A DNA stretch of 51,124 nucleotides from Candidatus Obscuribacterales bacterium (GCA_949127735.1 CASBPX010000106.1:1-51124); one strand, 5' to 3'; shown: positions 1 to 51,124, counted from the first letter of the stretch. Translations and numbers: made by a program. Notes: generated from the sequence alone by a model not told the origin.

Positions 1-105
1 ATTTTCTGAATATTGCCGCTTTTAGGCTCTGTCGCCGGAAATTAAGGGGAAAGCCGGCTCGCAGATAGTTACAATAGATTAGTCAATCAATATGGAATAT
101 ATATC

Positions 106-813
106 TTGACCTTTTCAGATACTCAAGCATCGTCACCGATATTAACCATTAGCGCCGTAGGCAAGACTTATGGCGAGCATCAAGTCAGGGCTCTTCATGA
201 TGTTAGTTTGGTGATTGTAAAAGGTGAGTTTGTTTCACTTATGGGTGCCAGTGGATGCGGTAAGAGCACTCTGCTCAACGTTATCGCCGGCCTTGACAGT
301 GCTAGTAGCGGACAGATACTGTTCGAGGGCAAGGACGTCACCAAGCTTAGTGATGAGCAGGTAACTGAACTGCGAGCAAAAAAGATTGGATTTATATTTC
401 AGTTTTTCAATTTGCTTTCAACTTTCACTGTAGAGGAAAATGTGGCTCTGCCGCTTGATCTGGCAGGCATTTTAAGTTCTTCAGAGCGGCGAGAGCGGGT
501 GTTGGAAATTTTGACCAGAGTGGGCATGGCCGAGCGCCTCAAATTTTATCCAGCACAACTATCTGGCGGTGAGATGCAACGCGTGGCCATCGCCAGGGCA
601 CTGGTTCACAAACCTGAGTTGATTGTTGCCGATGAACCTACTGGAAATTTAGATTCGGAGAACGGTACAAATGTGCTTGCTCTGCTCAAAGATTTGAATA
701 AAACTTTGAAGCAGACTATTGTCATGGCCACTCACAGCGAAGAAGCAGGGGCTGTAGGCGACCGAATTGTGCGTATGAAAGATGGACTGGTCATCAGCGA
801 TTCGAAGAACTGA
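106..813 (+). CDS. ABC transporter ATP-binding protein (LolD/MacB type)
   Basis: This is the ATPase of a MacB/LolD-type (type VII) ABC system, which works on lipoproteins or envelope substrates by mechanotransmission rather than by a classical channel. The 235 residues carry Walker A GASGCGKST (about 48-56), a Q-loop in FIFQFFNLL, the signature LSGGEMQRVAIARAL and Walker B followed by ADEPTGNLDS. That is the normal length and the typical 'FFNLL' and 'EPTGNLDS' wording of this subfamily. The start is TTG at 106; no in-frame ATG precedes it in the window. The FtsX-type permease gene follows 7 bases after the stop, so the two form one transporter. The substrate cannot be read from sequence; the lipocalin-like third gene hints at a lipid or hydrophobic ligand. 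Confidence 0.93.
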   Translation: MTFSDTQASSPILTISAVGKTYGEHQVRALHDVSLVIVKGEFVSLMGASGCGKSTLLNVIAGLDSASSGQILFEGKDVTKLSDEQVTELRAKKIGFIFQFFNLLSTFTVEENVALPLDLAGILSSSERRERVLEILTRVGMAERLKFYPAQLSGGEMQRVAIARALVHKPELIVADEPTGNLDSENGTNVLALLKDLNKTLKQTIVMATHSEEAGAVGDRIVRMKDGLVISDSKN

Positions 814-820
814 ATTTAAA

Positions 821-3526
821 ATGCTTTTTGCTTTCAATTTATTTTCACGTTTTGTCATCCGCGATGTGCGGCGCAACTGGATCAGGACAACACTTACAGT
901 CTTTGGTATTGCTCTTGGTGTTAGCGTCTATCTGGCTATCAGTATCGCCAATGATACCGCCATCAGCCGCTTTAAACAGACTGTATCGCAAATTTCGGGC
1001 AAAGCTAACATTGAGCTTCTGCCTCTCGCTGGGCCGTCTTTGAATGAAATTATATTGTTCGAAATTGCTAATTTGACGTCAGTTGGTGTCAAGTATACTC
1101 CCATGATCGATGAACATTTGATTTTGACCAATTTGCCGAAAGATGTTGGTAGAGCAAGTGAAGAGATGCCAGCGGCCGGCACCGTTCCTGGTGAGATCGT
1201 GCAGCTTATCGGCATCGATATGCTCGCTGATGCTGATTTCAAAAGCTATCAATCTGACGCCGATGCCGATGGTGAACCTCAATCAGTGCTGAGTGCCGGC
1301 AGCAACAAGCTGAGGGCAGACGACACTGGTGTTGATCAAAATTCGCCCGCGGAGAAGTCGAAGGCGGCCCTGACTGTGTTTAGCCCACGAGCGGTGCTAA
1401 TTGGCGGCAAACTTGCTAAACGGTACAACTATAAAAAAGGCAGCATTCTCACCGCACTGGTTAACGATCAAACCGAGCATTTGAAAGTTGCCGGGGTGCT
1501 CGGCACTGGTGGCATTGGTGGTGCTTACAGCGGCAACATTGTGGTGGCCGATATTGGTCTGGCGCAAGATATTCTCAGGTGGCGAGGTCAAATTAGCAGG
1601 GTCGACTTGATAGTGCCGCCGAGCGCAGCAGCAGCTGTGCAGGAAAAGCTTTCTGCCATGGTTCCCGCAGACGTTCAGGTTGCTACGCCTGATACAAGGT
1701 CTGAGCAGGCAGAAAAAATGGTGCGCTCATTTGAATATAACTTACTGGCATTGACATTCATCGCTCTAATGGTGGGCATGTTTCTCATCTACAACACCAT
1801 GACGATTACAATTTTGCGTCGCCGTCCAGAAATTGGCATTCTCAGGGCATTGGGTGTAAGAAAACAGACTGTGCAGAATCTGTTTTTAGGAGAGGCCCTC
1901 GGACTTGGATTGATAGGCACTACCCTTGGTGTTGTCATGGGAGCGTTTATGGCTGATGGAGCCTTAAAAGCTGTTGCTCAGACTTTTCAATATTTCTATT
2001 TTAAAGTGCCTCTGGAAAAGGTCACCATTGATCCGCTTCAGTACGCAGCCGCTTTTGCTATCGGTATCGCACTAACATTGATAGCGGCGTTGCCGCCTCT
2101 ACTTGAAGCTCTTGCGGTGGACCCGGCCGAAGCAACCAGACGTGCTTCACATGAAACTAAAGTGCGAAAGAGCAAAGATTATTTATTCTGGGCCGGCCTT
2201 TTATGTCTGGCGCTTTGTTATTTATCGGCTCTGCAACCAGCCGTCAATAATTTTCCAATATTTGGTTACCTGGCCGCCTTTCTGGCGATTATGGGTACTT
2301 CTTTGCTGACGCCGCTAGTACTGGCTAGATGTCTACCAGTTATGTCTCGGCTGCTCTTTAAAATTGTTGGTGTGGAAGGGCGCATTGCTGCCACATCGTT
2401 ACAGGGCACCTTAGGTCGAACGGCTGTGGCCTGTGCATCATTAATGATCGGCATCGCCATGATGATAAGCCTGGCTATTATGATTAGCAGCTTTAGAAAA
2501 ACAGTCACTCACTGGATTGATCAAAGTTTTGAAGCCGATCTCTGGCTGCAGTCTCGGGCACGCGCTTCAGGCAACAAATATGGCCGTCTGAAAGAGACTG
2601 TAATACCGGCAGTCAATGCTGTTGCGGGAGTGGCCGCGGCTGAAGGTTTTGTCGACAGGAAAATTGATTATCAGGGTATGAGCGCTTTTCTTGCCGCTGC
2701 CGATTTTGATGTATTGACCAGTTACGGCAATCAATTATTTTTATCTGGGGAAGACAGCAAATCTGTATGTAGCAGAGTGCGCGGCATGCGTGCCATTATT
2801 TCAGAGCCGTTTGCGGTGCGAAAAAATCTGAAGAAAGGCGACGCTGTTTTGATAGACACGCCGGTCGGAAAGAAAAGCTTTGTCATCGAAGATGTCTTTT
2901 ATGACTATGCCAGCGATCTCGGATACGTAATTATTCCGCGCGATGTTTATAAAGATCTCTATCACGACGACACGGTATCAAGCGTGGCTATTTACTTAAA
3001 AGATGGCGCTAATATTGAGACCGTGCGGCAGGGCATTCTCAAGGCGATGAACAAGAATTCGCTGGTAGCCTTATCCAGCACGAGCGAACTGCGCAAAGAA
3101 GCGATTCGTATTTTCGACCGCACTTTCGCCATTACTTATGCACTACATACAATTGCTGTAACTGTGGCCATGCTCTCAATTATGAACGCGCTCTTTGCTC
3201 TGACAATCGAGTCTAAACGCGAGTTTGCTATTTTACGTTATGTCGGCGCAAAGAAAACTCAGCTGGCTAAAATTGTTTATTTGCAAGCTGCCATCCTTGG
3301 CTTTTGTGGCAATGCAGGCGGCATCGGATTAGGATTTATACTTTCACTGCTGTTAATTCACGTAATCAACAAACAATCATTTGGCTGGAGCGTGCAGTAT
3401 TCCATTCCATTCGATTTCATATGGCAGTCTAGTACGTTAGTAATTTTAACTTCTATATTGTCGGGAATTTATCCAGCCAAAATTGCGGCCAAAACTCTGG
3501 CACCGTCAGTGGTGCGCGATGAATAA
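821..3526 (+). CDS. ABC transporter permease with two FtsX domains
   Basis: This is the membrane subunit partnering the upstream ATPase. About 901 residues begin with MLFAFNLFSR and then a first membrane helix (TTLTVFGIALGVSVYLAIS). A large extracytoplasmic MacB-PCD-like domain follows, then three helices of a first FtsX domain near 320-440 (containing RRRPEIGILRALGVRKQ), a further helix pair, a second extracytoplasmic domain and a second FtsX domain near the C-terminus (ESKREFAILRYVGAKKTQ). The duplicated FtsX layout and length of about 900 match long MacB-like permeases encoded beside CrtC/AttH-like proteins. A start at 782 is possible, but the ATG at 821 removes a 32-base overlap with the ATPase gene and gives a natural N-terminus just before the first helix. 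Confidence 0.9.
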   Translation: MLFAFNLFSRFVIRDVRRNWIRTTLTVFGIALGVSVYLAISIANDTAISRFKQTVSQISGKANIELLPLAGPSLNEIILFEIANLTSVGVKYTPMIDEHLILTNLPKDVGRASEEMPAAGTVPGEIVQLIGIDMLADADFKSYQSDADADGEPQSVLSAGSNKLRADDTGVDQNSPAEKSKAALTVFSPRAVLIGGKLAKRYNYKKGSILTALVNDQTEHLKVAGVLGTGGIGGAYSGNIVVADIGLAQDILRWRGQISRVDLIVPPSAAAAVQEKLSAMVPADVQVATPDTRSEQAEKMVRSFEYNLLALTFIALMVGMFLIYNTMTITILRRRPEIGILRALGVRKQTVQNLFLGEALGLGLIGTTLGVVMGAFMADGALKAVAQTFQYFYFKVPLEKVTIDPLQYAAAFAIGIALTLIAALPPLLEALAVDPAEATRRASHETKVRKSKDYLFWAGLLCLALCYLSALQPAVNNFPIFGYLAAFLAIMGTSLLTPLVLARCLPVMSRLLFKIVGVEGRIAATSLQGTLGRTAVACASLMIGIAMMISLAIMISSFRKTVTHWIDQSFEADLWLQSRARASGNKYGRLKETVIPAVNAVAGVAAAEGFVDRKIDYQGMSAFLAAADFDVLTSYGNQLFLSGEDSKSVCSRVRGMRAIISEPFAVRKNLKKGDAVLIDTPVGKKSFVIEDVFYDYASDLGYVIIPRDVYKDLYHDDTVSSVAIYLKDGANIETVRQGILKAMNKNSLVALSSTSELRKEAIRIFDRTFAITYALHTIAVTVAMLSIMNALFALTIESKREFAILRYVGAKKTQLAKIVYLQAAILGFCGNAGGIGLGFILSLLLIHVINKQSFGWSVQYSIPFDFIWQSSTLVILTSILSGIYPAKIAAKTLAPSVVRDE

Positions 3527-3547
3527 TATTATCACGAGGCAAAGCGT

Positions 3548-3586
3548 GCAGAGAATAGTTGCTGAGGCAGAGAATAGTTGCAGAGG
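3548..3586 (+). repeat. Two-copy 19-base direct repeat carrying the ribosome-binding site
   Basis: GCAGAGAATAGTTGC occurs at 3548-3562 and again at 3567-3581, followed by TGAGG and AGAGG respectively, giving a 19-base period. The second copy supplies the AGAGG Shine-Dalgarno sequence used by the ATG at 3594. The period is not a multiple of three, which argues that the stretch is untranslated and supports starting the next gene at 3594. Confidence 0.7.
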
Positions 3587-3593
3587 TAAAAGT

Positions 3594-4700
3594 ATGAATG
3601 GCTTGCGAATACTGTCACTTCTTATGTTGCTGGTTTTAAATTTTGCCACTCCAGCATTTGCACTACAAAAAGTTTATAAGCAGGCCCTGCCAGGCTATCA
3701 GTATAAATTTCCGCAAGACCATTTCAGCCACGACCAGTTTCGCACTGAATGGTGGTATTACACTGGCCATTTAACTACTGATGATAAACGCAAGTTTGGC
3801 TATGAACTGACTTTCTTTCGCACCGGAGCTGATGACCAGCCTGTCAATAAAAGCTCTGTTTGGAAAATGGATAATTTTTATCTGGCGCACTTTGCCGTTA
3901 CCGATGAAAGCGGCAAAAAGTTTAGCTATAAGGAAAAACTTAACCGTGCCGGTTTGAGGCTGGCGGGAGCTCGTGAAGATGCCTTTTACGTTTTTAACGA
4001 AGGCTGGTCGGTAGAAAAAATTGGCGAGCATTATTTGTTGAAGGCCGACGCTCCTGATTATTCTATTCATTTGCTGCTTGATTCGCTCAAGCCTCCGGTG
4101 ATTCATGGCGTGAACGGCGTCAGTCAGAAAGCCAATTGTGTGGGTTGTGCTTCCCATTATTATTCAATGACCAGATTGAAAACAGCCGGCACTTTGTTTA
4201 TTGGTGAGAAACCATATGCGGTGACCGGACTGAGTTGGATGGATCATGAATTTGGCTCGAATCAATTAACGGCAGATCAGTCTGGATGGGACTGGTATTC
4301 AATTCAACTTGATGATAATCGCGAGCTTATGCTTTATATATTGAGACGCGCTGACGGCACGATAGAAAAGCAGTCTAGCGGCACCATAATAAATGCCGAT
4401 GGCAGCAGCAAACACATTTTGCTTTCTGATTTTACAGTGGCTCCTACAGGAAGCTGGACAAGCAGCAAAACTAAGGGCAAGTACCCTATGGGCTGGAAAA
4501 TTTCTGTGCCTTCCGCCGGGGTTGACCTCGTTCTGTCGCCTAATTTGCTCGATCAAGAACTGGTTACCGGTCGCTCTACTGCAATTACATACTGGGAGGG
4601 CTCTGTGTCAGTTAAGGGCACGTCGAACAGAAAACCGGTGCTCGGCCAGGGATACGTAGAAATGACCGGATATGCTGAAAAATTTAAACAAAAGCTGTAA
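3594..4700 (+). CDS. Secreted lipocalin-like (CrtC/AttH family) protein
   Basis: This member of the carotenoid 1,2-hydratase-like (CrtC/AttH) lipocalin family has the hallmark TEWWYYTGHL near residues 47-56, a GLSWMDHEFGSNQL motif and a GWDWYSIQL motif. It is predicted to be exported: MNGLRILSLLMLLVLNFATP then AFA is a signal peptide. Family members form two lipocalin-like barrels that bind hydrophobic molecules, and many are encoded directly after an FtsX/MacB-type permease, as here. A role in carotenoid chemistry is therefore not implied; a periplasmic lipid-binding partner of the ABC transporter is more likely. The ATG at 3594 is preferred because AGAGG lies 7 bases upstream and the signal peptide begins there. 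Starts at 3519 or 3483 would overlap the permease gene and bury the signal peptide. Confidence 0.85.
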   Translation: MNGLRILSLLMLLVLNFATPAFALQKVYKQALPGYQYKFPQDHFSHDQFRTEWWYYTGHLTTDDKRKFGYELTFFRTGADDQPVNKSSVWKMDNFYLAHFAVTDESGKKFSYKEKLNRAGLRLAGAREDAFYVFNEGWSVEKIGEHYLLKADAPDYSIHLLLDSLKPPVIHGVNGVSQKANCVGCASHYYSMTRLKTAGTLFIGEKPYAVTGLSWMDHEFGSNQLTADQSGWDWYSIQLDDNRELMLYILRRADGTIEKQSSGTIINADGSSKHILLSDFTVAPTGSWTSSKTKGKYPMGWKISVPSAGVDLVLSPNLLDQELVTGRSTAITYWEGSVSVKGTSNRKPVLGQGYVEMTGYAEKFKQKL

Positions 4701-4705
4701 ACATG

Positions 4706-4734
4706 AGCCAGCATTAGTTGTTAGACTGTTGGCT
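4706..4734 (+). terminator. Weak hairpin after the ABC/lipocalin operon
   Basis: AGCCAGCA (4706-4713) can pair with TGTTGGCT (4727-4734) in an 8-base stem with one G-T pair and a 13-base loop, six bases after the lipocalin gene. Only a short T stretch follows, so this is at best a weak terminator. Confidence 0.2.
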
Positions 4735-4760
4735 TTAAGCATGGCACTCTGCGAGGATTT

Positions 4761-5279
4761 ATGAGATTTATTGATTCGTTGACTTCAAGTTTGCTCATGG
4801 CTGGGGCCTGCGCAGTCACTACGTTTGCACCGGCAATGGCCCAAGGCTTACCTAGTACTGGCACCTATTTCATTACCAATGTAGCTAGCGGAGAGGCCTT
4901 GCAACCAAACGGCCCAACAGCCGGCCAGAATGTGTTCCTTGTTCCTTACAACAAAAGCGGCCGCCAGAAATGGGTACTCACTCGCCAGGTCGATCTTAAA
5001 ACTCATAAGCCGACTGATCGCTATTTAGTCAGATTGGCTGGGGAAGACACGACCTTAGTGATGCAACCCCATCCTGTTTCTAACTGCAATGCCATTATTA
5101 CCCCGGGTAAATCTTTGATGCAGTTAAAAGTCGCTCCTGAAGGTTTTGCAATTAGGAGCGTGGACATGAACGGCGATGCCATGTGTGCTGTGCACGTCGA
5201 AGGCGGTAACACTGAAACACACTTTAAACCAGATGATGGCTCAGCTGTTTTTCGCTGGAAATTGGACACGACTGACTGA
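4761..5279 (+). CDS. Secreted ricin-type beta-trefoil-like protein
   Basis: The 172-residue exported protein has a signal peptide (MRFIDSLTSSLLMAGACAVT followed by TFAPAMA, cleaved near AMA-Q). The mature part opens with GTYFITNVASGEALQP and contains GQNVFLVPYN and a QKWVL, the wording typical of ricin-type beta-trefoil repeats (yield-QxW motif). Such domains usually bind carbohydrate. Only one clear QxW-like repeat is visible, with a second weak one ending FRWKLD, so the fold call is tentative. AGGA lies just upstream of the ATG. The gene is alone between the lipocalin protein and an unknown cytosolic protein, and the context does not reveal a ligand. Confidence 0.7.
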   Translation: MRFIDSLTSSLLMAGACAVTTFAPAMAQGLPSTGTYFITNVASGEALQPNGPTAGQNVFLVPYNKSGRQKWVLTRQVDLKTHKPTDRYLVRLAGEDTTLVMQPHPVSNCNAIITPGKSLMQLKVAPEGFAIRSVDMNGDAMCAVHVEGGNTETHFKPDDGSAVFRWKLDTTD

Positions 5280-5367
5280 TTACAGCGGTTTGAGATCAGG
5301 CGGTTGAGGGTAGGTTAACTTTGGAAGTTCTGAACTTTCTCTGTTTAGACGTGCGGCTGGAGTGATT

Positions 5368-5907
5368 ATGGCATCCAAATTTGAGATTTCTGACGACAAG
5401 CAACAGGCTAAGCAGCCCGAGCAAAAGGCCCTCTATGACATGGATCATATGAAGAATCCGCCATTGAACACAATGAGCTACGACGTCAATAAACCGGCCC
5501 CGCGACTTGATGGACCAAAGCTGCCTGATCTCAAAATTGAACCTTCGGTAGAGACGAATGAACGCTATCAAAAGTTTGCCAAGCAGGCAGCTGAGTTTGT
5601 AGCTATTAATGGCAACTTTAATATTGATGTTCGGCGTGCGGTCAAAGACGCCAACGAAAACGACAAGCTTTTGGGTGGTGGTCACAAAACTGTCGATCAG
5701 CTTCTTACTTATATGAATAAAGAAATGGCAGGTACATACTTCTCTGTCATTCGGCAAAAAGATAAGATCGTCTTACTAGATTCACGTGATAATCAGAATT
5801 TGAAGCATGATGCTAAAGGCAATGCTATCGTCCATCCGCGTGGTGTATGGAGTATCAATAAAGAGCCGTATGACCCGAGATACAATCAAGGCGATAAGAA
5901 GAAGTAA
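5368..5907 (+). CDS. Hypothetical soluble charged protein
   Basis: I do not recognise this protein of about 179 residues. It has no signal peptide or membrane helix, is rich in Lys, Asp and Asn, and starts MASKFEISDDKQQAK. The N-terminal 60 residues look disordered (many Pro, Lys and Gln). The middle (ERYQKFAKQAAEFVAINGN) looks helical, and the C-terminus is rich in Lys and Asp. ATG at 5368 has GGAG five bases upstream; the GTG at 5362 overlaps that Shine-Dalgarno sequence and is less likely. A long antisense frame of 153 codons (5296-5757) lacks a recognisable domain and is treated as a shadow. The gene is convergent with the small membrane protein gene ending at 5947. Confidence 0.7.
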   Translation: MASKFEISDDKQQAKQPEQKALYDMDHMKNPPLNTMSYDVNKPAPRLDGPKLPDLKIEPSVETNERYQKFAKQAAEFVAINGNFNIDVRRAVKDANENDKLLGGGHKTVDQLLTYMNKEMAGTYFSVIRQKDKIVLLDSRDNQNLKHDAKGNAIVHPRGVWSINKEPYDPRYNQGDKKK

Positions 5908-5946
5908 ATAAGATTTGTTGGATTATGATGCGATGTCTGCTTTTGC

Positions 5947-6339
5947 TTAGCGAATGCGATTGGAGATTTCCAGGAAGACAAAGCTAAAGGTAATGCCCAT
6001 CAAAAATATGCCTAGAAAAATGTGCCAGATTAAGGCGGCCTGCCTTTCACTCAATGTACGCATGATGCCGATACGACTCAGTACATAAAACAGTAGGGCG
6101 GCAAGGGCAATTACTGAGACTATGAGGCGCGCCCATCCGCCTGCCAGCACGGCAGCCATTAAAGCGAAACTGGTGGCAGGTACAAGCATTGCCGACAGGT
6201 GGTCAGACTGGCGAAGAGTTTTTCCTTGAGAATTTACAGAATTACGGACATGTTTCGCTGCTTCGCCAATGTTTGCGAAGAATCCAAGGCGTTGAACCTT
6301 AATTGGCTGCTCCATATTTTCAAGGTCACCTTGACTCAT
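5947..6339 (-). CDS. Small three-helix membrane protein
   Basis: This 130-residue protein has a soluble N-terminal 45 residues followed by three likely membrane helices: LVPATSFALMAAVLAGGWA, LIVSVIALAALLFYVLSRI and ALIWHIFLGIFLMGITFSFV. It ends SNRIR. I recognise no family. It is the last gene of the minus-strand run from the CNNM/CorC gene through nth, 88 bases after nth, so it may be co-transcribed or have its own promoter. A GGCGAAGAAG stretch lies just upstream of its ATG. Function is unknown. Confidence 0.65.
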   Translation of the reverse strand: MSQGDLENMEQPIKVQRLGFFANIGEAAKHVRNSVNSQGKTLRQSDHLSAMLVPATSFALMAAVLAGGWARLIVSVIALAALLFYVLSRIGIMRTLSERQAALIWHIFLGIFLMGITFSFVFLEISNRIR

Positions 6340-6427
6340 CGCTTCTTCGCCTCAGTTTACTGTTGCCTTCAAACAAGTATTCCACAAAGGATGCCTGCAG
6401 TATCAGTACGCATTTATCGGCCGCTTT

Positions 6428-7126
6428 TTAGGGCCGCACTCCCGACGATGGGCAGATATCGTTGATAGGACACCTTGGACAATCGGGCTTGCGAGCATAG
6501 CAGCACCGCCGGCCGTGGAAAATCAGGGTAATAGAGAGCTTTGACCAGTCTTGACCAGGAAAAAGCTTTTGCAGCGCTAGCTCTATTTTGTATGGGTCAG
6601 TTTCTTTGGTAAAACCAAGCCGGTGAGACAAGCGCTGCACGTGCGTATCCACGCTCCAGCCGGATACTCCATGAGCAACGCCCAAAACGACATTAGCGGT
6701 TTTACGGCCTACTCCCGGCAATGCGGTCAGATGATCGTGCACTGTGGGTACCGTGCCACCGTGCTTGGTGACAAGTTCTTGAGCGCAGGCTTGAATATTT
6801 TTTGCCTTGGCATTGAAAAAACCACTCTGCTTTATCAGTTTTTTAATATGCTCGATATCGGCGCTGGCCAGATCTTTAGCGGTTGGATAGTGCCGGAATA
6901 ATTGGGGCGTCACTTTGTTGATGGTAACGTCAGTAGATTGCGCTGAAAGTATGACGGCAATGAGCAGTTGAAAATCGGTCTTGTAATCAAGCTCGCACTC
7001 TGCCTCGGGGTAAGTCTGCAGCAAAGTCTTGACTTGGCGCTGAGCTACCGTTTTTGGTACCAGAATGACTTTCTTTTCTGCTGGTTTTTTCGCAGCGGCA
7101 GTTAGCTTTATTTTTTTGATTTCCAT
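6428..7126 (-). CDS. nth: Endonuclease III (DNA glycosylase/AP lyase)
   Basis: Base-excision repair enzyme that removes oxidised pyrimidines and cuts abasic sites. Visible features are the helix-hairpin-helix LPGVGRKTANVVL (about 136-148) with the catalytic Lys142, the catalytic Asp160 in SVDTHV, and a C-terminal 4Fe-4S motif C-x6-C-x2-C-x5-C using Cys209, 216, 219 and 225. At 232 residues it is about 20 longer than the E. coli enzyme because of a Lys-rich N-terminal tail (MEIKKIKLTAAAKKPAEKK) that may be disordered. It starts 10 bases after the ispE stop, in the same operon as rsmA and ispE. Confidence 0.95.
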   Translation of the reverse strand: MEIKKIKLTAAAKKPAEKKVILVPKTVAQRQVKTLLQTYPEAECELDYKTDFQLLIAVILSAQSTDVTINKVTPQLFRHYPTAKDLASADIEHIKKLIKQSGFFNAKAKNIQACAQELVTKHGGTVPTVHDHLTALPGVGRKTANVVLGVAHGVSGWSVDTHVQRLSHRLGFTKETDPYKIELALQKLFPGQDWSKLSITLIFHGRRCCYARKPDCPRCPINDICPSSGVRP

Positions 7127-7136
7127 ATCACTTAAA

Positions 7137-8171
7137 TTATTCTCCGGGCCCCGGGCTGCTAACTGCTAGAACTTTTGCGCCATCACCTATAGTGCTAGCG
7201 ACCCAAAGATCAATGGGGTCATATTTAGTTGCACAGGCAATTTCGTTAGCCTGGCAATAGTCTTCATAAAAGTCCAGTTTGAGCTTTTCGGCTGCGGTAC
7301 TGTCGCTTACAACTGCAAAAATAGTCGGTCCACTACCGGTCATATGACACGCCATTGCACCCAGTTTAAGGAAAGTTTGCTTGATGTCTTTCAATTCCTG
7401 ATAGTGTGGAAATACTACTTGTTCAAAATCATTGCCAAAGGCTTTTAAAGATTCGGCCAGTTTGCCTTCACTTAAATAACGGGCAGCAAAATCGCCGGGC
7501 AGTGACTCGGTCATGTAGCGATCTTTGAGCTTCTCATGTAAATGAAAAATTTCCGTAGCCTGATCATAGGCCTGATAAACCCAGGGAGTAGAAATAGAAA
7601 GGTGCCTGGGTTTGGCAATAACTAGATGTATGGGCTCGGTTACCGGTAAAGCCTCAGATAAGATGTCACCGCGGCCCGTGCCGATTCTCAGACCGCCTGC
7701 TAGACAGAAAGGCACATCTGCTCCGAGCTTTGAAGCCAACTCCATTAATTGGGCGGTGCTCAGTTGCCCTCTGAAATATTGATTCATGGCCAAGAGGGCA
7801 GCCGCCGCATTAGCCGAACCACCGGCCATGCCGGCACCAATAGGAATATCTTTTTTAATTGAGACATCAATTAGCAGGCTGCGTGGATTATCTATGCTCG
7901 ATAAATAAAGCCGAGCTGCTTTAGCAATGAGGTTTTCGCCGCCAAGTGGAAACTCGCTTTTAATCGCTCCGTTTGCCAACTTTAGATTGATGGAGGGCTC
8001 GCGAGATGGTGAGAAGGCAAAACTAAGGTGATCCGCTAAATTTATGGCACTCATCAGAGTGCGCACTTCGTGATAGCCGTTGGACAACGTGCCCGTAATC
8101 TCAAAAGTAAAGTTGAGTTTGGCAGGTGCCACTACATCGATGATGTTAGACGAGTTTAGATTCTTGTTCAT
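7137..8171 (-). CDS. ispE: 4-diphosphocytidyl-2-C-methyl-D-erythritol kinase
   Basis: MEP-pathway kinase that phosphorylates CDP-methylerythritol on the way to isoprenoid precursors. It is a GHMP-family protein: it opens with VVAPAKLNFTFEI, carries the ATP-binding glycine loop IPIGAGMAGGSANAAAALL near residues 95-113 and has the C-terminal motif MACHMTGSGPTIFAVV. At 344 residues it is somewhat longer than the usual 280-315. The ATG at 8171 (MNKNLNSSN) is preferred over one at 8210 because it shortens the overlap with rsmA to 26 bases and sits close to the conserved domain. rsmA-ispE adjacency is common in bacteria, and the overlap points to translational coupling. Confidence 0.94.
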   Translation of the reverse strand: MNKNLNSSNIIDVVAPAKLNFTFEITGTLSNGYHEVRTLMSAINLADHLSFAFSPSREPSINLKLANGAIKSEFPLGGENLIAKAARLYLSSIDNPRSLLIDVSIKKDIPIGAGMAGGSANAAAALLAMNQYFRGQLSTAQLMELASKLGADVPFCLAGGLRIGTGRGDILSEALPVTEPIHLVIAKPRHLSISTPWVYQAYDQATEIFHLHEKLKDRYMTESLPGDFAARYLSEGKLAESLKAFGNDFEQVVFPHYQELKDIKQTFLKLGAMACHMTGSGPTIFAVVSDSTAAEKLKLDFYEDYCQANEIACATKYDPIDLWVASTIGDGAKVLAVSSPGPGE

Positions 8172-9039
8172 GGCGACGTTTTTCTTGGATAGCGTCCGAT
8201 AGCATAGCAAAAGTAGTAAGTGGCAAATTTTCAGCCCTGGCCGACGGTGCGACTTTTAAGTTTTCAAATATTTCACTGAGCGCTTCCTGGCTTAACTGCG
8301 TGAAAGCCAGATTATTGCGTAGCATTTTTCTTCTTTCTCTAAAACCTCCGGCAATCACCTTGCGAAGAAATTCCGGATCTTCCGTGATTACACTTGGCTT
8401 AATTAGTGTGGTCATTTGCACCACTGCCGATTCCACATCTGGTTGAGGCACAAACATTTCTTTGCTGATAGACAATATCAATTTACAAACGCTGTAGTAA
8501 TTACTGAGCAGCGTCAACTGGCCGTAGGTTTTATTGCCGGGTTCTGCTGAAAGTCGCAGCGCTACTTCCCTCTGTACGGTCATTGTCAGACTGGCGATTG
8601 AAGGCAGCCAGGGGCTGGGCTCGCCAATCTCACCGAATACATGGCTGATAATGGGAGTAGTAATTTGATAAGGCACGTTGCCCACAATTTTGATTTTTTT
8701 GCCAGCGGCCACCGCCGCTGGTGCTATTGAACTGATGTCAAAATCGAGAATGTCACCGTGAATGACGGTAAGATTAGGATATTTGTGTTCTTGCAAATGA
8801 GCTACCATCTCTCTATCGAGTTCAATGGCAAAGACTCGCGCACCAGTTTCGAGCAAGACTTCCGTAAGAAAACCGAGTCCAGGTCCTATTTCTAGAACGA
8901 TGTCATCAGCACTTAAATTAAGGCTATCTACAATTTTTGAGAGCACTGACGGTTCGATCAAAAAGTTTTGACCAAGTCGTTTTTTTGCTCGTACTTTTGA
9001 GGCTTTTTTAAGAAGTGCTTCTCTAGTGGTTGAAGGCAA
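8146..9039 (-). CDS. rsmA: 16S rRNA adenine dimethyltransferase
   Basis: RsmA/KsgA dimethylates two adjacent adenines in the 3'-terminal helix of 16S rRNA during small-subunit maturation. The N-terminus shows KKRLGQNFLIEPSVLSKIV. SAM motif I is VLEIGPGLGFLTEVL, and the catalytic NVPYQITTPI motif IV (an N-x-P-Y form) follows near residue 125. The C-terminal part (GFRERRKMLRNNL) is the usual helical RNA-binding subdomain. Length (297) is normal. The stop lies inside the ispE reading frame, so the two genes overlap. The CNNM/CorC gene ends 26 bases upstream. Confidence 0.96.
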   Translation of the reverse strand: MPSTTREALLKKASKVRAKKRLGQNFLIEPSVLSKIVDSLNLSADDIVLEIGPGLGFLTEVLLETGARVFAIELDREMVAHLQEHKYPNLTVIHGDILDFDISSIAPAAVAAGKKIKIVGNVPYQITTPIISHVFGEIGEPSPWLPSIASLTMTVQREVALRLSAEPGNKTYGQLTLLSNYYSVCKLILSISKEMFVPQPDVESAVVQMTTLIKPSVITEDPEFLRKVIAGGFRERRKMLRNNLAFTQLSQEALSEIFENLKVAPSARAENLPLTTFAMLSDAIQEKRRHEQESKLV

Positions 9040-9065
9040 TCGTTTTTATTCCTGAGTTCCGCCAA

Positions 9066-10496
9066 TCAATCGACGTTGATTTTACTGGCCGGTATATTCT
9101 GTTCGGTAGTTCTACGACCATTGTGGTTCTTGTGATTGTTTTGAGGTGCTTCGTAACCTTCGGCACCGGGTTCCAGTGGCGCTTTTCGGGTCAGGCGTAA
9201 TTTGATGATTCTATGCCTGTCAGATTCTTCCACACGCAAAACGCAATTATCCGCTTCGATTTCATCTCCAGGCACGGGCTCTCGGCCCAGCGCACCAAAT
9301 ACGTGACCACCGATGGTATTAAATTCTTCGTCTTCGATGTTGATATTGAGCTTCTCATTCGCTTCTTCAAGTGTGAGCTTGGCGTCTAAAATATATGAGC
9401 CGTCTGGTTCGATATGAATAAATTCTTCTACAATCTCGTGTTCGTCGGCAATGTCGCCAACTAATTCTTCAAGCAAATCTTCCAGCGTGACGATACCCTG
9501 GGTGCCACCATATTCATCCATAACAATGGCCATATGAGTTTTAGTGAGCTTGAACTCTGTGAGCAAATCTTTGAGATTTTTGTTTTCCGGCACAATTAAA
9601 ATGTTTCTTGTAAATTCGCGCACGCACGAATTTTCTTTATGCTCAACCATTGCTCTGAGGCCGTCTCTGATGTGCACCATGCCAAATATGTTATCCATGT
9701 CTTCTTCGAAAACCGGTATACGTGAATGGCCCCACTTCAAGGCTTCATTGACAAATTCGCGAATAGTGGCAGTGGCCGGCACACAAACAAGGTCGATTCT
9801 CGGAGTCATCACTTCGGAAGCAATAGTGTCGGAAAAATCAAATACGCTGTGCAGCATTTCTTCTTCGTCAGGCTCGAGCACCCCTTCGTCATGGGAGGCT
9901 GTGACCAGCATCTTCAATTCTTCTTCCGAGTGTACAGAGTGAATTGAAGGCGGGTCTTTTATCTTCAGCAGCTTCACAACAACTTCTGTAGTCTTTTGCA
10001 AAACCACTAGAAACGGTGAAGTGAGGAGGCACCAGAAGTGCATCGGATAGACAGTAAATAAAATCACTGTTTCGGCTCTCGAATAAGTGAGCATTTTCGG
10101 CAGTAATTCTCCGCCAACAGTTTGAATGTAAGCAGTGAGAGCGAAGGCAAAAGCAAATGAAAGCAGTGCTAAAGTTTTCAGCGTTGATTCTGGGAGATTG
10201 GCTTGCACACCAAGGTGTCGGCTCCACTCAGACAGATTTTCAGCCAGGGCACTTTCTCCGGCGGCACCAAGCAAGAGCGTGGCAATTGTGATACCTAGCT
10301 GGCAGGCAGAAATAAAGCGTTCCGGGTCTGCTAAATATATTTGGACTTTTTTGGCAAAAAGATTGTCGCGCTCGGCCAGTTGATCGATGCGCGTGCGTCG
10401 TACGCGCACAAGCGCCATTTCCGCCGCCACGAAGAAGGCATTGAAGAGAATTAAAACTGGAATCCACATTATTTGGTACAAAGCAAAATCAGACAA
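9066..10496 (-). CDS. CNNM/CorC-family (HlyC/CorC) membrane protein with CBS domains
   Basis: This 476-residue protein has the full architecture of the family. A CNNM transmembrane domain lies at about 1-190 (starts [20 protein letters not shown], then [14 protein letters not shown]). A CBS pair follows at about 215-340 ([20 protein letters not shown] and [20 protein letters not shown]), and a C-terminal CorC/HlyC domain at about 355-440 ([20 protein letters not shown]). Members are implicated in magnesium or cobalt efflux or in membrane-stress tolerance; the older 'hemolysin' name is misleading. It is the first gene of the minus-strand repair/isoprenoid operon, with its promoter presumably in the 405-base gap beyond 10496. 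Confidence 0.9.
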
Positions 10497-10901
10497 CGCT
10501 AACTGCGCTGCCTGTCTCCTTTTCTACCAATGCAAGATTGCACGAAAGTTTTAAAGGTCGCCCCGGAAGGGGGTCTTCGGAAGCTTGTTCTGAGCCACTA
10601 CTATGAGTATCTTCCATCGTTGAGGTCTAATCTTGCTCCACTTATGTCTTGATCCGTAAAATTCTATTTACTGGAATTTCAGGCAAATGCGGCCATCGGG
10701 CAACATTGAATCAGATCCTATCGATCCTATCATATGGCACTTGCTTCTCTTCTGCGACTATACCTGATAATCGGCGCTAGTCAAGTGGCCGAAGGGCCAT
10801 ACGGGCCTGTTTCTTCGCAGGTTATCAAGAAATTATCCAGGCTTGCTTTCGCAGGGTATTGTTTGTGACATAATCACGGAAAACTACACTGGTAGAGGTT
10901 T
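10497..10901. other. 405-base divergent intergenic region
   Basis: The gap between divergent genes must hold promoters for both. I see two small GC hairpins: CCCC-GGAA-GGGG at 10561-10572 and TGGCC-GAAG-GGCCA at 10786-10799. There is also an imperfect direct repeat, TTCGCAGGTTAT and TTCGCAGGGTAT, about 35 bases apart. CATAAT about 30 bases before the ATG at 10902 could be a -10 box, but I find no convincing -35 at proper spacing. AGAGG precedes the ATG at 10902. I found no tRNA cloverleaf or known riboswitch core, and no credible coding frame. Confidence 0.5.
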
Positions 10902-11537
10902 ATGAGAATTAATAAAGCTATTTTGCTCGGCGGAGTAAGCGCTCTTCTAGCATCTCAGGCTTTGACCTTGCCAACTTTCGCTCCTAGGGCCGAAGCAATG
11001 TCGCCAGAAGCACTCAACGCCAGAGCCAGCGAGTCGCGAGTCGTGGCCAAAAGCAAGGCCGCCAGCAGAATTCAAGAAATCGATAATTCCGGTCGCAAAC
11101 TGGCGCTTTCCATACCTGGTCTTGGCACTGCTCATATCAGTCTGACGCCAGCCACCACCACGCAAGCTGCCACAGTCAGCAAGAAAGCTCAGCGCGGTAA
11201 TGCCGACAAAGCACCTGCAGCCTTCCCTTACGGCATTTCTCATAAGGGCAACAACATCACAGTTAAGGTGCCAGAGACCGTTGACGAAGCCCTGGACTAC
11301 GGCCATGTGGCCGCAAAGCAAGCGGGCAAAGTGGCGTCAGCTGCAATTACTCAAATTGGCGGTATGACTCACTGGATAGGCATGTATATCAAGCAGCTGA
11401 CTCACAGCACCACGGTTACACCCGCCAGTTATCCTTATATAAGCCAACAAACTGCTCAAACTCCTACGCAAATTGCTGCTGCTCAAAAGCTGTACCGCAC
11501 CACCGATGGTCGCCTGCGCACAGTTGTCAGCCGCTAA
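10902..11537 (+). CDS. Exported protein of unknown function
   Basis: This 211-residue protein starts MRINKAILLGGVSALLASQA followed by LTLPTFAPRAEA, a clear Sec signal peptide. The mature part is rich in Ala, Thr, Ser and Lys. A central helical stretch (VDEALDYGHVAAKQAGKVAS) leads into an Ala/Ile-rich segment around GGMTHWIGMYI that might be an amphipathic or membrane-associating helix. I recognise no domain. AGAGG lies just before the ATG. Its TAA overlaps the stop codon of the convergent DUF4013 gene (shared bases 11534-11537), leaving no room for a separate terminator. Confidence 0.75.
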   Translation: MRINKAILLGGVSALLASQALTLPTFAPRAEAMSPEALNARASESRVVAKSKAASRIQEIDNSGRKLALSIPGLGTAHISLTPATTTQAATVSKKAQRGNADKAPAAFPYGISHKGNNITVKVPETVDEALDYGHVAAKQAGKVASAAITQIGGMTHWIGMYIKQLTHSTTVTPASYPYISQQTAQTPTQIAAAQKLYRTTDGRLRTVVSR

Positions 11538-12280
11538 TTCTCAGCAATTGTTAGTTCAGGCTGTATAGTCGTCTCTAATTGATTGAGATAGGCCCAGGTT
11601 TGTCCGATCATGCGTGTGCTAATGATCTGGGCGAGAAAAAAGCAAAAGGGCGTAAACAACACGCCAATAACACTCATGGTGGGCACAATTAGCGCCACCA
11701 CGGTAAGTGTTGAGCCTGCCAACCAGACTGTGCCCAACTCAAGAGGGGCTTTGCGGATCCGCCTCACAACTTTGCGCCAGGCAAAACCAGCCGCCATCTT
11801 CTCTTCCTGAGCAAAGTTGGCCATTAAAATCGCCAGGAAAAAGTTCTGACCGAAGCTGAGGAAGAACAAAAATAGAAATGTACTTTCTGCCCAAATCAAA
11901 AAATTGGGTTTGGAGACATTTGATAAATCAAAACCGGCACCAGTGAGCAAGCTTATCGCCAACACAGACATAGCAAAAAAGAAAAAGCCGGCAGCTATTG
12001 AAAGCCAGGACAGACCGCTGATAGTGAGATCCATCCAGTCATTCCAGCCCGGCAATTTTTCGAGCTCACCATTGGCGGTCATGCGCAAACTGCGCAGCAG
12101 GTAGCCGGTTGAAAGTGCCGAGAGTATGAAACAAATAGGCGTGAGGGCAGGATTAAAGATGAATATGCCCAGAGACATATAGTTGATGAAACCGCCAATT
12201 GTAGTCTTGAGCGGCCATTCAGGGTCTTTGAGAAAAGCCTTGAAACTGTTATTTAGATCGAACGTGGTGGGAGAACTCAT
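11534..12280 (-). CDS. DUF4013-like multi-pass membrane protein
   Basis: The 248-residue integral membrane protein has five or six likely helices, including IGGFINYMSLGIFIFNPALT, WLSIAAGFFFFAMSVLAISL, FLFLFFLSFGQNFFLAIL and LTVVALIVPTMSVIGVLFTP. It opens with a short soluble FKAFLKDPEWPLKTT segment and a YLLRSLRMTANGELEKLPGW loop, the layout typical of the DUF4013 family, whose function is not known. It overlaps the end of surE by 32 bases, so the two are co-transcribed and probably translationally coupled. Any functional link with SurE is unproven. Confidence 0.8.
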   Translation of the reverse strand: MSSPTTFDLNNSFKAFLKDPEWPLKTTIGGFINYMSLGIFIFNPALTPICFILSALSTGYLLRSLRMTANGELEKLPGWNDWMDLTISGLSWLSIAAGFFFFAMSVLAISLLTGAGFDLSNVSKPNFLIWAESTFLFLFFLSFGQNFFLAILMANFAQEEKMAAGFAWRKVVRRIRKAPLELGTVWLAGSTLTVVALIVPTMSVIGVLFTPFCFFLAQIISTRMIGQTWAYLNQLETTIQPELTIAEN

Positions 12281-13034
12281 TGACAGTCATCATCTCATGT
12301 AGCTTGGCCAAAGTATTTTTGTCAGTCATGTTAAACGAAACTGGTGTAACGCTGATGTAGCCATTTATCAAGGCGTGCACATCGGATAATTCCGACTCGC
12401 CTTCTTCAATTGCACGGCCAGAAAGCCAGTAGTAGTCTCGGCCATTGGGATCGTGACGCAGTTCGAAAATATCCTGATATTGACGCTTGCCAAGCTCTGT
12501 TACCCTCACGCCTTTAAGATTTGCCGGCTCCGGTACATTGACATTGAAGAGACCTCGGCTCGGCATGGGCGCTTTGGGCATCACCCGCAGAAAATCGACA
12601 ATGAATTCTGCAGCCAGGGCAAAAATGGCGCGGTCATTTTTTTGCGCGCTCACCGCGATTGCGGGAAAGCCCGAGAAAGCGCCCTCCATGGCTGCTGCAA
12701 CTGTGCCAGAGTAGAGCACGTCAGATCCTAAGTTGGGTCCAGAGTTCACTCCAGAGATAATTACATCTGGTTTGTCGGGAAGGAGCTGACTAACCGCCAA
12801 CTTGATGCAATCAGAAGGTGTGCCTGTTGTCGACCAGGCAGATTTGATGCCGCCTTCCAGGTCTACTTTTTCTACACGCAGGGGTTTATGCAGGGTGACT
12901 GAGTGGCCAGTGGCGCTCCTTTGCCGGTCGGGGGCGACGACATAGACTTCGTGTTTGGCTTCTGCCAGAAGCCTGGCCAGTATGCCCAAACCGGGTGCGA
13001 AGACGCCGTCGTCGTTGGAAATGAGAATTCTCAA
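12249..13034 (-). CDS. surE: 5'/3'-nucleotidase SurE
   Basis: SurE removes phosphate from nucleoside 5'- and 3'-monophosphates (and short polyphosphate in some species) and is linked to stationary-phase survival. The N-terminal metal-binding motif ILISNDDGVFAPGL, the VVAPDRQRSATGHSVTL loop, the GTPSDCIKLA stretch and ISGVNSGPNLGSDVLYSGTV are all present and intact. Length (261) is normal. The start is TTG at 13034, which gives the conserved N-terminus MRILISNDDG and has an AAGGAAAG Shine-Dalgarno stretch upstream on the minus strand. The DUF4013 gene overlaps its 3' end. Confidence 0.95.
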   Translation of the reverse strand: MRILISNDDGVFAPGLGILARLLAEAKHEVYVVAPDRQRSATGHSVTLHKPLRVEKVDLEGGIKSAWSTTGTPSDCIKLAVSQLLPDKPDVIISGVNSGPNLGSDVLYSGTVAAAMEGAFSGFPAIAVSAQKNDRAIFALAAEFIVDFLRVMPKAPMPSRGLFNVNVPEPANLKGVRVTELGKRQYQDIFELRHDPNGRDYYWLSGRAIEEGESELSDVHALINGYISVTPVSFNMTDKNTLAKLHEMMTVNEFSHHVRSK

Positions 13035-13176
13035 TGCAGCTTTCCTTTGTAATGATGCCTATCCGGGAAATTATAGATTGCTGGTATCCTATATAGGGTC
13101 TCTGAAAGCCACTTAGGGCTCGGGCCGTGAGTATTTTCTCATAGATTTTTTTCCACCCTTTTTTGGACTAATACAT
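13035..13176. promoter_or_regulatory. Divergent surE / Clp-N promoter region with 10-base palindrome
   Basis: This 142-base gap separates the divergent surE and Clp-N genes and must drive both. It contains the perfect palindrome CCTATATAGG at 13088-13097, which could be a -10-like element readable on either strand or an operator. A T-rich stretch (TTTTTTTCCACCC) lies before the plus-strand gene; a clear Shine-Dalgarno sequence for the ATG at 13177 is not visible. Confidence 0.3.
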
Positions 13177-14358
13177 ATGTTGGATTCTGTTTTTGAGCGT
13201 TCGAGTGATTCACTGCTGCAAGTATTACAGCTCGCTTTAGATGAGTGTATAAATTTCGAACACAACTATATTTGTACCGATCATATTCTTGCTGCACTGG
13301 CTACTGAATACGGTGGTGTCGCCAATGAGGCGCTGGCCACTATGAAAATTGATGAAGATGCCGTCAGCAAAGAGCTGGAGAATCAAATCAAAGGCAAGAG
13401 CGAATCAGAATTGCCTTTTTCAGGTAGACCTGATTTGTCGTCAGGACTTCCGTCTGTTAGCCTTCCTGTTGTTGCCACCAGTGCCGGTGGCGCCACGGCG
13501 AGTTTCAGCGAAACTCGAAAAGCTTATGGTTTAAGTGACCTGACTGTCCAATCCTTGCACCGTGCCTACGAATACGCTTTGTTTTTCGGCCTTAACTTCA
13601 TCAATCCCGAGCATTTATTGCTCGGCATTATGGATGCGCGCGAGTCTACTGCGGTAAAAGTAATCGAAGAGTTGGGTGGAAATATTGATTATTTGCGCCG
13701 GCAGATAATGCACTTGATGGCAAAGAGTTTGAATACTGGCTCGAGCAATGCCGAAGTGCCTGGTCTTAATCGCACAGTTGTGAATGGCCTTAAAGAGCTA
13801 ATTGACAAACATTATCGCGCCGTTAGTACTCTGCAAGGTCTATCTGTACGCAGTCGTCATGCTCTTTCTTCACTACCTCCTCGCAGTGAAATCGTGCACA
13901 TGGTGTGCACTGGCTATTTCCCAGATTTTCTTCTTAATCAAATTGCTTTTCGTCGTTATCTTTTAGAAGAAACTCTGGCGCAATTAAATTTGCGTGTCGG
14001 CAATTTAGACAAAGAGTTGATTGCTACCATAGTTTCTTCCGCCGCCCAGAGTTTGCGCGGCGAAGTGCGCACAGCCATTGAGTTTATGCTCAGTAACGAA
14101 TATCGACTTTTTAGTCAAATGCTTGATGATGCCGAGCACGATTTGATTGGTTCTGTGGTGGAAGATTTGTGGTGGGCTCAAGGTGAAGAGATCGCGCTCA
14201 ATGATCTTTTTGCTGACGCATTAGATGACCACAGAAGAAAGCATTTGCTCAATTTGCAAAAACGCCGTCTGGAGATTACAGAAAGATTGACCAAGTTAAA
14301 AGGGCGTTTAGACGAAACAATTCGCCAGTGTTTCGTTAAACGTTCAGTTTCAGCCTGA
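13177..14358 (+). CDS. Double Clp N-domain protein without AAA+ module
   Basis: The N-terminal half of this 393-residue protein resembles the ClpA/ClpC substrate- and adaptor-binding N-domain. The first repeat (about 1-75) reads FERSSDSLLQVLQLALDE with a later CTDHILAALATEYGG. The second (about 125-180) reads VQSLHRAYEYALFFGLNFIN with PEHLLLGIMD. A Gly/Ser/Ala linker separates them. No Walker motifs follow. Instead a C-terminal part of about 210 residues is helical (LRRQIMHLMAKSLN, LQKRRLEITERLTKLKGRLD, coiled-coil-like at the end) and matches no family I know. It could act as a Clp adaptor, decoy or sensor rather than an unfoldase. An alkyltransferase-like gene follows 13 bases downstream. 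Confidence 0.8.
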   Translation: MLDSVFERSSDSLLQVLQLALDECINFEHNYICTDHILAALATEYGGVANEALATMKIDEDAVSKELENQIKGKSESELPFSGRPDLSSGLPSVSLPVVATSAGGATASFSETRKAYGLSDLTVQSLHRAYEYALFFGLNFINPEHLLLGIMDARESTAVKVIEELGGNIDYLRRQIMHLMAKSLNTGSSNAEVPGLNRTVVNGLKELIDKHYRAVSTLQGLSVRSRHALSSLPPRSEIVHMVCTGYFPDFLLNQIAFRRYLLEETLAQLNLRVGNLDKELIATIVSSAAQSLRGEVRTAIEFMLSNEYRLFSQMLDDAEHDLIGSVVEDLWWAQGEEIALNDLFADALDDHRRKHLLNLQKRRLEITERLTKLKGRLDETIRQCFVKRSVSA

Positions 14359-14371
14359 TTCGCACCTTTGA

Positions 14372-14722
14372 ATGTCAGTCTATTTTAAAGTCTATGAAAT
14401 CGTGCGCGAGATACCTCGCGGTCGAGTGCTGACTTATGGTCTAATATCGCACATGATAGGCAAGCGTTTAAGTGCTCAAGGAGTAGGGTGGGCGCTTCGA
14501 GCGCTGCCCTCTGCAGAATCAGCCGAGGGTAAAAAGTTTCACTCAGGTAATGTGCCGTGGCACCGGGTTGTCAATGCCTCTGGTGGTGTCAGCACCACTC
14601 GCAATACCGACATGCCGCCAGATTTGCAGCATACCTTACTGGCGGCGGAAGGCATAAAGTTCAATCAGGAACTAAAAATTGATCTCGACAAGTATCTGTG
14701 GAAAGAAGTACTGCAAAAGTGA
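14372..14722 (+). CDS. Alkyltransferase-like protein (ATL)
   Basis: This 116-residue protein is the C-terminal DNA-binding domain of O6-alkylguanine-DNA alkyltransferase: YEIVREIPRGRVLTYGLISH with a winged-helix region and QGVGWALRALP. The active-site PCHR motif is changed to VPWHRVV, with Trp63 in place of the alkyl-accepting Cys. That substitution defines ATL proteins, which bind O6-alkylguanine, flip it and recruit nucleotide excision repair instead of repairing it directly. Length is normal for the stand-alone family. It sits between the Clp-N gene and the carbonic anhydrase gene, with no obvious functional link to either. No good Shine-Dalgarno sequence is visible. Confidence 0.9.
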   Translation: MSVYFKVYEIVREIPRGRVLTYGLISHMIGKRLSAQGVGWALRALPSAESAEGKKFHSGNVPWHRVVNASGGVSTTRNTDMPPDLQHTLLAAEGIKFNQELKIDLDKYLWKEVLQK

Positions 14723-14729
14723 GGACAGG

Positions 14730-15452
14730 ATGCTGCGGCAAAAGAATATCTTAATGGCGGGCTTAGCGCTTCTGATCAGTTCTGCCCCTGCATATGGTGC
14801 CAGGCCCAATCCGCAACAGGCTTTGGAGGCCATTAAGGCCGGCAACGGACGTTACCTGAGCGGTAATACCACTCATTTTGAAGTTAATAAAGAGAAGCGC
14901 GAGATCAGTGCTAGTGATGGTCAACAACCCGTAGCCATTGTACTCGGCTGCTCTGATTCACGTGTGCCTGTAGAAATGGTTTTTGATCAAGGCCTGGCAG
15001 AAGTTTTTGTAGTCAGAGTGGCCGGTAATGTTTGCGGCCTGTCTGAGCTGGCATCAATTGAATATGGCGTCAAGGTTTTGCAAATTCCTTTAATTATCGT
15101 ACTTGGTCATTCTGACTGTGGTGCAGTTAAGGCCGCAGTAGATAGTGCCGTCAGTGGTGCAGTATTTCCTGGTCACTTACCAGGTCTAATCCACCAAATG
15201 GCTCCAGCTGTGGCTGCTGCCAGACGCACTCATCCCGACCAGAAAGGCAACGATCTCGTTCACTCTGCTGCAACTTCAAACATCTGGTTGGCCGCCAGCG
15301 AAATTTATGGTGGCAGCACCATTGTCAAAAATGCTGTTTTCGCCAATAAAGTAAAAATCGTGGCTGCCATGCGTGACCTTAAAAGCGGCAAAGTCACTTT
15401 TCTTGGGGAATATCCACAGCCAGTAACAGTTGTCACGCCCGGGCGCAAATAG
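14730..15452 (+). CDS. Exported beta-class carbonic anhydrase
   Basis: This enzyme interconverts CO2 and bicarbonate. The beta-class zinc site is complete: Cys74 and Asp76 in GCSDSRVPVE, and His127 and Cys130 in LGHSDCGAVKAA. Fold hallmarks VFVVRVAGN and ASIEYGVKVL are also present. Unlike most bacterial beta enzymes it begins with a signal peptide (MLRQKNILMAGLALLISSAP then AYG), so it should act in the periplasm. The ATG at 14730 follows AGGACAGG and lies 7 bases after the ATL stop; the longer frame from 14679 would overlap ATL and hide the signal peptide. It may be co-transcribed with ATL. The SulP transporter about 26 kb away is a possible but unproven bicarbonate partner. Confidence 0.92.
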   Translation: MLRQKNILMAGLALLISSAPAYGARPNPQQALEAIKAGNGRYLSGNTTHFEVNKEKREISASDGQQPVAIVLGCSDSRVPVEMVFDQGLAEVFVVRVAGNVCGLSELASIEYGVKVLQIPLIIVLGHSDCGAVKAAVDSAVSGAVFPGHLPGLIHQMAPAVAAARRTHPDQKGNDLVHSAATSNIWLAASEIYGGSTIVKNAVFANKVKIVAAMRDLKSGKVTFLGEYPQPVTVVTPGRK

Positions 15453-15457
15453 CGCAG

Positions 15458-15955
15458 TTATTCCTGTTCTTCTTGTTTTTCCTGTTTTTCTTGTTCTAAG
15501 GTCGGCACTGACGGCAAAAGCTTCTTAATCTCGGCAATCAGAGCTTCCGCATCAAAAACTGGCATATTAATAAAAACGTCGGCTCCCATAGCAAGGCCGG
15601 CCTTTTCTGTGGAAGCATTGATTTTTCTACCCATTGGACCAGGAGCCAATGCCAGTGTCATGAACATGGTTTGTTTATGGTCGGGATCTTTTCTTAGCCT
15701 GGCTAAAAATTCAAATAAAGACTCATCCTCCAGATATGCCGCACAAATGATGACGTCAGCGTGATTCTTACCATCTAAAAAGGCGAATGCCTCGGCGATT
15801 GTATAAGCTCCAATAACTGAATGCCCAACCTTCTTGCATGCCTCTTTGAGCAGTTCCACATTTTCAATATTGTCCATAATCAAGATGCGAAAAGTATCTT
15901 TGGCCGGAAGCCTGTTCTTTAAATGAGATGGCTCTATCGGCGGTTCGAGAGTCAT
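15458..15955 (-). CDS. Degenerate response-regulator receiver protein
   Basis: This stand-alone receiver-like domain (165 residues) has a CheY-type beta-alpha pattern: FRILIMDNIENVELL (strand 1 and acidic pocket), GHSVIGAYTIAEAFAFLDG, HADVIICAAYLEDESLFEFL, and GADVFINMPVFDAEALIAEI at the end. The phospho-accepting Asp at the end of strand 3 is replaced (IICAA) and the conserved Lys before the last Pro is Met (INMP). It is probably not phosphorylated in the usual way and may act as a constitutive or ligand-binding adaptor. The C-terminal tail LEQEKQEKQEEQE is charged and repetitive. It ends 5 bases from the carbonic anhydrase gene and is followed upstream by the HTH/zinc-ribbon gene on the same strand. 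Confidence 0.8.
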   Translation of the reverse strand: MTLEPPIEPSHLKNRLPAKDTFRILIMDNIENVELLKEACKKVGHSVIGAYTIAEAFAFLDGKNHADVIICAAYLEDESLFEFLARLRKDPDHKQTMFMTLALAPGPMGRKINASTEKAGLAMGADVFINMPVFDAEALIAEIKKLLPSVPTLEQEKQEKQEEQE

Positions 15956-16030
15956 TGCTTTACCTCGTGATGCAACTTAAAATGGTATCAAATCTGGTGT
16001 TCGATACTAAGGTGATGGAATGACTTGCAA

Positions 16031-16495
16031 CTATGTCAAAACAAACGGACATTTCTGGCAAAATGCTTTAGCAAAATATACTTCTTGTCCGTCCATGTCG
16101 ATTCCGACCTGCACACGACAGCGTAGTGTGTTGCCGCACTGCGGACAATCAAGTTCTTTTACACCCTTTAGAATAGAATCGGTCAAATCTGCCAAAATAG
16201 CGTTGTAGCGCTCTGGATCGTTGGTGGGTTCGAGCCGTGGGCGTGCTTCCACTTCTTGAATAATAATCGGGTCGACGGCCAGGGCGCGAGCTAAAAGCTG
16301 CCTGTCAGTAGAAGAGAGCCAGGTCTCGAGACCCGATTCGAGGTCTTCAATGCGTTGTTTGGTGAATCGTGATTCTAAAGACAGATCTTTAACAGTAAGA
16401 TTCTTGCGTTCTCGCAATTCAACTAATCGCCTTGCCAGAGTTGGTGCTAATTCGCCGGTTTCTTTTGCTCTACTATTTTTTGAATTCATATTCAT
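16031..16495 (-). CDS. XRE-type HTH protein with C-terminal zinc ribbon
   Basis: This 154-residue protein has a Cro/C1-type helix-turn-helix at about 18-75 (LARRLVELRERKNLTVKDLS, then SRFTKQRIEDLESG). The C-terminal ribbon has two CxxC knuckles, LDCPQCGNTLRC and FCQKCPFVLT, about 25 residues apart. Such proteins are DNA-binding regulators, but the target cannot be inferred. It is divergent from nurA with about 95 bases between start codons, and is in the same direction as the degenerate receiver gene 75 bases downstream, so the two may be linked. Autoregulation or control of nurA is possible, not shown. Confidence 0.8.
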   Translation of the reverse strand: MNMNSKNSRAKETGELAPTLARRLVELRERKNLTVKDLSLESRFTKQRIEDLESGLETWLSSTDRQLLARALAVDPIIIQEVEARPRLEPTNDPERYNAILADLTDSILKGVKELDCPQCGNTLRCRVQVGIDMDGQEVYFAKAFCQKCPFVLT

Positions 16496-16590
16496 AATTT
16501 GAGTTTGACTTTGACTCGAGGCAGACGTGTTGCTGTAAATTATAACTCCATCGGCTGACTTGTATTTAGTTTTGTCTTTTGAGGGTGAAT

Positions 16591-17790
16591 ATGCTCGATT
16601 TTATCAAGCTCTCGCAACTTGTAAGTCAAGTCGGCGCCGACAGTGTTGTAGAAAGACAAGACTTTGCGCGCACACTGCAACGAGCGCTGGCTGCCTTTCA
16701 CACCGCTCAGAACGCTGCTCCGCAATTTGAAAATCGACTGGCGGAAAATACAGCATGGGTCTTATGGCCAACAGCTAAGCCGCTTGAACCGCTTTCGGTG
16801 CGCGAAACCGTGCCTGCCATTGAAACCAGCGCAAAGAAATGGACTGTAGTAGCCGTAGACGGCTCACAAATTATGCCTTCTCATCACGAAGTGCACAGTT
16901 GCTATTTGCTCAATGTCGGCCTCGCTCGCATATCTTATGGGCTTGCCCTGGCACCGCTACTTTTGAGTGAACCTCGTCTGCACGCTCGGCCAGATGATCT
17001 TTATCCGCTTGTCGACCGCCGGCGCGTTCATATCGACGAACTTTATGTCTCGCTCGAGCGTGGTCTTTTTGAACTCGAACTTTTGGGCGAGCAGGCTTGC
17101 TCTGCCGCTATTCATGGTGAAAGCGTTCTTGCCATGTATGACGGTTCGCTGATTCCCTGGTCTGTAGAAAAAATGAGCAGCAGTTACCAGGAAAGCTATT
17201 TTGCCCGAGTCGAGGCGGTAATGGCGAAGCTAAGATTGGCAAAGGTGCCGATTGTAGGATACATCAGCCACAGTCGCAGTGCTGATCTGATCAACTGTTT
17301 GCGAGTGTCTATCTGTCCTTATGAAATCAGCCACTGCCGCCAGCACTGCGCCGAAATTAACGAGGAAGATTTTCCTTGTTCTCAAGTTTGGCCACTCAGC
17401 GATCGCAGTTTATTCGGCAAAATTCTTGCCTTAAATGAGCGCTCAAGCGTGTTTGCCAGTGGTGCCTCAGCTGTCAAATTGATGCCTGTCTGCGACACTA
17501 CTTGTTTTGTTTACTGGCGCGGAGCCAGCGAAATCGCCCGGCTCGAATTGCCACGCTGGGTTTTTGACGATAAAAATCTGTTTGCTTTCGCACTGGCAGC
17601 AGTGCGTACTCAAGTGGAGAAGGGTCAGGGCTATCCAGTAGCTCTGGCTGAGGCGCACCATCTAGCTGTGATAAAGGGGCCAGATCGCGATCGCTTTTTC
17701 CAAATGATAACTGACAGGATGGTTAGTCTTGGCGTTGGGCAAATACGCGTGAGCCCCAAAGAGGGTCAGAAGCGAAGAGGATTTGTTTAG
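16591..17790 (+). CDS. nurA: NurA-domain nuclease
   Basis: The 399-residue protein has the NurA fold signature VVAVDGSQIMPSHHEVHSCY (metal-binding Asp90), a VLAMYDGSLIPW motif with a second acidic residue, and a C-terminal GQGYPVALAEAHHLAVIKG stretch with a late catalytic region. In archaea NurA is a 5'-3' nuclease that works with the HerA translocase to resect double-strand breaks; bacterial homologues are less studied. No HerA-like ATPase is in this window. ATG at 16591 is preceded by GAGGGTG; the TTG at 16579 overlaps that Shine-Dalgarno sequence and is rejected. It is divergent from the HTH gene. Confidence 0.88.
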   Translation: MLDFIKLSQLVSQVGADSVVERQDFARTLQRALAAFHTAQNAAPQFENRLAENTAWVLWPTAKPLEPLSVRETVPAIETSAKKWTVVAVDGSQIMPSHHEVHSCYLLNVGLARISYGLALAPLLLSEPRLHARPDDLYPLVDRRRVHIDELYVSLERGLFELELLGEQACSAAIHGESVLAMYDGSLIPWSVEKMSSSYQESYFARVEAVMAKLRLAKVPIVGYISHSRSADLINCLRVSICPYEISHCRQHCAEINEEDFPCSQVWPLSDRSLFGKILALNERSSVFASGASAVKLMPVCDTTCFVYWRGASEIARLELPRWVFDDKNLFAFALAAVRTQVEKGQGYPVALAEAHHLAVIKGPDRDRFFQMITDRMVSLGVGQIRVSPKEGQKRRGFV

Positions 17791-17886
17791 AGGATTTTTC
17801 ATGGCTCTTTTTCGAGAGTATTCAATTAAGACCATATTTAGTATCTAGATGGGTATAGACACTATATAGGCGTGCTGCTAAATTTG

Positions 17887-17922
17887 ATTAGCTACAGCTA
17901 ATTGTGTTCTCAACTGAGTTGA
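17887..17922. promoter_or_regulatory. Pair of palindromes upstream of the gene at 17962
   Basis: In a 171-base gap, ATTAGC-TACA-GCTAAT (17887-17902) and TCAACT-G-AGTTGA (17910-17922) lie 7 bases apart, 40 bases before the likely start of the next gene. They could be operator half-site pairs or small RNA hairpins. A TATA-rich stretch (ACTATATAGG) lies just upstream at about 17861-17870 and may be part of the promoter. Confidence 0.3.
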
Positions 17923-17961
17923 TACTGGGTAGAAATCAAGTAGTCGCAGCAAGAATGGCGG

Positions 17962-18567
17962 GTGAGAACTGAATTGATTTCCAACGTACTGCTCTTCGTT
18001 AAAAGTTTAGGCTCGTCCGTTACTCTCAGCAAGGGCGGCTTGATTCTTCCTGACTTTTTCGATATGGGTCGCAACAAAGAGAGATTGACCCGTATGCGAG
18101 TGCAATCTCATCAAGGTGCATTCGATCTCGACGATGCGCGCAGAATGGCAGACACCGGGCGTGAAGATAATGTGCTCTGTCGAGAACGTCAAAAAGAAGC
18201 GATGCTGCATTGGTTTGGCGATACTCACCGCTCTGAAGTCGAAGATATCGAGCAGCGAATCAACAACGTAGAACGCGGTCGCCGTGCTGGGATGCCTCAG
18301 ATTGAACCTCTTCCTTCAATTGAAGATAGTTTTCTTGCCTGGACTAATGAAGACGAATATCTTTTTGACTCGAATATCAAAGAATCGTGGAAAGATTTTG
18401 AAGATGATCACACCGGTTTAGCACTGGCTTCTAGTTATAGCTACGAAGATGATGAATTCGACGCTGAGATGCTCGAAATTCTTCTGACTCAAGAAGAAAA
18501 CCGCAAATATCTAACACCGGAAGAGGCCGCGCCAATAGTGGTTAACTCTAGTTATTGGATAGACTGA
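17962..18567 (+). CDS. Acidic hypothetical protein
   Basis: I do not recognise this 201-residue protein. It has no signal peptide or strong membrane helix. The middle is charged and helical (REDNVLCRERQKEAMLHWFG then VEDIEQRINNVERGRR), and the C-terminal 80 residues are very acidic (SYSYEDDEFDAEMLEILLT). The start is uncertain: GTG at 17962 gives a hydrophobic N-terminal strand pattern (LISNVLLFVKSLGSS), whereas ATG at 18064 gives MGRNKERLTRMRV and 167 residues. Neither has a strong Shine-Dalgarno sequence. The DUF805 gene follows 16 bases downstream, so they may be co-transcribed. Confidence 0.65.
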   Translation: MRTELISNVLLFVKSLGSSVTLSKGGLILPDFFDMGRNKERLTRMRVQSHQGAFDLDDARRMADTGREDNVLCRERQKEAMLHWFGDTHRSEVEDIEQRINNVERGRRAGMPQIEPLPSIEDSFLAWTNEDEYLFDSNIKESWKDFEDDHTGLALASSYSYEDDEFDAEMLEILLTQEENRKYLTPEEAAPIVVNSSYWID

Positions 18568-18583
18568 CTGGTTATGCTCAAGC

Positions 18584-20047
18584 ATGCATGATTTGTTGCG
18601 CTGGAATGGCACTATCGATAGGGCTCCATTTGTTAAATGGGGCCTCTCGCTTATGGTGCTCAAATACATACTCGATCAGCTGATCAGTCAGCTTTTCTTT
18701 CATCGCAGCTGGTCAATATTTGAATATTTTGCTCCTGCTGCGGCAGCTTATCGGCTTGAATCTGACGCGGTATTTTTTCTCACTATTCTGGCCGCCTCCC
18801 TGCCTTTTGCCTATATTGGCTGCGCTTTGACTGTGCGCCGCTTGCGCTCAGCAAATTTGCCCCTTTGGCTGGTTCTTTTTTTCTTCCTTCCCGTTATCAA
18901 TTTGATATTTTTTAAGATTATTTGCTGGATGCCTTCTGTAGTCGAGCAGCACCCAATGCTTTTGCAGAGTGCTGCTGCCTCACAAATTGCCAATTCGCAA
19001 GACTATGAACATCTCAGGGAGGCTGATTATCCGGTTTCTGAGAAACTACTTTTTGCGCGTTTTATTCCGCGCACTAAGTATTGGTCTCTCGTTGCTTCAA
19101 TTGCATACCCTGCCCTGATTGGTCTGGCGACCGGCTTTCTAGCAATGGAAACCCTTGGTGCCTATGGCTGGGGGGTATTCGTGGCCTTGCCCTTTGTTCT
19201 CTCCACCCTTTCGGTTTTGATATATTCGTACTGGCAGCCCCGTCTCTGGTTACAGTGCTTGCAAGTGGCCTGGGCGGAGCTTCTATTCATGGGCCTGGTT
19301 TTGCTATTACTTGGCCACGAAGGGGCAATTTGCCTGATCATGGCCACACCGCTTACCCTTGGTATCGGCTTGGTGGGCGCTTTTCTTGGCTTTCATATTC
19401 AACCGCATAGGCCTGATCAGCCTGGGCCTTTACCGCAGTTACCTGCTATGTTCATCGGTTTAAGTCTGCTGTTACCTGCTTCCATTTATCTTGAAGCGGC
19501 ATCGGCAAAAGATTTACCTGTCTATAAAGTATCCAGTACATTAGATGTGGCAGCACCACCTGCGGTGGTATGGCAAAATGTTGTCGCTTTTAGCCAGTTG
19601 CCTGAGCCCAGTCAGCGGCCTCAAGATTGGTTATTCAATTTAGGTGTGGCTTATCCTAAATGTGCTCGCATCACTGGTAGTGGCCCCGGTGCAATTAGAC
19701 ATTGCGTTTTTTCCACCGGTACCTTTGTTGAACCCATAGCCGTCTGGGACGAGCCCAGACGACTGGCTTTCAATGTCACCTCACAAGCATTACCTATGCG
19801 CGAATTATCGCCATATAACGGTTTGCATCCGCGGCACCTTGACGGCTATCTCAAATCACAGCATGGCGAATTTTATCTGGCGACCCTGCCATCAGGTGGA
19901 ACCAGACTGACCGGCACAACCTGGTATACAAACGATATGGGGCCGCAGCCCTATTGGCGAATCTGGTCTGACGGTATAATTCATTCCATTCACTTCCGCG
20001 TGCTCGAACATGTACGCCATTTGTCTGAAAATAAAAGCGAAACGTAA
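18584..20047 (+). CDS. DUF805-like membrane protein fused to SRPBCC-like domain
   Basis: The 487-residue protein has an N-terminal DUF805-type segment (LLRWNGTIDRAPFVKWGLSL, then a VRRLRSANLPLWLVLFF stretch) and further helices up to about residue 300, giving eight or so membrane segments. The C-terminal 180 residues are soluble. They read like an SRPBCC (START/polyketide-cyclase-like) ligand-binding domain: SSTLDVAAPPAVVWQNVVAF, WDEPRRLAFNV and GGTRLTGTTWYTN. I know of no characterised protein with this order. It may sense or carry a lipid at the membrane; that is inference. A GNAT gene follows 17 bases later, suggesting co-transcription. Confidence 0.75.
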   Translation: MHDLLRWNGTIDRAPFVKWGLSLMVLKYILDQLISQLFFHRSWSIFEYFAPAAAAYRLESDAVFFLTILAASLPFAYIGCALTVRRLRSANLPLWLVLFFFLPVINLIFFKIICWMPSVVEQHPMLLQSAAASQIANSQDYEHLREADYPVSEKLLFARFIPRTKYWSLVASIAYPALIGLATGFLAMETLGAYGWGVFVALPFVLSTLSVLIYSYWQPRLWLQCLQVAWAELLFMGLVLLLLGHEGAICLIMATPLTLGIGLVGAFLGFHIQPHRPDQPGPLPQLPAMFIGLSLLLPASIYLEAASAKDLPVYKVSSTLDVAAPPAVVWQNVVAFSQLPEPSQRPQDWLFNLGVAYPKCARITGSGPGAIRHCVFSTGTFVEPIAVWDEPRRLAFNVTSQALPMRELSPYNGLHPRHLDGYLKSQHGEFYLATLPSGGTRLTGTTWYTNDMGPQPYWRIWSDGIIHSIHFRVLEHVRHLSENKSET

Positions 20048-20064
20048 TTTTCATAGGTTTAAAA

Positions 20065-20667
20065 ATGCACGATTTAGCCCCCAGAAAAGATGCTGAACCG
20101 AAACCCCTGCCGTCCCTCAATACCGGGCGTTGTATCATCCGCCTGGCGCAAGCTGCCGACGTTGATGCGGTGCTTGCCTATCATGTTGAGAATCGCGCTC
20201 ATTTAGTAGAAGGCGGGCCGGCCTGGCCCTCTGACTACCTGACTGAAGATTACTGGCTTAAACAAATCAAACAAAACCTTGAAGATTTTCATGATGATAA
20301 AGCCGTGAGATTTTTCTTGTTTGATCGCGCTAACCCTGGTGTCGTAATTGGTGTCGCTAACCTCAATAATATTGTGCGCGGAGCTGCCCAATATAGCAAT
20401 CTTGGCTATTCCATCGCCGCTGACCGTCAGGGTAAAAGCATAATGAAAGAGGCGCTGCAATCAGTGACCTCTTACGGTTTTGTTGCTCTCAACTTGCACC
20501 GCATCATGGCTAATTATCAACCTGGCAATCAGCGCAGCGGCTGGCTGCTGCGTAGCCTCGGTTTCACGGTAGAAGGCTACGCTCGTGATTATTTACTCAT
20601 TAATGGTAAGTGGTGCGACCATATACTGACATCTATGCTTAACCCCAACTGGACACTGAAAGACTGA
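20065..20667 (+). CDS. GNAT family N-acetyltransferase (RimJ/RimL type)
   Basis: This 200-residue acetyl-CoA-dependent transferase of the RimJ/RimL group has the opening strand INTGRCIIRLAQAAD-like (here SLNTGRCIIRLAQAADVDAV). The GNAT core is ANLNNIVRGAAQYSNLGYSI, then the acetyl-CoA-binding ADRQGKSIMKEALQSVTSYG and the LNLHRIMANYQPGNQRSGWL motif ending in LGFTVEGYARDYL. These match enzymes that acetylate ribosomal protein N-termini or, in some members, small molecules. The substrate is not predictable. It lies downstream of the DUF805-SRPBCC gene and upstream of mqnE, separated from the latter by a 60-base hairpin. Confidence 0.9.
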   Translation: MHDLAPRKDAEPKPLPSLNTGRCIIRLAQAADVDAVLAYHVENRAHLVEGGPAWPSDYLTEDYWLKQIKQNLEDFHDDKAVRFFLFDRANPGVVIGVANLNNIVRGAAQYSNLGYSIAADRQGKSIMKEALQSVTSYGFVALNLHRIMANYQPGNQRSGWLLRSLGFTVEGYARDYLLINGKWCDHILTSMLNPNWTLKD

Positions 20668-20703
20668 TTTCTCTTCTTTTGCTCTTGTGAACGGTTGTGA
20701 CTG

Positions 20704-20763
20704 CTGGCGCCTTAGTTGGGGCAAATCGATTTTTATCCTGATAAGATTGATGGTGCCCGCCAG
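20704..20763 (+). promoter_or_regulatory. Long stem-loop just upstream of mqnE
   Basis: CTGGCG (20704-20709) pairs with CGCCAG (20758-20763). Inside it GGCA (20720-20723) pairs with TGCC (20754-20757), and ATCGATTTTTATC (20725-20737) pairs with GATAAGATTGAT (20740-20751) with two G-T pairs and one bulged T. The result is a layered stem of about 21 pairs with a 10-base bulge on the 5' side, ending 23 bases before the GTG start at 20787. No T tract follows, so it is not a standard intrinsic terminator. A cis-regulatory mRNA leader for mqnE or an mRNA processing site is possible. Confidence 0.4.
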
Positions 20764-20786
20764 TTGACCTTATCGAGGTGCCTAAA

Positions 20787-21974
20787 GTGTCTGCCGTTAT
20801 AGAAAAAGCAATTTCAGCCAATCATCCGCTGGCAGACGTGGCGCAAAAAGTTTATAACGGTGAGCGCATTAGCCGCGAAGATGCCGTAAGACTTTACCAG
20901 TCTGATGACCTGGCAGCGGTGGGTGCGCTTGGTGAATATGCTCGCCGACTTAAAGCTGAGCCTGGCCACGAAAACTACGTTTATTACATCCACAATATGC
21001 ATCTTAACCCAACAAATTTTTGCGTCGAGACTTGCCGCTTTTGTTCTTATGCCAATCCTGATGAGCGCGGCAAAGCCTATACCTGGGGAGTGGACCGAGT
21101 TTTAGAAGAGGCCGGCAAAGGTGCAGCGCTCGGCATTAACGAGATTCATATGGTCGGCGGGCTCAACCCGGCTTGTGACCTTGCTTATTATGAGGAAGTG
21201 CTGCAGCAAATCAAAAGTCATTTTCCGCATATTCACATGAAGGCCTTTACCGCTGTTGAAATTGAATATTTGGCCAATCTTGACGGTATAACCTATGATG
21301 AAGTCTTGCAGCGCTTGATTGCCTGTGGTCTTGGATCGATGCCTGGGGGTGGTGCCGAAATATTTGATGATGCGGTGCGAGAGCGGATGGCTGTTAAAAA
21401 AACACCAGCGCCGGTCTATTTAGAAATTCACGGTATTGCTCACAAGCTTGGTATCAAAACTAATGCCACCATGCTCACAGGAATTTCAGAAACAGTAGAA
21501 AACAAAGTCGATCACATGCTGCTCTTGCGCGGCCAGCAAGATATTAGCGGAGGTTTTCAGTGTTTCATTCCACTAAAGTGCTATTACGACGGCACTAATA
21601 TTCAAAGTGAAGTGACTGAGCCGACAGCTGCCGACCTTCTGAAAGATGTAGCGATCTCGAGAATTTTACTTGATAATTTCCCGCACATTAAAGCTTACTG
21701 GATTCAGCTGGGAGTGCAGTTGGCCCAATTAGCTCTTTCATTTGGCGCTGATGATCTTGACGGCACAATTCTGGAAGAGAAAATTACTCATGCTGCCGGC
21801 GCTAAAACACCATTGCAGTTAGCTGAAGAGAAGATGGAGCAATTAATTGCATCGTCTGGCTACAAGCCGGTTGTACGCGATACTATTTACAATATTCGCC
21901 AGGTTTCAAATCTTGAGCCTGCTGTTTTAAACGAAAGTTTTAGCGAAAGATTGAACGCTCTTACTCAAAGCTGA
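20787..21974 (+). CDS. mqnE: Aminofutalosine synthase MqnE (radical SAM)
   Basis: Radical SAM enzyme that joins chorismate-derived carboxyvinyl-oxybenzoate to SAM, giving 6-amino-6-deoxyfutalosine in the futalosine route to menaquinone. The cluster motif CVETCRFCSYAN (C-x3-C-x2-C, Cys79, 83 and 86) follows NMHLNPTNF. Later motifs typical of MqnE are IHMVGGLNPACDL, MPGGGAEIF and HGIAHKLGIKTNATM. At 395 residues it is close to family length. GTG at 20787 has GAGG eight bases upstream; GTG at 20778 lies on that Shine-Dalgarno sequence. No other mqn gene is in the window. MqnC is a paralogue, but the MPGGGAEIF motif fits MqnE better. Confidence 0.9.
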   Translation: MSAVIEKAISANHPLADVAQKVYNGERISREDAVRLYQSDDLAAVGALGEYARRLKAEPGHENYVYYIHNMHLNPTNFCVETCRFCSYANPDERGKAYTWGVDRVLEEAGKGAALGINEIHMVGGLNPACDLAYYEEVLQQIKSHFPHIHMKAFTAVEIEYLANLDGITYDEVLQRLIACGLGSMPGGGAEIFDDAVRERMAVKKTPAPVYLEIHGIAHKLGIKTNATMLTGISETVENKVDHMLLLRGQQDISGGFQCFIPLKCYYDGTNIQSEVTEPTAADLLKDVAISRILLDNFPHIKAYWIQLGVQLAQLALSFGADDLDGTILEEKITHAAGAKTPLQLAEEKMEQLIASSGYKPVVRDTIYNIRQVSNLEPAVLNESFSERLNALTQS

Positions 21975-21975
21975 A

Positions 21976-23553
21976 TTAGAGAACAATTTGACCGATGCTG
22001 CCGTTGCGATCAATTAAAAGTTGAATCGACTGGCCGGGTCGCTTGCTCCCCATTAGCTGTTGGAAGTGTTTATCGTTCTGAATTACCACTCCGTCGACAG
22101 CTCTGATAGTGTCGCCTCGTTGTAGGCCGCATTTTGCCGCTCTGGAAGCGATACCAATGGTGGTGACTAGGACACCTTCTTTACTTTTTTTCGCTAGGAT
22201 GCCGAAGCTTGATGAAGCCGGTGGTGCATTTTTATCACCGCCTAAAAGACCATTGCTGTTGGCATTGTCATTGACGAACACGGCATTGCCGTTGTTATTG
22301 CCGTTGTTATTGTCATCGGACTTGCTACGTTTTTTCTGTTTTTTCTGATTGGTTTGGTCTGAATTCTGTTGTTGTTGATTAGCGTATTGCTGATTTGGCT
22401 GTTGATACTGTTGATACTGTTGATTTTGGAATTGCTGATTAGGCTGTTGATCTTGCCAGGCACGCTCGGCGTTGGTGCGTTCGACTTCTTCTGCTTGTAA
22501 ATTTCCTTCCAGTTGCGCCACCGCTTTTTGATAACTAGGTTCGTCAGGGTTAAGCTTTTTTGCCTGACGGAAAAAGTCTAAGGCCTGCACTGGATTTTTC
22601 ATGGCCAGATAGATGGTGGCAATGTTGAACTTGATTCGCGCTTGATTGGGGGTTTTTCGATCGAGTTGCTTATACAGATCGAGAGCTGAGATAAATTCGC
22701 CTCTGCTATAGGCACCAGATGCTTCTTCGGCCAGCTGACGCAATTCTTTTTTTTTGCCGTCATCCTGTCCCTGGCTCACCGCTTTCTTTTCCACTAAGCG
22801 TACGGCTTCTCGATACTCGGCTTTGCTTGGAATAATTTCAAGCGCTTTTTTGTAACTTGATAAAGCATCGCCAAATTTGGCCATCCCTTCGTAAGCGACA
22901 CCGAGGCTGAAATGCGCTTCAGCGCTATCTGGCGACAACCGTACTGCCTGTTCAAATTTTTCAATTGCTTCAGCCTTTTTGCCCTCTTTCCACAATCTAA
23001 TGGCATCGGCCGACATCTGGTTTACTTCTTCATCGCGCGCTGCCATAGCCCGTCGTCTCGCCCTATCTGCCTCGTCTTCGCGCTTGTATTGTTCGTCTTG
23101 TTGAATCTGCTCTGGGGTGCGAGCGGCGGGAGTGTTAACCGTGGCGCTCCCTTGATTGCTGCCATTACTACGATTGGTCCCTGGGGCCGGCCTTTCTACC
23201 GGTTTGGCCACTTGCAAAATATGAGCGATGCGCTCACTTAACGTACCTTCGGCAGCTTCACCAAAAACACGCTTTTCAATTCGCGCCAGTCGCGTTTCCA
23301 CGCTGTCGTCCTCGTAATTTTTGAAAAAGAAATTTTGCTCCAGCAATTTCAATTTGCCGGTTTCATCTGCATTAAGTGAGCCCTGAGCAAGAGCAGTTTG
23401 CAGACAGTTGTGGCCGCTCGGCCACAAACACAATGAGAATGTGGCCAGAAGCAAAAGGCCCTGGCGAAAAGATTTTAGATTTTTATGCGTTTTTTGCACC
23501 ATAGGGAATCGAAGTTTTTTTCCTGGAATCGCTTCTGTTAATGCTAGCATCAT
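21976..23553 (-). CDS. Exported TPR-PDZ protein with Gln/Asn-rich linker
   Basis: The 525-residue protein is predicted to be exported (a hydrophobic GLLLLATFSLCLW segment near 32-44, then ALAQG). The mature N-terminus contains a LEQNFFFKNYEDDSVETRLA segment running into RIEKRVFGEAAEGTLSERI, a motif I associate with repeated proteins of melainabacterial genomes. TPR repeats span about 185-345 (AIEKFEQAVRLSPDSAEAHF, then QALDFFRQAKKLNPDEPSY). A Gln/Asn/Tyr-rich linker lies at about 370-420, and a C-terminal PDZ-like domain at about 450-525 (SRAAKCGLQRGDTIRAVDG). It probably scaffolds envelope proteins. A Met at 23502 is an alternative start that places the signal peptide at the N-terminus. It ends one base from the mqnE stop. 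Confidence 0.8.
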   Translation of the reverse strand: MMLALTEAIPGKKLRFPMVQKTHKNLKSFRQGLLLLATFSLCLWPSGHNCLQTALAQGSLNADETGKLKLLEQNFFFKNYEDDSVETRLARIEKRVFGEAAEGTLSERIAHILQVAKPVERPAPGTNRSNGSNQGSATVNTPAARTPEQIQQDEQYKREDEADRARRRAMAARDEEVNQMSADAIRLWKEGKKAEAIEKFEQAVRLSPDSAEAHFSLGVAYEGMAKFGDALSSYKKALEIIPSKAEYREAVRLVEKKAVSQGQDDGKKKELRQLAEEASGAYSRGEFISALDLYKQLDRKTPNQARIKFNIATIYLAMKNPVQALDFFRQAKKLNPDEPSYQKAVAQLEGNLQAEEVERTNAERAWQDQQPNQQFQNQQYQQYQQPNQQYANQQQQNSDQTNQKKQKKRSKSDDNNNGNNNGNAVFVNDNANSNGLLGGDKNAPPASSSFGILAKKSKEGVLVTTIGIASRAAKCGLQRGDTIRAVDGVVIQNDKHFQQLMGSKRPGQSIQLLIDRNGSIGQIVL

Positions 23554-23632
23554 GTTTGGTATTGGGCCGGCTGATACGTTTTAAGTACGCCAGGCACTCG
23601 TCGCAGTTGCACCGAGAGGTCGTATATCTGAT

Positions 23633-24790
23633 ATGCATCTTAACGAAGATCCCCTCAAAAAGTGGGGCGATGACGAGTTAAAGTACTGGATTGCTATAGA
23701 CCTCTGCACCGGTTGCGGCTTCAGAGCAGCACGGTTGTTGCAAGTTTATGAACGCTTCGACACCATGAAAACTTTCTGGCACGCCACTGCCTCTGAGCTC
23801 AAAGAGATGGGCGGCTACCCTTACGTGCTCGGATGGATTGATGACACTTTAATAGAAAAATTTATTGCCAAGCGCGCTCAGATTGATCCTGATACGCTCA
23901 TGGCACAACTCGAGGCCGCGGGGGTCAGAGCCTATCCACTGGCGCATCCACTGTATCCATTCAATCTGCGCAATATTCATGATCCTGCTCTGGTGCTGTA
24001 TGCCAAGGGGCAGTTGACCATGGATGAAATCGTTCATGGAGTGGGAGTGGTAGGTACGCGCACACCTTCGAACTATGGACAAAAGTTGGCTAAAGAATTT
24101 GGCCGTGAACTTGGACAGGCCGGCGTAACCGTTGTTAGTGGAATGGCTGTGGGTGTCGATTCTTTTGCCCATTACGGTGCCATCGAAGCTGGTGGCAGAA
24201 CTGTTGCGGTAGTTGCCTGCGGGCCCGATGTTTGCTATCCGAGTTCGAATAAACCCTTGTATGCAAAGCTCACTGAAGATTCAAAAGGTATGGTTCTGTC
24301 GGAATATTTCCCGGGTATCAAACCAGAGAAGTGGCGTTTTCCTGCTCGTAACCGCATTATTTCTGGTATCAGTCAGGGCTTGCTTGTCATTGAGGCCGGA
24401 AAAGCATCTGGTTCTTTAATTACGGCCAGGCAAGCATTTGAGCAGAACCGACAGGTCTTTGCCATTCCCGGCCGCATAGATCAACCGATGTCGGAAGGCA
24501 CCAACAGGCTGATCGCAGACAATCTGGCACAGATGGTAGTGAATCTCGATGAAATTATGAATGCAATGAACTGGGTAACCAGTTCAAGACCTCGCAGCGA
24601 GCCGGTGGTGCTTGAATTATTCGGCAGCGAAAAGGATGTGCATGAGCTTTTGTCCAATGAGCCAGTGCATTTTGATCAATTAACCGAAAAGACAGGCCTC
24701 ACGGCTGGCCCACTTTCCAGTACTCTAACAATGTTGGAATTGGCAGGCATCGCTGAAAGGTTACCGGGCGATTGGTATGTGCGCAAATAG
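23633..24790 (+). CDS. dprA: DNA processing protein DprA
   Basis: DprA binds incoming single-stranded DNA during natural transformation and loads RecA. The Rossmann-like core is complete: VGVVGTRTPSNYGQKLAKEF, VVSGMAVGVDSFAHYGAI, GRTVAVVACGPDVCYPSSN, SEYFPGIKPEKWRFPARNRI and LVIEAGKASGSLITARQAFE. The N-terminal SAM-like region (CTGCGFRAARLLQVYERF) and a C-terminal winged-helix region (HELLSNEPVHFDQLTEKTGL) are both present, so the 385-residue protein is full length. It is divergent from the TPR-PDZ gene. Other competence genes are not in this window. GAGAGG lies about 14 bases before the ATG. Confidence 0.95.
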   Translation: MHLNEDPLKKWGDDELKYWIAIDLCTGCGFRAARLLQVYERFDTMKTFWHATASELKEMGGYPYVLGWIDDTLIEKFIAKRAQIDPDTLMAQLEAAGVRAYPLAHPLYPFNLRNIHDPALVLYAKGQLTMDEIVHGVGVVGTRTPSNYGQKLAKEFGRELGQAGVTVVSGMAVGVDSFAHYGAIEAGGRTVAVVACGPDVCYPSSNKPLYAKLTEDSKGMVLSEYFPGIKPEKWRFPARNRIISGISQGLLVIEAGKASGSLITARQAFEQNRQVFAIPGRIDQPMSEGTNRLIADNLAQMVVNLDEIMNAMNWVTSSRPRSEPVVLELFGSEKDVHELLSNEPVHFDQLTEKTGLTAGPLSSTLTMLELAGIAERLPGDWYVRK

Positions 24791-24941
24791 GCCTTGAAGA
24801 TTTAACCTTAGGTTCTGGCTGATAACTTGGTGTGATGGTGTACTGCCTCGCACCCTGGGTACGTATTAAAAGGCTAATACTCTGGCAGTATAACCATTAT
24901 GATTGTTTTTCTTGGAGTCGCGAATTGCCTGGCATTACTAG

Positions 24942-25979
24942 ATGAAGCTTTGTTTGCGGTGCAATAATTATTATGGCGACGAAGTTTCTACTTGTCCACG
25001 AGATAAACTCGCCCTGGAGCCAGTCGGAAAAGACCCGTTAATTGGCGCTCTTATCAATAATAAGTATGCCGTTGAAACCGTTGTCGGCAAGGGGTCCAGC
25101 GGTATCGTCTACCGAGCGACCAGGCTACTAATGGGTGGCGCGGTGGCAATAAAAGTCGTACACAGCTATCTTGGTGCCGATCCCAAGAGCATGGAAAAAT
25201 TCTCCCGTGAAGTGCGTGCTCTAGAGCAGCTGCGTCATCCCAATATTGTTAATCTGTGGGAGTCTGGCGTCACCGACGACGGCCAACCGTACCTGGTGAT
25301 GGACTATTTGCAAGGTACACCGCTTTCGTCTTTAATTGCGGCAGAAGGCATCTTATCTGGCTCTCGAGTGTTGGAAATAACCAGGCAGGTATGCGCTGGC
25401 TTGCAAGAAGCGCACAGTCAGGGCTTTGTTCATCGTGATATTAAGCCTGAGAATATAGTTCTTGATTCCACCAGCGAGCAAGATTTTGTCAAGGTATGTG
25501 ATTTTGGTATTGCCTATACCGTCTTTGAAAATGGCCTCAATACTATTAGCAGACCTACTACTGTGGCTGGTTCGCCGGCCTACATGAGCCCAGAGCAGTG
25601 TCGTGGCCTTCCCCTCGACCACAGAACCGATATCTATTCGCTGGCTCTGGTAGTCTTTGAGATGCTCACAGGCAAGAGACCTTTCGAAGCCAAGACCTCC
25701 AAAGAGTTTATGGTTAAGACTGTAAACGACAAAATGCCTCTAATGTCTACTTTGCGTCCAGATTTAGGCATTCCTGAACCAGTAGAATTAGTGGTGGCGA
25801 AGGCATTGCAGAAAAATCCAAAAGATAGGCACGCTTCAGCAGTGGATTTTGCTAAAGAATTGTCTCTGGCTTGCCAGGCTGCCGACTTCTCTTCCATTAA
25901 GGGAAGTAATCAAAAAAATGACGACAGGTTGCAAAACCCAAGCCAGCGGGTAAATGAGCGTACGAGGGGTCCCCAGTAG
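24942..25979 (+). CDS. Soluble Ser/Thr protein kinase with N-terminal zinc ribbon (kinase 1)
   Basis: This 345-residue eukaryotic-like kinase starts with a zinc-ribbon motif C4LRC7 ... C18PRD21. The kinase domain spans about 42-310: glycine loop GKGSSGIVYRA (49-59), ATP-binding Lys71 in VAIKVV, Glu90, catalytic loop HRDIKPEN (164-171), DFG (187-189), activation-segment end SPAYMSPEQCRG (211-222) and Asp230. All catalytic residues are intact. The C-terminal 35 residues are polar with no membrane helix, so it is cytosolic, unlike the other five kinases nearby. No clear Shine-Dalgarno sequence precedes the ATG; the start is supported by near identity of the N-terminus with kinase 2. It leads the plus-strand kinase group. 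Confidence 0.92.
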   Translation: MKLCLRCNNYYGDEVSTCPRDKLALEPVGKDPLIGALINNKYAVETVVGKGSSGIVYRATRLLMGGAVAIKVVHSYLGADPKSMEKFSREVRALEQLRHPNIVNLWESGVTDDGQPYLVMDYLQGTPLSSLIAAEGILSGSRVLEITRQVCAGLQEAHSQGFVHRDIKPENIVLDSTSEQDFVKVCDFGIAYTVFENGLNTISRPTTVAGSPAYMSPEQCRGLPLDHRTDIYSLALVVFEMLTGKRPFEAKTSKEFMVKTVNDKMPLMSTLRPDLGIPEPVELVVAKALQKNPKDRHASAVDFAKELSLACQAADFSSIKGSNQKNDDRLQNPSQRVNERTRGPQ

Positions 25980-26067
25980 TCAAAGGTCTTATATTTGAGC
26001 TTTGATTTAGTAACCTGTTTTGTGAGCGGAAGAACTGGCTGACCAGGGTCGTGAGAGGAAGAAGAGT

Positions 26068-29000
26068 TTGAAGGACGAGCTGCCAGATTTAACGCCTTAC
26101 TTGAGCAAGAAAGGTGGCAATAGCCAGAGTAAAGGGTCTGATAATCCTCCTGGTAAGGCTGATATCTCCTCAAAACTATCTGCACTTGTGAAAAAAACAG
26201 GCACCTTTAATGCCGTCAGCGACGAGGCTATTGCCGAGGCCGAAGCAAATGCGGCTGCCAACGACGACAATTTAGAAGCGCCGATCAGTCATGAACAAGG
26301 TTTTGAGTCTGGCGCCGATGCCGGCACTGCTTCAGCTTCTGCACCTGCTTCTTCTCCTCCGGCTGTTTCATCTTCCTGGGCCAACATTGGTGTTGAAGCT
26401 CAAGCAGCGTCCATACCCCCAGCTGCTGATAACAAAAGAGAAGCTTGGATGGTGCAGGAAATAGACGCATCTGCGGAGCCGTCAGCGCCTCAAGAGCAAG
26501 CCTCGCAGACTACAAGCGGCAGCAGCTCCTCAAGTTGGGAGCAGATTGATTCGTTTTCAGCTTCAGCGCGCAAAGATATAGACAAGGAAGACGAATTTAA
26601 TTCGCCACCACAGGCGGTGAGTGAATTAGCGGGAAATTCTTCATCCGGCGCATCAAACTTAGGTGCCTCCGGCACATTTTCTACTCGTCCAGGGGCTCGA
26701 CCCGCTCCTGGTTTAGACAAATTCAAGGCTCCACAGGCGCGACCGATGAATACACTTTCATCAGGTGCCAGCCCAGTTCTCAAAACACCACCGAAAGAAC
26801 CAGGCCGCGCGCCGGCACCATATGGTTTTAGTCCCAATGAAGCGTCGAAATCGGCACCAGCAAAACCAACTTATTCAGGCAGCAATATCATCGCCCAGCC
26901 AACCAAGGCTCGCACTGGCGAACAGAACAAAGAGGTTCACAAAGAAGAAGTACGTCGCGCCGATCCGCCGCCATCGTGGCCGGCCCAACCCACTTCACCC
27001 CCACGAGTAACAGAAAGAGAAGAACTTCCCAAACCCACCCCGGTTAAGGCTGGACCACCGACAAATACACCTTTTTCTCAACCATCGCTACCACCCGTTT
27101 CCGCACAGGCTGCCGCTCCAGTCGAGAGCGAAGCGCAAATACTTGCCCGCGCCTTCATGGAAGAAGCCAAAGCATTGGAAGCCGAGCGACCTGAGACGAG
27201 TTTTGAAGACGACCTTTCGGCTCCTGGCGACTCAGTTTCGAGCACCAATCTTGGGGCCCTGTTTGCCGCTGAAAAATTATCCGAGTCTGAGGCGGCTGCC
27301 GAGAGTGCTCCAGCCCCTGAGTCTTCGCCGTCACCATATATGATGGATGATGAGGCGCCAAAACGGTCTCTCGGATTTGGTAATTTGCTGGCAACTGCTG
27401 CCACTGATCCATCTCAATCGTCGAAGCACAGTACGCTGGCTGATTTGATGGTACCCACCGGTGAGCACCAGACATTATTTGCCCCTGATCGCCGAACCGA
27501 GCAAGGTGAAGACCAGCTTTCGCCTTTCGACGAAGTTCCAGCTCAACCAAGCGACGAACCAATTAGACTTGATAATTCCGTGGCGGCCAGTGCTCCAGCT
27601 TTTTCTGCACTTTTCAGCACCGAAATAGTCACCTCTGGCGAAAACTTTAGTCAAGGATTTCCGCCGCAAGACAATGATGATTTTAATAGCGGTGGCGATT
27701 TAGGCAATGATAAATTCTCTTTCGGTGCGGAGCCGGCAGCTGAAACGCCTATGGCGTCCAGGTCTGATGTAATCAGCAAATTGCTGGAAGCAGTCAACCA
27801 GCCGGCACCAGCGGCAGAGTCTGTTGATACTACAGGCAGCGCCAGCAATTTTTCTGATAATTTCTCAAGTAATTTTGCTGACAATTTTGCCGGTAATAAT
27901 GCAGTGAATAACGATTTTAATTCTGGTATTTTTCCTGAAAGTAATTTAGACCAGTCTAATTACGATGGTGCCGATGTCGACGATATGCGCACAGCCGACA
28001 CCATGTTTGGCAGTGGCGGATCAAACAAGGGCAGTCATGAAGAACTTGCTGCTGCTGACGCGGTGTTTGGTGCCGTGGCCGATCTTGGTGCACCTGCTGA
28101 ATTTGAATTTAGTGCTTCGGCGGCTGATTTAAGCGAGCCTAAATTTGACGCTAGTTCTGAGGTTAAACCAGGGGTCCCAGTACCGGTGCTCGACATTGAC
28201 GCTTTGCCAATGGCGTTTGGCGACGCTACCAACTTTGAACAAATTCGATTAGAAGATATCAAAGCTTATAAGAAGGCGGCTAAACTCAAAGCCGCTGAAG
28301 AAGCTAAAGCCGCAGAAGTGGCGAAGAACGCAAGCGTTGGTCAAGCAGATATTGCTGCAGAACCGGCGATTAAACTATCTCTGACCGAGATGATTGATCA
28401 AGCTAATGCCGCCAAGCTTGAGCAAGTGAACGATAGTTCACCCGAAGGTAGAAAACCAGCTGGTGCCAAGTCGTCACTATCTTCATTACTTTCAGGCGGT
28501 GATGATCTAGACGAAGTTGTTGCACCTATTCCGACTGCTGCAACTGATGACGATGACGAAGAAGACAGTCTCGGTGGGGCGATTTCTGACGCTCTCGATA
28601 AACTGCTAAACGACGCACAGCCCGAAGGCGACGCCGACACCAAATCTAGTGTCGTCTCCGGCGGCCTTTCCAAACTTCTTGCCACCAGCTCAGACCAGTC
28701 ACAAAGAGACCTGGCAGCACCGGCGGCTGCGTCGATGGCCACGTCGATGGATAGAGTGCCTGCATCGGCGGACGAACCCATGACTAATACACAAGCAAAC
28801 AAAGTTGACGCTCTTTCGCGTCTTTTAGAAGTCGCCAGTAAAGCACCACACAAGCCTGCTGAAGATAAACGTCAACCAAGCGATTCTGCTTCTAAGCTTG
28901 CTGCCGAAATTAACAAACCACCAGGCAAAATCAGCCGACAGGTAGATGTTTTAAGCGCACCTGATTATCTCAATCAAGGCAAAAACGCTGAGTCCGTGTC

Positions 29001-29946
29001 TTCACCGTTTGGTGGGCCATCGCCTTTTACATCGCCATTTACCTCGCCTTCGGCCACTCACAATCGACAAGCAAGCCAGGGTGCTGACCCGTTGCCTACT
29101 AATCCTTATGCCTCACCGTCAGAAATGCCGCAAGCGACCATATCAAATGATGCAGTCAGTGCAAGAATTGCCGCTCTCAATAGAAAATTAGAAGAAGGCA
29201 GCCGCTCACCCACCGCTTCGGCCATGAACATCGAAGCCATGAATCAAGCTCAATCTCAATCTCAAATGGGTACGGCCACAGGTACAGGCAGCTCACCATC
29301 AGTGAATAGTTTGAGTCAGTTGCCATCACAGGTTGATGATTCACCCTCCACTCGGGCTGAGCTTGTAAATCGCATTTTAGGATCGGCAAAAATATCTCAA
29401 CATGGTACAAAGATCCCTGATACAGCCAGTAGAACTGTGGCTGATGCGGTAGTTAATGCTGATCAAGTCAATGCTATCCGTTCGGCTAAGGGCGCCAAGC
29501 CTGGTCGCGAAAATGCTCCTAATCGGCCAAGAGCGCGAGTCTCTCGCATGCCCGGTTTTGACCCACGACCACTAATTGCCATCGTTATTTTCCTCTGTGT
29601 CGTAGGCGGTGGTGGTTATTATGCTATTCAAAATGGCATCATCAAACTCAATATCCCGTTGATAAAAACCCCTGCTGATCCCAAAGCCACAGTTGATCAA
29701 ATGATCAAGTCTGGTGATCTTGACCGTGCGCGTGAAGTTTTAGAAGCTAAAGTCAAAAGCGGAAAAATCACCAACTCAGAAGCTGAAAAGCTCTACAACG
29801 TTTACTATCAGCAGGCCGACAAAATTGACGGCGATGATGCCACTGAGGCGCTCAAGTTGTTAGACAAAATTCCCAGCCGCTCTAAGAAGTTCAAAGATGC
29901 TCAAAAGCTTGTACGTAAGCTTAAGAAGAAGGTGAAGAAGAACTGA
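26068..29946 (+). CDS. Large disordered membrane protein with repeated Leu motifs
   Basis: This 1292-residue protein is not recognisable as a known family. Residues 1-1165 are mostly low complexity (Ala, Ser, Pro, Glu, Asp) and probably disordered. They are dotted with short helical Leu motifs such as KLSALV (36-41), LGALFA (395-400), FGNLLA (437-442), VISKLLE (568-574), SLSSLLS (803-809), ALDKLLN (842-848), LSKLLA (867-872) and ALSRLLE (915-921). One membrane helix lies at about 1168-1188 (LIAIVIFLCVVGGGGYYAI). The last 100 residues form Lys-rich TPR-like helices resembling the end of kinase 2. The start is TTG at 26068 after GAGGAAGAAGAG; no usable ATG exists before residue 148. It sits between two kinase genes, and its stop is one base before the next ATG. 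Substrate, scaffold or sensor roles are inference. Confidence 0.85.
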   Translation: MKDELPDLTPYLSKKGGNSQSKGSDNPPGKADISSKLSALVKKTGTFNAVSDEAIAEAEANAAANDDNLEAPISHEQGFESGADAGTASASAPASSPPAVSSSWANIGVEAQAASIPPAADNKREAWMVQEIDASAEPSAPQEQASQTTSGSSSSSWEQIDSFSASARKDIDKEDEFNSPPQAVSELAGNSSSGASNLGASGTFSTRPGARPAPGLDKFKAPQARPMNTLSSGASPVLKTPPKEPGRAPAPYGFSPNEASKSAPAKPTYSGSNIIAQPTKARTGEQNKEVHKEEVRRADPPPSWPAQPTSPPRVTEREELPKPTPVKAGPPTNTPFSQPSLPPVSAQAAAPVESEAQILARAFMEEAKALEAERPETSFEDDLSAPGDSVSSTNLGALFAAEKLSESEAAAESAPAPESSPSPYMMDDEAPKRSLGFGNLLATAATDPSQSSKHSTLADLMVPTGEHQTLFAPDRRTEQGEDQLSPFDEVPAQPSDEPIRLDNSVAASAPAFSALFSTEIVTSGENFSQGFPPQDNDDFNSGGDLGNDKFSFGAEPAAETPMASRSDVISKLLEAVNQPAPAAESVDTTGSASNFSDNFSSNFADNFAGNNAVNNDFNSGIFPESNLDQSNYDGADVDDMRTADTMFGSGGSNKGSHEELAAADAVFGAVADLGAPAEFEFSASAADLSEPKFDASSEVKPGVPVPVLDIDALPMAFGDATNFEQIRLEDIKAYKKAAKLKAAEEAKAAEVAKNASVGQADIAAEPAIKLSLTEMIDQANAAKLEQVNDSSPEGRKPAGAKSSLSSLLSGGDDLDEVVAPIPTAATDDDDEEDSLGGAISDALDKLLNDAQPEGDADTKSSVVSGGLSKLLATSSDQSQRDLAAPAAASMATSMDRVPASADEPMTNTQANKVDALSRLLEVASKAPHKPAEDKRQPSDSASKLAAEINKPPGKISRQVDVLSAPDYLNQGKNAESVSSPFGGPSPFTSPFTSPSATHNRQASQGADPLPTNPYASPSEMPQATISNDAVSARIAALNRKLEEGSRSPTASAMNIEAMNQAQSQSQMGTATGTGSSPSVNSLSQLPSQVDDSPSTRAELVNRILGSAKISQHGTKIPDTASRTVADAVVNADQVNAIRSAKGAKPGRENAPNRPRARVSRMPGFDPRPLIAIVIFLCVVGGGGYYAIQNGIIKLNIPLIKTPADPKATVDQMIKSGDLDRAREVLEAKVKSGKITNSEAEKLYNVYYQQADKIDGDDATEALKLLDKIPSRSKKFKDAQKLVRKLKKKVKKN

Positions 29947-29947
29947 G

Positions 29948-31489
29948 ATGAAGCTCTGTCTTCAGTGTAACACTCACTTCCAAGGTGACTTTGAGCAATG
30001 TCCTGACGACGGTGCCAAACTCGTTTCAGTGCCTGATGATCCGGTCATCGGTAAGGTGTTGGGAGAGAAATATCGCATTCTTTGCCCTGTGGGCAAAGGT
30101 TCAATGGGTGTTGTTTACAAGGCCATTCAAGAGTCTACGGGTCGCGAAATGGCAGTCAAACTGCTGCATCATTTTCTCGGCACAAATTCTGATTCGGTGA
30201 AGAGATTCCATCGTGAAGCCAAGGCAGTAAGTCGGCTCAGTCATCCTAATATCATTCGGCTTTATGATTTTGGTGTGATGGATGAAGGGCAACCTTACAT
30301 CGTCACTGAGCTTCTTAATGGTGTCACCCTCTCTGATATTTTACGCAAGCGTGGTTTTGTCAATCTCAATCAGGCCCTGCCTCTATTTGAACAAGTTTGT
30401 GCCGCCATTGGTGAAGCGCATCGCAGCCGTGTAATTCACCGAGATCTCAAACCCGAAAACATCGTCATGGAAGAAGTTGATATCAATGGCAATTTAGATG
30501 CCCCCGATCTAATCAAGAAAAATGCCATTCGTGTCCTCGACTTTGGTGTGGCGAAAATGTGGACCGAATCGGGCGCCACTTCGGCTTCACTGACAATTGA
30601 AGGCAAAGTCTGCGGCTCTCCTGCTTATATGAGCCCTGAGCAATGTCGTGGTGTAGACGTCGACTACCGCACAGATATCTATTCGATGGGCGTTGTCTTT
30701 TTTGAGACGCTTACGGGTAAAAGGCCATTTGCAGCTGATGATTTAATGGCTTTGATGTTGATGCACGTCAACAATCAAGCACCATCTATGGGGTCAGTCA
30801 ACGAGAAAGTGACTTTCCCTAAAGAGATCAATGACGTAATTATGAAAGCCATGTCCAAAAATCCTAATGAGCGGCAACAGAGCGCTGAAGAATTGTGGGA
30901 GGACATTCAGGCGGCGTGCAATGGTCGGCAGAAAACGGTCACTGTTGCTCCTCCAGAAAACTGGATTCCATTTCAAGGCAAAGGGGGCCTGGTCTTTCGC
31001 ACTACTGATGACGGCACTGCTTCACTGGAGACATCGGACAGCTATTCAACCTTAAGCAATCCAAATGCCATTCTAGATTGGATTCCACCGGTACCTTCTA
31101 CCGACAACACTAAAAACCGCAGGGGTAGCAATAAAACAATGATGGTGGCACGTGCCCTCTTCCTTGGTGCTCTTGTGGTGGCCGGCTTCTATCAATTCAA
31201 CGTCTACCTTAAAGCCAATGACGAAGCTAAAAACGCTTCGATTTTAATTAGTCGAGGCAAGTGTGAAGAGGGCGTGATTGTGCTTGAGCGCCTGCAAAAA
31301 GAGAATAAACTACAACCGGAATATAACGAAACTCTTGCTGACGCTTATGTGCAGATGGCGATGCAATACGCAAAAATCGGTAACTATAATCGCTCAGTAG
31401 ACCTGCTCAAGAAAGTACCCGCAAAGGCCAAGGCTGCTGCGCAGGCACAACAACTAATAAGGCGTTATTCGCCCCGTGTACGCAGTTAA
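29948..31489 (+). CDS. Membrane Ser/Thr protein kinase with zinc ribbon (kinase 2)
   Basis: The 513-residue kinase opens with zinc-ribbon motif C4LQC7 ... C18PDD21, like kinase 1. The kinase domain is at about 42-325: GKGSMGVVYKA (49-59), Lys71, Glu90, HRDLKPEN (164-171), DFG (198-200) and SPAYMSPEQCRG (224-235), all catalytic residues present. A 15-residue insert before DFG (about 176-192) is unusual. A linker leads to one membrane helix (about 399-417, MVARALFLGALVVAGFYQF) and an extracytoplasmic helical domain (about 430-505) that resembles the end of the preceding disordered protein. It begins one base after that gene's stop, so translation is probably coupled. Its stop overlaps the stop of convergent kinase A. 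Confidence 0.93.
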   Translation: MKLCLQCNTHFQGDFEQCPDDGAKLVSVPDDPVIGKVLGEKYRILCPVGKGSMGVVYKAIQESTGREMAVKLLHHFLGTNSDSVKRFHREAKAVSRLSHPNIIRLYDFGVMDEGQPYIVTELLNGVTLSDILRKRGFVNLNQALPLFEQVCAAIGEAHRSRVIHRDLKPENIVMEEVDINGNLDAPDLIKKNAIRVLDFGVAKMWTESGATSASLTIEGKVCGSPAYMSPEQCRGVDVDYRTDIYSMGVVFFETLTGKRPFAADDLMALMLMHVNNQAPSMGSVNEKVTFPKEINDVIMKAMSKNPNERQQSAEELWEDIQAACNGRQKTVTVAPPENWIPFQGKGGLVFRTTDDGTASLETSDSYSTLSNPNAILDWIPPVPSTDNTKNRRGSNKTMMVARALFLGALVVAGFYQFNVYLKANDEAKNASILISRGKCEEGVIVLERLQKENKLQPEYNETLADAYVQMAMQYAKIGNYNRSVDLLKKVPAKAKAAAQAQQLIRRYSPRVRS

Positions 31490-32928
31490 TCGGTTTGTTC
31501 TTGCAGTGCTAATAATCTTTCTTGGACTGCTGCCGCCGACACTGGTCGCTCTTCTTCGCTTTGCGCTGTCAGTTTTTGCACCAGCTGGTCAAGGTCGGCT
31601 GAAAGTGATGCTGTAATTTGTTTTGGCGATGACTGTGTAAGTGGCTCAGGGTCACGACCAGTGAGCAAGTAATAGATGGTAGCGCCAAAACCATAGAGGT
31701 CACTTGATGTGGTGGCATGGCCGCGAAACTGCTCCGGTGAAATGTAGCTTTGCTTGCCTACTAAAGTGCCTGTGGCAGTGCCAATCAGTTCATTGGCAGC
31801 GCCAAAATCGATTAGTTTGATTTTGCCGTCTGCCGTTATAACAATATTGTCTGGTGTAACATCGCGGTGCACCACCGGCGGCTCTTGGTTGTGCAAATAT
31901 ATAAAAATTGTTGCCAGCTGAAGACTATATTCTATTACGTCAAGCTCGTGACTGGGCCCTTCCAGTTTAATTTTCTGCCGCAAATTCTGGCCACTGATAT
32001 AGTCGAGCAAAAGATAATGGCGACTGTCTTCGATAAATTGATCGTGCACTTTGACTACGCCCGGATGGTTCAATTTAAGCAATAATGCTGCTTCCCGGCT
32101 AAACATCTCTTGAGCCTTTATCTTTAAAGCTTTGTTGGCTCCTGGTGGAATCACCGATTCCTTTAAAACTCGCAAACTGGTGTTCGATTCTTGCACAAGA
32201 TAAATGGCTGACCAGCCACCAAATGCCAATTGGCGAATCACTTTCAGCCTGTTGTCTTGTAGTCTCTGACCCGGGCTGAGAGGCATGTAGGCGGTGGCGC
32301 TGTAGCGATTAGATAATTCGTCTTCCCACATTTGCGTATAACTGATTAGATTGCTTCCTGGCTCAGAGGCGCTATTCCACAGTACTTCTTTTAATTGTTC
32401 GACGCGACTGTCGATGGCGCCGGTCGGTAGCCAATTAGAGGCGCTTACCAGCAAATATTCAATGTCGCTGGCGACTAGAGCTTTTAAACTCAGAGTTACA
32501 GACCCTTTATCTGTAGCCAGTTGCAAATTTAGTGAACCAGGATTATTGAGATCTTCTCCCTCGATAGTGACTCGGCTTATTTGTCGCCAGGGTACAAATC
32601 TTTCAAAGCGATTGGAAAGACTGTTCAAGGCCGGCACCATTAGCCCTTCTTCGCTAATGACGAGATTGCTGTCTTCGAATAGACCGGTAAGCGTTGCGCC
32701 GATCATAAAGATCATGGCCAGATAAAACGACAGAGCAGCTGCCTCGGTCGATATTGATCTTCCCCCGCTGAAAACTGTGATCAGTACCATAGCTACTACA
32801 CCGAGAGCTAAGACGATAGGGGCGAGAAAACCCCAGAGCGGCATGCTCATGTTGCAGAGCCACAAGCAAATTTTGGCTGTCAAAGAGTCATAAACAATGA
32901 TTTTTTCTTGCCCCTGGCCGGCCATCAC
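31486..32928 (-). CDS. Membrane protein kinase, type A (HRDxTPDN)
   Basis: The 480-residue protein has two N-terminal membrane helices (about 28-52 and 66-84), then a beta-rich PH-like segment (about 85-165; LVISEEGLMVPALNSL) and a C-terminal kinase domain (about 228-475). Kinase features: glycine loop LAFGGWSAIYLV (glycines 1 and 3 replaced), Lys256 in VLKES, Glu279, catalytic loop HRDVTPDN (354-361) with Thr where Lys is usual, DFG (374-376) and SPEQFRGHATTSSDLY. It starts with GTG at 32928 or ATG at 32925, overlapping the stop of kinase B. It is the last gene of a four-kinase operon and is paralogous along its whole length to kinase A'. Confidence 0.92.
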   Translation of the reverse strand: MMAGQGQEKIIVYDSLTAKICLWLCNMSMPLWGFLAPIVLALGVVAMVLITVFSGGRSISTEAAALSFYLAMIFMIGATLTGLFEDSNLVISEEGLMVPALNSLSNRFERFVPWRQISRVTIEGEDLNNPGSLNLQLATDKGSVTLSLKALVASDIEYLLVSASNWLPTGAIDSRVEQLKEVLWNSASEPGSNLISYTQMWEDELSNRYSATAYMPLSPGQRLQDNRLKVIRQLAFGGWSAIYLVQESNTSLRVLKESVIPPGANKALKIKAQEMFSREAALLLKLNHPGVVKVHDQFIEDSRHYLLLDYISGQNLRQKIKLEGPSHELDVIEYSLQLATIFIYLHNQEPPVVHRDVTPDNIVITADGKIKLIDFGAANELIGTATGTLVGKQSYISPEQFRGHATTSSDLYGFGATIYYLLTGRDPEPLTQSSPKQITASLSADLDQLVQKLTAQSEEERPVSAAAVQERLLALQEQTD

Positions 32929-34952
32929 TTGATACCCTCAACGACACCCTCAATGCGGCTCAAATACTTTGTCATTTCACTAATTGTGGCAAAGCGTTGT
33001 TTGAGTTCAGGCTCTGTGGCCGTGGCAATAAATTGATCAAAAACTAAGCTTATTGAAGGAATGACTTTTTGCGGATGTGAGCATCCTAGAGCCTCTGGTT
33101 CAGTGCCCGTGAGCATAAAATACAAAGTTGCTCCCATGCCATAAAAGTCGCTCTGGGGGCAAGGATGGCCGCGAAACTGTTCTGGTGGCAAGTAGTTCTG
33201 TTTACCGACTATGGTGGCCTGGGTTTTGTTATTCTCCGCCGATTCTAGTGCTACATCAAAGTCTAAAAGCTTTATCTGGCCCTGTTCGTTAAGTAAAAGA
33301 TTGTCTGGGGTAAAGTCTCTATGCACTACTGCTGGTGTGCGCTCATGCAGATAGCTCAAGATATCGAGCATCTGGCCTGCGTGAGACCTGACCTCTTGCT
33401 CTCTGATTGCGCCTGCGGCCAACACTTTTTCTCTCAATGTTTGCCCATTTATATATTCGAGCATTAAAAAGGCTCGATGGCCTTCGATAAAGTAATCGTA
33501 AAGTTTGACAATTTGCGGATGATCAAGACTTTTAAGCAATTTAGCATCGCGCTCAAAACGTTCAGTGATGCGTTTTTTTGCACTATCGATATAAATAGGC
33601 AAAATAATTTCTTTTAAAACGACGGTGGTCAATTGTAAGCTGCCGTCGCTGGACGCCAATTGTCCTTGTGCCAGATAAGTTACCCCCTGACCGCCGCTGC
33701 CTAACTGCTTTTCAATGACCAGCTGATGATGAGAAAGCCTGTCACCTGGTTGAAGGGGCGTGAGTTGATTTAATTGTGGCGCTGCTTCAAGAGATGACAA
33801 CCAGAGTTCGGTGTAAGTGACTTCACTTGCCTTAGTAAGTATTTCAAGCAATGCAGGATCAATAACAACTCCACTACCCCACGCTTTCAACGTGTCTAAA
33901 AATTGTGCTCGTTTCTCTTCGTTAAAGGCTTGCAATGGAATAATAATTAGTAGCCTGCCTGTTTTGGAGTTGACCTCGATAATGCCTCCTCCTGAGGCTC
34001 TCTTTCCGCGACCAATGAGATTGATAGAGCCAATATCACTCCAGCTGATGCCTTGTTGTGCGACTGGGCCAGTGGCCACATGCAATTGCGGAGTGATACC
34101 AGCTTTGCTAATTACCAGGCTGTCGGGTTCCATCCATTTTTTGATCAGATAAAACAAACTTAGAATTACTGTCAACACGAAACCAAAAAAGCCAATGGAT
34201 GGATCTATTTTGGTAAAAAATTCGCCAAGCAACCAGATTGTGCCGGTATAAATTACTCCAAGACTATGAAGTGCTAGTGACACTGCGGGGATTGTTTCTC
34301 CTATCATAAAACCAAGGGCGATCAGGCCAAAGCCTGTCCAAAAGACAGTCCAGGCTCTGAAGAAGCCTATATCGAAAATGACATCATACTTTGACATGTA
34401 CGACAAAATTTTAGTCAGTTGATAGTCGTTAACCATCATTAGTGTCAGTTGCCGATCGTCCACGGGCACAATTTGAGCAACACCAATTTCTTCCACATCA
34501 ACTTTAGTCACCAGCGCCGTTCTTACCGCTCGGCTGATTTTCGCGTTTTTCAATTTCTGGGCAAAAAGCGACCAGAGCATTTCGGCATTTTCCGGCGAAA
34601 GACCAAGGAAGGAAAATTTATAAATCTGATCGCTGCCCGCTGTTTTCAGACAGAGTTTTTGCTTATTGACGGCAAGTGACTCGATATCACTGTATTTGCA
34701 AATTGGCCTGAATATACCAGGCAATTTGAGTTTTTCTTTTTCAAAGATAATTTGATTGCATCGCAACTGCAGCAATCCATAGAGGCATGAGGCGGCAACC
34801 GATAGAGCCAAAAGGGTAAACTCAGGCGAGATGGTAAAGCACAAACCAGGCAACATGATTAACCAGATGGGCATAGACAAAAGCAGCAGCCGCTGCTGAA
34901 ACTGTTCCATGCTGCCGTTCAACTCAATTTTAGTTACCCTGTATTTGATCAT
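32925..34952 (-). CDS. Membrane protein kinase, type B (HRDxTPDN, DFD)
   Basis: This kinase of about 675 residues has a helix pair at about 25-65 (LLLLSMPIWLIMLPGLCF), a PH-like beta segment (IIFEKEKLKLPGIFRPI), more helices at about 200-275 and a second PH-like segment (LVISKAGITPQLHVATGP). The C-terminal kinase domain lies at about 410-670: GSGGQGVTYLA, a VVLKEI Lys, HRDFTPDN and, unusually, DFD in place of DFG (KLLDFDVAL), then PPEQFRGHPCPQSDFY. The ATG at 34952 overlaps the stop of A' as ATGA, so it is preferred to GTG at 34964. Presence of HRD and the metal-binding Asp suggests phosphotransfer is possible, but the altered residues leave activity open. Paralogue of B'. Confidence 0.9.
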   Translation of the reverse strand: MIKYRVTKIELNGSMEQFQQRLLLLSMPIWLIMLPGLCFTISPEFTLLALSVAASCLYGLLQLRCNQIIFEKEKLKLPGIFRPICKYSDIESLAVNKQKLCLKTAGSDQIYKFSFLGLSPENAEMLWSLFAQKLKNAKISRAVRTALVTKVDVEEIGVAQIVPVDDRQLTLMMVNDYQLTKILSYMSKYDVIFDIGFFRAWTVFWTGFGLIALGFMIGETIPAVSLALHSLGVIYTGTIWLLGEFFTKIDPSIGFFGFVLTVILSLFYLIKKWMEPDSLVISKAGITPQLHVATGPVAQQGISWSDIGSINLIGRGKRASGGGIIEVNSKTGRLLIIIPLQAFNEEKRAQFLDTLKAWGSGVVIDPALLEILTKASEVTYTELWLSSLEAAPQLNQLTPLQPGDRLSHHQLVIEKQLGSGGQGVTYLAQGQLASSDGSLQLTTVVLKEIILPIYIDSAKKRITERFERDAKLLKSLDHPQIVKLYDYFIEGHRAFLMLEYINGQTLREKVLAAGAIREQEVRSHAGQMLDILSYLHERTPAVVHRDFTPDNLLLNEQGQIKLLDFDVALESAENNKTQATIVGKQNYLPPEQFRGHPCPQSDFYGMGATLYFMLTGTEPEALGCSHPQKVIPSISLVFDQFIATATEPELKQRFATISEMTKYLSRIEGVVEGIK

Positions 34953-36400
34953 CTCAATTGCCACTGCCAGCCTTGCCTGATGGCAACTATTTGCTCTTTC
35001 ACAGCTTTAGCAGACTCGGGTCTTTTGCTCTGGTCTTGCTCCGTAAGTGTCTGCACCAATTGATCTAGGACATCGCTAACTATGACAAAATCTTTGGGCG
35101 AGGAGCGGCATAAGGCCTCAGGTTCGCGGCCACAAAGCATAAAATGAATGGTGGCCCCAAGAGCATAAAGGTCACTAGATGTGGTGGCGTGACCACGGAA
35201 CTGTTCTGGGGCAATGTATCCTTGTTTACCTATTAATGTGCCCGTGGCGGTTCCTATGATTTCGTTGGCTGCGCCAAAGTCGATTAGCATTACTTTATCG
35301 ACGTTTACTACAATATTGTCGGGAGTTAAATCACGGTGCACCATGGGAGGTTCAAGCAGATGCAGGTAAACTAGAATGTCTGCCATTTGCTCAGCGTAGT
35401 CTAAGACATCGAGCTGATGCAGCGGCCCCTGCAGCCTCACCATCTGGCGTAAATTCTGACCGCTGACATAATCAAGCAATAAATATTGTCTGTTGTCGTG
35501 CTTAAAATGTTCGTAGACGCGCACAATTTTGGGGTGATCAAGTTTCATCAACAAATGCGCTTCGCGACTAAACATGGCTTCAGCCTTCAATTTGAGTTCG
35601 TTGTTAGCCAGTGGTGGCAGAACACATTCTTTCAAGACCTTCAATTTTGTGTTGGACTCTTGCACTAGATAGACTGCTGACCAGCCACCAAATGCTATTT
35701 GCTTAATTACTTTGATGTTGCCATCCAAAAGCTTTTGATTGGGACTGAGAGGTATATAGGCCGTAGCGGAAAAGCGATCGTTAAGTTCGTCTTCCCACAT
35801 TTTTGTAAAGCTTAAAGATTCCGCAGGCTCGAGATTATCGCTATTCCACAGAGATTCTTTTAGCTCCTGCAGACGCATGTCTTGTGCCGGAGCCGGTAAC
35901 CAGTTGCTCATACTGACGAGTAAATATTCGATATCATTGCTCGACATGCCTCTGAGGCCAAGGCAGATTTTGCCCTGCTCAAGCAATATGTGCAAATTGA
36001 GGCTGTCGATATGGTCAAGCTCGCCTGTTAGAGCGATGCTTTTGATTTCGCGCCATTCAATAAAACGCCGCATTTTGTTGCTCAAGCTTGTTAGAACCGG
36101 CACTGTTAACCCATCTTCGCTCACGAGTATTTTATTGTCTTGTAGTGAACCTTTAAGCATGGTGCCAATGAAAAAGAGCATTGTCAGGTAGAAGCATGAA
36201 CCAGAAATTGTTATTAGCGGTATGGTTTGAAATTCACCCGGAATAAAAAATACCCCGAAAAGCAATATGATGCTTAAAAGCGCAGCCGCTGCTGCCAGGG
36301 TCGGCGCCAGTATGCCCCAAAGAGGAATAGTGAAATTGCAAAGCAATATTCCAATGCGGGCGGGTAATGACTGGTAGAAAATTATCTTTGTTTGACTCAT
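34949..36400 (-). CDS. Membrane protein kinase, type A' (paralogue of A)
   Basis: The 483-residue protein is colinear with kinase A. It has N-terminal helices (IPLWGILAPTLAAAAALLSI and FYLTMLFFIGTML), the PH-like segment (ILVSEDGLTVPVLTSLSNKM) and a linker FTKMWEDELNDRFSATAYIP almost identical to A. The kinase domain has IAFGGWSAVYLV, Lys257 in KVLKECV, Glu280, HRDLTPDN (355-362), DFG and APEQFRGHATTSSDLY. The shared MWEDEL and PPxANxxLK wording shows A and A' arose by duplication. The ATG overlaps the B' stop as ATGA, indicating translational coupling. Confidence 0.92.
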   Translation of the reverse strand: MSQTKIIFYQSLPARIGILLCNFTIPLWGILAPTLAAAAALLSIILLFGVFFIPGEFQTIPLITISGSCFYLTMLFFIGTMLKGSLQDNKILVSEDGLTVPVLTSLSNKMRRFIEWREIKSIALTGELDHIDSLNLHILLEQGKICLGLRGMSSNDIEYLLVSMSNWLPAPAQDMRLQELKESLWNSDNLEPAESLSFTKMWEDELNDRFSATAYIPLSPNQKLLDGNIKVIKQIAFGGWSAVYLVQESNTKLKVLKECVLPPLANNELKLKAEAMFSREAHLLMKLDHPKIVRVYEHFKHDNRQYLLLDYVSGQNLRQMVRLQGPLHQLDVLDYAEQMADILVYLHLLEPPMVHRDLTPDNIVVNVDKVMLIDFGAANEIIGTATGTLIGKQGYIAPEQFRGHATTSSDLYALGATIHFMLCGREPEALCRSSPKDFVIVSDVLDQLVQTLTEQDQSKRPESAKAVKEQIVAIRQGWQWQLR

Positions 36401-38454
36401 TTTTCTTTAGTGCTCAAAGGTCCAACAGAAAGATTTTTGATCTGCTCCAGCAGCTCCTCAGCACTGCTAAATCTTGTGTTTAAATCAGGCGCGGTGCAGC
36501 GGGCCACCAGGGCATTTAACTGGTCTGAAATCGCCACCAGGTTTTGCGGATGGCTTACTGTTAGAGGCTCGGGCTCGCAGGCGGTAAGTAAAAAATAAGT
36601 TGTGGCGCCCAGTGCATAAATATCGCTTTGCGGACAGGGGTGACCTTGAAACTGTTCTGGAGGAAGGTAATTTTGTTTTCCGGCAAATGAAGCTCTTGTT
36701 GCCGTTTCTTGATCAACATTTGTCGCTACATCAAAGTCTAGAAGCTTTATCGTGCCAGCGTCGTTAATGACAATATTATCAGCTGTGAAATCGCGATGCA
36801 CTACTGGTGGTGTTCGGCTGTGCAGGTACACGAGAATTGTTGCCATTTGCTCAATTAAGTTAATAACCGCGTTTTCTGTTAAATGGCCTTCTGTCAGTAC
36901 TTTTTCTTTCAGAGTGGTGCCTTGAATATATTCGAGCATTAAAAATGCCCGATGGCCTTCGGTAAAGTAATGGTGCAGTTTCACCACTTGCGGATGTTCT
37001 AGGCTCTGCAATAGTTTAGCGTCGCGTTCAAAGCGCTCAGCCATCTGCCTTTTAACCGATTGGTTGTAGAGCGGCAGAATAAATTCTTTCAGCACAATTT
37101 TGTCTTCGAACTCTGGGCATTTAGCTAGATACGTGACCGCCTGACCACCCACCGCCAGCTGTTCTTCAATGATAAGATCGTGGTGGTTAAGTCTGTCTCC
37201 GTGGCGCAGGGGGCTTAAGGCTTGCAGCTGTGGTGCCGAGTGAAGTGATGAAAGCCATAACTCGGTATATGAACTATCGACCTGGTCTGTCAGAGCAAGA
37301 ATTTTGGCATCTACTTCAATGCGCCTGCCCCAGGCTTCAATGGCCTCGATAAAGAGCTGGCGATTGCGGCTTGTCGTCAGGGCGCGCAGTGGTATAACCA
37401 TTGGTAAGCGATCAGTGTTTGGTGTGACTTCGATAAAACCGTCTGCGCCACTGCGTTGCTGACCAAACAGTTTAATTGAAGCAATAGATTGCCAGCTCAG
37501 ATGTTCTTTGGGAATTGAACCCGTGGGTGTACTGAGCAAGGCTGTGAAGCCTAGATGATCGATAAAAATGCAGTCAGGTTCTGAAAATTGCTTGATCAGG
37601 CGATAACTGGCTAAAACTATTAAGCAAAGCAGGCCGATTGAGCCAGCCAGCAAAAAGTAAAAAAATAGGCCTGAGCTGAGGGAAAGGCTGGGCAGCTCGG
37701 GTCTTGAATCAAAAATGGTAGAAAACCTCGACAAAAATCGATAGAGAATGTCTGCCTGAGGCTGGGGAAAAAATGTGTAAGTCAACGCTCCTGCTGCACA
37801 AAGCATGAGCCATAAGTTACCCATCACTCGATCGAATCCTTTGTCAAACACAGTGAGATAAGACAAGGCTTGCGAAACCAAGCTGTGAGCTTTTAAATCA
37901 AGCGTCAATTGCAAATTGTTATCGCTGTGATTTTGCGCTGCCAGTTCAGAACTCAATGCCATTTCTTTTTGTGGTTCTATTTGACCAACCCAATTTTTCA
38001 GGCGCTCTCTAACTTCAGAGGTAATGTGCGCATTTTTAAATCTGGTGGCAAAAACTGTCCAGAGCTTAGCTGCGTCTTCCCGTGATAAACCACCGAGAGT
38101 AATCTTTTGCAGTGGCTTGCCTGCGGCACTGAGGCAAAGGGCGTTGCCGTCGTCAAGCTCAATATCTGTAATTTCACCATAGGTATAAGCTGGTCTAAAA
38201 GTCCCGGGCACTCTTACGCAGTCGTGCTCGAACAATATTTGATGAGTATTTAGTTTGCTGTAGGCCAAGTAAAAGCACAGGCAACCGATTATCGGTGCGG
38301 TGGTCAGACCAAGGCCGGAGAACAGCAAATAAGATGCAAGCAACCAGAGTGGAGCAGAAAGGACAAGAAAATTCGACAAAAATTTCTCACCACCGTCGGT
38401 GAGATCTATTTCTATTCTGCATTGAGGCAGTCGATTTTTCTTTGACGTAGGCAC
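36397..38454 (-). CDS. Membrane protein kinase, type B' (paralogue of B)
   Basis: This 685-residue first gene of the four-kinase operon has the same order as kinase B: helices near 28-65, PH-like segment (ILFEHDCVRVPGTFRPAY), helices near 212-230 and 262-288, a second PH-like segment (CIFIDHLGFTALLSTPTG), then the kinase domain from about 420. The glycine loop is degenerate (LAVGGQAVTYLA; glycines 1 and 3 are Ala). Lys456 is in IVLKEF, the catalytic loop reads HRDFTADN (553-560), and DFD replaces DFG (573-575). The start is GTG at 38454 with no strong Shine-Dalgarno sequence; a later start is possible. The promoter should lie in the 47 bases before tatD or further upstream. Confidence 0.9.
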   Translation of the reverse strand: MPTSKKNRLPQCRIEIDLTDGGEKFLSNFLVLSAPLWLLASYLLFSGLGLTTAPIIGCLCFYLAYSKLNTHQILFEHDCVRVPGTFRPAYTYGEITDIELDDGNALCLSAAGKPLQKITLGGLSREDAAKLWTVFATRFKNAHITSEVRERLKNWVGQIEPQKEMALSSELAAQNHSDNNLQLTLDLKAHSLVSQALSYLTVFDKGFDRVMGNLWLMLCAAGALTYTFFPQPQADILYRFLSRFSTIFDSRPELPSLSLSSGLFFYFLLAGSIGLLCLIVLASYRLIKQFSEPDCIFIDHLGFTALLSTPTGSIPKEHLSWQSIASIKLFGQQRSGADGFIEVTPNTDRLPMVIPLRALTTSRNRQLFIEAIEAWGRRIEVDAKILALTDQVDSSYTELWLSSLHSAPQLQALSPLRHGDRLNHHDLIIEEQLAVGGQAVTYLAKCPEFEDKIVLKEFILPLYNQSVKRQMAERFERDAKLLQSLEHPQVVKLHHYFTEGHRAFLMLEYIQGTTLKEKVLTEGHLTENAVINLIEQMATILVYLHSRTPPVVHRDFTADNIVINDAGTIKLLDFDVATNVDQETATRASFAGKQNYLPPEQFQGHPCPQSDIYALGATTYFLLTACEPEPLTVSHPQNLVAISDQLNALVARCTAPDLNTRFSSAEELLEQIKNLSVGPLSTKEK

Positions 38455-38501
38455 ACACAGTTTGAGGAGCTCTTAAAAGGTAATGCCCGCATGAGATTTA
38501 T

Positions 38502-39380
38502 TCAAAACTGGCCCAGGTCGGCCAGGCTGAAGAGTTTTCGAGCATTCTTGCTTACTTGTGCAGCAAGCGTTTCTAGAGTGGAATGGCGCAAATTGGCGAG
38601 CTTTTCTGCCGTAAACCAGACATAAGCGGGTTCATTGCGTTCGCCACGCACCTTTTGTGGGGAAAGATATGGGCAATCGGTCTCGACCAACATGCGATCT
38701 TCAGGCACTAGTGCGGCAGCTTCTTGAATGTTGGTGGCTTTACTGTAAGTAAGAATGCCTGAAAAAGAGACATAAAAATCCAGTGCACTAATGGCCGGCA
38801 AATGTTCAGGCCCTCCTGTAAAGCAGTGAAAGACTCCTCGCACTTTCCCCTGACCGGCGGAGGTAAGCAGTTCAAAGGTATCATCCCAGGCGTCGCGACA
38901 ATGGACGATCACTGGTTTGTCTAAAGCAACAGCAATTTCAATTTGCTCTCGAAATGCGGTCAGTTGCTCATCTCTTGAACTATTGTTGTAAAAATAATCA
39001 AGGCCGCATTCACCCACGGCGACCATTTTAGGATGCTTCAGTGCCTCTAAAACTTTCTCTTTGTGCTCGTCGCACCAGAAACGGGCTTCGTGCGGATGCT
39101 GACCAGCGGCGCCATAAACATTTGCTCGACGCTCGATTAATTCGAGCAATTCATCAAGGCCTTCGACAGCCACAGCCGGATTGATTAGAGTGTGAACATC
39201 CATGGCTGAAGCCCGGTCTAAAATTTGTTCGCGCTCTTCCTGGAAATATTCTTTGACCACATGGGCGTGACTGTCGATAATGCCACCGGCACATCGAGGT
39301 ATATTTACTGGTTCTCTGGTTTTAGCTTGTTTTGTCATTTGCCATAAAATTGCGGTAATTGCGAATTGCCTTTTAAGCAA
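38502..39380 (-). CDS. TatD family metal-dependent hydrolase
   Basis: TatD-type deoxyribonuclease with the amidohydrolase-like barrel. Metal-ligand motifs are present in order: IIDSHAHV, GECGLDYFYN, PVIVHCRDAWDD, GVFHCFTGG and MLVETDCPYLSP. E. coli TatD is a 3'-5' exonuclease acting in DNA repair and apoptosis-like degradation; the cellular role of this paralogue type (YcfH/TatD) is less certain. A later Met (39338, MTKQAKTRE) may be the true start, giving 278 residues and dropping a 14-residue N-terminal extension. The gene precedes the four-kinase operon on the same strand with a 47-base gap. Confidence 0.9.
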   Translation of the reverse strand: MLKRQFAITAILWQMTKQAKTREPVNIPRCAGGIIDSHAHVVKEYFQEEREQILDRASAMDVHTLINPAVAVEGLDELLELIERRANVYGAAGQHPHEARFWCDEHKEKVLEALKHPKMVAVGECGLDYFYNNSSRDEQLTAFREQIEIAVALDKPVIVHCRDAWDDTFELLTSAGQGKVRGVFHCFTGGPEHLPAISALDFYVSFSGILTYSKATNIQEAAALVPEDRMLVETDCPYLSPQKVRGERNEPAYVWFTAEKLANLRHSTLETLAAQVSKNARKLFSLADLGQF

Positions 39381-39436
39381 TATAGAGTAGAGTAAGTTTT
39401 AGGAAGATTGCTGATTCCTAATTTTCGAGCTAAATC

Positions 39437-40363
39437 ATGATTTTTAAACACCTTACCAAATTATTTACCATTACCAGTGGGCTTGTTTTAATAAACGGCT
39501 TATTCAGCGCCGCTTACGCCGATACTTACAAAGGCGGCGTGCTGCAAGAAGATATCAATAGAATTCCCACCCCAACTCTGAATCGTAATGATATTCAGGG
39601 CGATCCTTTTCAAGGTGCGGCTGGTGACAATAACTCGGTAGACATGTTGCAACTGCCGCCGGGCAGTATGGACGTAGAAAAGTTGCGGGCGCCTGCCCCT
39701 CCCAAAAAGCCTTTTAAGGTGAATGCCGAAGATCAGGGCCAGGGTGATTTTAATGGCCAGCAAATGATGCCGACTATGGAACAACCGCCTAATAATCCAC
39801 CGCCGCAACAAATGCAGCCATTTCGAAATAATATTCAACAACAGCAAAGCAACGACCCTGACGGTTCGGCGGCCATGCAACTTTTGTGGGACGCCTGGCA
39901 CAAGCGTGTGGCGGAGACCATCTACGTGAGATTTAATAGTCTTGCTCAAATGGCTTTTAAGCGCAGTCAGCCTCTAGCCTGTCAGGTCAGCTATATGGTG
40001 GCTCGCGACGGCCGTGTAGGAAATGTGCAGCTGCTGCAAAAAAGCGCCAACCCTATTTTCAACACCATGTTGCTGGGCGTGATTAATTCTATGAACGGCA
40101 ATCCGGTTCTTGAATATCCTCCCAATTCACGGCGACAGTTTGTAGAAAAGACCGGCACATTCACCTGGAACTATGGACAGAATGGCTTTAAATTTACCAC
40201 CGGTGATAAAGAAACCATTCCCGGCCAGGGTCAGCAACAGATGAGGCCCATGCAACAACAAATGCAGCAGCCTATGCAACAACAAATGCAACAGCCTATG
40301 CAACAGCAAATGCAGCGGCCCATGCAAATGATGCAGCAGATGCAACAGATGTTCGGCAGGTAA
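39437..40363 (+). CDS. Exported TonB-C-like protein with Met/Gln-rich tail
   Basis: The 308-residue protein has a signal peptide (MIFKHLTKLFTITSGLVLIN to SAAYA, cleaved near 28). A Pro/Gln/Asn-rich region (about 85-140) follows. A domain at about 147-247 has the pattern of a TonB C-terminal/energy-transducer-like fold (WHKRVAETIYVRFNSLAQMA, then ARDGRVGNVQLLQKSANPIF). The tail is repetitive, built on MQQQMQQP. Unlike TonB there is no N-terminal anchor beyond the signal peptide. It may be a secreted structural or binding protein; function is unknown. glcD starts 11 bases later and may be co-transcribed. Confidence 0.75.
   Translation: MIFKHLTKLFTITSGLVLINGLFSAAYADTYKGGVLQEDINRIPTPTLNRNDIQGDPFQGAAGDNNSVDMLQLPPGSMDVEKLRAPAPPKKPFKVNAEDQGQGDFNGQQMMPTMEQPPNNPPPQQMQPFRNNIQQQQSNDPDGSAAMQLLWDAWHKRVAETIYVRFNSLAQMAFKRSQPLACQVSYMVARDGRVGNVQLLQKSANPIFNTMLLGVINSMNGNPVLEYPPNSRRQFVEKTGTFTWNYGQNGFKFTTGDKETIPGQGQQQMRPMQQQMQQPMQQQMQQPMQQQMQRPMQMMQQMQQMFGR
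40250..40321 (+). repeat. Three tandem 24-base repeats encoding MQQQMQQP
   Basis: Three near-identical 24-base units (starts 40250, 40274 and 40298), each beginning ATGCAACA, encode MQQQMQQP, MQQQMQQP and MQQQMQRP near the C-terminus of the preceding protein. They are followed by a partial fourth unit (MQMMQQMQQM). Such in-frame repeats can change copy number by slippage. Confidence 0.85.
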
Positions 40364-40374
40364 TTTTTTTAAAA

Positions 40375-41829
40375 ATGACTGGTCCAGTAATCAATGCTGA
40401 AGTAATTTCGAAATTGATTGCCATAGTTGGTCGCGATTATGTGCTCGATGACAAAGTCGATATCGGCCTTTACGACTGTGACGCTGAGACTTTAGATAAA
40501 GCTGCGCCTGATCTGGTGGTTTTGCCGGCCACAACAGAACAGGTCGCTGCCGTTATTAAAGTTGCCGCTCAACACCTCATTCCTGTTTCGCCTCGAGGTG
40601 CCGGTACCGGCCTATCTGGCGGTAGCACTTGTGTGCGTGGTGGTATCAGTCTGGTTTTGACCCGCATGAATCGCATTTTGCATATCGATCCCCTTGAGCG
40701 GCTGGCATTAGTAGAAGTTGGTGCCACCAACATGTCGGTTTCGCAAGCGGCGGCAAAACACAATTTGTATTTTGCCCCAGACCCCAGCAGTCAGGTTGCA
40801 TCAACTATTGGCGGCAACATTGCTGAAAATGCCGGTGGCCCTCATACACTTAAATACGGCATGACCACCCATCATGTTGTGGGGCTGAAAGTAGTTTTAG
40901 CCGACGGTAGCATCGTCACGTTGGGCGGTGCGGCCAGAAGCAGCAATGAAATTGATTTGACAGGATTTTTCATTGGTTCGGAAGGCTTGATCGGCGTGGC
41001 CTGTGAAGCTCTAGTGAGGCTAATACCACGGCCTGAAAAAATTCAGACACTGCTTGCTTATTTTGACACTGTCGCTGGTGCTGGTCAGGCGGTATCAGAT
41101 ATAGTGGCAGCCGGTGTAATTCCTGCGGCCATGGAAATGATTGATCGTCTGACCATCAATGCAGTCGAAGATTATCTAGGCATTGGGCTCAATCGCGAAG
41201 CAGCCGCTCTTTTGATCATAGAATTGGATGGCCCCGCAGCTGGTATTGCCGCTCAGCGAAAACTGGTTGAAGTCGCACTGAAAAAAAACAATGTGCTTTC
41301 AATGCGATGGGCTGTAGATGCCAATGAAAGATTGGTGATCTGGAAAGCCAGGAAAACATCGTTTGGGGCGCTGGGCCGCATTGCTCCCCATGGTTATGTG
41401 CTCGATGGCGTGATTCCGCGCTCACGCCTGGCTGAAGTAATCTCAGGTATCGAGGCCATAGGCACTAGACTGAATTTGACCATTGCTAATGTCTATCACG
41501 CCGGAGACGGCAACCTGCATCCGTGCATGCTCTACCATCGCGAAAATGAAGATGAAGTCAGAAGAGTAATGTTAGCCGGCAAAGAAATTCTGGAACTCTG
41601 CCTGGCTATGGGTGGCACTTTATCTGGTGAACATGGCATCGGCATTGAAAAAATGATGGAAATGCCGCTTGCCTTCAGCGCAGTCGATCTGGCGTTGATG
41701 GCCAAGCTAAAAGAGGCATTCGATCCTGCCGGAATTCTCAATCCAGGGAAGGTCTTGCCTAATTTAAAAACTTGTGGAGAATCAGGCGCCAGACCGCTTT
41801 TAAGACATAAGATCATGGCTGGTTGTTGA
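40375..41829 (+). CDS. glcD: FAD-linked oxidase, glycolate oxidase GlcD type
   Basis: Member of the GlcD/D-lactate dehydrogenase flavoprotein family, which oxidises 2-hydroxy acids. The FAD-binding PCMH domain shows PVSPRGAGTGLSGGSTCVRG, DPSSQVASTIGGNIAENAGG, GPHTLKYGMTTHHVVGLKVV and GFFIGSEGLIG. The C-terminal cap has YHAGDGNLHPCMLY and GTLSGEHGIGIEKM, with conserved His residues. Length (484) is normal. No glcE or glcF partner is visible in the window, so glycolate versus D-lactate cannot be decided. The TonB-C-like gene precedes it closely, without a strong Shine-Dalgarno sequence. Confidence 0.9.
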   Translation: MTGPVINAEVISKLIAIVGRDYVLDDKVDIGLYDCDAETLDKAAPDLVVLPATTEQVAAVIKVAAQHLIPVSPRGAGTGLSGGSTCVRGGISLVLTRMNRILHIDPLERLALVEVGATNMSVSQAAAKHNLYFAPDPSSQVASTIGGNIAENAGGPHTLKYGMTTHHVVGLKVVLADGSIVTLGGAARSSNEIDLTGFFIGSEGLIGVACEALVRLIPRPEKIQTLLAYFDTVAGAGQAVSDIVAAGVIPAAMEMIDRLTINAVEDYLGIGLNREAAALLIIELDGPAAGIAAQRKLVEVALKKNNVLSMRWAVDANERLVIWKARKTSFGALGRIAPHGYVLDGVIPRSRLAEVISGIEAIGTRLNLTIANVYHAGDGNLHPCMLYHRENEDEVRRVMLAGKEILELCLAMGGTLSGEHGIGIEKMMEMPLAFSAVDLALMAKLKEAFDPAGILNPGKVLPNLKTCGESGARPLLRHKIMAGC

Positions 41830-41904
41830 GCCACCTTTGTGAGCTTCGATTGGTTTTCGCAAGGTTTCTGAAAGATTCAAAAGCGAACAATAGTATAAGG
41901 AAGA

Positions 41905-41979
41905 ATGAAACCATTTAGCTGTGGCATCTGTCGATTACTAGCATTGACCGTTTATGGAAGAAATCAATATCGAAAGTGA
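41905..41979 (+). CDS. Possible 24-codon leader peptide overlapping the SulP start
   Basis: ATG at 41905 has AAGGAAG directly upstream and opens a 24-codon frame (MKPFSCGICRLLALTVYGRN plus QYRK) that ends at 41979, 23 bases inside the SulP gene in another frame. The SulP ATG at 41954 has no Shine-Dalgarno sequence of its own, and an in-frame stop at 41945-41947 prevents an earlier SulP start. Ribosomes leaving the leader could reinitiate on SulP. The peptide itself has no recognised domain; existence is a hypothesis. Confidence 0.35.
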   Translation: MKPFSCGICRLLALTVYGRNQYRK

Positions 41980-43579
41980 AAAAGCCAGCGGCTCTTTCTT
42001 ACCTAATTTCAGCAAGGATTTTCTTGCATCTGTAGTGGTGTTCATCGTAGCGCTGCCGCTATGTATGGGTATTGCCATTGCTTCTGGTGTCGATCCTGCC
42101 AAGGGCATACTTACTGGCATCATCGGTGGCCTTGTGGTTTCCGCAATTGGCGGTAGCCCCTTACAAGTCAGTGGACCAGCGGCCGGTCTAGCCGTGTTGG
42201 TGCTCGAGCTGATTCGCGAATATGGTATTGAAAAGGTAGGTCTGATTATTTTCCTGGCCGGCTTGATTCAAATAGCCGCTGGTCTTTCTCGCTTCGCACC
42301 ATGGTTTAGAGCGGTACCTCCAGCGGTAATCCATGGCATGCTCTCGGGCATCGGCCTTCTGATCATGGCTGCACAGTTTCATGTCATGGTCGACGATTCG
42401 CCCAAGGGCAGCGGTCTGCAAAACATTATGTCGATACCCATGGCAGTGTACAAAGGTCTTAACTGGGCGGGAGGTGAGAGTGCAGACACTACTCACCACA
42501 TTGCAGCCATCCTGGGTGTGTTGACAATTACATTGCTCGCACTCTGGCAACGCTTCGCTCGAGGAAAGATGCGCGTATTGCCGGGCTCACTGGTGGCAGT
42601 AATTACAACCACTGTAGTGGCATATTGTTTTCACATGACCGTTCATTACGTAAGCATTCCCGACAATTTGCTTGGAGCAATCGCGCCACCCAAACCCGCC
42701 GATTTTGCCTGGCTGTTCAATTGGAACGTATTTTTCGATGCTGTAGCCATAGCTTTTATTGCCACTGCCGAGACTCTACTGACATGCAGTGCCATCGACA
42801 AAATTCATACTGGACCGCGCACCAATTTTGACCGCGAACTTATTGGTCAGGGTGTGGGCAACACTTTATGCGGTTTGATCGGCGGCTTACCGATGACCGG
42901 TGTAATGGTGCGTAGCGGTGTCAACGTCAATGCCGGCGCTAAGACCAGAATGTCTGCCTGGTTGCACGGCCTCTGGATTCTTATTTTTGTGGCAGCTTTC
43001 CCTCATATGTTGGAACTTATTCCTACTTCTGCCCTCGCTGCTTTGCTTGTGTTCACAGGCTTTAAAATGATCAATTTTAAAATTATCGACGAGTTAAAAG
43101 TCTATGGCCGCTCGGAAGCGGCAATTTATGTAATCACTATTATTTTGATAGTCTGCGTTGATCTATTAACTGGAGTGATTGCTGGTGTGATTTTGTCTGT
43201 TGCCAAACTGCTCTATATTTTCTCAAGGCTTGATATAAAAATTGCTGTTAGCCCACACAAAAATCGCACTGATGTGTCGCTAAAAGGTGCGGCCACATTT
43301 TTAAGTTTGCCGAGAATTGCTGAAGCTATTGAATCAGTGCGACCAGATACTGAGCTGCATGTACACCTCGAGGACCTGCAATACATAGACCATGCCTGCC
43401 TCGATACAATGATGGGTTGGGATAAGCAACACCGCTCGACGGGCGGCACTCTGGTGATGGACTGGGGCACCCTGGGAGGCACAGCGTTTAAAGAGCGCCG
43501 TGGCGGCGATCGTGAGCTTGCCACTCGTGAATTTAGAGCGGTGCACAGCGACGAGCCTGAAGCCAGCGGTCATAGTTAG
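41954..43579 (+). CDS. SulP family anion transporter with STAS domain
   Basis: The 541-residue secondary transporter of the SLC26/SulP family carries anions such as sulfate, bicarbonate or oxalate. The membrane domain has the family signature around GGSPLQVSGPAAGLAVLVLE, GLIQIAAGLSRFAPWFRAVP and FIATAETLLTCSAIDKIHTG, followed by GGLPMTGVMVRSGVNVNAGA, with about 12 to 14 helices. The C-terminal STAS domain (about 440-515) shows KGAATFLSLPRIAEAIE and ELHVHLEDLQYIDHACLDTM. Substrate is undetermined; the exported carbonic anhydrase in the same window makes bicarbonate a reasonable guess. See the leader peptide entry for how translation might start. Confidence 0.93.
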   Translation: MEEINIESEKASGSFLPNFSKDFLASVVVFIVALPLCMGIAIASGVDPAKGILTGIIGGLVVSAIGGSPLQVSGPAAGLAVLVLELIREYGIEKVGLIIFLAGLIQIAAGLSRFAPWFRAVPPAVIHGMLSGIGLLIMAAQFHVMVDDSPKGSGLQNIMSIPMAVYKGLNWAGGESADTTHHIAAILGVLTITLLALWQRFARGKMRVLPGSLVAVITTTVVAYCFHMTVHYVSIPDNLLGAIAPPKPADFAWLFNWNVFFDAVAIAFIATAETLLTCSAIDKIHTGPRTNFDRELIGQGVGNTLCGLIGGLPMTGVMVRSGVNVNAGAKTRMSAWLHGLWILIFVAAFPHMLELIPTSALAALLVFTGFKMINFKIIDELKVYGRSEAAIYVITIILIVCVDLLTGVIAGVILSVAKLLYIFSRLDIKIAVSPHKNRTDVSLKGAATFLSLPRIAEAIESVRPDTELHVHLEDLQYIDHACLDTMMGWDKQHRSTGGTLVMDWGTLGGTAFKERRGGDRELATREFRAVHSDEPEASGHS

Positions 43580-43767
43580 CGTCTCGGTAACATTGAGAGT
43601 GTATTACTGACTTTACCGTCTGGAGATCTGCCGTCAACTAAATATATATATCTATGAATACCAGCGACCGCACTACTCGTGGTGGCACTACCGTGTCGCC
43701 TGACGGTAGGTTTCAGCGCTTGGCTCTTTTTTTGAAAATTAGCAACTCAGCAACATCTGAGTAATAT

Positions 43768-43798
43768 CCTCTTGTCTATGAGCAGCACAGGCAAGAGG
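43768..43798 (+). promoter_or_regulatory. Hairpin enclosing the ribosome-binding site of the 88-residue gene
   Basis: CCTCTTGTCT (43768-43777) pairs with AGGCAAGAGG (43789-43798) over ten bases with one G-T pair and an 11-base loop. The AAGAGG Shine-Dalgarno sequence (43793-43798) for the ATG at 43806 is entirely within the 3' arm. Folding would block initiation, as in RNA thermometers and translational attenuators. No T tract follows. Confidence 0.5.
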
Positions 43799-43805
43799 TA
43801 TAGAC

Positions 43806-44072
43806 ATGGACGAGTTTGATTTCAGCGACCGCCCGCGCAGTCAACAAACAAACAATAATGATCTGCGTAATGAGGCGCAGCAGTTGCTGCAAGCATTATC
43901 TCAAGCCGCGAGCACGGCTAGTTCGCTCAGCAAATCTACTAAAATGCTAACTATGCTGTCCGCTCTGCCGCTCCATATCCAAAAGGCTGATGACCAACTC
44001 TGCCTCACTACCAGCGGGCTTTTGCCCCAAATCCAGCTGATTGAGAGCTTTGAGCCTCTACAGTTCGTTTAA
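43806..44072 (+). CDS. Small hypothetical protein, 88 residues
   Basis: This 88-residue frame has an acidic start (MDEFDFSDRPRSQQTNNNDL), a helical Gln/Ala/Ser-rich middle (EAQQLLQALSQAASTASSLS) and no signal or membrane helix. No family is recognised. A strong Shine-Dalgarno sequence, AAGAGG, seven bases before the ATG supports it being real, although that site is in a hairpin. The gap before hflX is short, so the two may be co-transcribed. An overlapping 63-codon frame (44041-44232) lacks such support. Confidence 0.55.
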   Translation: MDEFDFSDRPRSQQTNNNDLRNEAQQLLQALSQAASTASSLSKSTKMLTMLSALPLHIQKADDQLCLTTSGLLPQIQLIESFEPLQFV

Positions 44073-44252
44073 CGATAATCATTTTGATATCTATTTTGGT
44101 AATGATGCTGCCCCAGCTGGAGGCATTCTATATAGATTAATTGTGCGTGAAATTATGCTGATAAACGGGTATGATCCGGCTGTGAGGTGTTGCGTTCAAC
44201 TCAAGCTGACAGCTGCATCAAGCCACTTTTAATCCCTTCAGAGGTTCGCTGC

Positions 44253-46046
44253 TTGCACGGAAAAGTTGATTTAGGCAAAGCTAAGGGTCTTAAACAGTCC
44301 GAGATTAAGAAGCTAAATCGGTTATTGCAGCAGCGTATACCTAAAGACAAAATTATCACCATCGAGCTGGCCGATTCGGTTGCTGAGCTCTCGCATGAAA
44401 CCGGATATCCACTCTCACTAGTGGTTAATCGCCGCGGTCAGGTGGTCAATGTCACTGTCGGTCAGCCTTTTGAAGTTGATATGCCTGAACTGCGTGGCGT
44501 GCGCGTCGGGCCCGGCCGGCTTTGCGGCCATCGCATTATTCATACGCGCCTCGACGATCGCAAAGCGGCAAGTGCTGATAGCAAAAACCAGGCTGCGAAA
44601 GATTCAAGTCAGGGCACCTCACCAAATAAAGCCAACCCTGAAAAAGAGATTGTTTCCAAAGAAAATTTGCAGTGCCTCGCCCGCAATCGCTTAGATTTGC
44701 TGGCACAAGTAGGCGTCAATCCGGCCGGTACATTCAGTCGCAGCAAAGGCGAACAGTCCAAAATAGCTGACGTGGTTCATATAGCTCATTTGCTTCCCGG
44801 TCGCGATGCCGAAGGCAAAATCTGGAAAATTATGCCCGGTTCAACAGCTCGGCGTGCCCAAGACGATAATTTTGAAGAGCTTATTAGTGCCCTTGAACAA
44901 GAATTTCGCACACAGGCCCCAGGTCTGGCGGTTGCTGAAGGTGAAGAGCGTGCTTATCTGATTGGGCTGGTAAGCGACGGTACCGATGCCTGGCAGGTTG
45001 AAGATGACCTGGACGAACTGGCGCAACTTTCTAGAACTGCCGGCGCCACGGTTTGCGGTCGTCTGATGCAAACGAGACAACAACCAGATCCGAAGTATTT
45101 CTTTGGCTCAGGCAAAATGCAAGAAGTAGCCCTGCATATGCAAGAACTGGGTGCAACGTTACTTGTGGTTGATCAAGAGTTGACTCCTAATCAGAAGCGC
45201 AATATTGAAGAAGTCGTAGGGGTTAAAGTTATTGATCGCACCGAGTTGATTCTCGATATTTTTGCACAGCGTGCGCAGACCAAAGAAGGAAAATTGCAAG
45301 TCGAATTGGCACAAATGAAGTATTTGTTGCCGCGGCTGATTGGCAAAGGCGACAATCTATCGAGGTTGGGGGGTGGAATTGGTACCAGGGGCCCCGGAGA
45401 AACCAAGCTCGAAATCGATCGCCGTCGTATTCGTGAAAAAATTACTCTGCTTGAAACCGATGCAGAGCGCATCGGTAATTATCGAGATGTGCAGCGCAAA
45501 AGACGTATCAACGAACATCTACCAGTGGTGGCCTTGACAGGTTATACAAACTCAGGTAAATCGACATTGCTCAATGCCTTGACCAAAGCCGACGTTTTCA
45601 CTCAAGACAAATTGTTCGCCACTCTTGATCCAACAACAAGACGAACTACTCTTCCTGATCATAGCCCTGTGCTTGTGTCTGATACGGTGGGCTTTATCAA
45701 AAAATTGCCGACTTCGTTAGTGACGGCTTTTCGAGCTACTCTTGAAGAAGTTGCAGTGGCTGATGTTCTAGTGCATGTAGTCGATGCTTCGCATCCTAAT
45801 GTGTTGGAACATATCAGCGCTGTGCATGACGTTCTAAGTGATCTAGGCGCCGTAGATAAACCGATGATCACGGTTTTGAATAAAGCCGATATCGTGCGCA
45901 AAGAAGATCTTGCATGGTTAGTTGCTCAAGTCCCTAATCCGGTAGTGGCATCCGCAAAAATTCGATTTGGTCTTGGCACCATTTTGAGCAAAATTCAAGA
46001 AGTGATTTCAGAGGTTTGTCCCGAGCGGCAGAAGTACAGTGCCTGA
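44253..46046 (+). CDS. hflX: Ribosome-associated GTPase HflX
   Basis: HflX is a GTPase that splits stalled or stressed ribosomes. The GTP-binding domain is clear: G1 GYTNSGKSTLLNAL, G3 DTVGFIKKLP and G4 NKAD, with the Switch I region TLDPTTRRTTLPD. Upstream lie the glycine-rich GGGIGTRGPGETKLEIDRRR and the HflX N-domain (GSGKMQEVALHMQELGATLL). A further N-terminal extension of about 200 residues (GLKQSEIKKLNRLLQQRIPK, then SLVVNRRGQVVNVTVG) is of the kind I know from cyanobacterial HflX. The start is uncertain. TTG at 44253 has CAGAGG eight bases upstream and fits alignment of family N-termini (597 residues); GTG at 44187 would add 22 residues. Confidence 0.9.
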   Translation: MHGKVDLGKAKGLKQSEIKKLNRLLQQRIPKDKIITIELADSVAELSHETGYPLSLVVNRRGQVVNVTVGQPFEVDMPELRGVRVGPGRLCGHRIIHTRLDDRKAASADSKNQAAKDSSQGTSPNKANPEKEIVSKENLQCLARNRLDLLAQVGVNPAGTFSRSKGEQSKIADVVHIAHLLPGRDAEGKIWKIMPGSTARRAQDDNFEELISALEQEFRTQAPGLAVAEGEERAYLIGLVSDGTDAWQVEDDLDELAQLSRTAGATVCGRLMQTRQQPDPKYFFGSGKMQEVALHMQELGATLLVVDQELTPNQKRNIEEVVGVKVIDRTELILDIFAQRAQTKEGKLQVELAQMKYLLPRLIGKGDNLSRLGGGIGTRGPGETKLEIDRRRIREKITLLETDAERIGNYRDVQRKRRINEHLPVVALTGYTNSGKSTLLNALTKADVFTQDKLFATLDPTTRRTTLPDHSPVLVSDTVGFIKKLPTSLVTAFRATLEEVAVADVLVHVVDASHPNVLEHISAVHDVLSDLGAVDKPMITVLNKADIVRKEDLAWLVAQVPNPVVASAKIRFGLGTILSKIQEVISEVCPERQKYSA

Positions 46047-46064
46047 TTAGGCCAGAGAGGCGAA

Positions 46065-47213
46065 GTGGTATCAAGTAACTCGGTTGAAGCCAATGAACTC
46101 TTGCGCAGAGCCTGTCTGAAGCGCGAAGTAGAAGATTTTGCCGGTGCTCTGGCAGATCTGCAAGCTACCGGACTGACTGAAGGTGAACCCGGCCTGGTAC
46201 TACTGGCGGTGCAAGCGCGTTGCGCTGAGAAGAATGGCAAAGATGCCGTTCGTCATTACGTTGATCAGATCGAAGTACGCTATAAAGAAATAAAAGCCGT
46301 CGCTGCCATTCCAACGATGCTTATCTTCCGTGCCATGTGTGAGCTTGGTCGTGCCCGTGCTGCCGCCCAAGATCATGAGCTAGCCGGTCAGACCTTTAGA
46401 ACGGCTCTGGGTCTGGCCCAAGATGAGTTTGGTAAAGATAGCCTTGAGATGATCTATCCGGCTATTTGTCTGGCCATGCACCATGAAGATCAGAGCAGCA
46501 ATCTTCTGGCTCTAGCGCTGGCCCGAGATGCCGTCGACAATTTAAGGCACCGTACCACTCAGGTCAAAGATCCATCATTATTGCTGGCTGGTTTGCTGAC
46601 AATCAGTAACTGCGCTTTTCTTGAGCACCGCTATGCTCAGGCTTTACAGGCCGCTGAAGAGGCTCTGGATCTGGTAAGAATGCACTCACTCTCGCCTGAC
46701 ACAGGAGATCGCCTGCAGAAATGCATAATTGTCAAAATGCTGGCGTTAAATAAACTCGACCGCCACCAGGAAGCTAAAGATACTGGCGAAGTTTTTGTCG
46801 AAAAATTAGAAGCAAAGTACGGTCGTTATTCGGCCCGACTGCTTGAACCACTCTGTCACATGGCCTCTATCTACGACCGCCTTGGTGCCCGTAGTAAATC
46901 GGCTAAGGCTCTAGATCAAGCTCTTGTAATTGTTAGCCAAATTGTAGAAGATCGTCCGTTTGAAAATATAGAGCATATGAGCGACGACGGTATCAAAATT
47001 GAAACCATGCCTTTTAAAGAGTATGAAGTACTTAATAGGCTTTCAGAAAGCTATATTTTGCAGGGAAAATTCGTCGAAGCCTTTAAGCTTTATCCTGCCT
47101 CAATGCGGGCGCGTTATACGACCTATGTAGCCTCATCCACCAATATTGTGGACATGATGGCAAAACGCTTGAAAGAATTCGATGAAGAAAGACAGCGCAA
47201 GCAAAAATATTAG
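46065..47213 (+). CDS. Helical-repeat (TPR-like) protein
   Basis: The 382-residue soluble protein is made of antiparallel helix pairs reminiscent of TPR repeats: NELLRRACLKREVEDFAGAL, AQDHELAGQTFRTALGLAQD, RYAQALQAAEEALDLVRMHS and LGARSKSAKALDQALVIVSQ. There is no signal peptide or membrane helix. No catalytic motif is visible; the likely role is protein-protein interaction. It starts with GTG at 46065, with AGAGAGG just upstream, 18 bases after hflX, so the two are probably co-transcribed. It ends 6 bases from the convergent low-complexity gene. Confidence 0.78.
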   Translation: MVSSNSVEANELLRRACLKREVEDFAGALADLQATGLTEGEPGLVLLAVQARCAEKNGKDAVRHYVDQIEVRYKEIKAVAAIPTMLIFRAMCELGRARAAAQDHELAGQTFRTALGLAQDEFGKDSLEMIYPAICLAMHHEDQSSNLLALALARDAVDNLRHRTTQVKDPSLLLAGLLTISNCAFLEHRYAQALQAAEEALDLVRMHSLSPDTGDRLQKCIIVKMLALNKLDRHQEAKDTGEVFVEKLEAKYGRYSARLLEPLCHMASIYDRLGARSKSAKALDQALVIVSQIVEDRPFENIEHMSDDGIKIETMPFKEYEVLNRLSESYILQGKFVEAFKLYPASMRARYTTYVASSTNIVDMMAKRLKEFDEERQRKQKY

Positions 47214-47219
47214 CTCTGC

Positions 47220-48533
47220 TCAAAAACGTAGATTGCTCATGCCCCGGTAGAGCATGCGATTGACGTTGCGATTAAGTTGTCTGGAGACTTGCTTGCCGGT
47301 TTGCGTTACCAGGCGTGGTGCCCGCATAGGGTGGTGAACAGCTGGTCTTCGCACTTGTTGTTGGGGCACAAATATATTGCTGCCGGTATTGTTTAACGTG
47401 CCACTGCCGGTGCTACTGCCGGTGCTACCAAGATTGGGGTTAAAGACAGCGCCTTTTTGCGGCATAATTGTTTGCATCATATTCATAATTGCCGGCATAA
47501 AGCCAGCCGCTGATCCCTGACTGAAAGCTGGCATAGCCTGTCCGGCACCAGAACCAGGTGTAACCATGTTCGTACTGGCGCCATTGCCCATATTGCCCAT
47601 GTTCCCTGATGACTGTACTCCGCCCTGCAATTGTTCTTGCTCGAGTACATCACCCAAAAGCGGTGCTTGCCCGTTAGCTGGCTGTTGACCTTGCCCAGCG
47701 GGCCTGAATGAGCTGGGTGGAAAAGCTGGTGGGCTGCTGGCCGTGTTGAAATTATTACCGCTATTATTATTGTTATTTGTTACTGGCGTATTCCATTGAG
47801 ATTGTGATTGCGTTTGGATATTGTTTGGTTGTGGTGGTTGATAATTGCCTACACCCTGGCTGGAGAAAGCACCTGCATTATTATTTGATTGTGTCGACTG
47901 TGGCTGCGAGCCGCCGCCAGGAGTAACCCACCCCGAAGTGCCGATATTGCTATTTTGATTGCCACCACCGGTACCACCGGTACTACTGTTACCACTGGTG
48001 CCACCAGGAGTATTCCAACCAGATGAGCCGATTTGACCACCCGAGTTTGAATTGCCTTGACCATAGTTTGCCGGTGCTTGGGTGTTAGTCACCCAACCCT
48101 GACCACCTTGTTGCGTGTCTTGAGTTGGTTGATCTAAGTCGCCGCTGGGTTCTACCCAATCGCTTGAACCTTGTTGACCTTGTTGCTGGGCACCGCTGGT
48201 TCCCATCTGCTGCCATTCAGATTGACCCACAGCCTGTTGACGTTGTTGAAACTGTTCAGGTTGCTGAGTAGAAAATTGAGGCGAACCTTGCTGCACATTT
48301 GGCTTCAGCGGTGCTAATTTGGCCACCGGTTTTTTGACTGCCACGGCAGGTTTTTTAGTTGCTGCCTTGTTATTCAAAAAGGTACCAGGCGGTTGATTGG
48401 CCCATGTCTGGTTGTCGTTGAACGGATTTTGAGCCTTTACGCCTGACACCGTCAAAGAAGAAACTGCCAGATAAGACACGGTTAGAGTGGCAGCCATAGC
48501 CATGGTGCCTTTATGATTTTTAGACCGTGTCAT
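47220..48533 (-). CDS. Exported Gly/Asn/Gln-rich protein with spaced Trp motifs
   Basis: This 437-residue protein is predicted to be exported: MTRSKNHKGTMAMAATLTVS leads to a signal peptide ending near SGVKA. After a Lys/Pro-rich stretch (KKPAVAVKKPVAKLAPLKP) the body is Gln, Gly, Asn and Ser rich. Single Trp residues recur in short motifs at 44, 107, 126, 147, 173, 202 and 247 (SSDWVEPSG, GQGWVTN, SSGWNTPGG, TSGWVTPGG and SQWNTP). The C-terminus is basic (QVSRQLNRNVNRMLYRGM). PPGTF after the signal peptide matches PPGSF in the upstream neighbour. No domain is recognised; matrix or surface roles are inference. It starts 8 bases after the neighbour's stop, with GGAG upstream. Confidence 0.7.
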   Translation of the reverse strand: MTRSKNHKGTMAMAATLTVSYLAVSSLTVSGVKAQNPFNDNQTWANQPPGTFLNNKAATKKPAVAVKKPVAKLAPLKPNVQQGSPQFSTQQPEQFQQRQQAVGQSEWQQMGTSGAQQQGQQGSSDWVEPSGDLDQPTQDTQQGGQGWVTNTQAPANYGQGNSNSGGQIGSSGWNTPGGTSGNSSTGGTGGGNQNSNIGTSGWVTPGGGSQPQSTQSNNNAGAFSSQGVGNYQPPQPNNIQTQSQSQWNTPVTNNNNNSGNNFNTASSPPAFPPSSFRPAGQGQQPANGQAPLLGDVLEQEQLQGGVQSSGNMGNMGNGASTNMVTPGSGAGQAMPAFSQGSAAGFMPAIMNMMQTIMPQKGAVFNPNLGSTGSSTGSGTLNNTGSNIFVPQQQVRRPAVHHPMRAPRLVTQTGKQVSRQLNRNVNRMLYRGMSNLRF

Positions 48534-48541
48534 CTTAGCTC

Positions 48542-49630
48542 CTAACGATTGATCATACGATTGATGAGCGAATTCATCATGCCGCCATTGTTGTTGTAGC
48601 CATATGGGTTGCCGTAACCGTTCATGCCGTTCATGTTCATCATGCTTCCCATACCATTCATACCACCAAAGCCGCCTAAGCCGCCCATAGTCCCCATACT
48701 TCCGTTCATGCCAGTCATGCCGGTCATGCCACCCAAGCTTCCCATCATGTTGTTGCCGCCGAGCATGCGACCCATCATGGTGGTGTTGTTACCCATCATG
48801 CCGCCCATCATCCCGGTATTGCCACCCATCATGCTTCCGGCTGCACGCGCAGCCATCACCGAACCTAGAGTTTTCACCAGCGCTGAACCCACTGCCGCAG
48901 CCTTACTAGGTTGCGCGGGGGGTTCTGCCTGTGCCGTGGTGCCAGGCTGAGTCGCGGTATTGTCGTCAAACTCAGTAGGCCAATTTGGATCTGCGGCCGG
49001 TTGGGTGGCAGTTGGTTGCTGGTCAAATTGGTTTTGTTGCCCCAAACCTACAGCATTAGTTGTCTGTGGTTGAAACCCAGTATTCGGCTGCGGTTGAAAA
49101 CCAGTATTCGGCTGCTGATAGCCCTGGCCCTGATAATTCGGTGATGGTTGAAATCCTTGAATTTGTCCCAGCTGCCCATTTTGAGGCTGAAAAGTTTGTG
49201 GTGGCTGACCCTGAGGTTGACCCTGATAGGCTTGTTGCTGATTGCCTTGTGGCATCTGGAAAGGCTGTTGAAAATTGCCAGGTTGTTGAAAATTTTGAGG
49301 CTGATAATTCTGTCCCTGGGTCGAATAATCTGGTGCCGCCTGCGGTGGCGCTCCATCTTGGAAGGTTACAGAAGAGTTTAGATTTGGATACTGATTTTGA
49401 TTTTGAAGTTGACCCTGATTTTGATTTTGATATTGATATTGTGTGACAGGCTGCTGGCTCTGATTAGTACTCTGCACAAAACTACCAGGAGGTGCATTGC
49501 CGCCTTGCGCTAACGCCGGCGCGGCCAGACCAATAGCAAAAGTGATCGCTATTATATGCAGCGAAGCGCTCGTCATTGAAACGAGCGCCTTATGGATGAT
49601 TGCTACTATTGCACTTTTACTATTTCGCAT
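48542..49630 (-). CDS. Exported Gln/Pro-rich protein with Met-Gly C-terminus
   Basis: The 362-residue protein has an N-terminal signal sequence with a long positive region (hydrophobic core LHIIAITFAIGLAAPALA, cleaved before QGG). The mature part begins NAPPGSFVQSTNQ, then Gln/Tyr/Asn/Pro-rich repeats such as NTGFQPQ, and a short Ala-rich segment (AAAVGSALVKTLGSVMAARA). The last 90 residues are Met/Gly/Asn-rich (many GGM, TGM and NGM units) ending NSLINRMINR. No known domain. It lies 37 bases after the S41 protease gene and 8 bases before the Trp-motif protein gene, forming an operon. It could be a secreted structural protein, perhaps processed by the protease; that is inference. Confidence 0.7.
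   Translation of the reverse strand: MRNSKSAIVAIIHKALVSMTSASLHIIAITFAIGLAAPALAQGGNAPPGSFVQSTNQSQQPVTQYQYQNQNQGQLQNQNQYPNLNSSVTFQDGAPPQAAPDYSTQGQNYQPQNFQQPGNFQQPFQMPQGNQQQAYQGQPQGQPPQTFQPQNGQLGQIQGFQPSPNYQGQGYQQPNTGFQPQPNTGFQPQTTNAVGLGQQNQFDQQPTATQPAADPNWPTEFDDNTATQPGTTAQAEPPAQPSKAAAVGSALVKTLGSVMAARAAGSMMGGNTGMMGGMMGNNTTMMGRMLGGNNMMGSLGGMTGMTGMNGSMGTMGGLGGFGGMNGMGSMMNMNGMNGYGNPYGYNNNGGMMNSLINRMINR
49566..49588. repeat. Perfect 8-base inverted repeat inside the signal-peptide coding region
   Basis: GCGCTCGT (49566-49573) and ACGAGCGC (49581-49588) flank a 7-base loop, within codons 15-22 of the Gln/Pro-rich gene. The GC-rich hairpin lies about 42 bases into the message and might slow early translation, as can happen in secretory genes, or be coincidental. 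Confidence 0.45.
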
Positions 49631-49667
49631 ACAGGCCTCATTGCCTTTAGTTTGTGACCTATATTTG

Positions 49668-50879
49668 TTATCTGCTGATAGACAAACTGCTAGTGCGCAC
49701 AGGCTTTAGACTGGCAATTTTTTCTTTCAGACATGAGAGTGCAACTTTCATTTGCTTGTCTTTGTCTGGCTCGTTAATGTCTGGAATGACGCCGACTTTG
49801 TTTATATCGGCACCAGCGGCTGTGAGGTAGCGGCTCACTGTGATGTGAATGGCAGCACCACCGGGTAGGCGGTTAATTTCTTGAACCAATCCTTTGCCGT
49901 AAGTAGACTTACCAACCAGAACTGCACGGCCATTATCTTTGAGAGCGCTGGCAAGAATTTCGGATGCGCTGGCCGATTCTTCATCTACAAGAAGTACGAT
50001 AGGCTGATGGGTAGCCGGTTCACCTGAAGCAATATCAGTGTGGCGGCCGTGGCGGCTGACTGTACTGACGATAGCACCACCTTCAAGAAGCATGTCTGAA
50101 ATTTCCAGAGCGTTGGAAAGCAATCCACCTGGATTGTCGCGCAAGTCAACAATCAGGCCGTCGGCACGAGAGAGTTTGCTCAAGGCAGCTTTAAATTCGC
50201 GGGAGGCATCGTTGGAGATAAAAGTGGAGAGATTGATGTAACCAATATTGTTTGGCATCATTCGAGAGCTGACTGCATGTATAACAATTTCCTGGCGGGT
50301 TATGTTGACCGCACGCACAGTAGTGTTGCCTTCGCCTTTAAGGCTCAATTGCACTGGGCTACCGGCTTTACCGCGAATTTTATCGGCGGCTTGTTCAGGT
50401 GTCATGCCCACTGCAGAGGTGCCGTCAATACCGACAATTTCGTCTTTGCAGCGCACGCCGGCCAGCTCAGCTGGGCCTCCGTCAATGGTGCGTGTGACGA
50501 CGAGACGCTGCAGGTCTTTTGTCTGCTGAAGATTAATGCCGATACCGACTATGCGTGCGTCGATGGCATCATTTTCGTCTTGAAAAGCGCGTGGATCAAG
50601 ATATCTGGTGTAAGGGTCATTCAGGCTTTCGAGCATCACTTTGATGTATTTCTGAGCATCAGCCGGTGTCTTAATTTGGCCGTCAAATTTATGCTCGAAG
50701 TCGTTCCAGTTTTTGCCGTTGAAATTGCCGTCATAGTAATTCTCGTGTACCAGTTGCCAGGCGCGGTGATAGGTATCGACCGGTAAGGCACGATGACCTG
50801 ACGCTGGCTGTTGGTAGACCGAAGTTAAGGTCAAACAAACAAGCACGACAATAGTAGCTATGCGCTTCAACTGGCTCAT
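49668..50879 (-). CDS. S41 carboxy-terminal processing peptidase (CtpA-like)
   Basis: The 403-residue exported serine protease has an N-terminal helix/signal (MSQLKRIATIVVLVCLTLTS), a helical NTD, a PDZ domain (about 110-195; GIGINLQQTKDLQRLVVTRT, then GVRCKDEIVGIDGTSAVGMT) and the S41 catalytic domain. The Ser-Lys dyad is Ser304 in EESASASEIL and Lys329 in GKSTYGKGLVQE, counting from the ATG at 50879. GLIVDLRDNPGGLL is the usual strand before the active site. These enzymes trim C-termini of periplasmic or thylakoid proteins. ATG at 50879 has AGGTG six bases upstream, so it is preferred over GTG at 50888. It heads an operon with two secreted low-complexity proteins. Confidence 0.93.
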   Translation of the reverse strand: MSQLKRIATIVVLVCLTLTSVYQQPASGHRALPVDTYHRAWQLVHENYYDGNFNGKNWNDFEHKFDGQIKTPADAQKYIKVMLESLNDPYTRYLDPRAFQDENDAIDARIVGIGINLQQTKDLQRLVVTRTIDGGPAELAGVRCKDEIVGIDGTSAVGMTPEQAADKIRGKAGSPVQLSLKGEGNTTVRAVNITRQEIVIHAVSSRMMPNNIGYINLSTFISNDASREFKAALSKLSRADGLIVDLRDNPGGLLSNALEISDMLLEGGAIVSTVSRHGRHTDIASGEPATHQPIVLLVDEESASASEILASALKDNGRAVLVGKSTYGKGLVQEINRLPGGAAIHITVSRYLTAAGADINKVGVIPDINEPDKDKQMKVALSCLKEKIASLKPVRTSSLSISR

Positions 50880-51016
50880 AGAGAACACCTGAATATGAAA
50901 GTAAGACCGAACCGTTTACGCCTCACCCGAGGGAAGCATCACTATGTTCGTATCTCTTTTATTCCCACCAATAAAGATTTTCATCGCCTGAAGATTAAAC
51001 GTTTGCGCTTGGCAAC

Positions 51017-51115
51017 CTACTTTTTTGCACTTTCTTTTGATTTTTTATTAGCCGCATCCTTGAAGCCATATTCGGCCCAACGGCTCGCTACCTGATCCTT
51101 AACCTCTTCAGACAT
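51017..51115 (-). CDS. Short minus-strand coding end at the window edge
   Basis: A minus-strand frame reads MSEEVKDQVASRWAEYGFKD then AANKKSKESAKK and a TAG at 51017. It may be a 32-residue protein beginning at the ATG at 51115, or the C-terminus of a longer gene, since the frame stays open to the window edge (PIV before the Met). The Lys-rich end looks like a genuine protein C-terminus. No family is assigned, and no Shine-Dalgarno sequence can be judged from the nine bases beyond. Confidence 0.4.
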   Translation of the reverse strand: MSEEVKDQVASRWAEYGFKDAANKKSKESAKK

Positions 51116-51124
51116 CACAATTGG

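Follow-up and report, generated by a model that had tools for sequence, protein, structure and literature searches.

As judged from comparison with related genomes, two adjacent genes in a 51,124-nucleotide stretch of DNA from a Candidatus Obscuribacterales bacterium (hereafter the window) are shown to stem from a single ancestral Ser/Thr kinase of the receptor type, with the gene K1 being the catalytic half and its neighbor, GIANT, being the severed juxtamembrane arm, transmembrane helix (TM) and sensor half. The same comparison shows the plan of the ancestral kinase to be a zinc-ribbon-like N-terminus and kinase domain followed by a disordered juxtamembrane arm of about 1,000 residues, a TM and a TPR-like tail, and places the fission as a single event in the ancestor of the genera g1, g5, g10 and g11. 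As a whole, we consider the best explanation of the locus, and a probable one, to be one fission after which K1, GIANT and the next gene, K3, still cooperate, with the four remaining kinase genes, K4-K7, being separate.

The preliminary description of this region had six kinases and a 1,292-residue disordered membrane protein standing alone in 13.5 kb, and this was confirmed: all seven ORFs lie where it had placed them, and positions 24942-38454 hold six protein-kinase genes and GIANT (1,292 aa) with no further gene in the block. K1, K3, K4, K5, K6 and K7 all score above the Pfam cut-off for Pkinase (E 4.5e-52 to 9.7e-33), and the neighboring genes are dprA (23633-24790) and tatD (38502-39380). 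Two convergent units make up the block, the first being K1-GIANT-K3 on the plus strand, with dprA ahead of it in the same orientation, and the second being K4-K7 on the minus strand, and they meet tail to tail, with the stop codons of K3 and K4 both falling within a TTAA at 31486-31489. Because these two genes are convergent and their stops share the TTAA, the 4-base overlap between them is not translational coupling.

There are about 88 Pkinase matches across the genome that holds the window (G000; 4.7 Mb, 246 contigs), and a density of six kinases per 13.5 kb was obtained in 2 of 2000 trials under random placement. Tandem duplication accounts for much of this clustering, since K1 is a paralogue of K3 and K4-K7 arose by duplication of a pair. 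Kinase candidates number from about 16 to 300 per relative genome, a very uneven kinome expansion inside one family. This family, a group of uncultured relatives of cyanobacteria, lies in Candidatus Melainabacteria, as kinase coordinates in its genomes G027 and G072 coincide with those of records under that name (BJP_IG3402_49_16 and SJ878). Two further kinase matches in G000 (C64:23753-24526 and C17:23353-24123) each contain one in-frame stop (TAA, TGA) and may reflect decay of kinase genes or errors in the sequence. Elsewhere in the window, an intact gene with DUF805 and polyketide-cyclase-like domains lies at 18584-20047; in G003 (L033 8841-9733) the gene is split between two short ORFs, and none was seen at the corresponding place in G001 and G005. 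An Rfam search gave no match, and a promoter scan found sites no more numerous than in shuffles. The PADLOC matches (PD-T4-6, MADS6 and PglW) cover the generic kinase domain only, and no defence genes were seen adjoining the block.

K1 (24942..25979, plus strand; Pkinase E 4.5e-52) encodes a 345 aa protein with a zinc-ribbon-like N-terminus (C4, C7, C18 and D21) and a kinase domain (25065-25832) in which the HRD, DFG and APE motifs are kept, and it has no TM. Its CxxC...CPxD N-terminus, which has no Pfam name, is seen in K1 and K3 only among the kinases of the block. GIANT (26068..29946, plus strand) matched nothing in Pfam, NCBIfam or PADLOC. Its disordered arm (aa 1-1167) contains no cysteine and is 15% Ala, 13% Ser and 9% Pro. 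Hydropathy places a single TM helix at approximately aa 1170-1192 (29575..29643, plus strand), where a structure model has a helix at positions 21-42 of the modelled fragment, and the positive charges N-terminal to it suggest an N-in/C-out orientation. The C-terminal tail (29677..29940, plus strand) is predicted by a structure model to form five helices, and in most of the helical region pLDDT is about 78-90. We describe it as TPR-like on weak fold matches (Foldseek best E 0.55), designed TPRs, HOP TPR2A and BamD being among them, and on the TPR families TPR_6 (0.004) and TPR_19 (0.011), both of which fall below the cut-off against these tails.

GIANT is present in all five other genomes of genus g1 and in the genera g5, g10 and g11, genome G064 of g11 having been added to the set via a search with K3. 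All of these split genomes keep K1, GIANT and K3, and the order is dprA-K1-GIANT-K3-tatD wherever the contig allows it to be read. An orthologue of K3 was found in many more genera than GIANT. In g2, g6, g8, g13, g14, g20, g23 and g24, K1 and GIANT are one gene between dprA and tatD, followed by K3. These fused ORFs run for 1,279-1,978 aa uninterrupted by stops, and their products have a K1-type zinc-ribbon-like region and kinase at the N-terminus, a disordered arm of about 830-1,530 aa, and a TM and GIANT-type tail at the C-terminus. Identity between K1 and the kinase that opens the fused proteins encoded at the corresponding site is 49-59%. With K1 and GIANT being one gene in eight genera at the matching site, GIANT is read as half of a receptor kinase; the protein that had been called unrecognised is accordingly identified as the arm, TM and tail half, with K1 as the catalytic half. 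In every split genome read, the kinase and the tail lie on different ORFs, unlike in the one-polypeptide fused orthologues, and K1/GIANT is therefore a split derivative rather than a member of the fused architecture. In g13 (L086, L088 and L089) and g23 (L092 and L093), an extra TM zinc-ribbon kinase lies between the fused gene and K3.

The K1/GIANT junction, which is the fission point, spans 88 nt in the window (25980..26067, plus strand) and was compared across 11 split genomes. Over this set, the distance from the K1 stop to the GIANT start varies from 33 to 112 nt and the relative reading frame of the two genes varies as well, with a purine-rich Shine-Dalgarno-like site (GAGAGGA in the window) and the TTG start of GIANT being conserved. 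The variable frame and the conserved site and start indicate that K1 and GIANT are two genes and not the product of a frameshift. Readthrough or frameshifting from K1 into GIANT was also rejected on the basis of the window itself, where the open frames do not overlap. The C-terminus of K1, RVSERLRGQ-stop, aligns with an LPSERL that follows the fused kinase domain, and the start of GIANT, DELPDLTPYL, resembles an EDMPELF found slightly further along in several fused proteins. These resemblances suggest where the cut fell, the motifs being too short for proof.

The direction of change was read from a tree of 46 kinase domains. K1 and the fused kinases form one clade (100/100), apart from K3 and other paralogues, and within it the split K1 sequences form a single clade (100/100) nested among the fused kinases. 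A clade of fused kinases only was rejected by an AU test, at a moderate p-AU of 0.014. A single fission explains both the position of the split clade and the rejection of the fused-only clade. The reverse course, in which K1 and GIANT were originally separate and became fused in the other genera, would fit with K1 alone being a complete kinase, but the tree and AU test rule against it, and K3 and the other zinc-ribbon kinases have the kinase-TM-tail form themselves, so that we regard it as very unlikely indeed. The stem branch of the split K1 clade is long (0.55), and K1 could have moved to a new function along it.

The tail bears on the homology of GIANT with the fused proteins. An HMM built solely from the last 125 residues of the split giants was run on 1,652 ORFs. 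The giants themselves matched best, the fused kinases came next (2e-22 to 2e-8), and zinc-ribbon kinases of the K3 type were matched in their tails at up to 1e-13; all remaining matches were to kinases of this zinc-ribbon type or to pieces cut by contig ends. The tail HMM and the synteny together rule out GIANT being an unrelated passenger.

The arm of GIANT, at about 1,170 aa, compares with kinase-to-TM linkers of at most 211 aa in the other kinases read in this genome. About a dozen sharply conserved islands are spaced along it across four genera, including LKDELPDLTPYLSKKGGN, LGFGNLL...LADLMVPTGEH, KVDALSRLLEVASKAP, DSASKLAAEINKPPGKISRQV and RAELVNRIL. The N-terminal islands LKDELPDLTPYLSKKGGN and DISSKLSALVKK (26068..26217, plus strand) are near-invariant in nine split giants and make a candidate docking site. 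The exact motif is absent from the fused proteins, and a docking role is for this reason a guess; a relationship to the EDMPELF motif of the fused proteins is possible. A short hydrophobic pattern, [LIVF][SGDNT]x[LIM][LFVI], occurs 6-11 times per arm in split genomes, 2-6 times in fused ones and 0.2-0.7 times in shuffles. The pattern was picked by eye on this window, which biases the count here and makes the fused arms the fairer test.

One could alternatively see the arm as a passive spacer or degenerate leftover, with the TM and tail alone being important or the giant heading for loss. In line with this, the arm is of low complexity and its mean identity among split genomes is 0.37 as against 0.61 for the tail. 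The islands conserved in four genera speak against such a fate, however, as do the absence of stop codons, the conserved start and Shine-Dalgarno-like site, and a length held at about 1,250-1,350 aa among split genomes, and we find a passive arm quite unlikely.

K3 (29948..31489, plus strand) starts 1 nt past the GIANT stop and encodes 513 aa comprising a zinc-ribbon-like N-terminus, a kinase domain (30080-30889), an 84-aa linker, a TM at about 31136 and a TPR-like tail at about 31226-31486. It is shown to be an adjacent paralogue of K1 that retains the kinase, a short linker, the TM and a tail like that of GIANT. Most of the best matches to K3 from outside the family, among the matches listed from named genomes, are myxobacterial, and many are aligned from the first residues, a likeness to the zinc-ribbon-like kinases of Myxococcota. 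Nevertheless, identity to these is 32-41%, and the alignments seldom pass the kinase domain among the matches listed. In all 12 split loci the GIANT-K3 junction measures -4 to +2 nt, as compared to 13-159 nt from the fused gene to the next kinase in all 12 fused loci. As the gap is near zero in split and not in fused loci, the tight coupling of GIANT to K3 came with the split.

This coupling can be taken to mean that GIANT has become unlinked from K1 and is now K3's alone, serving as a co-translated kinase-dead co-receptor, with K1 being a free kinase that has other business. Such a separation would account for a tight GIANT-K3 junction restricted to the split clade next to a K1-GIANT spacing of 33-112 nt, for the homology of the GIANT and K3 tails and for the long stem branch on which K1 sits. 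It is harder to square with K1 adjoining GIANT in all 11 split genomes with a readable junction and with GIANT having kept motifs found in the arms of the fused kinases, and we hold it to be rather unlikely.

A bolder reading, to which we give slightly less than even odds, is that the fission made a trans-acting module, in which a soluble kinase is recruited by a separate, membrane-anchored, multivalent, disordered receptor arm of about 1,170 residues, this arm being co-translated with another receptor kinase related to the first. In our main reading, K1, GIANT and K3 would still work together. GIANT and K3 would be membrane partners through their homologous tails, which would receive the signal, and the near-zero gap between their genes suggests matched synthesis. 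The arm, which carries about 10 conserved short hydrophobic motifs, would be both a multivalent scaffold and a phosphorylation target. The freed K1 would dock on GIANT, probably through the conserved N-terminal motif, and act in trans, thereby becoming a recruitable cytoplasmic kinase instead of a tethered one. K3 and the docked K1 would then phosphorylate the arm, which would recruit effectors. Both the docking of K1 on GIANT and the pairing of GIANT with K3 are inferred here from co-conservation.

The minus-strand unit consists of K4 (31486..32928; 480 aa), K5 (32925..34964; 679 aa), K6 (34949..36400; 483 aa) and K7 (36397..38454; 685 aa), and is two copies of one pair, a canonical short kinase and a variant long kinase, locally duplicated. 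K4, the short member of pair 1, has a TM/PH-like(?) N-terminus and a canonical kinase (K, E, HRD and DFG), and K6 is the short canonical member of pair 2. K5, the long member of pair 1, has two TM/beta units and a kinase in which the alpha-C Glu is Asp and DFG is DFD, and K7 is the long DFD member of pair 2. Of the three domain plans in the preliminary description, those with a zinc-ribbon-like region correspond to K1 and, together with a TM, to K3. The N-terminal domain of K4-K7 may be PH-like as described, but the matches are sub-threshold (STM3941 family E 0.004, bPH_7 E 0.027), and a structure model gave strands and a helix at low confidence (mean pLDDT 56).

Pairs of this kind recur, at least 10 of them being present in this genome. 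At least eight further pairs in G000 lie on C128, C6, C11, C173, C131, C17, C64 and C84 (L043-L048, L107 and L108), in both gene orders and mostly with overlaps of a few bases, and all but the C128 pair have an altered alpha-C or DFG. The short kinases form one clade (100/100), and the short partner is canonical in every case examined save one with HKD for HRD (L044 5431-6897, a member of a pair, with DFG kept). In 19 of 20 long partners examined, the exception being the C128 pair, the alpha-C Glu is replaced by D or Q and/or DFG by DFN, DFS or DFD. The DFG glycine substitution is not universal, with DFG kept in one long partner of this genome and in three from g11. Conserved deviations in a kinase paired with an intact one recall the bacterial Ser/Thr pseudokinase families (PMC12599244). 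However, K5 and K7 keep the beta-3 Lys, HRD Asp and DFG Asp, unlike pseudokinases as defined in that work, and were rejected as pseudokinases by the usual definition.

At the dprA/tatD site, no pair is present in g10 or the fused genera, one is present in g11 and G002, and two are present in G003 and G004; at least one or one and a half are present in G001 and G005, where contigs end. The site-linked pairs of g1 and g11 cluster together (96/91), which dates the arrival of the pair to within the split clade, and K4-K7 are shown to be a separate, later-inserted unit on the opposite strand to K1-GIANT-K3. Lying downstream of tatD on its strand, they may belong to its transcript. The preliminary description had taken all seven genes for one signalling system and had proposed looking for their conserved synteny in relatives. 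Conserved synteny holds for K1-GIANT-K3, a conserved module kept between dprA and tatD, and not for K4-K7, a separable accessory absent from g10 and the fused genera. A single pathway in which K4-K7 feed into or out of K1-GIANT-K3 would draw on the 96/91 grouping, which has a K4-type pair linked to the site in g1 and g11 over genus-level time. Their opposite strand, variable copy number and absence from g10 and the fused genera, along with at least eight similar pairs elsewhere in the genome, make it unlikely.

Cytokine receptors and JAK kinases place a membrane receptor and a cytoplasmic kinase on different polypeptides, and the putative docking of K1 on GIANT would make the two systems alike in this respect; K1 and GIANT differ in having arisen by fission of one bacterial gene. 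Among bacterial systems, the PASTA receptor kinases (PknB/PrkC/StkP, NF033483) share with the fused proteins and K3 an N-terminal Hanks kinase, a single TM, a disordered juxtamembrane domain and an extracytoplasmic sensor. In contrast to them, the present proteins have no PASTA match (NF033483 scores 277 and 298 against a cut-off of 450) and have a TPR-like tail, a zinc-ribbon-like N-terminus, an arm of about 1,000 residues and a gene split in two. The juxtamembrane domain of StkP is disordered, is phosphorylated at seven threonines, is needed for phosphorylating some substrates and influences assembly of the division machinery (PMC12077195). By analogy, it is the nearest experimental precedent for the mechanism we propose for the arm.

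Our literature search found no paper on fission of a bacterial receptor kinase or on the kinome of this family, whose members are very kinase-rich, with tens to hundreds of matches per genome. The role of the juxtamembrane arm in bacterial receptor kinases was termed elusive in the StkP work (PMC12077195), and a fused and a split kinase at one genomic site are a natural experiment on the function of such a disordered arm. The two forms also show a route from a tethered to a free kinase. The canonical/variant membrane kinase pairs are a second recurrent design and candidate heterodimers. If true, the trans-acting module would give bacteria an equivalent of receptors whose kinases are bound non-covalently, and fused relatives that still exist could be compared with it.
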